From: a virus
Reading direction: 5' to 3' (one strand)
Virus record (IMG/VR): IMGVR_UViG_3300044799_000565
Location: 1 to 36,399 of that record
Length of the DNA stretch: 36,399 nucleotides
The number at the start of each line of letters is the position of its first letter. Within the stretch, counting starts at the first letter, position 1. This document shows positions 1 to 36,399 of this stretch, in pieces. The notes under the pieces are model-generated. The model worked only from the letters and a program-made list of their open reading frames with translations, made no database searches and was not told where the DNA came from. Made by a program: the position numbers and the translations under genes.

Positions 1-116
1 ATACAGCACTTAAGGAGGAAAACCGCATATGGTACTCAAGTATCCACATTAAATAAAATTAAATATTGGTGGGTATCGGAGCTTAATTATAATTTTTTTT
101 TGATTTTGCAACGTCC

Positions 117-122
117 TATAAT
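117..122 (+). promoter_or_regulatory. possible -10 box of an early promoter
   Basis: A perfect TATAAT lies in an AT-rich stretch. At 17 bp upstream there is only a T-run, so the -35 is poor. It sits about 65 bp before the stem-loop at 188-278 and 170 bp before the first early gene. Positions 1-292 otherwise contain no convincing gene: a Shine-Dalgarno at 13-18 precedes only a seven-codon frame starting at ATG 29. Confidence 0.3.
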
Positions 123-187
123 ATATCATATGACTACCAAATGGAAGTCAGATGAAAGAACAATAATCTAAAACTAAAATAGAATAT

Positions 188-278
188 AGCCAAATAATTA
201 AACCGATACCAGACAGGTTAATGCGGTTTTCCTGTCAATTAATGGTAATCGGTTTTTTTATTTGGCTTTTTTTATTTT
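188..278 (+). terminator. long nested stem-loop with T-tail (AGCCA family member 1)
   Basis: The outer stem AGCCAAATAA (188-197) pairs perfectly with TTATTTGGCT (258-267). Inside it AACCGATACC (201-210) pairs with GGTAATCGGTT (244-254), and GACAGG (212-217) pairs with CCTGTC (231-236). The structure runs straight into a T-rich tail, as intrinsic terminators do. The ribosome-binding site of the first gene follows immediately. It is related to the elements at 11548, 16285 and 30380. It could end transcription entering from the left, or act as a leader attenuator if the TATAAT at 117 is used. Confidence 0.65.
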
Positions 279-292
279 AAGGGGGTGAGAGA

Positions 293-460
293 TTGAAAGA
301 AGAAAGATTAGAGCAGTTAGAAAAGGTTTTTAAAACGGTAATAAAAGACGTCATTAGCAAGGCAAAGATAAGACAAGTATATTTTGAGACTGATGTTTAC
401 ATACAAAAGATTGTTGATCATTTAATCTACGAAGTGAAAATCAGAATCGATAACAAATAA
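293..460 (+). CDS. small hypothetical protein, 55 aa
   Basis: TTG start after GGGGGTGAG; the frame is MKEERLEQLEKVF and continues with charged, probably helical sequence to TAA at 458-460. It is followed 12 bp later by another small gene with its own Shine-Dalgarno, which supports it being translated. No family is recognised. The product looks cytoplasmic and mostly alpha-helical. Confidence 0.5.
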   Translation: MKEERLEQLEKVFKTVIKDVISKAKIRQVYFETDVYIQKIVDHLIYEVKIRIDNK

Positions 461-472
461 AGGGGTGATTTT

Positions 473-628
473 ATGACTAGTGATTCTATGATTTTTGTTT
501 ATGTGTTTTTTATATGGTTAATCTTAATGATCGCTTGGAATATCTATAAAGGCAAAAAAGAAAAAGAAAAAATGATTATCAGTAAAGGGGGGATACGAAA
601 GTATTTTAATGGCCGTTTTAAGTGGTAG
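473..628 (+). CDS. small single-pass membrane protein, 51 aa
   Basis: ATG start after AGGGGTGAT. Residues about 7-24 are strongly hydrophobic (IFVYVFFIWLILMIAW) and are followed by a Lys/Glu-rich segment, so one membrane helix with the basic C-terminal part inside the cell is likely. No family is recognised. Small early phage membrane proteins often act on the host envelope, but nothing here shows such a role. Confidence 0.5.
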   Translation: MTSDSMIFVYVFFIWLILMIAWNIYKGKKEKEKMIISKGGIRKYFNGRFKW

Positions 629-653
629 AAATATAATTTTTAGGAGGTATTAA

Positions 654-860
654 ATGGAAAGAAATAAAGGAATACAAAATTTTATTGATAAATTTGCTAA
701 AAAATCATTTGGTAGATCCCAGACAGAGGCAAAAGAAAAAAAGATTTGTGTTTTTTGTGGTGAAGTAATAAAAATGGAAGATTTTAAAAACCAGTTATCA
801 ATTAAAGAATATGAGATTTCGGGGCTTTGTCAAAAGTGCCAGGATGATACATTTGGTTAA
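654..860 (+). CDS. small zinc-ribbon protein, 68 aa
   Basis: ATG after TAGGAGG. Two CxxC knuckles, C32-VF-C35 and C59-QK-C62, are separated by 23 residues, the spacing of a treble-clef or zinc-ribbon fold binding one zinc ion. The first 30 residues are basic (KFAKKSFGR), suggesting nucleic-acid contact. Proteins of this size and layout are common in early regions of phages, but I cannot name a family. It lies between a small membrane protein and a Gam-like candidate, each with its own ribosome-binding site. Confidence 0.7.
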   Translation: MERNKGIQNFIDKFAKKSFGRSQTEAKEKKICVFCGEVIKMEDFKNQLSIKEYEISGLCQKCQDDTFG

Positions 861-893
861 TTTTAAAAAATAAAATATTAGGAGGTATTAAAA

Positions 894-1448
894 ATGATAA
901 GCAATGAGAAGGATTTTAAAGTTATAGTAAAAGCTAAATTAAAAAAGATTAAAGAATATAATCTTGATATTGCAATTTTAAGAAGAAGGCTTGATGAATT
1001 TTCCAGCCAGAACTATATCGAGAGAGATAATAAGAAATATACTATTGAAGATTTAACTAACAACATTGAAATATTAGAGGGTGACCTGGAAAAAGAGTTA
1101 ATCGCTTCAAAGGGAACCAAAATCGATACCCTAGTCGGATGGGTCAATTTTAAAGATATGCCGGATAGTTGGATTTATGACGTTCCCAAAATAATGGACT
1201 TCCTCAAAACCCTACCCGAAAAAATTGCTAATAGATTTATCCGGGTAATCACTACCTTATTAGAAGGTGAATTAAAAAAGGCCATAATGGCTGACAATGC
1301 TCCAATTTTTGAAAATAGTAAAATTACTGATTTAGGCGCTAGGTTATATTTGGTTGATGAGGAATCCGAACAAAGTTACGAAGTCGAAGGCGTAGAAATT
1401 AAGCGTCAAGATCCCAAATTTCATTACAAAATCAAGTCTGATATTTAA
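894..1448 (+). CDS. possible Gam/Gp157-like early protein, 184 aa
   Basis: ATG after TTAGGAGG. Residues 1-75 are heptad-like and charged, consistent with an antiparallel coiled coil. The rest is a small globular domain ending GVEIKRQDPKFHYKI. That layout, N-terminal coiled coil followed by a compact domain ending in G-v-x-i-K-x-x-x-x-F, resembles Mu Gam host-nuclease inhibitors and siphovirus Gp157. Gam proteins bind double-stranded DNA ends and block RecBCD-type nucleases. The resemblance is from layout and a few residues only. A structural scaffold or unrelated early protein is equally possible. Confidence 0.4.
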   Translation: MISNEKDFKVIVKAKLKKIKEYNLDIAILRRRLDEFSSQNYIERDNKKYTIEDLTNNIEILEGDLEKELIASKGTKIDTLVGWVNFKDMPDSWIYDVPKIMDFLKTLPEKIANRFIRVITTLLEGELKKAIMADNAPIFENSKITDLGARLYLVDEESEQSYEVEGVEIKRQDPKFHYKIKSDI

Positions 1449-1469
1449 TTATTAAGGAGGTAATTTTAA

Positions 1470-3110
1470 ATGATTAATACCAATGGTACAGCAGGTTTTT
1501 TTAAGAGGTTTACTAAAATCAAAGGGAAGTATCCGATTAGTAGTATCCGCAGGTTGACCTGGAAAGGAAAAATCCATTTGGGAGTACAAGTTCCAACCAT
1601 AGAAAGAGATGAAAAAGGACATTATAAGTTGGATCAAAATGGTAATCCTATACAAAAGCGAGATAAGTTCGGTGAATTAGAATTCCATCCTAAAGATGTT
1701 CATTATTTTGTATGCCCCTCTGAAGTTGAAGCATTATTCGGGAAAAATCCCACTGAATTAGATATTGCTTTCCCCTTATCCGGTTTAGATGAAAATGGTT
1801 TACCGGATATTGGTGGTTTATTTCCCCAGGCCTATAAATATTATGGTAGCTCAAGGGGTCTTAAATGTGTAGGGGACGGAGAAACCGCAATGAAAGCAAA
1901 TGAAGAAGGGGTTTTTGAAGAAGTCGAATGCCCCTGCGATAAATTTGGTCAAAAAGATGGTTGCAGCAAACGAGCCAGTCTCTTCTTTTTTATCCCTTCT
2001 ATATCAATGGGCGGTATTTATGTAATTGGTTCTGGATCCTGGAACTCTATGGTAGACATCCAGAGTGGGATTTATTTAGCTTTGGAATTACTCAAAGATC
2101 CTATCACCGGTGAATATAACAGTATAACTATGTTACCTTTTAAATTAAGGCGAATAGAAAGAGAGACCCAGCATGAGAAGAGAAAAGATAAGCACTGGCC
2201 CCTAACCTGTGAATTGGATCTACCCATAGAGGATATCAAGAAGATAAGGATGGGTAAAACCTTATTTTTGGAACAAAAGCGGGTATATCAAATACCGGAA
2301 AGACCAGAGGAGATCAATCCAAAATTTGATAGCGAAAAAGAGGGGGCAGTATTTAAACGTTTCACCGAAGAAGAGATAAAAGAGATAGAAAAGAAGGAAG
2401 CCATTGCCCAAGAGGAATTAAAAAAAGAAAATGAGGCTAAAGAGAAAAAAGAGAAAGAAGCTAGGGATCAAGAAAAACAAAAAGAAACAAAAGAACCAGT
2501 AAAAGAAAAAGCAAAATTTAAAATTATTGGCACTATTCCTGAAGAAGAAAAAGAACCAATACCAATAAAAGAAAAAGCAAAAGAACAGGATCTAAAAAAA
2601 GAGATTGAGGAATCAAGGGATCGGGAAGCTAATTTAAAAAAAGAACATGAAGAGGGAAAGGATAAAATCAAATCTTATCAGGAAAGCAAAATTTTATCTA
2701 AAAAAAGAGTAGAAGAAGAAAATAAGATTTTAAATGAAATATGCTTAAAAGCTCAAAAAGCTGGGGTTGATTCCTTTGAAAAATTAATAAATTTTGCTTT
2801 GGACCGGGGAATATTCCAAACCCCACTTGCCGAGCATCTAGCGAAAAAGATTTTAATTAGCAATAAAGATATATATGACCGTTTGATGAGGGCTCTGGAG
2901 CCTCTCAAGGAAGAAGACAAAGAGAAATTAGATAAGATGTTTAGTGTCTTAAATAAAGCGGGTATATCTACTTGGAAAACAGTAGCCTGGTTTGCCTGTA
3001 AAGCTGACTTAATAGAACCAGGGACTTCGATTGAAGATGTACAAAAAATATTACTCAATGATCCAGAAGCAATAGAAAAGATAATAGATATTTCAAAAAT
3101 GGAAGATTAA
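1470..3110 (+). CDS. Gp3-like (recombination directionality factor family) protein, 546 aa
   Basis: ATG after AAGGAGG. Residues about 10-265 form the recognisable domain: a C-x-GDGETA segment near residue 133, a CPCDKF...DGC cysteine cluster near 153-165, then IYVIGSGSWNSMVDIQSGI. The phiC31 Gp3 family shows the same series: C-DGE, C-x-CP, then a G-x-x-SGSW strand. Gp3 binds a serine integrase and switches it from integration to excision. Here the domain is extended by a long Lys/Glu-rich helical stretch (about 295-425) and a helical C-terminal domain (about 430-546), absent from phiC31 Gp3. No integrase is present in the window, so the directionality role is inferred from family only. Homologues may have other DNA-metabolism roles. 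Confidence 0.5.
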   Translation: MINTNGTAGFFKRFTKIKGKYPISSIRRLTWKGKIHLGVQVPTIERDEKGHYKLDQNGNPIQKRDKFGELEFHPKDVHYFVCPSEVEALFGKNPTELDIAFPLSGLDENGLPDIGGLFPQAYKYYGSSRGLKCVGDGETAMKANEEGVFEEVECPCDKFGQKDGCSKRASLFFFIPSISMGGIYVIGSGSWNSMVDIQSGIYLALELLKDPITGEYNSITMLPFKLRRIERETQHEKRKDKHWPLTCELDLPIEDIKKIRMGKTLFLEQKRVYQIPERPEEINPKFDSEKEGAVFKRFTEEEIKEIEKKEAIAQEELKKENEAKEKKEKEARDQEKQKETKEPVKEKAKFKIIGTIPEEEKEPIPIKEKAKEQDLKKEIEESRDREANLKKEHEEGKDKIKSYQESKILSKKRVEEENKILNEICLKAQKAGVDSFEKLINFALDRGIFQTPLAEHLAKKILISNKDIYDRLMRALEPLKEEDKEKLDKMFSVLNKAGISTWKTVAWFACKADLIEPGTSIEDVQKILLNDPEAIEKIIDISKMED

Positions 3111-3138
3111 TTATGTAAAGTAATTAAGGAGGAAAATT

Positions 3139-3330
3139 ATGAAGGCCAAAGAGATAATTTATGAACGAGTGAAATCCTGTAATTTTAATAATGAAAAAAT
3201 AGGGATAGTTTTAGAAGTTGAAGATAATGAAAAGGCAGAAGAGGTTTTAGAAAAAGCTAAAATTTTTGTACAAAAACAATTTGGCGAGACTGTCATGATA
3301 GAAGTAAAAGATAAAGATTTACCATTTTAA
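3139..3330 (+). CDS. small protein with SSB-like C-terminal tail, 63 aa
   Basis: ATG after AAGGAGG. The protein is a short alpha/beta sequence rich in Glu and Lys and ends KDKDLPF. Bacterial single-stranded DNA-binding proteins end in an acidic stretch followed by IPF or LPF, which docks onto RecO, PriA, RecQ and other repair proteins. There is no room for an OB fold, so this is not an SSB itself. It may borrow the docking tail. It is the last gene before the stem-loop and promoter region at 3333-3420. Confidence 0.55.
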   Translation: MKAKEIIYERVKSCNFNNEKIGIVLEVEDNEKAEEVLEKAKIFVQKQFGETVMIEVKDKDLPF

Positions 3331-3339
3331 ATAAATTGG

Positions 3340-3420
3340 GCCTGGCTCAGTTATTGTTAAGTTGTAATAAACTCTCCTGCTTATTATAACTTATCTCGAC
3401 CCTTTAACCGGGCCAGACCC
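3340..3420 (+). promoter_or_regulatory. stem-loop containing a putative promoter upstream of the lipoprotein genes
   Basis: An outer imperfect stem (TGGGCCTGGCTC near 3338-3349 with GGGCCAGACCCCA near 3410-3422) encloses a 12-bp inverted repeat, AAGTTGTAATAA (3359-3370) with TTATTATAACTT (3381-3392), one G-T pair. Within this inner repeat lie TTGTAA (3362-3367) and TATAAC (3385-3390), spaced 17 bp, which read as a -35/-10 pair. The -35 and -10 therefore sit on opposite arms of a palindrome, as expected for an operator. A transcription terminator for the preceding operon is the alternative, though there is no T-tail. Confidence 0.4.
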
Positions 3421-3446
3421 CACATGAGAGGAGGTGAAAAAAAACA

Positions 3447-3989
3447 ATGAAAAAGCTAACTATATTGGTGGCGGCTATATTGATTGCTGGTTTACTTTTT
3501 ACTGGCTGTTGGTTATTTCCTGAACCTGAAAAAACAATTACTCTTACCTGGTTTGAAGATGCTATAAGATATCATCCTAACGGAGAAATAATCGATGGTG
3601 GTATATGGTATAACGACCCTCTTGGACCTGCAACACTGATTCAGGATGATAGAGGAGGATGGTGTTTCGCTGATGTAAAAGATTTCTACAATGATCCAAC
3701 ATTAGAATATTCTGGAATCGTATTCATCGATGAAACAGGAAAATTATCAGGTAATGCTGCATATATTTTAGATGAATTACCCACAGAGAATATTTTTGTG
3801 GGACAGGTAGAGATAGTTGTTGATGAAGATGGAACCAGTGGCACAATGATCGGAACTTACACTCAATTTAAGTATGCTTTTGGAACTGAAACAGATATTT
3901 TAGAACATTATCCAAAGGCCGTTGAATGTGTAAGTGATGAAGGTAAGTGGTTCGTACAATACACTGATTATACCACTTATCCGCGTTAA
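3447..3989 (+). CDS. secreted lipoprotein, 180 aa
   Basis: ATG after GAGGAGGTG. The N-terminus MKKLTILVAAILIAG is followed by the lipobox LFTGC, so signal peptidase II cleavage before C21 would leave a lipid-anchored envelope protein. The mature part is acidic and aromatic-rich with beta-strand character; no family is recognised. It heads a two-lipoprotein block with its own apparent promoter. Phage lipoproteins of this type often act in lysogens at the cell surface, for example in superinfection exclusion. That role is inference only. Confidence 0.75.
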   Translation: MKKLTILVAAILIAGLLFTGCWLFPEPEKTITLTWFEDAIRYHPNGEIIDGGIWYNDPLGPATLIQDDRGGWCFADVKDFYNDPTLEYSGIVFIDETGKLSGNAAYILDELPTENIFVGQVEIVVDEDGTSGTMIGTYTQFKYAFGTETDILEHYPKAVECVSDEGKWFVQYTDYTTYPR

Positions 3990-4003
3990 ATAACCATTAA
4001 AGA

Positions 4004-4036
4004 GAAGGGGGGCTTGAAGGTCTGACAAGCCCCTTC
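4004..4036 (+). terminator. GC-rich hairpin between two lipoprotein genes
   Basis: GAAGGGG plus GCTTG (4004-4016, two bulged G) pairs with CAAGCCCCTTC (4026-4036). There is no T-run after it, so it is more likely a weak terminator or an mRNA-stabilising hairpin than an efficient terminator. It lies 14 bp before the ribosome-binding site of the next gene. Confidence 0.45.
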
Positions 4037-4068
4037 CAAATAAAGAACGAAAGGGGGTGAAAAAAGAA

Positions 4069-4644
4069 ATGAAGAAATTACTAAAAAATTTTGTTTTAGT
4101 CGTGGTTCTGGGGTTTTTACTATTACCTGCTGGTTGTGGTGGTGCAGAGGATTATTATAACCTTAGTGGTTGGACTCCACCTGTTGATGCTGCATTTACC
4201 AGTTTTGTGAATAGTAATACTACTCCAAGTTTGGTAACGAGTTGGATATATTACAATTACACATGGCAATATAGCACATCGGTTAAAAGCCCATATAATT
4301 TTTGGAAAACTAAAGTCGGAGATTGTAGTGAATGTGCGGCTCTTGTCTCATACGTGTCTCACCAGCACGGGTATCAAACCTGGCAAGTATATATAACTTA
4401 TGTAGAAAATGCCGCTCATAGATTATGTGTTTACAAAGTAGGTTCATTATATTATTACACCAGCAAAAAATATTGTTATCAAGCTCCTGGTTGGAGTTCT
4501 TTTGCGGCAGTTGTAGCTCATCATGATACTTTAACTACTTATACCGTGCAGGATTTTGTTGTTTTCGATTGGTATGGCAATGTAGTTGTTCAACCAAAGA
4601 ACCCAGACTTAATAAAAAGTAGAGGATTATACGACGGAGAATAA
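4069..4644 (+). CDS. lipoprotein with transglutaminase-like cysteine core, 191 aa
   Basis: I choose ATG 4069, 8 bp after AAGGGGGTGA, over an upstream in-frame GTG at 4057 that overlaps that Shine-Dalgarno. Residues 1-22 are a signal peptide with lipobox LPAGC (C23). Residues about 80-140 carry GDCSECAALVSYVSHQHGY, the Cys-helix signature of the transglutaminase-like/papain-like fold (nucleophile probably C86), followed by AAHRL with H117. The third Asp of the usual triad is not obvious, so activity is uncertain. It would be tethered to the outer face of a membrane, where relatives cross-link or cleave peptides or amides. It follows another lipoprotein and probably shares its transcript. Confidence 0.65.
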   Translation: MKKLLKNFVLVVVLGFLLLPAGCGGAEDYYNLSGWTPPVDAAFTSFVNSNTTPSLVTSWIYYNYTWQYSTSVKSPYNFWKTKVGDCSECAALVSYVSHQHGYQTWQVYITYVENAAHRLCVYKVGSLYYYTSKKYCYQAPGWSSFAAVVAHHDTLTTYTVQDFVVFDWYGNVVVQPKNPDLIKSRGLYDGE

Positions 4645-4649
4645 TTAAA

Positions 4650-4736
4650 AATTGTCTATCCTGTGGCGTGGTAGCCTAAAGAATATATTCGACTCAGTAT
4701 CTTTGCAGACCAACTGCCGGGGTAGGCAATTTTGGA
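4650..4736 (+). other. long imperfect stem-loop upstream of a small gene
   Basis: ATTGTCTATCCTGTGG (about 4650-4665) pairs, with several G-U pairs, with CCGGGGTAGGCAAT at about 4719-4733. Inner segments GGC-TGGT and ACCA-GCC also match. The 3' arm ends just before the GGAGG ribosome-binding site of the gene at 4745. A longer reading frame begins at 4652 inside this hairpin, but ATG 4745 has the good ribosome-binding site, so I treat the region as non-coding RNA structure. Confidence 0.4.
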
Positions 4737-4744
4737 GGCAAGAA

Positions 4745-4948
4745 ATGAAAATATTAAAAATCAAATACTGCAGGGAATGTAAAGATAATGATTATTTTTA
4801 TGATACAAAAACTAACCTCAGTAGATTTGTTTGTAGACATCCTGAATTCAAAACTAAATATCGTAATTATAAAATAATCAATCGGATAATTGCCTTAAAA
4901 GGTAAAATACCTGTTTGGTGTCCCCTAGAGGATTATAAAAATGAATAA
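4745..4948 (+). CDS. small cysteine-rich protein, 67 aa
   Basis: ATG 4745 follows TTGGAGGCAAGAA. Cysteines C9, C12, C30 and C59 form a likely four-cysteine zinc site (YCREC, FVC, VWCPL). The pattern ending in IPxWCPL recurs in small phage proteins that I know only as hypothetical. Its stop overlaps the start of the next gene (TAATG-type coupling), so the two are probably co-translated. Confidence 0.65.
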   Translation: MKILKIKYCRECKDNDYFYDTKTNLSRFVCRHPEFKTKYRNYKIINRIIALKGKIPVWCPLEDYKNE

Positions 4949-5087
4949 TAAATTTAAAAGAGTCAATGAATTTCATAGAACTACAGAAGAATTAAAAGAA
5001 TTTACTAAAGAGAATAATATTAAACTTTTAGAGCTATGGGAATATATAAGAAGAAGAAATTATAAAAAGATTCAAAAAGGAAACTAA
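4941..5087 (+). CDS. small hypothetical protein, 48 aa
   Basis: ATG overlaps the end of the preceding gene by 8 bp. The product, starting MNNKFKRVNEFHRTTEELK, is charged and predicted helical. No family is recognised. The overlap and the continuous spacing of genes here argue for translation, but the gene is short enough to be doubtful. Confidence 0.4.
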   Translation: MNNKFKRVNEFHRTTEELKEFTKENNIKLLELWEYIRRRNYKKIQKGN

Positions 5088-5122
5088 GGTCCAGCAAAGA
5101 ATTTTTTAAAGGAGGTAAATAA

Positions 5123-5356
5123 ATGCATAGAGCCATTAGGCATTATATCAAAAAAAGATCAAGGAATATTAATAATGCAGAACATCCAGGGGAGAGTTTT
5201 ATTAACCAATACTTTGATCTAATTGATGATGAGATTAATCTAGCCAGAAGAGTAGAGATTAAGAAGGCCAGGGAAAAAAAATTAGAAGAATGGAGAAGAA
5301 AAGAAAAGCTAAATTGTAGGCACAATAACAAAAATTTAGGAAGGTTAAGAAGATGA
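5123..5356 (+). CDS. small basic helical protein, 77 aa
   Basis: ATG after AAAGGAGG. Very rich in Arg, Lys and Glu, with a likely long helix from about residue 35 onward (VEIKKAREKKLEEWRRKEK). No family is recognised. Its stop overlaps the ATG of the radical-SAM gene at 5353 by 4 bp, so the two are translationally coupled. Confidence 0.6.
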   Translation: MHRAIRHYIKKRSRNINNAEHPGESFINQYFDLIDDEINLARRVEIKKAREKKLEEWRRKEKLNCRHNNKNLGRLRR

Positions 5357-6087
5357 AAAATAAAATAGGCTGGTGTTCGATGACATTTAATCCTGTATGG
5401 GGTTGCCTTAATCATTGCGAATATTGTTATGCAAGAAAAATAGCAAAAAGATTTGCTAATAGAATGGCAATACATGAAATTTTTAGGCCTGGTGATGGAG
5501 ATGAAGCATCAAAGAAAATTAATAATCTGAGCAATGAGTTAATGAAATTTATTCCTACATTTTTAAATTCACAATATTATAAAAAATTCCCTAAAAAACC
5601 CCAACGAATATTCGTAGGATCTATGAGCGAAATAGCTCATTGGGAAAAAGAATGGATGGAAAAAGTATTGGATAGGATTAAATTATACCCTCAACATGTC
5701 TTCCAATTTTTGACCAGATATCCTGATATATATTTTGGAAAATATAAATTCCCTTTAAATTGTTGGTTAGGGGCTACTATTACAAGACCATTGAATACGA
5801 AACCTATGGGATATTCTACAGAGAAAGCTTTTAATATGAATAAAGATAATTTAAAATTTATTAGCTTTGAACCATTATTAGAAAGGATAGAACCTAAATT
5901 CAAAGTTGATTGGGTAATAATAGGAGCAGAGACTGGTAATAGAAGGGGTAAGGTTATTCCAAAAAAAGAATGGATAGAAAACATAGTTGATTACTGTAGA
6001 AAAAATAATATCCCTATCTATCTAAAGGATAGCCTAAAAGACATTTATCCGGTAGAGGTTAAAGAATTTCCTAAAACAGAACTATAA
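5353..6087 (+). CDS. radical-SAM protein of the phage Gp37/Gp68 (DUF5131) family, 244 aa
   Basis: The N-terminus TFNPVWGCLNHCEYCYARKIA has the radical-SAM cluster motif C18-x3-C22-x2-C25, which binds the [4Fe-4S] cluster that cleaves S-adenosylmethionine. The motif at the extreme N-terminus preceded by a T-x-NP-x-x-GC phrase is characteristic of DUF5131, a phage-enriched family. Later phrases RIFVGSMSEIAHWEKEWM, FLTRYPD and WVIIGAETGN fit that family too. Its reaction has not been established to my knowledge; DNA or RNA modification is a frequent suggestion. It overlaps the gene before it by 4 bp and is followed by a second radical-SAM gene. Family assignment is firm; substrate is unknown. 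Confidence 0.8.
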   Translation: MKNKIGWCSMTFNPVWGCLNHCEYCYARKIAKRFANRMAIHEIFRPGDGDEASKKINNLSNELMKFIPTFLNSQYYKKFPKKPQRIFVGSMSEIAHWEKEWMEKVLDRIKLYPQHVFQFLTRYPDIYFGKYKFPLNCWLGATITRPLNTKPMGYSTEKAFNMNKDNLKFISFEPLLERIEPKFKVDWVIIGAETGNRRGKVIPKKEWIENIVDYCRKNNIPIYLKDSLKDIYPVEVKEFPKTEL

Positions 6088-6093
6088 ATAAAC

Positions 6094-6129
6094 TATAGAA
6101 ATACTATAAAAATTTATCGTATTTCTATA
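6094..6129 (+). repeat. perfect 11-bp inverted repeat after the DUF5131 gene
   Basis: TATAGAAATAC (6094-6104) is perfectly complementary to GTATTTCTATA (6119-6129) with a 14-nt loop. It is AT-rich and followed by A rather than T on the + strand, so it is a poor terminator. An operator or a bidirectional structure is possible. Confidence 0.5.
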
Positions 6130-6203
6130 AAAAAAGGAGGCGATGCCTTTGATTGTGATTTGATCTTTATCCTAGGGTTACAAGGTAGAACTATACGAGG
6201 CGG

Positions 6204-6240
6204 GGTAGGCCAAGCTACTGGGGAATTGACCTACCCCGGA
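6204..6240 (+). other. GC-rich stem-loop upstream of second radical-SAM gene
   Basis: CGGGGTAGGCC (about 6203-6213) pairs with GACCTACCCCG (about 6229-6239) with one mismatch near the loop. It shares the string CGGGGTAGGC with the hairpin at 4650-4736. A six-codon frame with Shine-Dalgarno (ATG 6143 to TGA) lies upstream, but the spacing is too short to call it a leader peptide. The ribosome-binding region of the gene at 6261 follows within 20 bp. Confidence 0.4.
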
Positions 6241-6260
6241 ATAAGAAAGGGAATTATTTA

Positions 6261-7100
6261 ATGTGGAATAGGATATTAAGAGTATTTGTTAGAAAGACAA
6301 GCCAAACACCTGTTGATGATTATGTAAGAATTGGAATGCCCGATTTATTTAGGCCTAGTTGTCAAGATATTGAAGAAGTTCATATATCAGTTTTATTTAG
6401 TTGGGACAAAGAAGAGGGATTTAAATTACAAAAGAATTATTCACAATATTATTCTAGAGTCTTAATTGGTGGACCAGCCTTTGCTAATAATACTTCTAAT
6501 TCAGAATTTTATCCTGGAAAATACGTTAAAAAGGGAATTGCTATAACTACGCGGGGTTGTAATAATAATTGCCCCTGGTGCTTAGTGCCAAAGATTGAGG
6601 GTAAATTTAAAGAAATAAATATAGAATCAGGGAATATCGTCCAAGATAATAATATTCTTTTAGCAAATAAAAATCATCTTCAAAAGGTATTCCAAATGTT
6701 AAGAACTCAGAAACAAATAAAATTCTTAGGTGGATTAGATAAAAGATTTTTAAAAGATTGGCACATCGAAGAATTAAGATCACTTAAAATTAAAGAATTG
6801 TGGTTATCTTTTGATAGCTGGGACAATAAAAGAGAATTTATAATGGTCATCGAGAAATTAAAAAAATCAGGATTCAGAAGAAATCAAATAAGATGTTATG
6901 TGTTGGCGGGATTCAAAGAGCCAATACAAGCAAGTGAGAGTAGATTAAGATTTGTTTATGAATGTGGAGCATTGCCTTATATTCAAGTTTATCAACCTAT
7001 AAGTGAAAAGAAAAGATTCGCTGGTGAAAGATCAAGAGAGGATAATTTATTTGTAAGACAATGGTCAAGACCAGCAATTATAAAAAGTATAAATAATTAA
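6261..7100 (+). CDS. radical-SAM enzyme, 279 aa
   Basis: The motif RGC100-NNN-C104-PW-C107 is the CX3CX2C cluster site, placed after an unusually long N-terminal segment of about 99 residues (VRIGMPDLFRPSCQDIEEV, VLIGGPAF). Downstream KFLGGLDKRFL and KELWLSFDSW look like the beta-strands of a partial TIM barrel. The layout resembles B12-binding-type radical-SAM proteins whose N-terminal domain is shortened. No substrate can be assigned. Start ATG 6261 follows AAGGGAATTATTTA, a modest ribosome-binding site. It lies between the DUF5131 enzyme and the replication initiator. Confidence 0.75.
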   Translation: MWNRILRVFVRKTSQTPVDDYVRIGMPDLFRPSCQDIEEVHISVLFSWDKEEGFKLQKNYSQYYSRVLIGGPAFANNTSNSEFYPGKYVKKGIAITTRGCNNNCPWCLVPKIEGKFKEINIESGNIVQDNNILLANKNHLQKVFQMLRTQKQIKFLGGLDKRFLKDWHIEELRSLKIKELWLSFDSWDNKREFIMVIEKLKKSGFRRNQIRCYVLAGFKEPIQASESRLRFVYECGALPYIQVYQPISEKKRFAGERSREDNLFVRQWSRPAIIKSINN

Positions 7101-7130
7101 TTCCTAATAATATATAAAGGATTATATTAA

Positions 7131-7973
7131 ATGATCCCAAAAGATTCTACTCCAATTAAAAATGAAATATTAATAGATATAATTGCTAAAGGCCTATTAA
7201 GTAAAGATGAGATGAGGATAATTGCTTATATTGTCCGTTGGTCCTGGGGTTTTAATGGAGAAGGAAGAAGGCAAGACTGGACTAAAAAATTAAATAAAAG
7301 AAAAATAGCTGATGATATAGGAATGAAAGAAAGCCAATTGAATAGAATTATAAATAAGATGATTAAGGAAAATAAAATAATTATAAAAGGTAAATGTTAT
7401 CAATTTAATGAGCATTATGAAAAATGGGAAAACTTAACAAAAAGTAAAGTTTTTAATGAAAGAAAACTTAACAAAAAGTTAAGTAAAACTTCACAAATTG
7501 TTAAGGAAAACTTAACAAAAAGTCAAGTAAAACTTAACAAATTGTTAAGTTTAGGTGTACCTAACAACTCAGGAGATAGTATAAAAAATAAGGATTTCAA
7601 GGGGGGCGAACATTTGTCTAAAGAAACTCTTAAAGATAATAAAGATAATAAAGATAAGACGCTGCGCTTTCAGATCATAGAATATTTAAATTTATGCAGA
7701 TGGGGTAAAAATTTAAAAAATAATAAAGGCTTTAAGCATAATAACCCTAACACAATTAAACTAATCAATACACGCATAAAAGAGGGCTTTACCTTAGAAG
7801 ATTTTAAATACGTTATTGAAGTTAAATGCCTTGAATGGAAAGGTAAGATTAATAAAGATGGAAAAAACTGCGAAGATTGGCTAAGACCCATAACCTTATT
7901 CGGTACAAAATTTGAAAGCTATCTTAACCAGGAAAAACCCGATCCCTATGAAAAATATTATAGAAAGGAGTAA
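7131..7973 (+). CDS. lambda-O-like replication initiator with origin inside the gene, 280 aa
   Basis: Residues about 1-95 match the phage replication protein O N-terminal winged helix: a P-I-x-N-E-I start, LLSKDEMRIIAYIVRWSWGFN, then RKIADDIGMKESQLNRIINKMIKENKI as recognition region. Residues about 100-165 are encoded by iterons and are repetitive (ENLTKS, RKLNKKLSK, VKLNKLLS). Residues about 185-275 match a phage C-terminal domain ending W-LRPITLFGTKFESYL. The initiator would bind the repeats within its own gene and recruit the replicative helicase. ATG 7131 follows AAAGGATTATATTAA. The helicase loader expected downstream is not recognisable. Confidence 0.8.
   Translation: MIPKDSTPIKNEILIDIIAKGLLSKDEMRIIAYIVRWSWGFNGEGRRQDWTKKLNKRKIADDIGMKESQLNRIINKMIKENKIIIKGKCYQFNEHYEKWENLTKSKVFNERKLNKKLSKTSQIVKENLTKSQVKLNKLLSLGVPNNSGDSIKNKDFKGGEHLSKETLKDNKDNKDKTLRFQIIEYLNLCRWGKNLKNNKGFKHNNPNTIKLINTRIKEGFTLEDFKYVIEVKCLEWKGKINKDGKNCEDWLRPITLFGTKFESYLNQEKPDPYEKYYRKE
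7433..7564 (+). repeat. iteron array, probable replication origin
   Basis: Four repeats begin at 7467, 7489, 7511 and 7533, exactly 22 bp apart. Each is CTTAAC-N5-GTTAAG, itself palindromic, followed by a short A-rich spacer. Variants are CTTCAC in unit 2 and GTCAAG in unit 3. A degenerate fifth copy starts at 7433. The second half-sites at 7478, 7500, 7522 and 7544 keep the same period, which is two helical turns, so all sites face one side of the DNA. A further inverted repeat, TTAGGT-GT-ACCTAA, follows at 7551-7564. In lambda the origin iterons likewise lie inside the O gene, between its DNA-binding and C-terminal halves. Confidence 0.75.
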
Positions 7974-7976
7974 AAA

Positions 7977-8405
7977 ATGGAAGAAACAATTAAGGAATTA
8001 CCGCAAACCCAGCATATTCAGATAGCAAGAACGATGCTTAAACTATTAAGAAAAGGGGAAATTACTTTAAATGAGTATCTAGAGAGATGTGCTTACTGGG
8101 GAATGAAAAATTTAGAGGATATATATTTTAGGTCCTTACCCAGCAAGCCTTTGAAAGTTATAAATTATGAGCAGTTATCTTATTCTAAAAGACAGAAATT
8201 AACTTATGAGTTTTTTGTAGATCATCCGGGAATAATGAGATATTACGAAGAGCGAGATAAGATTATTTTAGAAAATTCTAATAGCCTATGGAGATTAAAA
8301 ACTTATAAAAAATATATACCTGAAAGCGATCTAGAAAGTCAAGAGAAATTAGATAAAAGGATAATGGATTTTAAAATAAAAATGGCTGGGTACGACGAAA
8401 ATTAA
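7977..8405 (+). CDS. hypothetical replication-block protein, 142 aa
   Basis: ATG after AAAGGAG, 3 bp beyond the initiator stop, so the two are coupled. The sequence is helical and charged, with QHIQIARTMLKLLRKGEITLNEYLERC and a basic C-terminal half; no Walker motif or zinc site. Its place directly after an O-like gene is where helicase loaders (P or DnaC type) occur in other phages, but the sequence gives no support for that role. Confidence 0.65.
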   Translation: MEETIKELPQTQHIQIARTMLKLLRKGEITLNEYLERCAYWGMKNLEDIYFRSLPSKPLKVINYEQLSYSKRQKLTYEFFVDHPGIMRYYEERDKIILENSNSLWRLKTYKKYIPESDLESQEKLDKRIMDFKIKMAGYDEN

Positions 8406-8495
8406 AAGGCTCTTTTGCAAGGTGGAGTTAGGGATTTTCCAAAACCCGAACTTTGGTTCCTAGTTCAAGCACCTAAACAAAAGGGCCTTATAAAA
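8404..8495 (+). other. long imperfect stem-loop between replication genes
   Basis: AAGGCTCTTTTG (about 8406-8417) pairs with CAAAAGGGCCTT (about 8478-8489) with one G-U pair. Inside it AGGTG pairs with CACCT, and GAGTTAGGGA pairs with TTCCTAGTTC, so nearly the whole 86 nt can fold as one long rod. The ribosome-binding site AAGGAG of the next gene follows at once. There is no T-tail, so it is not a classical terminator. It resembles in size and placement the hairpins at 3340 and 4650. Confidence 0.45.
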
Positions 8496-8509
8496 GGAGA
8501 AATAATAAA

Positions 8510-9040
8510 ATGAGAGTTAAAGCGAGTACAAATAGAATACATCAAATATTAATGGAACATAAAGAGGCAATACTCCAAAAAGAAAAAGAAGGATTACCAA
8601 TAACAGAAATTGCCCAAGAATATAAAGTTCATTTTGTTACCATTTATGACTTCCTGAGAGAATGCGGAATAAAGAGAACTACTGATGGGAGATTTAAAAG
8701 CAAATTTGTAACAAATAAAGAAAATATAATCCGTCAATATCGGGAAGAGGTGCCAGTCAAGGAAATAGCGGAAAATGAAAGTGTTACAATGAAAACTATT
8801 TACAAATATCTAAAAAAATGGGGAGCTAGAAAGGAAGGAGATTATAAAATATATCGCGGTTATGATGATGAGGGAAAAGTAAAATCTAAAAATTTAAATT
8901 TTAAGCAAAGGATAAGTCCTGAATTACTGGCCAGGATGAAAGAGAATACCCGAATTAATAAACTATATATTAAAACTTATCCCTGGCGAGAGAATAGATT
9001 TATACTTGAAACTAAAAAGAAAATTTTAGAAGGAGTGTGA
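8510..9040 (+). CDS. double helix-turn-helix DNA-binding protein, 176 aa
   Basis: ATG after AAAGGAG. Two similar HTH units occur in tandem: PITEIAQEYKVHFVTIYDFL near residues 30-49, and PVKEIAENESVTMKTIYKYL near 78-97. Both have the resolvase/transposase-like pattern I-x-E-I-A ... V-x-x-x-T-I-Y. The C-terminal third is basic and unassigned. It may be a regulator of the replication or late genes, or a terminase-like DNA adaptor. It is followed closely by a small gene whose Shine-Dalgarno lies in its last codons. Confidence 0.65.
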   Translation: MRVKASTNRIHQILMEHKEAILQKEKEGLPITEIAQEYKVHFVTIYDFLRECGIKRTTDGRFKSKFVTNKENIIRQYREEVPVKEIAENESVTMKTIYKYLKKWGARKEGDYKIYRGYDDEGKVKSKNLNFKQRISPELLARMKENTRINKLYIKTYPWRENRFILETKKKILEGV

Positions 9041-9045
9041 AAACA

Positions 9046-9291
9046 ATGAGCGATAAATATATTATATCCGATTTAATTGGATATCTTAATACTATTTGGG
9101 TTTTGTCTAAAGTTAATACTGAAGAAGATCATTTAAAGTTAGAAGAGATTAAAGATAAACTACTCGAATTATCACGAATGAAAAGAGACTTAAAGGATCT
9201 AAATTTTAACATAAAACAAATTGAAGATGTCATGGGAGTTACCAAAAATATCTTATTAGATATAAAAACAATAACAAATAAATATATCTAG
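9046..9291 (+). CDS. small helical protein, 81 aa
   Basis: ATG 9046 is placed 7 bp after AAGGAGTG; an in-frame GTG at 9037 overlaps the ribosome-binding site and is less likely. The product is helical with heptad-like leucines (LLELSRMKRDLKDLNFNIKQI), probably a coiled coil. No family is recognised. Confidence 0.55.
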   Translation: MSDKYIISDLIGYLNTIWVLSKVNTEEDHLKLEEIKDKLLELSRMKRDLKDLNFNIKQIEDVMGVTKNILLDIKTITNKYI

Positions 9292-9306
9292 AATAAAGAA
9301 GGAAAA

Positions 9307-9396
9307 ATGAAAAGAATGGAAAGTACTGAGCAAACGGTAAAAGAATTGTTACAATTATTTCTATACCAGAATACCGTAAATAGAAGGAAAATATGA
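9307..9396 (+). CDS. very small reading frame, 29 aa
   Basis: ATG after AGAAGGAAAA; frame MKRMESTEQTVKELLQLFLY to TGA 9394-9396. The ribosome-binding site is good and it fills an otherwise empty gap before the VRR-NUC gene. At this length coding capacity cannot be judged. Confidence 0.25.
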   Translation: MKRMESTEQTVKELLQLFLYQNTVNRRKI

Positions 9397-9400
9397 TTAG

Positions 9401-9724
9401 ATGAATACTATTAAGAGATTAAAGCTACAGGCACTAACAAAATTAAAAATAACCGAAGATGACATCAAATATCAGATAAAAGATTATTTAGATTTAAGAA
9501 GATATTTCCATTTTCCACTATTGCAGGGTTTAGGTAGTTATCCTGGACTTCCAGATAGGATAGCTATTAAAAATGGGAAGGTATATTTTATTGAGGCAAA
9601 GAAGCCTATAGGTGGAAAACAAAGTGGAGACCAAATTAAGTTTCAGCAGAATATTGAGAATGAAAAAGGGAAATATATACTGGTGAAAAGTTTAGAGGAT
9701 ATTATTGAAGCGTTAGGTGAATAA
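9401..9724 (+). CDS. VRR-NUC family nuclease, 107 aa
   Basis: The core GSYPGLPD (D52) ... VYFIEAKKP (E65, K67) ... SGDQIKFQQ (Q78) is the PD-(D/E)xK arrangement of VRR-NUC domains, complete with the trailing S-x-x-Q. The length is that of the stand-alone phage form. Such enzymes cut branched DNA, acting as Holliday-junction or flap resolvases before packaging. ATG 9401 follows AGAAGGAAAATATG. It sits between small replication-block genes and a Com-like zinc finger. Confidence 0.8.
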   Translation: MNTIKRLKLQALTKLKITEDDIKYQIKDYLDLRRYFHFPLLQGLGSYPGLPDRIAIKNGKVYFIEAKKPIGGKQSGDQIKFQQNIENEKGKYILVKSLEDIIEALGE

Positions 9725-9770
9725 AAATGATGGTTCTAAGATATTGCATAATAAAGGCAGATGAGATAAA

Positions 9771-9953
9771 ATGAAAAAAATAGAAGTAAGATGTGCAAAT
9801 TGTAACCGAAAATTATTTATTGGATCACCAGGCTTTGATATAAAAAACGGAGAAAGCAGGATAATTGAGATTAAATGTCCCCGTTGCAATCATATTAATA
9901 TTGTAAATTGTGAGATTGAGGAAAAGGTAGTTGTGAGATTAAAAAATAAATAA
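9771..9953 (+). CDS. com: Mu Com-like zinc-finger protein, 60 aa
   Basis: The N-terminus EVRC8-AN-C11-NRKLF and the second pair IEIKC36-PR-C39-NHIN reproduce the two knuckles of the phage Mu Com family. In Mu, Com binds the mom mRNA and opens its ribosome-binding site so that the Mom DNA-modification enzyme is made. No mom-like gene is visible here. Com-like proteins without Mom are widespread in other phages, so the target is unknown. The ribosome-binding site is weak (GATGAGATAAA). Confidence 0.65.
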   Translation: MKKIEVRCANCNRKLFIGSPGFDIKNGESRIIEIKCPRCNHINIVNCEIEEKVVVRLKNK

Positions 9954-9970
9954 TAAAGGAGGTGAAATTA

Positions 9971-10141
9971 ATGGGAAAAAATACAGAAGAACTTAATTTC
10001 TTAAAGGGAGAACTTAAAAAAATTAATGCTCAGATTGAAAAACTTGAATATGGTTCAGGTATCATGGAGAAATTATGGGAAAGGAAAGAAAAAATTGAGG
10101 GAAAGATTAAGGAGTGTGAATATGAAGAAGAAAATAAATAA
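9971..10141 (+). CDS. small coiled-coil protein, 56 aa
   Basis: ATG after AAAGGAGGTG. The frame starts MGKNTEELNFLKGELKKI and is predicted to be a single long charged helix or helical hairpin. No family is recognised. The strong ribosome-binding site and position in a run of genes support it. Confidence 0.5.
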   Translation: MGKNTEELNFLKGELKKINAQIEKLEYGSGIMEKLWERKEKIEGKIKECEYEEENK

Positions 10142-10155
10142 AAAAGGAGGGTAAA

Positions 10156-10368
10156 ATGGCTTTAGTTTTTAGTGAAAAAGAAAAAAAAGAACTTAAAGAT
10201 CATCTTACGGTTAACTATGAAGAAACGAGATTGAGTTATTTTCAATATAAACAATTACATTATTTATACTGCATCCATGAAAGTTTAGTTAGTATAGCAC
10301 ACAACTTAGAAGATATTGTCAATGAGAAAAAATTACCAAAAGGTTTTACTAAAATAATAAAAAGATAA
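10156..10368 (+). CDS. small hypothetical protein, 70 aa
   Basis: ATG after AAAGGAGGG. Mostly helical with a tyrosine-rich centre (SYFQYKQLHYLYCIHESL). It is the last gene before the independently promoted cassette at 10388. No family is recognised. Confidence 0.6.
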   Translation: MALVFSEKEKKELKDHLTVNYEETRLSYFQYKQLHYLYCIHESLVSIAHNLEDIVNEKKLPKGFTKIIKR

Positions 10369-10387
10369 TATAAAATTAAACGTAATT

Positions 10388-10440
10388 ATACCGTCTAAGT
10401 AGGTAACGGTATTGACAAAATACTGTTATAATGATATAGT
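10388..10440 (+). promoter_or_regulatory. sigma70-type promoter with upstream operator-like inverted repeat
   Basis: TTGACA (10412-10417) and TATAGT (10435-10440) are separated by exactly 17 bp, a near-consensus vegetative promoter. Directly upstream, ATACCGT (10388-10394) and ACGGTAT (10406-10412) form a perfect 7-bp inverted repeat whose second arm runs into the -35 box, the usual position of a repressor site. The promoter drives the Ntn-hydrolase gene starting at 10473, so this cassette can be expressed apart from the phage operons. Confidence 0.75.
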
Positions 10441-10472
10441 AGACTCCTCAAAAGAACAAGAGGAGGATAATT

Positions 10473-11168
10473 GTGACTTTAATTGTAGGTATGAGGGCTG
10501 ATACTGCCATTGTTTTGGCTGCTGATAGTAGAGGCACTATAGGCGACCCTAGAGGTTTAACTGCAATTAATGATAGCTATGTGAAAATATTCAAGTTAAG
10601 TAATTGTGGGCTAGGCATAGCTGGTGCTAGTGAAATGGGTGCAGCATTACTTGATGGTTTATTAAAGAGTGATTGTAATACAGTTACTAATATTGATGAC
10701 GCTATAAACAAAGTTGTTAAGCAATGTGCTGATTCTTTTGCAGGATGGTTCAGAGATATTCCTCCAGCCCAACGACTTGGAGTAATACTGACTTTGGTGG
10801 GTTATCGTTTTTCTAAAGGGAAGCCACCGGAGCCGATGATTTATATACTAAATAGTCAATTTAATTTCGCTCCTCAATTATTGAATAATTTACCTTGTCT
10901 TACTGGTATTCCTCAATATGCTGTTTATTTAGTTCATCGCTATCTTTCACCTAATATTACATTGGATAAAGCAAAAGCTTTATCAGAATATTTAATAGCT
11001 GAAACTGCATCACAAGACCCTAAAGTAGGCGGTCGTATACGTATGGCTATAATATCTCCAGACAAAGGGTATAACGAACTTACAGAGGCAGAAGTAACTG
11101 CTATTCATCAAGCTAATGAAGGATTAAATCAGAAATTACGACAATTTTTTTTAACGGGAGGTGAATAA
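10473..11168 (+). CDS. proteasome beta-like Ntn hydrolase, 231 aa
   Basis: GTG start after AGAGGAGG gives M-TLIVGMRADTAIVLAADSR. Counting from the Thr after Met, the sequence has Thr1, Asp17 and Arg19 exactly as in proteasome beta and HslV subunits. VKIFKL supplies the active-site Lys with a four-residue insertion (residue 37 rather than 33), and GIAGASEMG matches the next conserved turn. Removal of Met would expose the catalytic Thr. Length is normal for a single beta-type subunit. No ATPase partner is nearby. The gene has its own promoter and overlaps the next gene (TAATG). Function is unknown: self-compartmentalised peptidase, or an effector in the lysogen. Confidence 0.75.
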   Translation: MTLIVGMRADTAIVLAADSRGTIGDPRGLTAINDSYVKIFKLSNCGLGIAGASEMGAALLDGLLKSDCNTVTNIDDAINKVVKQCADSFAGWFRDIPPAQRLGVILTLVGYRFSKGKPPEPMIYILNSQFNFAPQLLNNLPCLTGIPQYAVYLVHRYLSPNITLDKAKALSEYLIAETASQDPKVGGRIRMAIISPDKGYNELTEAEVTAIHQANEGLNQKLRQFFLTGGE

Positions 11169-11389
11169 TGGCAATGCGTAAAATTGCCGAGGGAGCATAT
11201 TTTATTCCTTCTTATTCCGAACAAACAATTGTGTCTTATCAACCATCTATCGCAAGTCAAACCATCTTAACAACAATGGCGAGCGATGAAGAAGTAATAA
11301 TTCCAACTCTAGAAGTAACAGAAGAAGATAATTTTACTAAAGAAGATTTTGAACGTACACTTCGTAAAATTGTCGTAAAGGTTAAATAG
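11168..11389 (+). CDS. small partner protein of the Ntn hydrolase, 73 aa
   Basis: ATG overlaps the stop of the preceding gene by one base, after GGGAGGTGA inside that gene, indicating coupled translation. The first 45 residues are rich in Ser, Thr and Ile and look extended; the C-terminal half is acidic, then ends basic (LRKIVVKVK). No family is recognised. Coupling suggests it acts with the hydrolase, perhaps as substrate, inhibitor or adaptor. Confidence 0.6.
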   Translation: MAMRKIAEGAYFIPSYSEQTIVSYQPSIASQTILTTMASDEEVIIPTLEVTEEDNFTKEDFERTLRKIVVKVK

Positions 11390-11474
11390 AATTTATTTGT
11401 TCAAGTATTGTCGTAAACATCGGAGTATCATCTTCTCTGTGATTATATCTGAAGCTGTATTCATTTAGATAAGA

Positions 11475-11503
11475 TTGTAGGTATTTATCAGATACGGTAT
11501 GAT
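11475..11503 (+). promoter_or_regulatory. possible promoter upstream of the ParB-like gene
   Basis: TTGTAG (11475-11480) and TATGAT (11498-11503) are 17 bp apart. If used, the transcript would begin just before the stem-loop at 11548-11612. The rest of the 11390-11626 gap shows no gene. Confidence 0.35.
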
Positions 11504-11547
11504 AGACACCCGAAAACCCCGTTTTAGGAGATAAATTAAATATTTAA

Positions 11548-11612
11548 AGAGCTACTAGATAGCCAGATTAAAAAAGCAAAAATTGCTTTTTGGTCTGGCT
11601 TTTTTTATTTTT
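11548..11612 (+). terminator. intrinsic terminator (AGCCA family member 2)
   Basis: AGCCAGA (11561-11567) pairs with TCTGGCT (11594-11600); inside, AAAAAGCAA pairs with TTGCTTTTT; the stem ends in a run of seven T. AGAGCT at 11548-11553 precedes it, as in the copies at 16285 and 30380. It lies after the Ntn-hydrolase cassette and about 15 bp before the ParB-like gene. Confidence 0.75.
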
Positions 11613-11626
11613 AAGGAAGGAAAATT

Positions 11627-12286
11627 ATGAGAAAAGTAAAGGTTGAATATGTCGATATAGATAGATTAAAGGAATGGGAAAACAATCCCCGGATAAATGA
11701 TGAGGCTTCTAAAAAGCTATCAAAATTAATAAAATATTATGGCTTTATAAATCCGATAATAGCCACTCCTGATGGAGTAATAAGAGCAGGACACACCAGA
11801 TATAAGGCTGCAAAATTAAATAAATTAAAGAAAGTTCCGGTCATATTCATAGATTTTAAATCAGAAGAAGAGGCAAAAGGTTATTCTATCTCAGATAATA
11901 AATCTTATGAATTTTCAAAGTGGAATGTTACTCTATTAAAAGATGATCTTGAAGAATTAGATACCGGGGAATTTGATATTGAGCTAACTGGTTTTAGTGA
12001 AGGAGAAATTGAGAACCTGATGACTCAATATCACGTCCCAGTTACTTTAGAAGATATCGGGAAAAAATTAGAAAGTTATATTAAGGCTGGCCCCCATCGA
12101 TGTATTGTAATAAGTTTCGGGAAGTTTGTCTCTCCGGTTAAAAAGGATGAGGATTTAGATGAGATGGAATTTATTCAAAGATCGGGAGAGGTAATGAATT
12201 TAGAGGATGAGGAAAGAAGAATAATCGCTTTAGAGGTGGCTAAATTTATCTATGAAAGGGTTAAAAAGTGGCTAAATTTGCCATAA
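11627..12286 (+). CDS. ParB/sulfiredoxin-fold protein, 219 aa
   Basis: Residues about 5-95 form a ParB-like domain: VDIDRLKEWENNPRIND, a helix containing LIKYYGFINPIIA, then GVIRAGHTRYKAAKLNKLKKVPVIFID, the GH-x-R nucleotide-binding segment. The sequence continues with SISDNKSYEFSKWN, typical of phage ParB-like proteins often fused to or beside DNA methyltransferases. The C-terminal 90 residues are unassigned. It overlaps the radical-SAM gene by 19 bp. Family is firm; whether it binds CTP, cuts DNA or serves a modification enzyme is not shown. Confidence 0.75.
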   Translation: MRKVKVEYVDIDRLKEWENNPRINDEASKKLSKLIKYYGFINPIIATPDGVIRAGHTRYKAAKLNKLKKVPVIFIDFKSEEEAKGYSISDNKSYEFSKWNVTLLKDDLEELDTGEFDIELTGFSEGEIENLMTQYHVPVTLEDIGKKLESYIKAGPHRCIVISFGKFVSPVKKDEDLDEMEFIQRSGEVMNLEDEERRIIALEVAKFIYERVKKWLNLP

Positions 12287-13479
12287 AAATATATCGCTAT
12301 GGTAATTATACCCGGGCTTGGTTAAATTATATGTGTAGGACTTATGGGCTTGAAGTAACTGACGAAAAAGACGCTGATATAATTTTAATTTCAATTTCAG
12401 ATCCCATGGAAATAAATTTGATATTTAATGCCAGAAGGAGTCAAAAACCGATAATTTTAGGGGGCAGTGAGGCTTTTCATGAAAAGATGTACTCTAACCT
12501 AGTGGATTTAATAAATGTAGGTGAAGGCTTTGAAATCTTTGAAAAATTGCAATTGATAAAAAATGAGAGTCCCGGGAAGATTATCGAAAAACTTAAAGAT
12601 CTTCCCTATATCTATCACCAAGGAAAAGAAGGGGCTATTTATCCTTCTACTAAAGTTAACTGGGACTTAGTGCCGATAGTAAAGACCGGAGTAAGAAGAA
12701 GGATAATTTTAGGGGGCAGAGGTTGCAGGAAAAAATGTAAATTTTGTTATACTTCCTGGACCACTAAATATCAGAATAATCCCTATTTACCTAATGTTGA
12801 TAAGCAAGTAATGATCATAAGTAATGATAATTTAGGACCTAAACAGTTATACCAGAGATCTTATGTAAGGTCAATTACCGCAGAAGGTTATTTGAAGATG
12901 ACTAAAGCTCAAGCTAAAACTTGTTATTATTACCGGATAGGCCTAGAATCATTTTCAGAAAAAACCAGAAAATTCTACGGAAAACCTATTTCCAGTGAGC
13001 AGATCAGGAGAATAATGGAAGCGTCAAGAGAATTTAATCATCGATTAACCTTATTTATCATTGCTGGATATGAACCCCAGGAGAGCGTAGAGGAATTTTG
13101 TAATTCATTTAAACAGGATACTAAATATAAAAATCCTAAAATTGAGGTAAAAATGACCTATCTTGAATCTACTTTACACACTCCATTACAGGATTTCGAT
13201 ATAAGGAAGATGTATCGCTGGGATAAAAATTATCTGATCAGCACATTAACTTATGCTTCTCAAAGATTTAGGATCTGGAGCATGAAAAAGGATTTTGGGG
13301 GTGCTTATTGGAGAACCTGTTTACATCGGGCAAGGACCCGGGAAGAGATTGAAGAAGTTTACCACTGGAAAGGGAAAACCGGGAAAGAGATATTAGAATT
13401 AATTGAGCAAAAAGGATGGCTACATTTATATAATCAAAATAATTCTACCGGGATAAAATTCTGGTATGAGAGGGATTGA
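12268..13479 (+). CDS. radical-SAM enzyme with B12-binding-like N-terminal domain, 403 aa
   Basis: GTG start within the end of the ParB-like gene, 7 bp after GAAAGGG. Residues 1-95 resemble a Rossmann/B12-binding-type domain (DADIILISISDPMEI, KPIILGGSEAF, INVGEGFEIFEKL) but I see no DxHxxG cobalamin motif. The cluster site is RGC153-RKK-C157-KF-C160. Later YYRIGLESFSEKTRKFYGK and LFIIAGYEPQESVEEF are typical radical-SAM barrel strands. The C-terminal region about 300-403 is unassigned. Placement between a ParB-like protein and the terminase suggests a role on phage DNA, but this is inference. Normal methylthiotransferase or Elp3 features were not seen. Confidence 0.8.
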   Translation: MAKFAIKIYRYGNYTRAWLNYMCRTYGLEVTDEKDADIILISISDPMEINLIFNARRSQKPIILGGSEAFHEKMYSNLVDLINVGEGFEIFEKLQLIKNESPGKIIEKLKDLPYIYHQGKEGAIYPSTKVNWDLVPIVKTGVRRRIILGGRGCRKKCKFCYTSWTTKYQNNPYLPNVDKQVMIISNDNLGPKQLYQRSYVRSITAEGYLKMTKAQAKTCYYYRIGLESFSEKTRKFYGKPISSEQIRRIMEASREFNHRLTLFIIAGYEPQESVEEFCNSFKQDTKYKNPKIEVKMTYLESTLHTPLQDFDIRKMYRWDKNYLISTLTYASQRFRIWSMKKDFGGAYWRTCLHRARTREEIEEVYHWKGKTGKEILELIEQKGWLHLYNQNNSTGIKFWYERD

Positions 13480-13483
13480 AGAG

Positions 13484-14002
13484 ATGAAAGAGACACTCAG
13501 GCACAAAGAAGCTTTTGAATATTACTATTCACTGGGCTTGACCAGAACTTTACCACAGGTTGACCAAAAATTTACAGTTTCTCTTACCTCAGTAAAAAAT
13601 TGGAGTATAGCTTTTCACTGGCAAGAAAGGATTGAGCAAAGGGATATTGAAATTGGTAAAGGATTAGAGGCTAAAACCAATGAGACCATTCTAAACACTA
13701 AAGCAGATTTTAGGGCTGAGATAAAGGTTCAACTTAGTATTTTCAAAGTTATGCTAAATAAATTAATTGAGAAGTTTAAAAATAATGAAGGGCTTGAAAT
13801 AGAAAATCTTGATAATTTGAAAATTGTAGTAGATTCTTATATCAAACTTGTTTCATTATATCTGACTTTGATAGGTGAGGCCTCAAAAATAGAGGAGATT
13901 GAATTAAAAGATGCCAAAGAAAAACTCATTAATAAAATCAATAGCATTATTGCCAGAGAAAAAAAGACAAAGGGTCTTAAAGGAAATAAAAAACCTAAGT
14001 GA
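13484..14002 (+). CDS. terS: terminase small subunit-like protein, 172 aa
   Basis: ATG 13484 is 8 bp after AGAGGGA; an in-frame ATG at 13466 lacks a ribosome-binding site. The N-terminal part LGLTRTLPQVDQKFTVSLTSVKNWSIAFHWQERIE is the HTH of phage small terminases (helix, turn, then W-x-x-x-F-x-W-x-x-R). The middle is a helical oligomerisation region and the end is basic. It would recognise packaging DNA and load the large subunit. Its 3' end overlaps the large terminase gene by 92 bp in another frame. Confidence 0.75.
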   Translation: MKETLRHKEAFEYYYSLGLTRTLPQVDQKFTVSLTSVKNWSIAFHWQERIEQRDIEIGKGLEAKTNETILNTKADFRAEIKVQLSIFKVMLNKLIEKFKNNEGLEIENLDNLKIVVDSYIKLVSLYLTLIGEASKIEEIELKDAKEKLINKINSIIAREKKTKGLKGNKKPK

Positions 14003-15254
14003 TGAAGAGGCTTTAAATCTTTTATATAACTGGAATTTTTGGGCCAGACCAAAGCAATTACCACCGAAAGGGGATTGGTTTGGCTGGTTATTAAGATCAG
14101 GAAGGGGCTTTGGCAAAACTAGGGCAGGGGCAGAATTTATAATAGAGCGAGTAAAAAAAGGGTTTAAAAGGATAGCTTTAATAGGCCAGACTAAAGCCGA
14201 TGTCCGGGATGCTATGATAGAAGTAGGGGAATCTTCAATATTACAGATATCCCATCCTCGTTTTAGACCTAATTATGAGCCTTCAAAGAGAAGATTGACC
14301 TGGCCTAATGGGGCAATTGCTATAGCCTATTCTGGAGATGAACCAGATCAATTAAGAGGAGAACAGCACGATACGGTCTGGATTGATGAACTGTCAAAAT
14401 TTAAGTATCCCAAAGATACCTGGGACAACATGGAATTCGGTTTAAGAATAGGACCTAATCCCCAGGTGGTAATTACTACTACCCCCCGGCCTATTCCTAT
14501 TATTAAGAATTTAATCGATGATCCTGATATAAAAGATGTAAGAGGGAACAGTTATGAGAACATAGACAATCTATCAGAAAAATATATCAACCGGGTAATT
14601 AAAAAATATGAGGGTACGAGATTAGGAAGGCAAGAGATTCATGGTTATATTTTAGAGGATAACCCCGATGCCCTGTGGACCAGAAAGATAATTGAGAAAA
14701 ATCGTAGAAACCAAGCTCCTAAATTATTCAGGGTTGCCATTGCGGTTGATCCCCAGGCTACCGACAATATAATGTCCTCTGAAACCGGGATAATCGGGGG
14801 TGGTTTAAGTGAGGATCGGCACGTCTGGATCTTGGAAGATGCCACCATAAAAGGAAGTCCGGATAAATGGGGAAATGCAGCGGTAACTGCTTATCATAAA
14901 CTTGAAGCAGACCGGATAGTAGGAGAAGTAAATAATGGCGGTGACATGGTAGAATATGTTATCAGGTCAATTGAAAAAAATATAGCATATGAGGATGTTA
15001 GAGCTTCTCGAGGTAAATATATAAGGGCAGAACCAGTATCGGCTTTATATGAGCAAAATAAAGTTCACCATGTAGGGAATTTTCCAGATTTAGAGGATCA
15101 ATTATGTGAGTGGGTGCCAGGGGATAGATCACCGGATAGATTAGATGCCTTAGTCTGGTTAATTTTTGAATTAATGCCCGATATGTTAGAAGATAGTTTT
15201 ATAATTGAAGGAAGGAGTGCAGGAAGGAGATTGACCGCTGACCAAAACTGGTAA
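13911..15254 (+). CDS. terL: terminase large subunit, 447 aa
   Basis: Walker A SGRGFGKT at residues 63-70, Walker B TVWIDE ending at E160, and coupling motif TTTPRP near 189-194 make the ATPase. The C-terminal nuclease has AVDPQATD near 275, an acidic VGEVNNGGDMV segment, and DRLDALVW. The N-terminus (LLYNWNFWARPKQLPPKGDW) matches the family that includes gene-transfer-agent terminases, which supports the early ATG although it overlaps the small subunit by 92 bp. It powers DNA into the prohead and cuts the concatemer. No packaging-site prediction is possible from this alone. Confidence 0.93.
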   Translation: MPKKNSLIKSIALLPEKKRQRVLKEIKNLSDEEALNLLYNWNFWARPKQLPPKGDWFGWLLRSGRGFGKTRAGAEFIIERVKKGFKRIALIGQTKADVRDAMIEVGESSILQISHPRFRPNYEPSKRRLTWPNGAIAIAYSGDEPDQLRGEQHDTVWIDELSKFKYPKDTWDNMEFGLRIGPNPQVVITTTPRPIPIIKNLIDDPDIKDVRGNSYENIDNLSEKYINRVIKKYEGTRLGRQEIHGYILEDNPDALWTRKIIEKNRRNQAPKLFRVAIAVDPQATDNIMSSETGIIGGGLSEDRHVWILEDATIKGSPDKWGNAAVTAYHKLEADRIVGEVNNGGDMVEYVIRSIEKNIAYEDVRASRGKYIRAEPVSALYEQNKVHHVGNFPDLEDQLCEWVPGDRSPDRLDALVWLIFELMPDMLEDSFIIEGRSAGRRLTADQNW

Positions 15255-15347
15255 TGATGACCCTATAATTTATATTATGTAAAGTAAATAATTTCGTGTA
15301 AACTATAGTGGTGTATTAATAAGAAAAAAGAACAATATACTGTATGT

Positions 15348-15376
15348 TTGACTCATAATAAATTTGACTATATAAT
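15348..15376 (+). promoter_or_regulatory. sigma70-type promoter for the HEPN-like gene
   Basis: TTGACT (15348-15353) and TATAAT (15371-15376) are 17 bp apart, a near-consensus promoter 28 bp before ATG 15404. Together with the terminator at 16285-16350 it makes the gene an independent unit inside the late operon. Confidence 0.75.
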
Positions 15377-15403
15377 TAAGAAAATTAACAAAGGCAAAAT
15401 ATA

Positions 15404-16174
15404 ATGAAAAATAAAAAGCAGGATAATGAATATTTAAACATTTCTGATTCTTTTCTTACACAAAGTGATGCACCTTTTTATGGTTCTGCTGATGATCTTA
15501 TTACCATTTCAAAACTTACAGAAGAATATTTTAAATCCGTTCAGGAATTAAATAATCCTAGACATGTGATACTAGAAACATGGCTTCTTGTTGATTTTAC
15601 TATTCGTACATTTCTATCATATTTATTTGATCTAACAAAATTTAATTCAGAAGAAAAACTTGATCTAAGTTATGAACTTTTGCCAAGCTTTGAAAGAAGT
15701 ATAGCCATTCTAAAGAAGGTATTAAAAATTCAACGCTCCCTTCCAGAAAATCCAGAAGATAATTCTGTAAAATTACCTGCAAAATTTGGCATTTTTTTTA
15801 TGAGAAAACATAAAACTGAATTTAAAAAATTTCTAGACATTGAACAAGAGTATTATAAAAAGTATTTCCCAGAATTAACAAGTAATAATAAAGAAAAAAT
15901 AAAAGTTTCTATACAATCTAAAGCAGATACATCAAAAACTCCCAAAAGGTATTGTGTTGATAAATATTTTGTTAGAAATCTTCAAAGCATCGATGAAAAT
16001 TGGTTCAAAATTGCTTTAAGGCTAAATAAGGCAAGAAACATATCAGCTCATTCTTACGATTCACAAAAAATTCTTTCTGCCTTTGGATATAAAGGGAAAA
16101 AGGCTGTCGAAAGAACAAAAAAAGAATGTTTAACAATTATCGAAAAGTTACTTGGAATTGTGATAGACAATTAA
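15404..16174 (+). CDS. HEPN-like protein with RX4H motif, accessory cassette, 256 aa
   Basis: ATG 15404 has only a weak ribosome-binding site (AAAGGCAAAATATA). The sequence is helical throughout. Near the C-terminus LNKARNISAHSYD contains R211-x4-H216, the catalytic pattern of HEPN RNases, placed as in DUF4145-like proteins at the start of the last helices. HEPN proteins cut RNA in toxin-antitoxin and abortive-infection systems, though many copies are inactive. It sits between terminase and portal with its own promoter, the layout of a phage moron gene. No antitoxin-like partner is adjacent. The assignment rests on the motif and helical content. Confidence 0.55.
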   Translation: MKNKKQDNEYLNISDSFLTQSDAPFYGSADDLITISKLTEEYFKSVQELNNPRHVILETWLLVDFTIRTFLSYLFDLTKFNSEEKLDLSYELLPSFERSIAILKKVLKIQRSLPENPEDNSVKLPAKFGIFFMRKHKTEFKKFLDIEQEYYKKYFPELTSNNKEKIKVSIQSKADTSKTPKRYCVDKYFVRNLQSIDENWFKIALRLNKARNISAHSYDSQKILSAFGYKGKKAVERTKKECLTIIEKLLGIVIDN

Positions 16175-16233
16175 TAAAATAGGATTAATTAATAAAAAAA
16201 ATAACTAATAAATTCTTAAACGTGCCTCAATAT

Positions 16234-16262
16234 TTGACTAAAAAATAATTTTGTGTTATTCT
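16234..16262 (+). promoter_or_regulatory. possible promoter before the portal gene
   Basis: TTGACT (16234-16239) and TATTCT (16257-16262) are 17 bp apart. A transcript would start about 15-20 bp before the stem-loop at 16285-16350, so it would have to read through it to reach the portal gene. Confidence 0.35.
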
Positions 16263-16284
16263 GAAAAAAATAAATATTGTTTAT

Positions 16285-16350
16285 AGAGCTCCACTTTAGA
16301 GAGCCAATTTGAAAATGTTAATTCATTTTTATCTTGGCTCTCTTTTTTAT
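16285..16350 (+). terminator. intrinsic terminator (AGCCA family member 3)
   Basis: GAGAGCCAA (16299-16307) pairs perfectly with TTGGCTCTC (16334-16342), with an inner GAAAATG/CATTTTT stem, followed by TTTTTTAT. AGAGCTCCA (16285-16293) lies just upstream, as in the copy at 30380. It closes the HEPN-like cassette and ends 16 bp before the portal start. Confidence 0.75.
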
Positions 16351-16365
16351 TTCTAAAGGGGATTT

Positions 16366-18531
16366 ATGGATATAAAAAATATATTTCAAAATACAATTAA
16401 GAAACTGGCAAAACCAGAGATGGGCGAAATGTCCAGTTCTGGAACGGATATTTGGGGAATTAAAAATCTTCCCATTTATAACCCAGATGATCTAGTAGGA
16501 AAAAAAGGGCTTGATATTTATAGGACCATGCAAAAACGAGATGGCCAGGTTAAAGCTGCCTTTATGCTAAAAAAACATGCCCGGTTATCTACCCCCTGGA
16601 GTATTAGACCGGAAGATGAGAATGATCAAGATGCTGTAAAACAGGCTGAATTTATAGAGCATTGCTTTTCAGAGATGAAGGGGAACATAAATAATTCCCT
16701 GCTTAAAATATGGAATGCCATGAGAGATGGTTATTCTGTGGCTGAAATCAATTATAAGATTATTCCTAGTGGTGAATTTAAGGGAATGATCGGGATTGAT
16801 AATATCAAAGTGCGAAAAGCTATAAATTATATGTTTGGATGTGATGAGCATGGCAATATTAAAGAGGAAGGATTGATTGAAGCAGGCAATAAACCTTTAC
16901 CTATCCATAAATTTATTATCTTTGCCTATAATCCTAATGATGATGATGCAGATAGCTTATATGGTGAGTCCGATTTTAGGGCTGCCTATCGCTATTATTT
17001 TTCTAATGATATTGTACAAAGATTTTGGAATATTTTTTTAGAAAAGTTTGGCCAGCCTACTGTAATAGGTCGTTATGTTGCTGGTACTCCCAAGATTAAA
17101 CAAGATGAATATTTAGACATCTTAAAAAATATACAGACTGATACTGCAATAGTTATGCCGGTAGGTTTAGAAGCTGAACTTTTAGAGGCTACCAGGAGAG
17201 GGGATGCAGGTTATAAAGAAGCTTTTGATAGTAATAACGCGATGATAGCCAGGTCCTTGTTGGTAGGTACTCTTTTAATGGATAGTGGAGAAAAAGGGTC
17301 GTGGGCTTTATCTAAAACTCATTTTGATATCTTTATTTATATTCTTGATTATTTAGGCAATGAAACTGAAGATACTATAATCCGGGAACAGGTTATAAAA
17401 CGATTGATAGATTTTAACTTCCCTCAACCTAAATATCCTTATTTTAAATTTGAGTCACTGATCAAAGAGGACCAGAAGGCTAAAGCTGAAATTGCCAAGA
17501 TGTTAGTTGATGCAGGGTTGATTAATCCAGAAGAGGAATGGGTCAGAGGATTTTTGAAGATCCCGGCCAAAGAAGAGGGCATAGTTTTACCTGAACCAAA
17601 ACCTAAAGGCGGATTATTTACAGAAGATTATCAGGCTAAATTATTAAGACAACCTAATCAATATGAAAAGAAATGTAATTTTACCAGGATAATCAAGAAT
17701 TTAGATAACTTTGAAGTAAAAGCCAAAGAAGAACTTGAAGAGATCTTGATTTGGCAAAAAGATGCTCTTAAAAAATCAATAACTAAAGCCAAGATTATGG
17801 AATCTCAGAATGCCCGGGAAGTAGAGAAAATTCAATTACATTATGTAGGTGAATTTAGAGATTGTATTGGAAAATGGCTACAGGAATTATTTGAATATGG
17901 AATGAGTGAAGTAGAAAGTGAATTAAAAATTAAAAAATTTGTGGGGTTGCCTGCTGAAAAGGCTTTACAATATTTAAAAAATAAGGCTTTTTGGATTGCT
18001 GGAATAACCAGAGATGCTATCTTAAAGGATGCCAAAGGGATACTTTATACTGGGATGAAAAACGGTTCAACTACCACAGAAATTATGTTCTTATTAGACC
18101 AATTTTTTAAAAAGTTTGCCAATCCGGGAGTATTAGAAATAAAAGAAGGTAAACTTTTAACTGCTCAGCATTTAGAAAATATAGTTAGGACTAATTTCTC
18201 AGATGCCTATAATCAAGGTAGACAAGACATGATGGAAGATCCTGAGGTAAAAGACATCATGGCCGGGGAAATGTTTTCAGCTATAATGGACGATCGGACA
18301 ACTGAAATTTGTCAAGCTCTCGATGGTCAAATATTTATATATGGTGATCCTGATATAGCCAGATTTACTCCACCATTACATTATGAATGTCGCTCACAAT
18401 TAATCCCGGTAACTAAATATGAAACATTTGAGGCGATTAAACCAGAATTGAAAGCTAGGGCCTTACCGATGAAGGGTAAGGATTTTATAAATATGGAAGG
18501 AGATGAGTTATATGCCTTACAAATATCCTAG
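16366..18531 (+). CDS. portal protein (DUF935/Mu gp29-like) fused to a MuF head-morphogenesis domain, 721 aa
   Basis: ATG after AAAGGGG. Residues about 30-420 match Mu gp29-type portals: QKRDGQVKAAFMLKKHARLSTPWSI, WNAMRDGYSVAEINY, FGQPTVIGRY, and GSWALSKTHFDIF. Residues about 590-705 match the Mu F/SPP1 gp7 minor head domain: NIVRTNFSDAYNQGRQDMM, DDRTTEICQALDGQIF, PPLHYECRSQLIPV. Both are usually separate neighbouring genes; here they form one chain, joined by a helical linker (about 440-580). The portal ring is the DNA entry point of the capsid, and the fusion would place one MuF domain per portal subunit inside the head. It overlaps the next gene by about 20 bp. Confidence 0.88.
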   Translation: MDIKNIFQNTIKKLAKPEMGEMSSSGTDIWGIKNLPIYNPDDLVGKKGLDIYRTMQKRDGQVKAAFMLKKHARLSTPWSIRPEDENDQDAVKQAEFIEHCFSEMKGNINNSLLKIWNAMRDGYSVAEINYKIIPSGEFKGMIGIDNIKVRKAINYMFGCDEHGNIKEEGLIEAGNKPLPIHKFIIFAYNPNDDDADSLYGESDFRAAYRYYFSNDIVQRFWNIFLEKFGQPTVIGRYVAGTPKIKQDEYLDILKNIQTDTAIVMPVGLEAELLEATRRGDAGYKEAFDSNNAMIARSLLVGTLLMDSGEKGSWALSKTHFDIFIYILDYLGNETEDTIIREQVIKRLIDFNFPQPKYPYFKFESLIKEDQKAKAEIAKMLVDAGLINPEEEWVRGFLKIPAKEEGIVLPEPKPKGGLFTEDYQAKLLRQPNQYEKKCNFTRIIKNLDNFEVKAKEELEEILIWQKDALKKSITKAKIMESQNAREVEKIQLHYVGEFRDCIGKWLQELFEYGMSEVESELKIKKFVGLPAEKALQYLKNKAFWIAGITRDAILKDAKGILYTGMKNGSTTTEIMFLLDQFFKKFANPGVLEIKEGKLLTAQHLENIVRTNFSDAYNQGRQDMMEDPEVKDIMAGEMFSAIMDDRTTEICQALDGQIFIYGDPDIARFTPPLHYECRSQLIPVTKYETFEAIKPELKARALPMKGKDFINMEGDELYALQIS

Positions 18532-19831
18532 TAATATCCCGGAAGGGATAAAAAAACTACCAGTCGAAGCCCAAAAGACTTGGATTGATATATTTAATTC
18601 GGCTTGGGAAACTTATAAAGATAGAGATGACCAAGAGGCTTTAGCAGTTGCTACTGCCTGGGCTGGATTGAAAAAAGCAGGTTGGAAGAAGGACAAAGAA
18701 GGTAACTGGGTTAAAACTGGAGAGCAGGGGAATCTAACTACTATGGAATTAGCACTTTTGGAAGCCTATTCCCAGACCTATGAGCTTAAAGATGTTGAGG
18801 TATTTGGTACTGGAGAATGGAATAAGCATAAAATTACCGATGAGGATCTTGACAATATCGTAAATGGTACTAATGAAATAATCGATAAATTAAAACCCAA
18901 AGTAAAATTAGGCCATGATGACAAACAGGAATTATTACAAAAATCGGGATATCCTGCTGGTGGCTGGATCACCAAATTAAAGAGAGCAGGGAATAAAATT
19001 TTAGTCGATATCAAGGAAGTGCCTAAGGTCCTATATGACTTGATTAAAAATGGAGCATATAAGAGGATATCCAGTGAGATTTTATATGATTATACCGAAC
19101 CCAGCACCAAGAAAAAGTATGAAAAGGTCCTTTCAGCAATAGCTTTTTTGGGTGCTGATCTACCGGCAATAACCAATTTAAAAGATATTGCTGCCTTATA
19201 TGATGTTGATGAGGAAGCTAATTTAATTATGTACGAGAAAGAAGAAAAAATAAAAAGAAAGGAAGTGATTTATATTATGGCGAACGGAATAAAAATTACC
19301 GAAGTAGAGGGAAAGAAATTTGTCGCAGTGGAAGATTATGAAAAAGTTACTAAGGAAGCAGAGGGACAAAAAGGTTATAAAGAGAAATTTGAAGCTGAAG
19401 AAAAGAAGTCTAAAGAATCAGAAGAAAAACTAGGCAAAATCTCTAAGGAAAAAAGAGAAGCCGAAATTAAAACCTTTATTGACACCCACTGCTCCGAAAA
19501 AGACATGCGCTTTCTACCTAAACAAAAAGAAGTTTTGATGACTCTTATAGGGTCAACTTCTGATGAGAAGAAAATCAAGTTTACGGTAGATAATAAAGAA
19601 GTCGAACTTTCACAACGAGAACTACTGGAGAAATTTATCGAACTTCAACCTAATTTCTCTGACAAAATTTTTGCTGAATTAAGCAAGGGTGGAGAAAAAG
19701 AAGAAGAAGGCAAAGATAAATTAACTCCAGAAGAAAAGAAAGTCCAGAAATACATGGATGAGCATAAAGACGTATCCTATCGAGACGCTGTCTTAGCCGT
19801 TCTGGAGTCTACTGAAGAAAAGAAAAAATAG
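18512..19831 (+). CDS. ChaB domain fused to Mu I-like prohead protease and scaffold, 439 aa
   Basis: I choose ATG 18512, 9 bp after GGAAGGAG; ATG 18503 abuts the ribosome-binding site. Residues 1-65 are a ChaB domain (YPSNIPEGIKKLPVEAQKTW, ALAVATAWAGLKKAGW). Residues about 75-230 resemble the Mu gpI/U35-type maturation protease: VKLGHDD, SGYPAGGWI, and YKRISSEILYDY, where the Ser-Ser-Glu step is the usual catalytic region. Residues about 245-430 are charged, coiled and end in a Lys/Glu-rich tail, as scaffolds do. It would guide capsid assembly, then process the prohead. ChaB linked to phage head genes is known, but this three-part fusion is uncommon. Confidence 0.75.
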   Translation: MPYKYPSNIPEGIKKLPVEAQKTWIDIFNSAWETYKDRDDQEALAVATAWAGLKKAGWKKDKEGNWVKTGEQGNLTTMELALLEAYSQTYELKDVEVFGTGEWNKHKITDEDLDNIVNGTNEIIDKLKPKVKLGHDDKQELLQKSGYPAGGWITKLKRAGNKILVDIKEVPKVLYDLIKNGAYKRISSEILYDYTEPSTKKKYEKVLSAIAFLGADLPAITNLKDIAALYDVDEEANLIMYEKEEKIKRKEVIYIMANGIKITEVEGKKFVAVEDYEKVTKEAEGQKGYKEKFEAEEKKSKESEEKLGKISKEKREAEIKTFIDTHCSEKDMRFLPKQKEVLMTLIGSTSDEKKIKFTVDNKEVELSQRELLEKFIELQPNFSDKIFAELSKGGEKEEEGKDKLTPEEKKVQKYMDEHKDVSYRDAVLAVLESTEEKKK

Positions 19832-19866
19832 TCTAATAAAATAAAAAATGAAAAGAGGTGTTAAAT

Positions 19867-20253
19867 ATGTCTCAAGATGTTGGAGCTTTAGATATAACTT
19901 TTAAAGCTGGTGAAGCCTTAACTGCTAAGAAATATTATTTTGTAAAACTCGATGCCAATGGCGATGTTGTCGCTTGTGGTTTAAATGGAGTCTCTATCGG
20001 TATTTTACAGAATGCTCCTAGTGTTGTCGGGAAGGCTGCTAGGGTAAGAGTATTAGGTACGAGTAAATTAGTAATGGGTGAAGCTTGTGATGAAGGAGAA
20101 GCTTTAACTTCTACTGCTGCTGGAGTCGGTGAAGTAGTAGATCTTGCCGATGAGTATGCTGGGGCAATAGCTCTGGAAGCTGCCGGTGCAATAGATGAAA
20201 TAATTGAAGTTTTAATAACTCACATGTATTCTCCTGTTTCTCATGCTACATAA
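19867..20253 (+). CDS. DUF2190-like capsid decoration protein, 128 aa
   Basis: ATG 19867 follows AAGAGGTG by 6 bp; the GTG at 19858 lies inside the ribosome-binding site. The sequence is a beta-rich, Gly/Ala-rich barrel type: ITFKAGEALTAKKYYFVKLD, GVSIGILQNAP, RVRVLGTSKLV, ACDEGEALT. These match the small DUF2190 proteins that lie between protease and major capsid genes and cement the capsid surface. Position and length fit. Confidence 0.75.
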   Translation: MSQDVGALDITFKAGEALTAKKYYFVKLDANGDVVACGLNGVSIGILQNAPSVVGKAARVRVLGTSKLVMGEACDEGEALTSTAAGVGEVVDLADEYAGAIALEAAGAIDEIIEVLITHMYSPVSHAT

Positions 20254-20287
20254 TAAATAATTTATAAAAGAATCGAGGTGAAATTAA

Positions 20288-21196
20288 ATGCCAGAAGTAG
20301 AAAATGTTCATAAAGATCAAATTTTAACTAATATTTCCATAATGTACCGTAATGCGGCTTATGTTGGAACAGAATTAATGCCGATTGTACCGGTTAAAAA
20401 GAAATCGGATATATATTATATATATGATGATAAAGCTGATCGGTTTAGAATTCCCAAAACTTTGAGGGCTCCCAAAACCGAATCAAAAACTGTGGATTGG
20501 AAAGTAACCACTGATGGTTATGTGTGCGATGAGCATGCCTTAAATGATTTAATTGATGATATAGAGAGAGATAACGCTGATAGTCCTCTAAATCTTGAAG
20601 TAGATACCGTAGAATTTTTAACTGATATTCTTCAATTAGGTTTGGAGATGAGGATTAAAGATATATTAGAAGCAAGTTTATCGGCCAATGCTCCAAGTAT
20701 TAAATGGGATGTTTATGAAACCTCTGATCCAATAGCTAATATTGAAACTGGGAAGGATGCTATACATGCAGTGATCTTCAGAGAACCGAATGTATTACTA
20801 TTAGGAAAAGCTGTTTACGATAAGCTAAAACATCATCCCAAGATTTTGGATCGGATTAAATACGTCCAAAAAGGTGTAGTTACTCCGGAACTTATGGCCA
20901 GTGTATTTGAAATAGAAAAAGTAATAGTCGGTAAAGCTGGTTATAATACTGCCAAAGAAGGGAAGCCTGAATCTTTATCTTATCTCTGGGGTAAGAATGC
21001 CATATTGGCTTATGTAGAGCCAAAACCAGGAGTAAAGAAATTCTCTTTAGGTTATACCTTCCAATCTCAACCGTTTCAAACCAGAAGGGCAAGGATAGAA
21101 ATAAGACATAGTGATTGGTTTGAAGTGGGTGACATAGAAGCTGAAAAAATGGTTGCTGTGGCTTGTGGATATAGGATATCCCCGGCTATAACTTAA
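20288..21196 (+). CDS. major capsid protein, 302 aa
   Basis: ATG after CGAGGTG. It lies after the protease/scaffold and decoration genes, the standard place for the HK97-fold capsid subunit. Features are a short N-terminal arm, then MYRNAAYVGTELMPIVPVKKKSDIYYIYDDKADRF, a long helix (LEVDTVEFLTDILQLGLEMR), VLLLGKAVYDKLKHHP, and a C-terminal AYVEPKPGVKKFSLGYTF. Such phrases are typical of capsid proteins in Mu-like and related siphovirus head modules. It is followed by a hairpin at 21206. Confidence 0.85.
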   Translation: MPEVENVHKDQILTNISIMYRNAAYVGTELMPIVPVKKKSDIYYIYDDKADRFRIPKTLRAPKTESKTVDWKVTTDGYVCDEHALNDLIDDIERDNADSPLNLEVDTVEFLTDILQLGLEMRIKDILEASLSANAPSIKWDVYETSDPIANIETGKDAIHAVIFREPNVLLLGKAVYDKLKHHPKILDRIKYVQKGVVTPELMASVFEIEKVIVGKAGYNTAKEGKPESLSYLWGKNAILAYVEPKPGVKKFSLGYTFQSQPFQTRRARIEIRHSDWFEVGDIEAEKMVAVACGYRISPAIT

Positions 21197-21205
21197 TAAA
21201 TAAAA

Positions 21206-21240
21206 TTAGAGGGGGAGGATTCGATGTTCTTCCCCTCTAA
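21206..21240 (+). other. hairpin just after the major capsid gene
   Basis: TTAGAGGGG (21206-21214) pairs with CCCCTCTAA (21232-21240), extended inward by a few weaker pairs. There is no T-run after it. Hairpins in this position commonly protect capsid mRNA from 3' decay or partly end transcription, which fits the greater need for capsid subunits. Confidence 0.55.
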
Positions 21241-21257
21241 TAACAAGGGAGCAATAA

Positions 21258-21704
21258 ATGGCTTTTTGTGAAAATATTGACGTTTTAACTAATTTGAATA
21301 TGTCAACAAATGAAGTACCTGCTGCATTACTGGCTAAAGCTATCATCAAAGCCGATGCAGAAATAAGGGCGGCTTTTTCATCTGATTTATTGGCTGCCCT
21401 TGATGCCTTAGAAACTACCCCGGCTATCATAAAATCTTTAGCTGAGGATATTGCCTCTTATTATGTGATGAGAGGATTGTATTCGGGAAAAATGCCGAGC
21501 ACTAATGAATGGATTGACCGATACAAAGAAGCAAAAGAGACCCTTGAAAAGATTGCTAATGGTATTTTACAAATAGAAGGTATTACCGTAGATATGGGGG
21601 CTATCCAATCTTCTACTAAAGATTATAAAAGGACCTTTGATGAGAGAGATGAGACCTGCTGGGGTCCTGATCCTGATAAAATAGAGGATTTAAATAATGA
21701 CTAA
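21258..21704 (+). CDS. DUF1320/gp36-like head-tail connector, 148 aa
   Basis: ATG after AAGGGAGCA. The sequence is all helical: LLAKAIIKADAEIRAAFSSDL, IIKSLAEDIASYYVMRGLYSG, IDRYKEAKETLEKIANGIL. This matches phage gp36/DUF1320 proteins, which form the ring under the portal. It overlaps the next gene by 8 bp, as connector genes often do. Confidence 0.78.
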   Translation: MAFCENIDVLTNLNMSTNEVPAALLAKAIIKADAEIRAAFSSDLLAALDALETTPAIIKSLAEDIASYYVMRGLYSGKMPSTNEWIDRYKEAKETLEKIANGILQIEGITVDMGAIQSSTKDYKRTFDERDETCWGPDPDKIEDLNND

Positions 21705-22263
21705 TGGAGCGCTAATCAGTTATGAGATAAAAGATGATGAGAAGGTGAAGGCTTTGTTAAAGAAGGCTGGAGATAAAGCTAAAAACCTTCGTATACCTTT
21801 AAAACAATGCGGGATATTAATGTTAGGTTCTATCGATAAAAATTTTAGAGAGGAAGGTAGACCTATAAAATGGGCCCCACTTTCACCGATGACCATAGCT
21901 ATGAGAAGGAAAGAGGGTAAGGGAGCAAAGATATTACAGGATACCGGGATGGGAAAAGGCTCTATTGTTTATGAAGTCGTATCTGATCAGGAAGTCCAAA
22001 TAGGAACTAGACTTGATTATATGAGGATACACCAAGAAGGTGGCTCTATTAAAATACCGGCAAGAGATATTTTTCCGGTAAAAGCGAGGGCTCTACACTG
22101 GGTTGATCCTAGTAGTGGAGAAGATGTTTTTGCTATGCATGTTCACCAGAAGGCAAGGACTGCAAAAATACCCCAGCGTAAATTTCTACTCTTTCAAGAA
22201 GAGGATAAAACAAATATAGTCAGGATCTTCACCGAATATTTAGAGGAGATAACTAAAGAATGA
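21697..22263 (+). CDS. phage virion morphogenesis protein (Mu gpG/gpS-like), 188 aa
   Basis: The phrases IDKNFREEGRPIKWAPLSPMT, LQDTGMGKGSIVYEV, IGTRLDYMRIHQEGG and IPQRKFLLF are the signature of the Mu gpG / P2 gpS tail-completion family. These proteins finish the head-tail joining interface. The gene overlaps both neighbours by a few bases, indicating a tightly coupled operon. Confidence 0.85.
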   Translation: MTNGALISYEIKDDEKVKALLKKAGDKAKNLRIPLKQCGILMLGSIDKNFREEGRPIKWAPLSPMTIAMRRKEGKGAKILQDTGMGKGSIVYEVVSDQEVQIGTRLDYMRIHQEGGSIKIPARDIFPVKARALHWVDPSSGEDVFAMHVHQKARTAKIPQRKFLLFQEEDKTNIVRIFTEYLEEITKE

Positions 22264-22706
22264 AATTAGAGACTATCTGGAATAAGGTTAAGGCTATTTT
22301 AGAAGAGGATACTGTTTTAAAAACTTATATTAAAATTGTATATGCAGGGACACGCGATAATATCCCAACAAATAATTTTCCCTGTATTATTTTGGAGCCT
22401 ACCAATGCACCAGAAGAGGCGATAACCATGCCTCATAAAACGGAGATAAATTTTACTTTAACTATATTTGGTTACATAAAGATTTTTGATGTGGATAAGC
22501 AAATAGTCGGGGATGTCACTAATAAAGGTATTCTTGATTTAAATTTCGATATTAAAAAAGCTCTCGGCGCTCATATTGATCTGGATGGGGAATGTCTATA
22601 TTTTAGTTTCCCGGATACCAGATTTAATTTTAATTCATTCCCGTTTAGGGGGGTAGAAATTGATATGAAAATAACTTTAAGGCAAAATTTTGTAACCAGA
22701 GAATAA
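22260..22706 (+). CDS. tail terminator-like protein, 148 aa
   Basis: ATG overlaps the preceding stop (ATGA). The fold pattern is an N-terminal helix (LETIWNKVKAILEEDTVL), then beta strands FPCIILEPTN, INFTLTIFGYI and a closing VEIDMKITL. This matches small tail-terminator or neck proteins found between the gpG-like gene and the tail tube gene. Assignment rests on layout and position more than on a motif. Confidence 0.6.
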   Translation: MKLETIWNKVKAILEEDTVLKTYIKIVYAGTRDNIPTNNFPCIILEPTNAPEEAITMPHKTEINFTLTIFGYIKIFDVDKQIVGDVTNKGILDLNFDIKKALGAHIDLDGECLYFSFPDTRFNFNSFPFRGVEIDMKITLRQNFVTRE

Positions 22707-22722
22707 ATGAGAAGGTGATTAT

Positions 22723-22959
22723 ATGCGATTAAAATATAATCGAAATAGTAAGCTGGAAGTAGTTGGTTTTGGTATTTTTCAACCTAATGAAATTATAAAT
22801 ATTGATAATGAATCAAAGGCTAAAGAATATCTGAAAACTGGCTATTTTAATGAAATAAAAGAAATAAAAATAGAATCTAAAAAGAAAGGAGTGATAAATA
22901 ATGCCACAAGGATCAAGAGGACATATAGGATTAAAGAAAGAATTAATTTGGGGAACTAA
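22723..22959 (+). CDS. small tail-region protein, 78 aa
   Basis: ATG after GAAGGTG. The core VVGFGIFQPNEIINIDNESKAKEYLKTGYFNEI resembles small phage proteins of the type G-x-F-x-P-x-E ... A-x-x-L-x-x-G-x-F that lie before tail tube genes. The last 20 codons overlap the next gene in another frame; the Shine-Dalgarno of that gene (AAAGGAG) lies within this one. Confidence 0.6.
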   Translation: MRLKYNRNSKLEVVGFGIFQPNEIINIDNESKAKEYLKTGYFNEIKEIKIESKKKGVINNATRIKRTYRIKERINLGN

Positions 22960-24349
22960 AGAAAGCGGAGTTAATGATTTTTTCTTACCGTTTGTTAGCG
23001 AAACCCTGATCCCGAATATTGAAGATGTTTTATCTGCTGCCCAAAGGGGAATACTTGACGAGCCAATATCATATCAAGGAGAAAGGGCTTTCGGTGGTAA
23101 TGTTATTGTGGAAGTACATCCTGCAAGTTTAGGCCACCTATTAAGAAGTGCAATTAATGAACCGGCAGCAGCCACCCCAGCAGGTACAGCAGAAACCGAG
23201 ATAGAGGATTGCGAAGATAAATGGGACGAGTTAGTAAACGGTGGAGTAATATCTGAGGTAGATGCAAGCGATTATAAAAAAGGAACTAAATCGGTAAAAT
23301 TGCGGGTTACTTCTGGAGTAACAGCGGGGACTATTTTAGCCACTGAAGCAATTGCCTCTAATAACATGACTGCTTCAACCCATACAAAGTTATGGATTAA
23401 ATGCTCTGTAGTCACTGCCTTAGGGGATTTACAATTTTTACTCGATAATTCACCTAATTGTGCCACACCGCTTGAATCTTTAAATATCCCGGCTTTAACC
23501 GCTGGAGTATGGAAAGAGGTAACCCTAACCATTGCTACTCCAGCAGCTTTGACCGCTGTAATCAGTATGGGCTTGAAATATATAACTGATTTAGGGGAAT
23601 GTGTTATTAATATTGATGATGTTAGAAAGATAACCACTACCAATGCCACCAATGCTAAACAGCATATATTTATTCCCAGACAGGCTACTGATTTTCATGC
23701 AGATTGTCCGATTAACCCCTATACTTTAGAGGTTTACCGGGATCAAGGTGATGCCTTCCAGTTTTTAGGGGCAATAGTGAATACTCTAGCTTTAAATTTC
23801 TCTACTACTGATAAAATTTTAAAGGCTACCAATGGAATCATTGCTAAGAATTTGGGCGATACACCAAAGACCGGTTTATCACTTGAAACTACTAATCCTT
23901 TTACCTGGGAACAGGCACTTATTAAAATAGGTGGAACAGCAGAAGGAAATATCAATAATGATCTGGAAAGTTTCGGGATAAATTATGACAATAAATGTGT
24001 AGGAAAATATGCCCTAAATAATACCGCTATACTCAGGAAGATTGTTCGGAGTGGCTTTAGGACTATTCCAGTCAATTTCACCATCGATTTTGTAGATCGG
24101 ATTGAATACAATAAATTTATAAGTGGAATTGAGCAGTCCTTCCAGGTTAAATTTGTAGGGGCGGAATGTGAAACCGGATATTATTATACCCTGCAAATCG
24201 ATATACCTAAATTTAGATACCTGACCTATCCAATTAATATGGGTGGACCAGGACCGATAGTTTGTGGAGTTACCGGTAAGGCCAAATACGATGCAAGTTT
24301 AGGATATCCTTATAAAATTACCCTGATAAACTTAGAGCCAGAATATTAA
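22901..24349 (+). CDS. tail tube protein with inserted beta-sandwich domain, 482 aa
   Basis: ATG after GAAAGGAG. The N-terminal 90 residues (GSRGHIGLKKELIWGTKESG, ISYQGERAFGGNVIVEVHP) and residues about 255-482 (TNPFTWEQALIKIGG, NIDDVR followed by tube strands, FRTIPVNFTIDF) form a tail tube subunit. Residues about 95-250 are an extra module (DKWDELVNGG, GTKSVKLRV, THTKLWIKCSV, WKEVTLTI, LGECVINIDDV), the strand order of a jelly-roll carbohydrate-binding domain. Typical tube proteins are much shorter. In a polymerised tube the insert would decorate the tail surface. The domain assignment is by strand pattern. Confidence 0.75.
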   Translation: MPQGSRGHIGLKKELIWGTKESGVNDFFLPFVSETLIPNIEDVLSAAQRGILDEPISYQGERAFGGNVIVEVHPASLGHLLRSAINEPAAATPAGTAETEIEDCEDKWDELVNGGVISEVDASDYKKGTKSVKLRVTSGVTAGTILATEAIASNNMTASTHTKLWIKCSVVTALGDLQFLLDNSPNCATPLESLNIPALTAGVWKEVTLTIATPAALTAVISMGLKYITDLGECVINIDDVRKITTTNATNAKQHIFIPRQATDFHADCPINPYTLEVYRDQGDAFQFLGAIVNTLALNFSTTDKILKATNGIIAKNLGDTPKTGLSLETTNPFTWEQALIKIGGTAEGNINNDLESFGINYDNKCVGKYALNNTAILRKIVRSGFRTIPVNFTIDFVDRIEYNKFISGIEQSFQVKFVGAECETGYYYTLQIDIPKFRYLTYPINMGGPGPIVCGVTGKAKYDASLGYPYKITLINLEPEY

Positions 24350-24455
24350 GGTATAAAGATATTAGGTAGGATAAAATTTCATTAAATAGGGTATAAATTG
24401 ACACGATTCAGGGGTATCTTGAGAGAATTATCTAATAGTAAGGAAGGGGAGTATT

Positions 24456-24842
24456 ATGTCTAAAATTAAAGAAGTTAAAAAACCAAATATTATTAGTGGA
24501 GATAAAAGTTATAATCCAAATGTTACCGAAGAGGAAGTTTTTACTTCTCCAGTTAAAATAGGGAATAAAGAGTATATCATTAAACCTCTTTCTATGCTGG
24601 ATATCAAGAAATTAAATATAGAAAAAAAGAAAGTAAAAAATGAAGATGAAATAACGGTTTATGATTATAGTTTCTATACTTTATTGCATGTAATTAAGAA
24701 GTTTAATCCTGAAGCAAAAGATTTAACCGTAGATGATTTTGAAGATATGATTGATGTTGATGATTTTGAAAGAGTGCAAAAAGCGATTGTGCAAATATCT
24801 GGATTAAAAAAATATTTCAAGCCGGGGGATTCCGGGAAATAG
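24456..24842 (+). CDS. tail assembly chaperone, upstream (G-like) product, 128 aa
   Basis: ATG after GGAAGGGGAG. It lies between tail tube and tape measure, the fixed position of the tail assembly chaperone. The sequence has a disordered N-terminus, then YIIKPLSMLDIKKLNIEKKK and a helical end ISGLKKYFKPGDSGK. Near its end is a perfect slippery run of seven A (24806-24812), and the -1 frame is open into the next reading frame. Confidence 0.75.
   Translation: MSKIKEVKKPNIISGDKSYNPNVTEEEVFTSPVKIGNKEYIIKPLSMLDIKKLNIEKKKVKNEDEITVYDYSFYTLLHVIKKFNPEAKDLTVDDFEDMIDVDDFERVQKAIVQISGLKKYFKPGDSGK
24806..24812 (+). promoter_or_regulatory. putative -1 programmed frameshift site
   Basis: Seven A bases read as A AAA AAA in the zero frame, a canonical slippery heptamer. 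Slipping back one base continues as IFQAGGFREIVKVLSFAYAYGY without a stop until 25000. The zero frame ends 30 bases later at 24842. Confidence 0.65.
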
Positions 24843-25000
24843 TGAAAGTCTTATCCTTTGCCTATGCTTATGGGTATAGGGATATCCTGGCAATTCCCCT
24901 TAACGATCTAGACTGGATAATGGAAGATGCTTTAAAAATTTATGAGTTAAAAATGCTTTTTTATAGAGCAGTTTTAGCTTTTCTAGGGGTGAAAAAATAG
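24842..25000 (+). CDS. tail assembly chaperone, frameshift extension (T-like), 52 aa from GTG
   Basis: This frame is -1 relative to the upstream chaperone gene and open through its 3' end. Its helical sequence VLSFAYAYGYRDILAIPLND and LKMLFYRAVLAFLGVKK is coding-like. The most likely product is a fusion from 24456 to 25000 of about 181 residues made by slippage at 24806-24812, as lambda G and GT. A GTG at 24842 overlapping the stop could alternatively start it alone. It ends one base before the tape-measure TTG. Confidence 0.65.
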   Translation: MKVLSFAYAYGYRDILAIPLNDLDWIMEDALKIYELKMLFYRAVLAFLGVKK

Positions 25001-25001
25001 A

Positions 25002-26990
25002 TTGGCTGATATTTGGGTTAATATTTTAGGTGACGCTTCAAAATTAAAAGGTGAACTTGATAAAGCCAGTGGACATGTGAGTAATTTTTCTGAAAAGATA
25101 GGTTCTATCGGTAAAATTGCGACTATTGCTGGGACTGCAATTACTGGTATTTTTACTGCCATTATACTTAAGACCGCTCAAGTTGGAGACCAATTTAATG
25201 ATATGAGCTTGAGAACTGGGGTAACAGTTGAAGATTTATCAACCCTTGATTATGCTTGTAGACAAAATGGGACAAGTATAGAAACATTAGAAACGGGATT
25301 AAAATTTTTGACTAGAGCGATGGATGATACCTCCAAAGGAACGGGAACAGCTAAAGATACCTTTGCAGCATTAGGAATAGAAGTTGTTGATGCGGAAGGA
25401 AATTTGAGACCTGTCACTGAGGTAATGAAAGATGTCGCTACTAAAATGTCTGAAATAAAAAATCCCGCTGAACAGGCTGCTCTTGCTATGGAATTATTTG
25501 GAGCAAGAAGTGGGACAGAATTAGTTCCTCTACTTAAAGAAGGTGGAGATGCTATAACAGGATATCAGGGGAAAGCTAAAGATTTAAATATAGAAATATC
25601 TACCAAATCAGCACAAGTAGCTGATGCATTTAAAGATAAAATGAGTGATTTAACTGGAAGTTTAGCCGGGGCAGGAAGGACTATTGGAGATGTTTTAATT
25701 CCAGCAATTATTCCCTTAATTGAAAAAGCTACCGAAATAGTAGGTAAAATTTCACTTTGGGCAGAAGAAAATCCCAGATTAGTTGAAACTATTACCAAAA
25801 TTGGTGCGGTAGTAGGAATTATAGGTGCAGTAGGCGGACCAATACTAATGGCTGTGGCAGCATTTAGTAAAATATCAGGGGCTATATCCGCAATAGGAAC
25901 TATTTCAACCGGACCAATAGGTTTATTGATTTTAGCAATTGGTGCAGTGGTATTGATTTGGAAAAATTGGGATGAAATAGTAGATTTTGTCAAGGATTGG
26001 TATGAAAAAATAATAGGATTTCTCACCGATTTAAAAGACAGTGCAATATTAAAAGTTCAAGAGATGATAGATTGGATAGTTCAAAAGTTTGAAGATTTAG
26101 CTAATCTACCTAAAAAAATGTTAGATTGGGGTAAAAATGCAGTTTCAGGGCTTGCTGATGGAATTAAATCTAAAGTAGGCGATATAGGCGAAGCCTGTAA
26201 AAGTGTCGGTAATAAGGTTAAAAATTTTTTTGGCTTTGAATCACCACCAATAGAAGGACCGCTTTCTACTTCTGACCAATGGATGCCTAATATGATGACT
26301 ATGTTCGGAGATGGTATTTATAATAACATGGATTTAGTATTGGAACCTCTAAAATATACTGGTGAGGAAGTGAAAGAAACTGTCGGTGATACCACTTCTG
26401 CTATTGGTGATCTTATATCTGACTTAAAAACTTCTATGCAAAGTGGGTTAAGTAGTGCTTTTTATAATATACTTTCAGGGTCTAAAACCTTTGGGGAAGC
26501 CATGAAAGACCTCTGGAAAAGCATAATAGATGCTATTCTTCAGCAAATAGCTAAACTTGCAGCTTCCTGGGTAATTAAATTAGTCTTTGGTGCTATTGGG
26601 TTTGATATGGGTGGTATAGTTAAAGAATTTCAATCTGGCGGAGAAGTGAAAAAGTTTCAATTTGGTGGAATGACTGATACGATAATGGCAGCAGTAACTC
26701 CTGGTGAGTACATTTTGTCAAAGCCTATGACAGATTTTATCAGGAGATTTAAAGCGATCCCTCAAGATTTAATTAGTGCCATTGCTGGGGGTTTACCTAC
26801 TCCGATCCCTGCTTTTGTTGGTGGTGGATCAGTAGGGACTCCGAATATTACTGCGTCAAGTTTTGGTGAAACTAAAATATATATCGATATCCATGATAAC
26901 AGGATTGACTCCGAAGTAGATATTAAAAGATTGGCGGTAACCATAAGTGATGAGGTATTAAGAAAAATAGAATTAAAGAGGAGATACTAA
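25002..26990 (+). CDS. tail tape measure protein, 662 aa
   Basis: TTG start after AGGGGTGAA. The N-terminus (ILGDASKLKGELDKASGHVSNFSEK) and the LRTGVTVEDLSTLDYACRQNG segment are typical of phage tail tape measures. Hydrophobic stretches occur near residues 35-55 and 265-320, and MGGIVKEFQSGGEVKKFQFGGMTDTIMAAVTPGEYILSK near 555-595 is a common C-terminal feature. It sets tail length; at about 0.15 nm per residue this predicts roughly 100 nm. No sheath or baseplate-wedge genes accompany it, so the tail is probably non-contractile. Confidence 0.92.
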   Translation: MADIWVNILGDASKLKGELDKASGHVSNFSEKIGSIGKIATIAGTAITGIFTAIILKTAQVGDQFNDMSLRTGVTVEDLSTLDYACRQNGTSIETLETGLKFLTRAMDDTSKGTGTAKDTFAALGIEVVDAEGNLRPVTEVMKDVATKMSEIKNPAEQAALAMELFGARSGTELVPLLKEGGDAITGYQGKAKDLNIEISTKSAQVADAFKDKMSDLTGSLAGAGRTIGDVLIPAIIPLIEKATEIVGKISLWAEENPRLVETITKIGAVVGIIGAVGGPILMAVAAFSKISGAISAIGTISTGPIGLLILAIGAVVLIWKNWDEIVDFVKDWYEKIIGFLTDLKDSAILKVQEMIDWIVQKFEDLANLPKKMLDWGKNAVSGLADGIKSKVGDIGEACKSVGNKVKNFFGFESPPIEGPLSTSDQWMPNMMTMFGDGIYNNMDLVLEPLKYTGEEVKETVGDTTSAIGDLISDLKTSMQSGLSSAFYNILSGSKTFGEAMKDLWKSIIDAILQQIAKLAASWVIKLVFGAIGFDMGGIVKEFQSGGEVKKFQFGGMTDTIMAAVTPGEYILSKPMTDFIRRFKAIPQDLISAIAGGLPTPIPAFVGGGSVGTPNITASSFGETKIYIDIHDNRIDSEVDIKRLAVTISDEVLRKIELKRRY

Positions 26991-26991
26991 A

Positions 26992-29802
26992 TTGGGGATA
27001 ACAGTTAAAATCGGCGGGGTGGATAAAACCGAATATGTGGATGCCCGGACCCTTAGCATAAGGGATGAGCTAACCAGTAAAGTTAATTCAGCCTCCTTTG
27101 ATTTTATCTGTAATGATATAGCTGTTGCCCCCATTCCTGGTGAAGCAGTTTTAATCGAAGAAGGGGTAAATAAACTATTTTCAGGAAGGATCTTATCCAA
27201 AGAAGAAAGTTTTTTACCCCCTAATCTCTTGAAATATCCGGTTGAATGTATAGATCATACCCGGGATTTAGATAAAAAATTAGTATCTGAATCCTATAAA
27301 AACCAAAAAGCCGGTGATATTTATAAGCATATAATCGATAATTATACTACTGGTTTTACTTATAATAATGTCAGTGATGGCCCCATTATAAGCGAAATAG
27401 CCTTCGATTTTGTGCAAGTATCCGAAGTCCTAACCCAAATAGCTGAGATTTGCGGTTATGAGTGGTATGTGGATTATGACCAGGATATCCATTTCTTTGC
27501 TAAAAATACTTATCCGGCACCCTTCCAATTGGACGATGATCAGGTAAATTATAAAGATTTAATAATTAATACTAATATATCTCAATTAAGGAATAGGATA
27601 TATGTAAAAAGTTCGGGGTTAGAAGATACTTTTGGAGAAACATTTATTTATGATGGTGTGGCTACGGAGTGGACTTGTAAATTTGCACCTATTAACCGGG
27701 GGCGTGAAAAATTACCAGACCCAGACCCTAAACCAGCACAAGGTGTTTGGAGATGTGATTTTTCTTATGATGATATTTATTTGGCAGTGCCTTATGAGCA
27801 TACGGTTGCAGCAAATAAAGGCATTTATATCTATAAAAGAGAAGGGGATTCGTTTAAAAGGTTAAACTTTCCTGACGTTACCCCTAATGACGATGGACAC
27901 GATGCATCTTTCTCTTACGATTCTACTTATTTGGCAGTAGTACATGATAGTACACCATACGTGATGATTTATAAAAGAGCAGAAGATACCTTCACCAAAT
28001 TAACTAACCCCAATATATTGCCTACCGGAACTGGGTGGGGTTGCGATTTCTCTCCTGATGGCATTTATTTGGCAATAGCTCACAATACTTCACCTTATAT
28101 TACAATCTATAAAAGAAGTGGAGATACCTTTACTAAACTTAGCAATCCTGCTACTTTACCCACTGGAGATGGTTTCGGATGTAAATTTTCTCCTGATGGT
28201 GTTTATTTAGCAGTGGCTCATAATACTACACCATTTATTACCATATATAAACGTACAGGAGATACATTTGCAAAATTAGCCAATCCTGCAAGTTTACCTA
28301 CTGGATGGGGACTTAATATAGCTTGGACTTATGACTCTGTTTATTTGGCGGTAGGTCACGATGTAACACCTTTTATTACGGTATATAAACGAACAGGTGA
28401 CGTATTTACTAAAATAACTAATCCTGCTGAATTACCTACCGGTCCCAGTTATGGTGTAGATTTCTCTCCTGATGGGATACAATTAGCAGTTGCTCATTCT
28501 ACCACACCTTTTATAACTATCTATACTCGTACGGGAGATATTTTAGGTAAACAGGTTGATCCTACCGATTTACCTACTGGAAATGGTAGGGGAGCGATAT
28601 ATTCTCATAATGGTAAATATTTAGTAATAGGTTATTTTGCTGACCCTAATATTATTATATATAAACAATCTTCTCCTATTATAAAAGTGGATGGAGTAAT
28701 TAAAACAATCGGTTGGGATGAAGTAGATAACCCACTTTATTATGATTTTATGCTAAACGAAAAAACGAAAGTATTGTCAATTGGGGCTGCAGGTACTCAA
28801 ATGATTGATGTGGGGACTTTAGTAAGTGGTTCAGCAGTAGTTGGATATCCAAATATTACACATATAAATAAAAGTAACCCGGCTAATGTAACCGGAAAGA
28901 TTACCCGGATAGAAATATGGGCATATACAAATTTAACTTATTGTAAAGTGGCCACTTTTTATCGTCCTGACCCAGTAGGATTTCCTAATAAACTTTCCAC
29001 CAGGGATACGGAAATTATTGGCACGGTAATAGCAGGCTCAAAACAAACCTTTGAAGTTGATTTAGAGGTGGTAGAGGGTGATTGTATAGGAATTTATTTT
29101 ACCGCTGGTTATCTTTGTGCTGCTGAGGGATATAGCGGAAGATGGTATCACTATGGAGATAAAATTCCCTGTACAAATCAAATTTTCACAGTCAGTGAAA
29201 CTGATACGGTAAGTCTTTATGGCACAGGAAGCATTGGGGAAGGAGAATTAACTATAGGAAGTGAATTACTGGTTGGTTATACTACTTTCGGAGTACCCAT
29301 TTGTTTTAAACGAGAAGATCAAGATTCTATAGATAAAGTTTCCGCTATTGAAGGTGGGGATGGTATTATTGAATTTTGCTTGGTGGATAATAATATTGAT
29401 AGTATAGCCTGGGCCAATGAAGCGGCTAAAGCAGACCTATTACAGAATGCTAATCCGATTATTCAAGGAACTTTTATAACTAATAGAAGCGATATCTGGA
29501 GCGGTCAGATAATAACACTTATTTCTACCAAAAGGAATATAAATCAGCAATTTATAATCCAAAAGGTAGAATTGGTAAGGGTTGATGTACTTACTGAGTG
29601 GCCTACCATACCCTATAAACCTGCTGTTGAGGCGGTAATAGGATATAAACCTGCCAGTGAAGCAGAGAAGGGATATAGGGCAGCCGGGGATAGCGGGGGG
29701 ATCATATATTATATTTTTAATGTTACTATCGCCAATAAGTTTAGAAAATTAGAGGATCTATTTATTTATTTATTAAACCGGACTGATGAAAGTTTAAAGT
29801 AA
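26992..29802 (+). CDS. tail hub protein with inserted seven-bladed propeller and adhesin-like module, 936 aa
   Basis: TTG start after AGAGGAG. Residues 1-245 are the phage tail hub (gp27/D-like) domain: VLIEEGVNKLFSGRILS, LVSESYKNQKAGDIYKHII, ICGYEWYVDYDQDIHFF. Residues about 250-560 are seven repeats of the form FSPDG-YLAVAH-TPFITIYKR, about 44 residues each, i.e. a WD40-like beta-propeller. The hub resumes at SPIIKVDGVIKTIGWDEVD. Residues about 605-746 are a second insert, clearly similar to the protein at 31465. The hub then closes with AKADLLQNANPIIQGTF. The inserts probably bind a host surface ligand. The C-terminus has a short repeat (GYKPASEAEKGYRAAG). Confidence 0.82.
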   Translation: MGITVKIGGVDKTEYVDARTLSIRDELTSKVNSASFDFICNDIAVAPIPGEAVLIEEGVNKLFSGRILSKEESFLPPNLLKYPVECIDHTRDLDKKLVSESYKNQKAGDIYKHIIDNYTTGFTYNNVSDGPIISEIAFDFVQVSEVLTQIAEICGYEWYVDYDQDIHFFAKNTYPAPFQLDDDQVNYKDLIINTNISQLRNRIYVKSSGLEDTFGETFIYDGVATEWTCKFAPINRGREKLPDPDPKPAQGVWRCDFSYDDIYLAVPYEHTVAANKGIYIYKREGDSFKRLNFPDVTPNDDGHDASFSYDSTYLAVVHDSTPYVMIYKRAEDTFTKLTNPNILPTGTGWGCDFSPDGIYLAIAHNTSPYITIYKRSGDTFTKLSNPATLPTGDGFGCKFSPDGVYLAVAHNTTPFITIYKRTGDTFAKLANPASLPTGWGLNIAWTYDSVYLAVGHDVTPFITVYKRTGDVFTKITNPAELPTGPSYGVDFSPDGIQLAVAHSTTPFITIYTRTGDILGKQVDPTDLPTGNGRGAIYSHNGKYLVIGYFADPNIIIYKQSSPIIKVDGVIKTIGWDEVDNPLYYDFMLNEKTKVLSIGAAGTQMIDVGTLVSGSAVVGYPNITHINKSNPANVTGKITRIEIWAYTNLTYCKVATFYRPDPVGFPNKLSTRDTEIIGTVIAGSKQTFEVDLEVVEGDCIGIYFTAGYLCAAEGYSGRWYHYGDKIPCTNQIFTVSETDTVSLYGTGSIGEGELTIGSELLVGYTTFGVPICFKREDQDSIDKVSAIEGGDGIIEFCLVDNNIDSIAWANEAAKADLLQNANPIIQGTFITNRSDIWSGQIITLISTKRNINQQFIIQKVELVRVDVLTEWPTIPYKPAVEAVIGYKPASEAEKGYRAAGDSGGIIYYIFNVTIANKFRKLEDLFIYLLNRTDESLK

Positions 29803-29835
29803 TTGTAAAACATAAGAAAAAGACTTATAATTTTA

Positions 29836-29866
29836 TTGGAACTTCCCTTTGCTTATATCGTATTAT
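29836..29866 (+). promoter_or_regulatory. weak candidate promoter before a lipoprotein gene
   Basis: TTGGAA (29836-29841) and TATTAT (29861-29866) are 19 bp apart, wider than ideal. The gap 29803-29907 otherwise holds nothing recognisable. Confidence 0.3.
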
Positions 29867-29907
29867 ATATTGGGAGTATAAAGATAATTTTAGGGGGTGT
29901 ATAAGCA

Positions 29908-30357
29908 ATGAAAAGGAAAGTTAAGAAAATTTTGTTAGTGGTCTTTGTCGTACTTTTAATTTCGATACTAGCCGGTTGCGGTCCTCATTTTCTTGATGGA
30001 CTGGAAGATGCAGATTGTGCAGAACAAACAGTTTGGGACTACTGGCAGGCAATCATTAACCGGCAATATGAATTGGCTAAAGGGTATTGCGTAATCGGCG
30101 GAGTTTGGGACCATAAGACTGACGAATGGGAAGAATATATAAATATTAACTCTGAGGGTGAGGCTTCAGTGGTGATTTATCAACCTTCTTTTTATGAACA
30201 ACCTGAAGCGATTGAAAATAACGCTGTTGTATATGTGAGAATTGCTGTTAGTATAATACCTTTTCCTGATAGTTGTATAATCGGTGGTGATACCTTTGAA
30301 TATGAAACTGAACTAATTAAGCAAAATTACCCACCTGGAGACTGGGAACTTAAATAA
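29908..30357 (+). CDS. secreted lipoprotein in the late region, 149 aa
   Basis: ATG after AGGGGGTGT. MKRKVKKILLVVFVVLLISILAGC is a signal peptide with lipobox ILAGC (C24). The mature part begins helical (AEQTVWDYWQAIINRQYELAKGY) and continues as beta strands (ASVVIYQP, NAVVYVRIAVSI), the outline of an NTF2-like fold as in many small lipoproteins. It lies between tail hub and fibre-like genes and is followed by a terminator, like the other accessory cassettes. A lysogen surface function is inferred from the anchor and position. Confidence 0.7.
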   Translation: MKRKVKKILLVVFVVLLISILAGCGPHFLDGLEDADCAEQTVWDYWQAIINRQYELAKGYCVIGGVWDHKTDEWEEYININSEGEASVVIYQPSFYEQPEAIENNAVVYVRIAVSIIPFPDSCIIGGDTFEYETELIKQNYPPGDWELK

Positions 30358-30379
30358 ATTTTAAAAATTAAATAAACTT

Positions 30380-30450
30380 AGAGCTCCATTTTTTAGAGAG
30401 CCAGATTTTAAAAAGGTTTTTGACCTTTTAGATCTGGCTTTTTTTATTAA
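30380..30450 (+). terminator. intrinsic terminator (AGCCA family member 4)
   Basis: AGCCAGAT (30399-30406) pairs perfectly with ATCTGGCT (30432-30439); inside, TAAAAAGG pairs with CCTTTTA; seven T follow. AGAGCTCCATTTT lies upstream, nearly identical to the copy at 16285. It closes the lipoprotein cassette, 23 bp before the start at 30473. Confidence 0.75.
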
Positions 30451-30472
30451 ATAAATGAAAGGAGACATTAAG

Positions 30473-31465
30473 ATGTTTAAAAAAAGAATATGGTTAGGGA
30501 TTATTTTGTCAATCATCTTATCGGTATTTAGCATAAATGGCTTTACCGCATATTACAAATATACCCAGGAGTCAGGGACTAACTTTTATGTTGGTACTGA
30601 TGACAAGGCCGATGCCCTGGAAGATACTAATGAGGTTAGGCAAATACTCGATGATCTGGGCAATTTATTAGGTCATTCAAAAAGAGATGATCTATACCCG
30701 AAAAATGGTACTACCGGGGGGTATTTGGGTCGGTTAAATTATGGTTTTGATGCGAGTAAACCCTCTGTCCCGGTTGTAAATGATATGTATTTAGCCACTG
30801 ATACTGTTAAGGTTTATAGGTGTTTTGTGGCCGGGAACTGGGTCCAGGTATATCCTATTACTGAGGTTGATCCTACTGTAGATACTGATGCAGAGATTAA
30901 AGCAATTTTGGTTAATGAAGTAACTAAGATCGGGGATTTTCCCGCTGGATATAATGCAATAATTAATGATGCCAGTGGGATAATTCAACAAGGCACTAAT
31001 ACTAATACTGAAATAGCGAGCGCAGTTATTTATAGTCATATACACAATACTGATACTACCATGAATCTTGCTAATGCATTAACTAATGATCACAATTATA
31101 GCGGATTAGAGGATATTCAGTTAGTTGGTGAATCGGTAGTTTTTGGACAATTATTATATTTTAACTGGACTGATAAAGAATGGAAATTAGCAAAAGCAAA
31201 TGCTTCTACCACTATGCCAGGATTAAGAATTGCTCTTGAATCAAAAACCGATGGTCAGACTTGTAAGATGTTAGTAAAGGGTTATATTCGAGATGATACT
31301 GATTTTGAGTTTGCAGGGTCGATGGTTTATGTTTCTGCGGCAACAGCAGGGGCTATGACTTCTACTGCACCTTCCACTACTGGTCAACAAGTACAAAGGG
31401 TAGGGGTGGCAAAATCTGCTGATATTTTATTCTTTGATCCAAGCATAGATGTGGGTGAAATCTAA
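30473..31465 (+). CDS. exported fibre-like protein, 330 aa
   Basis: ATG 30473 lies 8 bp after GGAG; an ATG at 30455 precedes the ribosome-binding site and is less likely. MFKKRIWLGIILSIILSVFSINGFTA is a signal peptide or membrane anchor. The rest is Thr/Gly/Asp-rich with fibre-like strand repeats, and its end (GSMVYVSAATAGAMTSTAPS, VQRVGVAKSADILFFDP) resembles C-terminal pieces of phage tail fibres. Tail fibres do not normally carry signal peptides, so either it is displayed by the host cell or the hydrophobic N-terminus serves virion attachment. It overlaps the next gene by one base. Confidence 0.6.
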   Translation: MFKKRIWLGIILSIILSVFSINGFTAYYKYTQESGTNFYVGTDDKADALEDTNEVRQILDDLGNLLGHSKRDDLYPKNGTTGGYLGRLNYGFDASKPSVPVVNDMYLATDTVKVYRCFVAGNWVQVYPITEVDPTVDTDAEIKAILVNEVTKIGDFPAGYNAIINDASGIIQQGTNTNTEIASAVIYSHIHNTDTTMNLANALTNDHNYSGLEDIQLVGESVVFGQLLYFNWTDKEWKLAKANASTTMPGLRIALESKTDGQTCKMLVKGYIRDDTDFEFAGSMVYVSAATAGAMTSTAPSTTGQQVQRVGVAKSADILFFDPSIDVGEI

Positions 31466-32028
31466 TGAAAAAAATATTAATAATAATTTTTTTTATAATG
31501 ATAATCTTTCAAATGATTACCCTTGCGACTGCCATTGATGTAGGCAGTACAGCCATTAATAGATCCACTTATAATAATGAAGGGACTTCTGTGGATAGAA
31601 ATAATCCCGCTAATGCTAGCGGGACAATAACATCGGTAGAAATTTATGCTAACTCAGCTATGAGTAACGTTGAAGTTGCCACTTTCTATGTAGTGAGTGG
31701 TAATAATCTTTCTACTCGTGATATTGAAACTATTGGAGCTGTAGCAGCGGGTTATACTACTCACACAGTAAGTCTTGATATAGTAACAGGAGATTATATT
31801 GGTATATATTTTAGTGCAGGTGGGTTGGATAGAGATACTACTGGGGGTGGCTTTTGGAAAAACGCAGGCGATCAAATTCCCTGCACAAATATTCTTTTTA
31901 CTTTAACTGCAAATGGAATATTAAGTATTTATGGCACAGGTGCGACAGTAACAGGAATAAAATGGAATACTGTAACTATCTCTAAATGGAATGGGCAAGT
32001 AATTACAAAATTAAATGGAATGCAATAA
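31465..32028 (+). CDS. exported protein homologous to a tail-hub insert, 187 aa
   Basis: ATG overlaps the preceding TAA. MKKILIIIFFIMIIFQMITLATA is a signal peptide. Residues about 24-160 align with residues 605-746 of the tail hub: shared NPAN, VATFY, LSTRD, a GDYIGIYFSAG segment, GD-IPCTN, and YGTG. The fold is probably a beta-sandwich. The C-terminus adds WNTVTISKWNGQVITKLNG, a motif common at ends of phage structural proteins. It is either a virion component or a secreted copy of the adhesin module. Confidence 0.65.
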   Translation: MKKILIIIFFIMIIFQMITLATAIDVGSTAINRSTYNNEGTSVDRNNPANASGTITSVEIYANSAMSNVEVATFYVVSGNNLSTRDIETIGAVAAGYTTHTVSLDIVTGDYIGIYFSAGGLDRDTTGGGFWKNAGDQIPCTNILFTLTANGILSIYGTGATVTGIKWNTVTISKWNGQVITKLNGMQ

Positions 32029-32042
32029 AGGGGTTGAGATAA

Positions 32043-32348
32043 ATGGAAGGGATCGAATTAGGTAAAGCAATAGCCGAATATGGGATACCAATTATAACCG
32101 GTATATTCTTAGTATTGGTTTGCTGGCTGGTTAAATACCTTATTACTCAGCAGACCAAGGACAGAAATACTTTTATGAATATGTTTCAGAATGAATTAAA
32201 AACACTTCATAAAGATAGTTTACTCAATGCTAAATTAAACCGCAAAAGTATAAGTATGCTGGGAACTTTAACCGAATATTTGAACCGTCATTTTAATGGC
32301 TGTGCTGATAAAGTAAATTTTAAGAAAAAGATTGATGAAAAAGGATAA
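32043..32348 (+). CDS. holin-like membrane protein, 101 aa
   Basis: ATG after AGGGGTTGAG. One hydrophobic helix (IPIITGIFLVLVCWLVKYLI, residues about 15-34) is followed by a charged helical tail. This outline, and the position directly before the endolysin, suggest a small holin or spanin-type lysis protein. Single-helix layout resembles BhlA-type proteins. No sequence motif settles it. Confidence 0.55.
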   Translation: MEGIELGKAIAEYGIPIITGIFLVLVCWLVKYLITQQTKDRNTFMNMFQNELKTLHKDSLLNAKLNRKSISMLGTLTEYLNRHFNGCADKVNFKKKIDEKG

Positions 32349-32352
32349 TTAA

Positions 32353-32835
32353 ATGTCAGGTGATCTTTCGACTAATTTCTGGAAATGGGAGTTTAAATGT
32401 CCATGTCTGAAATGTAGAAGGAAAAAAGTTAGAGTAAGCAGTCTATTACTTTTTAAATTAGAAATATTAAGAGTTGAATTAGGTAGTAAACCGGTAATTG
32501 TATTAAGTGGAAACCGTTGCCTCGAAGAAAATAAAAGAGTAGATGGCCATCCTGATTCTGCTCATATTCCTAACCCGGATGGAGAGGGTGCTGACGTTAA
32601 GATAAAAGGAGTAAAACCTATCGATATAGGATTGGCTGCTGAAAAAATAGGTGGGATGAGAATAGGAATAGCTAAAACTTACGCACATTTAGATATAAGA
32701 CCTCCAAGTCCGAGTAAGTTCTGGATATATTTGGGGAAGAAAATTATTTATTCCGGGTCCATAGAGAACAATGATCTGTTAAAATTCTACCAAATAATAC
32801 AGGAAAGAATAATTGATACTAATTTAATTTTATAG
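32353..32835 (+). CDS. M15-family peptidase endolysin, 160 aa
   Basis: LSTNFWKWEFKC at the N-terminus is the usual opening of the Peptidase_M15_3 family. Zinc ligands are visible as H71 and D81 in SAH-x(6)-GEGADV and H112 in AHLDIR. The spacing between H and D is longer than the usual HxxGxAxD by a few residues. It would cut peptide bonds in the host peptidoglycan stem peptide to release phage. It sits between two holin-like genes. Confidence 0.82.
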   Translation: MSGDLSTNFWKWEFKCPCLKCRRKKVRVSSLLLFKLEILRVELGSKPVIVLSGNRCLEENKRVDGHPDSAHIPNPDGEGADVKIKGVKPIDIGLAAEKIGGMRIGIAKTYAHLDIRPPSPSKFWIYLGKKIIYSGSIENNDLLKFYQIIQERIIDTNLIL

Positions 32836-32865
32836 AATAATATTTAAGAAAGGAAGGTGAAAAAA

Positions 32866-33306
32866 ATGGCAGCAATTATATTTGCTTTTGTCTATAAATA
32901 TTTTTTTGGCATAATAATTGTTTATGTAGTAGGTATGTTCAGCAAAGCTTTAATTAAACAATTTGGAAATGACAGAGCCACAAAGATAAAGGAAACTATT
33001 CTGTCGGCTATGTTATGGGCAGAAGAACAATTCGGAATAGGCAATGGTGACCAAAAATGGGAAGAAGCCTGGAAGAAAATTAGAGAGATGTTAGAAGCTC
33101 AAGGAATTACTTTAAAAGCCGAAGAGACTTCTTATGTAAAAGACCTTATGAAATCCAACGTTCCACAAATTAATGCGATAACATATTCCGCTTTACCAGA
33201 AGCGGATTTACAAGTTAGAGATATAAAAAATAGAACCCCTGAAGCTATATTACTTATTGAAGAATTGAAAAAGAAATATCCAGAAAATAAAGTTTCAATA
33301 CAATAA
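32866..33306 (+). CDS. LLH-type phage holin, 146 aa
   Basis: ATG 32866 follows AGGAAGGTG; the GTG at 32857 lies within it. One N-terminal membrane segment (IIFAFVYKYFFGIIIVYVVGMF) is followed by AMLWAEEQFGIGNGDQKWEEAWKKIREMLEAQGI, the pattern of LL-H family holins (A-x-x-AEQ ... G-x-G-x-x-K). It would open the membrane for the endolysin. It is the last gene before the strong terminator. Confidence 0.75.
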   Translation: MAAIIFAFVYKYFFGIIIVYVVGMFSKALIKQFGNDRATKIKETILSAMLWAEEQFGIGNGDQKWEEAWKKIREMLEAQGITLKAEETSYVKDLMKSNVPQINAITYSALPEADLQVRDIKNRTPEAILLIEELKKKYPENKVSIQ

Positions 33307-33357
33307 ATAATTGCTCACCACCAATACTTACTGCTTTTTCATATTAAATACCTCCTT

Positions 33358-33394
33358 AACCCCTGCGATGCGAGAGCGCAGGGGTATTTTTTTT
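33358..33394 (+). terminator. strong intrinsic terminator ending the late operon
   Basis: CCCCTGCG (33360-33367) pairs perfectly with CGCAGGGG (33377-33384), followed by TA and eight T. It separates the phage lysis genes from the unit starting at 33424. An ACCTCCTT string just upstream (33350-33357) is the complement of a Shine-Dalgarno on the other strand, but it leads only to a four-codon frame there. Confidence 0.85.
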
Positions 33395-33423
33395 ATAAAT
33401 AAGTTTTTTGAAAAAGAGGGTTT

Positions 33424-33454
33424 TTGAAATTTATCTCGTATATAGATATATAAT
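33424..33454 (+). promoter_or_regulatory. promoter of the radical-SAM/membrane-protein unit
   Basis: TTGAAA (33424-33429) is followed after 17 bp by TATATA and after 19 bp by TATAAT (33449-33454). It lies between the late terminator and the GGAGG at 33486, so the downstream genes form their own transcription unit. Confidence 0.55.
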
Positions 33455-33577
33455 AAGCTATTAAAAAACTTTCTGCTTATTTAATGGAGGTTTTTAATAA
33501 ATAATTTATTAGATAAAACTAGAGAATTATTCGGTAAAATTAATAGAACTGCTAAAAGTGGTATAAAAGAATATTCA

Positions 33578-34663
33578 GTGATTTCAGATTTTGGAAATAC
33601 ATCCGTAGTTGGCGAGGGCGGCGGTATTGAAAAATTTTTTAGAATTTTTACTCCTGTAAAACCTTCCAAGAGCCGCAAGTTGAATTCAGTTTACGGAGAT
33701 AGTTTCAATCCATTTAAAGATACTTTAATGGACTATCCTACGATTGTACAATATAAACTAGGAAAGGTTGGAAAATTAGATTGGAGTAATTATAATAGGC
33801 TTGTTTCTTTGCACATATCAAGATGTCCAATTAATTGTTGGCATTGTTATATAGAGGAATGCCTTAAGTTCGAATGCAATATTTGTTCTGTAAATAGAAA
33901 ATATTGTCAAGATAGAAAAGCTGAAATGGGTATTAAAGAAGATTGGTTTTCAGCAAAAAAAATTGTTAAAAATTTTATTAAACAACGCGATTTAGATAAA
34001 GAAAAAAGATTATTTTCTAATATATTAAGAATTACTGGAGGTGAACCTTTCCTTGTTCCGAATCTTCTATTGGAAATTTTAGAAGAATTACAAAAGGAAA
34101 AACTCAATAAAGATATTTTTTTATGGACCGAAACAAATCTAATTCCTTTAATCGTACAAGATAATTATAAAAAATTAGTAACAGATGAAGTCTTAGATAA
34201 ACTTGGTAAGTATGATAATTTCTGTGTACATCCTTGTTTTCATGGGTTGAACCAAAATAATTTTAAAGAAGTTACTGGGCAGACAATAGAAGATTTTAAT
34301 TTTTTATTAAAGGCCTTTAAGCGTTTATTAAATACTGGAATCGATATTTATCCATCATTTGGATCGAATACGAGTTCTCCTGAAGATGTAGAGTGTTTTT
34401 ATAATAAAATATCTGAGATAAACCAACTTCTACCACTTCGTTTTTGTTTGATAGAATATGATCTTGATTATAGTCCCATTAAATGGAGAAGAAAAAAAAT
34501 TCCTGATTTTTCCAAAGATCATAAAAAAGTTTATGATAGATTCCAAGTAATAGAAAGGTGGGATGAATTATTAAAAGAAAATACAGGATATAAATATGGT
34601 GATATACCGCGACATTTAATTCCTATTAAAAAAGGAGGCAAATATTATGAACTTAGAAAATAA
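33578..34663 (+). CDS. radical-SAM protein with extra cysteine cluster, at least 361 aa
   Basis: The motif SRC83-PIN-C87-WH-C90 (numbered from GTG 33578) is CX3CX2C, followed by C95, C100, C103 and C110, possibly a second metal site. LRITGGEPFLVPNLLLEIL is the radical-SAM GGEP strand that binds SAM, and FLWTETNL continues the barrel. The frame is open back to 33485 and reads LLDKTRELFGKINRTAKSG, so the gene probably starts earlier; see the finding on the T-run at 33491. It overlaps the next gene by 17 bp. Substrate unknown; GGEP plus extra cysteines suggest a peptide- or protein-modifying or maturase-type enzyme. Confidence 0.75.
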   Translation: MISDFGNTSVVGEGGGIEKFFRIFTPVKPSKSRKLNSVYGDSFNPFKDTLMDYPTIVQYKLGKVGKLDWSNYNRLVSLHISRCPINCWHCYIEECLKFECNICSVNRKYCQDRKAEMGIKEDWFSAKKIVKNFIKQRDLDKEKRLFSNILRITGGEPFLVPNLLLEILEELQKEKLNKDIFLWTETNLIPLIVQDNYKKLVTDEVLDKLGKYDNFCVHPCFHGLNQNNFKEVTGQTIEDFNFLLKAFKRLLNTGIDIYPSFGSNTSSPEDVECFYNKISEINQLLPLRFCLIEYDLDYSPIKWRRKKIPDFSKDHKKVYDRFQVIERWDELLKENTGYKYGDIPRHLIPIKKGGKYYELRK

Positions 34664-35684
34664 TAAAATAGTTCATTTATTCCATTGTCCTTCTTCTTTA
34701 GCCCGTCAAGAAAGTTTACTCAAAGTAATCGCATTGCCTATTGGTGCAAGGGGGAAGCTTTCATATCGTAAGGAATGGGTAAATGAGGCATTTATTGATG
34801 AAGTTAAAAATATAAACATAAATAAAAAGTATAAAGCTATCTTTTGGGTTTTAAGTTGTAAACAGAATAAAGTAGAAAATGCGAAAGATATAAATCGATT
34901 TGATTTCGCTTGCCCTATAAGATTTGTAAAAGATCTAGATGTAGACCTGAAGGAAGGCGATGATAATTACGAAATAAATTTTATTGCGCAAGAATTTATA
35001 TCTAAATTTAAAAAAATGAATAAAAAAAATACTCTTAAAAAAATGGAAATTGAATTTGATGATGACAAAATACCCTATCCCGATCCCGGTAGTGAAAGGG
35101 GATTTGTTTACGTAGGTCCTGAAATTGATAAAATAGAAACGACACAAACACCATCATTAAAGGAGCTTTATAAGATTTTAGAAAATATTCCCTGTTTATC
35201 AAATTGTAAAACTACAATGAAAGAGCATCCTTTGATAAAAATCGAGGCAATAGAGAATAGTAAAATTAACGAAAATGGGTTATATGAATTAAATATAAGT
35301 CAAGAATATCAAATTACCTTATCCTATTACCAAGGAGAAAATTACTGCGATAGACCAATTTACATAAATAATAAAAGATTTATTGGAAAGAGCGAGACTG
35401 GAAGTATAAGTATTGAGGAAAAAAAGAAGGGAGATAAAATAAATGAAATAGATATCAAGTTTGATAATCATATTCTTAAAATTCCTTTGTATGTAGCTGG
35501 GATAATACCTTGGCAAGATTGGAAATTTACACCACTTATTTTTACGCTTTTTCTTTGTTTTATCATGTTTAGAGTATTTATTAAATATTTTCTTGGAAGT
35601 AACGTCCAAGCACAAGCTACTTTAATTATACCTCTATTAATCTTGCTTGCAGATAAATTTTTTGAAAGTATAAAAAAGAAGTAA
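34647..35684 (+). CDS. unknown membrane protein coupled to the radical-SAM gene, 345 aa
   Basis: ATG after AAAGGAGG, inside the end of the radical-SAM gene. Residues 1-250 are soluble-looking: an alpha/beta part (IVHLFHCPSSLARQESLLKV, YKAIFWVLSCKQNKV), then beta-rich segments (GLYELNISQEYQITLSYYQG, KINEIDIKFDNHILKIPLYV). Residues about 288-310 and 320-338 are two membrane helices. No family is recognised. A cytoplasmic sensor/effector domain joined to two C-terminal membrane helices is a common layout in defence effectors, but this is only an analogy. Confidence 0.65.
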   Translation: MNLENNKIVHLFHCPSSLARQESLLKVIALPIGARGKLSYRKEWVNEAFIDEVKNININKKYKAIFWVLSCKQNKVENAKDINRFDFACPIRFVKDLDVDLKEGDDNYEINFIAQEFISKFKKMNKKNTLKKMEIEFDDDKIPYPDPGSERGFVYVGPEIDKIETTQTPSLKELYKILENIPCLSNCKTTMKEHPLIKIEAIENSKINENGLYELNISQEYQITLSYYQGENYCDRPIYINNKRFIGKSETGSISIEEKKKGDKINEIDIKFDNHILKIPLYVAGIIPWQDWKFTPLIFTLFLCFIMFRVFIKYFLGSNVQAQATLIIPLLILLADKFFESIKKK

Positions 35685-36001
35685 GAATAAAATAAAGAAT
35701 TAGAGAAAAGGGGATATAAGAAGAAAATAATCCTAATTTAGTAACTTTTTTAATTTTCGCTAGAGATTTGACAATTAAACTGAATCATAGAACTTCATAT
35801 TCTACATATAAGGGGATTCTATCTAAGTCCGCTTACTAATGAAAAATTATCTGGGAATTATAAGAAAAATTATTAGAAAAGACAAAAAAGAACTATATGC
35901 AAATAATGTTCTTATTAAGAAATGCTGTAAGTTATTTCTTTGTTTTTAACATATAAAAAATAAAATCAAAAACGAAACAATATAGTAAGGAAAAAAATAA
36001 A
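35685..36001 (+). other. AT-rich gap, no gene seen
   Basis: This 317-bp stretch holds no convincing reading frame on either strand. TTGACA occurs at 35767-35772 but without a well-spaced -10 box. No strong hairpin or repeat was found. Confidence 0.5.
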
Positions 36002-36399
36002 ATGACTAAAAAATTAGATATAAATTTCAGAAAAACATGTTCTTGCCCAGACAACCATATAAATTGTCTAAATGCAAAAGAATGGGTTCGTAGTCAAGTC
36101 GCTATTTGGGAGTTCTTCTATGAAAAAAGGGATATTCGGGATAAAGACATTCATCCTGCTGTATTTCCAATTGCTTTACCTAAAAAATGTATTCAGCTTT
36201 TTACCCATAAAGGCGAATTAGTACTCGATCCTTTCTCTGGGATTGGAACTACTCTTGTCGCAGCACAAGACTTGGGAAGAAATGCAGTTGGATTTGATCT
36301 CAATAAAGAATATATCGATTTTACCAAAGAAAGACTCTCACAATTAAAGATAAGTTTTGAAGATGATACAAAACAAATTACAGTTTATGATGATGCAAT
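36002..36399 (+). CDS. DNA methyltransferase, cut by the window end (132 residues visible)
   Basis: ATG after TAAGGAAAAAAATAA. HPAVFPIALPKKCIQLFTHKG followed by LVLDPFSGIGTTLVAAQDLGR and AVGFDLNKEYI is the SAM-binding half of an N6-adenine/N4-cytosine DNA methyltransferase, with the DPFxGxGTT loop at residues 76-84. In beta-class enzymes this half is C-terminal, after a catalytic DPPY. Here it begins about 50 residues from the start with no DPPY before it, so the order is permuted or the catalytic half is absent or beyond the edge. A restriction partner may lie outside the window. Confidence 0.85.
   Translation, partial: MTKKLDINFRKTCSCPDNHINCLNAKEWVRSQVAIWEFFYEKRDIRDKDIHPAVFPIALPKKCIQLFTHKGELVLDPFSGIGTTLVAAQDLGRNAVGFDLNKEYIDFTKERLSQLKISFEDDTKQITVYDDA

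Follow-up and report, generated by a model that had tools for sequence, protein, structure and literature searches.

Does the free protein encoded downstream of a viral tail hub represent a secreted copy of a module of that hub, or does it belong to a separate system that uses the same kind of domain? This question is raised by a 36,399-base metagenomic record of a bacterial virus, the whole of which was analysed and is referred to here as the window, and in which the order of genes is siphovirus-like: terminase, Mu-type portal, capsid, tail tube, tape measure, hub, hub-to-lysis region and lysis genes. The initial annotation of this DNA had pointed to a module shared by the hub and a protein with a signal peptide, and had proposed that the latter is a secreted module copy with which a lysogen blocks superinfection, or that both copies may be virion parts. 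The hub gene and its two inserts in this record are as follows.

26992..29802, + strand: tail-hub protein of 936 aa, with a TTG start, directly after the tape-measure gene and with homologous hubs in relatives
27730..28671, + strand: beta-propeller in the hub, about residues 247-560 (Pfam propeller matches; AlphaFold pLDDT mostly 80-93)
28801..29232, + strand: jelly-roll module in the hub, residues 604-747 (found by alignment and profile; absent in the homologous hubs of loci L005, L054 and L024)

The free protein is the second of two adjacent genes for which export is predicted, and the features of this pair are listed next.

30473..31465, + strand: fibre-like exported protein of 330 aa, its ATG following AAAGGAG
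30473..30550, + strand: export leader of the fibre-like protein, with predicted cleavage near TA^YYKY (leaderless homologues start where this leader ends)
31465..32028, + strand: free exported protein of 187 aa, its ATG sharing one base with the stop codon of the preceding fibre gene
31465..31533, + strand: Sec-type leader of the free protein, 23 aa (ATA^IDVG)
31534..31944, + strand: jelly-roll module of the free protein, residues 24-160
31945..32025, + strand: C-terminal tail of the free protein, modelled with low confidence and probably disordered, with KWN repeats (KWNTVTISKWNGQVITKLNG)

Pairwise alignment by BLASTP confirmed the homology: residues 623-747 of the hub and 41-160 of the free protein are identical at 59 of 125 positions (47%), with 81/125 positives and an E value of 2e-30, and a profile widens the match to residues 604-747 of the hub (nt 28801-29232) and 23-160 of the free protein. 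The earlier coordinates of the hub module, 28804-29229, were thus correct to within a few residues, and the motifs NPAN, VATFY, LSTRD, GDxIGIYF, IPCTN and YGTG are present in the order reported. Similarity by chance or low complexity was ruled out by this E value together with the ordered fold. Both copies are one compact type of beta-sandwich module. In the AlphaFold model of the free protein, residues 24-160 form an ordered all-beta sandwich (pLDDT about 98) between a helical leader and the low-confidence tail, while the model of the whole hub is poor outside the propeller (mean pLDDT 50.6) and the module was not read from it.

That the hub copy lies in the virion is inferred from the place of the gene after the tape-measure gene, from weak hub-family matches (PHROG 196 "baseplate hub", E 1e-3, and, in a homologue, a YQBQ-like match, E 2e-4) and from an N-terminal homologue in a Thermoanaerobacterium phage. 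The hubs of L005 and L054 are otherwise alike, including the propeller, and do not have the module segment; the hub of L024 has neither the module nor the propeller, which in the hub of the window is built from repeated FSPDGVYLAVAHNTTPFITIYKR units. The hubs of L010, L005 and L054 carry an extra discoidin-like insert near residue 120. This pattern of presence and absence indicates that the hub takes three kinds of insert at separate places, and the alignments of homologous hubs identify the module of the window as a clade-specific insertion.

Viral-contig scans, with the free protein and an alignment as queries, and one genome-contig scan together yielded 53 distinct module copies that span 110 residues or more, nearly all of them on viral contigs. 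Among the carriers of the module are tail hubs, leaderless proteins with a single or double module, proteins with a zinc-ribbon-like start, laminin-G-type proteins, exported proteins and one lipoprotein (L005:9760-10803), in which the module at the C-terminus is a membrane-tethered copy; the N-terminal part of this lipoprotein resembles, by eye, the protein encoded at 4057-4644 of the window. These carriers show a family of jelly-roll modules shuffled among tail hubs, virion-type proteins, lipoproteins and predicted exported proteins. A PDB sequence search gave no match to the family, and Pfam gave none convincing among the 53 copies, since no Pfam family matches more than one member, and that weakly. 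In Foldseek comparisons with the PDB, the weak matches (TM up to about 0.45) were to carbohydrate esterases, to CBM6 and similar jelly rolls and to the central fibre of a mycobacteriophage; in a viral library they were to phage fibre-type proteins, and the weak likeness covers phage spike domains as well. The likeness to CBM6 is a weak fold similarity and does not place the module in a known carbohydrate-binding family. From these weak fold matches, without a sequence-family match, the predicted role in binding is likely.

If the free protein were a secreted copy of the module of its own hub, the two copies should be related within each genome, and this was examined with relatives, a module tree and identity ranks. 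In the tree, whose bootstrap support is not fully settled, all hub modules form one clade (100/100), and exported copies are scattered among leaderless virion-type copies, the well-supported branches requiring three label changes or more. The free copy of the window groups with the module of a 1969-aa viral protein, away from its own hub, and by identity to free copies the own hub ranks 19th to 37th of 52. In the four genomes with both copies, own pairs share 47.4% identity on average and other pairs 45.0%; permuting the partners, for which only 24 permutations exist, gave no significant result (p 0.83). The exported gene is also kept where the tail-tip gene has no module, namely in L005, L054 and L024, whose hubs are of the same family, and in L001 and L006, which have a different, Prophage_tail-type hub (PF06605); these records are fragments, so a module may lie elsewhere in them, while the hub genes themselves were read. 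The free copy does not track the hub copy of the same genome in any of the three comparisons, and the tree and the identity comparisons ruled out recent duplication within the genome and concerted evolution of the two copies.

The proposal that a secreted copy of the own hub's receptor-binding module takes up the same receptors on the lysogen, shutting out superinfection by this phage, has in its favour the 47% identity of the modules and the presence of a leader on one of them, and these two elements of the initial annotation stand. Its other elements fare differently: the exported gene persists where hubs are without the module, the two copies lie at separate positions in the tree without pairing within genomes, and the gene is encoded with lysis genes. 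No integrase was found by Pfam among the open reading frames tested, so a lysogen function is unsupported within this record, which is perhaps incomplete. A secreted copy of the own hub module is not supported by these comparisons, and in its strict form this is the least probable of the readings weighed here. The exported pair is not tuned to the hub module of its own phage, and a broader role of the free protein in masking or exclusion is possible.

The free protein begins with a leader that matches a Sec/SPase I signal (MKKILIIIFFIMIIFQMITLATA^IDVG), and such a leader is present in the other exported homologues checked as well. Leaders were called by a simple rule, not by SignalP, and export is accordingly a prediction; by this rule exported copies have a leader with n, h and c regions and leaderless homologues have none. 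The N-terminal domain of the fibre-like protein was compared at 29 loci, where it is preceded by 24-46 residues if a hydrophobic leader is present and by only 2-5 if not, with nothing intermediate. The leaderless module proteins of L009, L033, L042, L044 and L047 begin at the mature-end position of the free protein. For both proteins, the starts of leaderless homologues coincide with the predicted mature ends or differ from them by a few residues, so that the leaders are clean additions. The fibre-like protein shares both its N-terminal domain and its gene slot with leaderless fibre-like proteins. An exported protein follows the leader-bearing fibre in 13 of 13 distinct cases with a readable next gene, while an exported tip follows the leaderless fibre in 0 of 5 distinct cases, both counts being uncorrected for relatedness; the gene after the leaderless fibre encodes a holin-type or similar membrane protein in L079, L087, L088 and L092 and a small membrane protein in L081.

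Within the tip slot, the leader and the KWN tail are constant and the domain between them varies, being a jelly roll, BNR repeats, or a discoidin-like domain with or without a propeller. Tips with the KWN tail thus carry unrelated binding domains such as BNR repeats (L058) and the discoidin-like domain (L014, L060), the latter of which also forms the hub insert of L010, L005 and L054 (E 4e-28 and 1e-24). Hub inserts and predicted exported tips are shown by these matches to draw on the same domain types. In L003, the module is 97% identical to those of L001 and L002, the leader is dissimilar, and the DNA of the C-terminal tail matches the window over the last codons, a pattern indicating that the domain alone was exchanged. 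The jelly-roll tips of L022, L024, L028, L032 and L035 have a different short tail, and L020 encodes a second small exported protein with the KWN tail and without a binding domain. The comparisons together show the free copy as the interchangeable domain of the second gene in a two-gene unit with predicted export, consisting of a fibre-like protein followed by a tip of leader, domain and KWN tail.

Between the hub and the end of the lysis genes, the following further features were found.

29908..30357, + strand: lipoprotein of 149 aa with the lipobox LAGC (related lipoproteins are present here in relatives, in variable number)
30394..30447, + strand: terminator-like hairpin with a T-run, after the lipoprotein gene and before the exported pair (-24.1 kcal/mol, z -6.4)
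32043..32348, + strand: small membrane protein, probable holin (weak Holin_BhlA match)
32353..32835, + strand: M15 peptidase endolysin (PF08291, E 6e-9; PHROG 894, E 2e-20)
32857..33306, + strand: LLH-type holin (PF09682, E 6e-6)
33359..33394, + strand: terminator-like hairpin closing the unit of exported pair and lysis genes (-17.5 kcal/mol, z -4.5)

The hairpin at 30394-30447 recurs in L003, L004, L006, L054, L021 and L062, with base changes that occur on both sides of a pair; a conserved GAGCTCC lies before it. With one hairpin before the pair and another after the lysis genes, the exported pair is probably in the lysis transcription unit, apart from the hub and lipoprotein genes. A promoter scan gave little above shuffled sequences (22 versus 18.3, sd 4.0). 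L004:4537-6863 has four to five lipoprotein-like genes between the hub and the exported fibre, and from this array and the single lipoprotein gene of the window it follows that their number varies fast.

A function consistent with these features can be outlined as follows. Late in infection, the fibre-like and tip proteins would leave the cytoplasm through Sec and bind surface polymers of the infected cell and its debris, perhaps together with the neighbouring lipoproteins; this may limit re-adsorption of progeny or secondary infection. If the host has two membranes, export by Sec would by itself carry the pair no further than the periplasm before lysis. Exported adhesins made from virion-type parts together with the lysis genes, and masking the host surface and debris, are our preferred reading, which we hold tentatively and, with the anatomy included, at somewhat less than even confidence. 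The more specific proposal of a dedicated extracellular adhesin system, in which the binding domain of an exported fibre and tip is swapped as a cassette from the domain types of hub inserts and the proteins are released with the lysis genes as a mask, is possible but more doubtful.

The main rival is an accessory fibre of the virion: the pair would join virions once outside the cytoplasm, at lysis or later, or the leader would be an uncleaved hydrophobic anchor, and the module would be a second receptor-binding domain of the particle. This is in line with the alternative in the initial annotation that both module copies may be virion parts. Leaderless homologues of the fibre N-terminal domain, presumably virion proteins, share the slot before the lysis genes, the pair of L001 and L002 is located among tail genes, and fibres typically combine constant ends with a variable middle; against this reading, the cytoplasm is where tailed phages assemble, a leader persists or is even exchanged for another one (L003) while the mature protein is otherwise nearly identical, and the module occurs on a lipoprotein too. 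On balance we regard the virion fibre as rather unlikely, though a serious competitor. An adhesin for the benefit of the host, by which the pair would aid adherence of the infected or lysogenic cell to particles or biofilm and leave phage adsorption unaffected, could account for exported binding domains beside lipoproteins and for an exported module protein beside similar lysis genes on a Bacteroidetes-binned contig, but a late, lysis-linked position leaves little time for such a benefit and the record has no sign of lysogeny, so that we consider it improbable. A lysis-related or periplasmic role of the pair, such as binding peptidoglycan or outer-membrane polymers to help lysis, seems very improbable to us: the pair is probably in the same transcription unit as the holin, endolysin and second holin, but spanins and lysins do not share its variable binding domains or its fibre-like architecture, and L079, with similar lysis genes, has no exported tip. 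The adhesin reading predicts that virions will lack the mature fibre and tip, which should instead appear in the fluid or the envelope fraction.

The host could not be assigned from either of two sources, terminase matches and the genome-contig scan. Matches of the terminase by tblastn are diverse bacterial phages, all below 60% identity, and the free and fibre-like proteins have no match among 50,697 phage records. The single genome-contig scan with the module gave only a Nanoarchaeia surface protein and a Bacteroidetes-binned contig with a similar cassette, possibly mis-binned. The latter (L018:5777-12464, from a contig binned to a Bacteroidetes MAG) encodes exported proteins, a leader-bearing module protein, an M15-like endolysin and a holin-like gene, and this similar gene order is a possible hint to the host or the sign of a mis-binned virus. 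Elsewhere in the window are four radical-SAM-type genes (5353-6087, 6261-7100, 12268-13479 and 33578-34663), one of them DUF5131, which seems many for a 36-kb phage, and, upstream of the terminase region, a weakly proteasome-like protein (10473-11168) with a 73-aa gene directly after it.

Binding modules in tail proteins and exclusion lipoproteins are each already known separately. As in evolved Dit-type tail proteins, which have carbohydrate-binding modules in their loops (PMC7291167), a beta-sandwich is inserted here in a tail-tip protein of some relatives only; the carrier is a hub rather than Dit, no relation in sequence between the module and known carbohydrate-binding modules was detected, and the module type occurs also in an exported protein. 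Many coliphages have their receptor-binding and exclusion lipoprotein genes immediately after the gene for the tail tip, and exclusion is believed to keep progeny from adsorbing unproductively to infected cells or debris (PMC9586334). The exclusion lipoproteins Llp of T5, Cor and Ltp of TP-J34 (PMC9586334, PMC3952083) are likewise small exported phage proteins, those of coliphages being encoded near the tail-tip gene, and lipoproteins are found at the corresponding place here too. The free protein, in contrast, is not a lipoprotein, since a lipobox is absent from it and from the fibre-like protein and present in the neighbour at 29908-30357; its domain is of virion type, its partner is an exported fibre-like protein, and exclusion by it is putative.

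A related architecture is that of modular pairs of tail fibre and tip genes with exchangeable receptor-binding domains, which the unit described here resembles in its constant ends, exchangeable domain, two adjacent genes and position before the lysis genes. Fibres assembled in the cytoplasm need no Sec-type leaders, whereas both proteins here have them, and no clear precedent for secreted tail fibres was found in the literature searched. If the proposed reading is true, an exported fibre and tip, with exchangeable domains like those of the tail tip, would be a distinct extracellular action of a phage on the cell surface.
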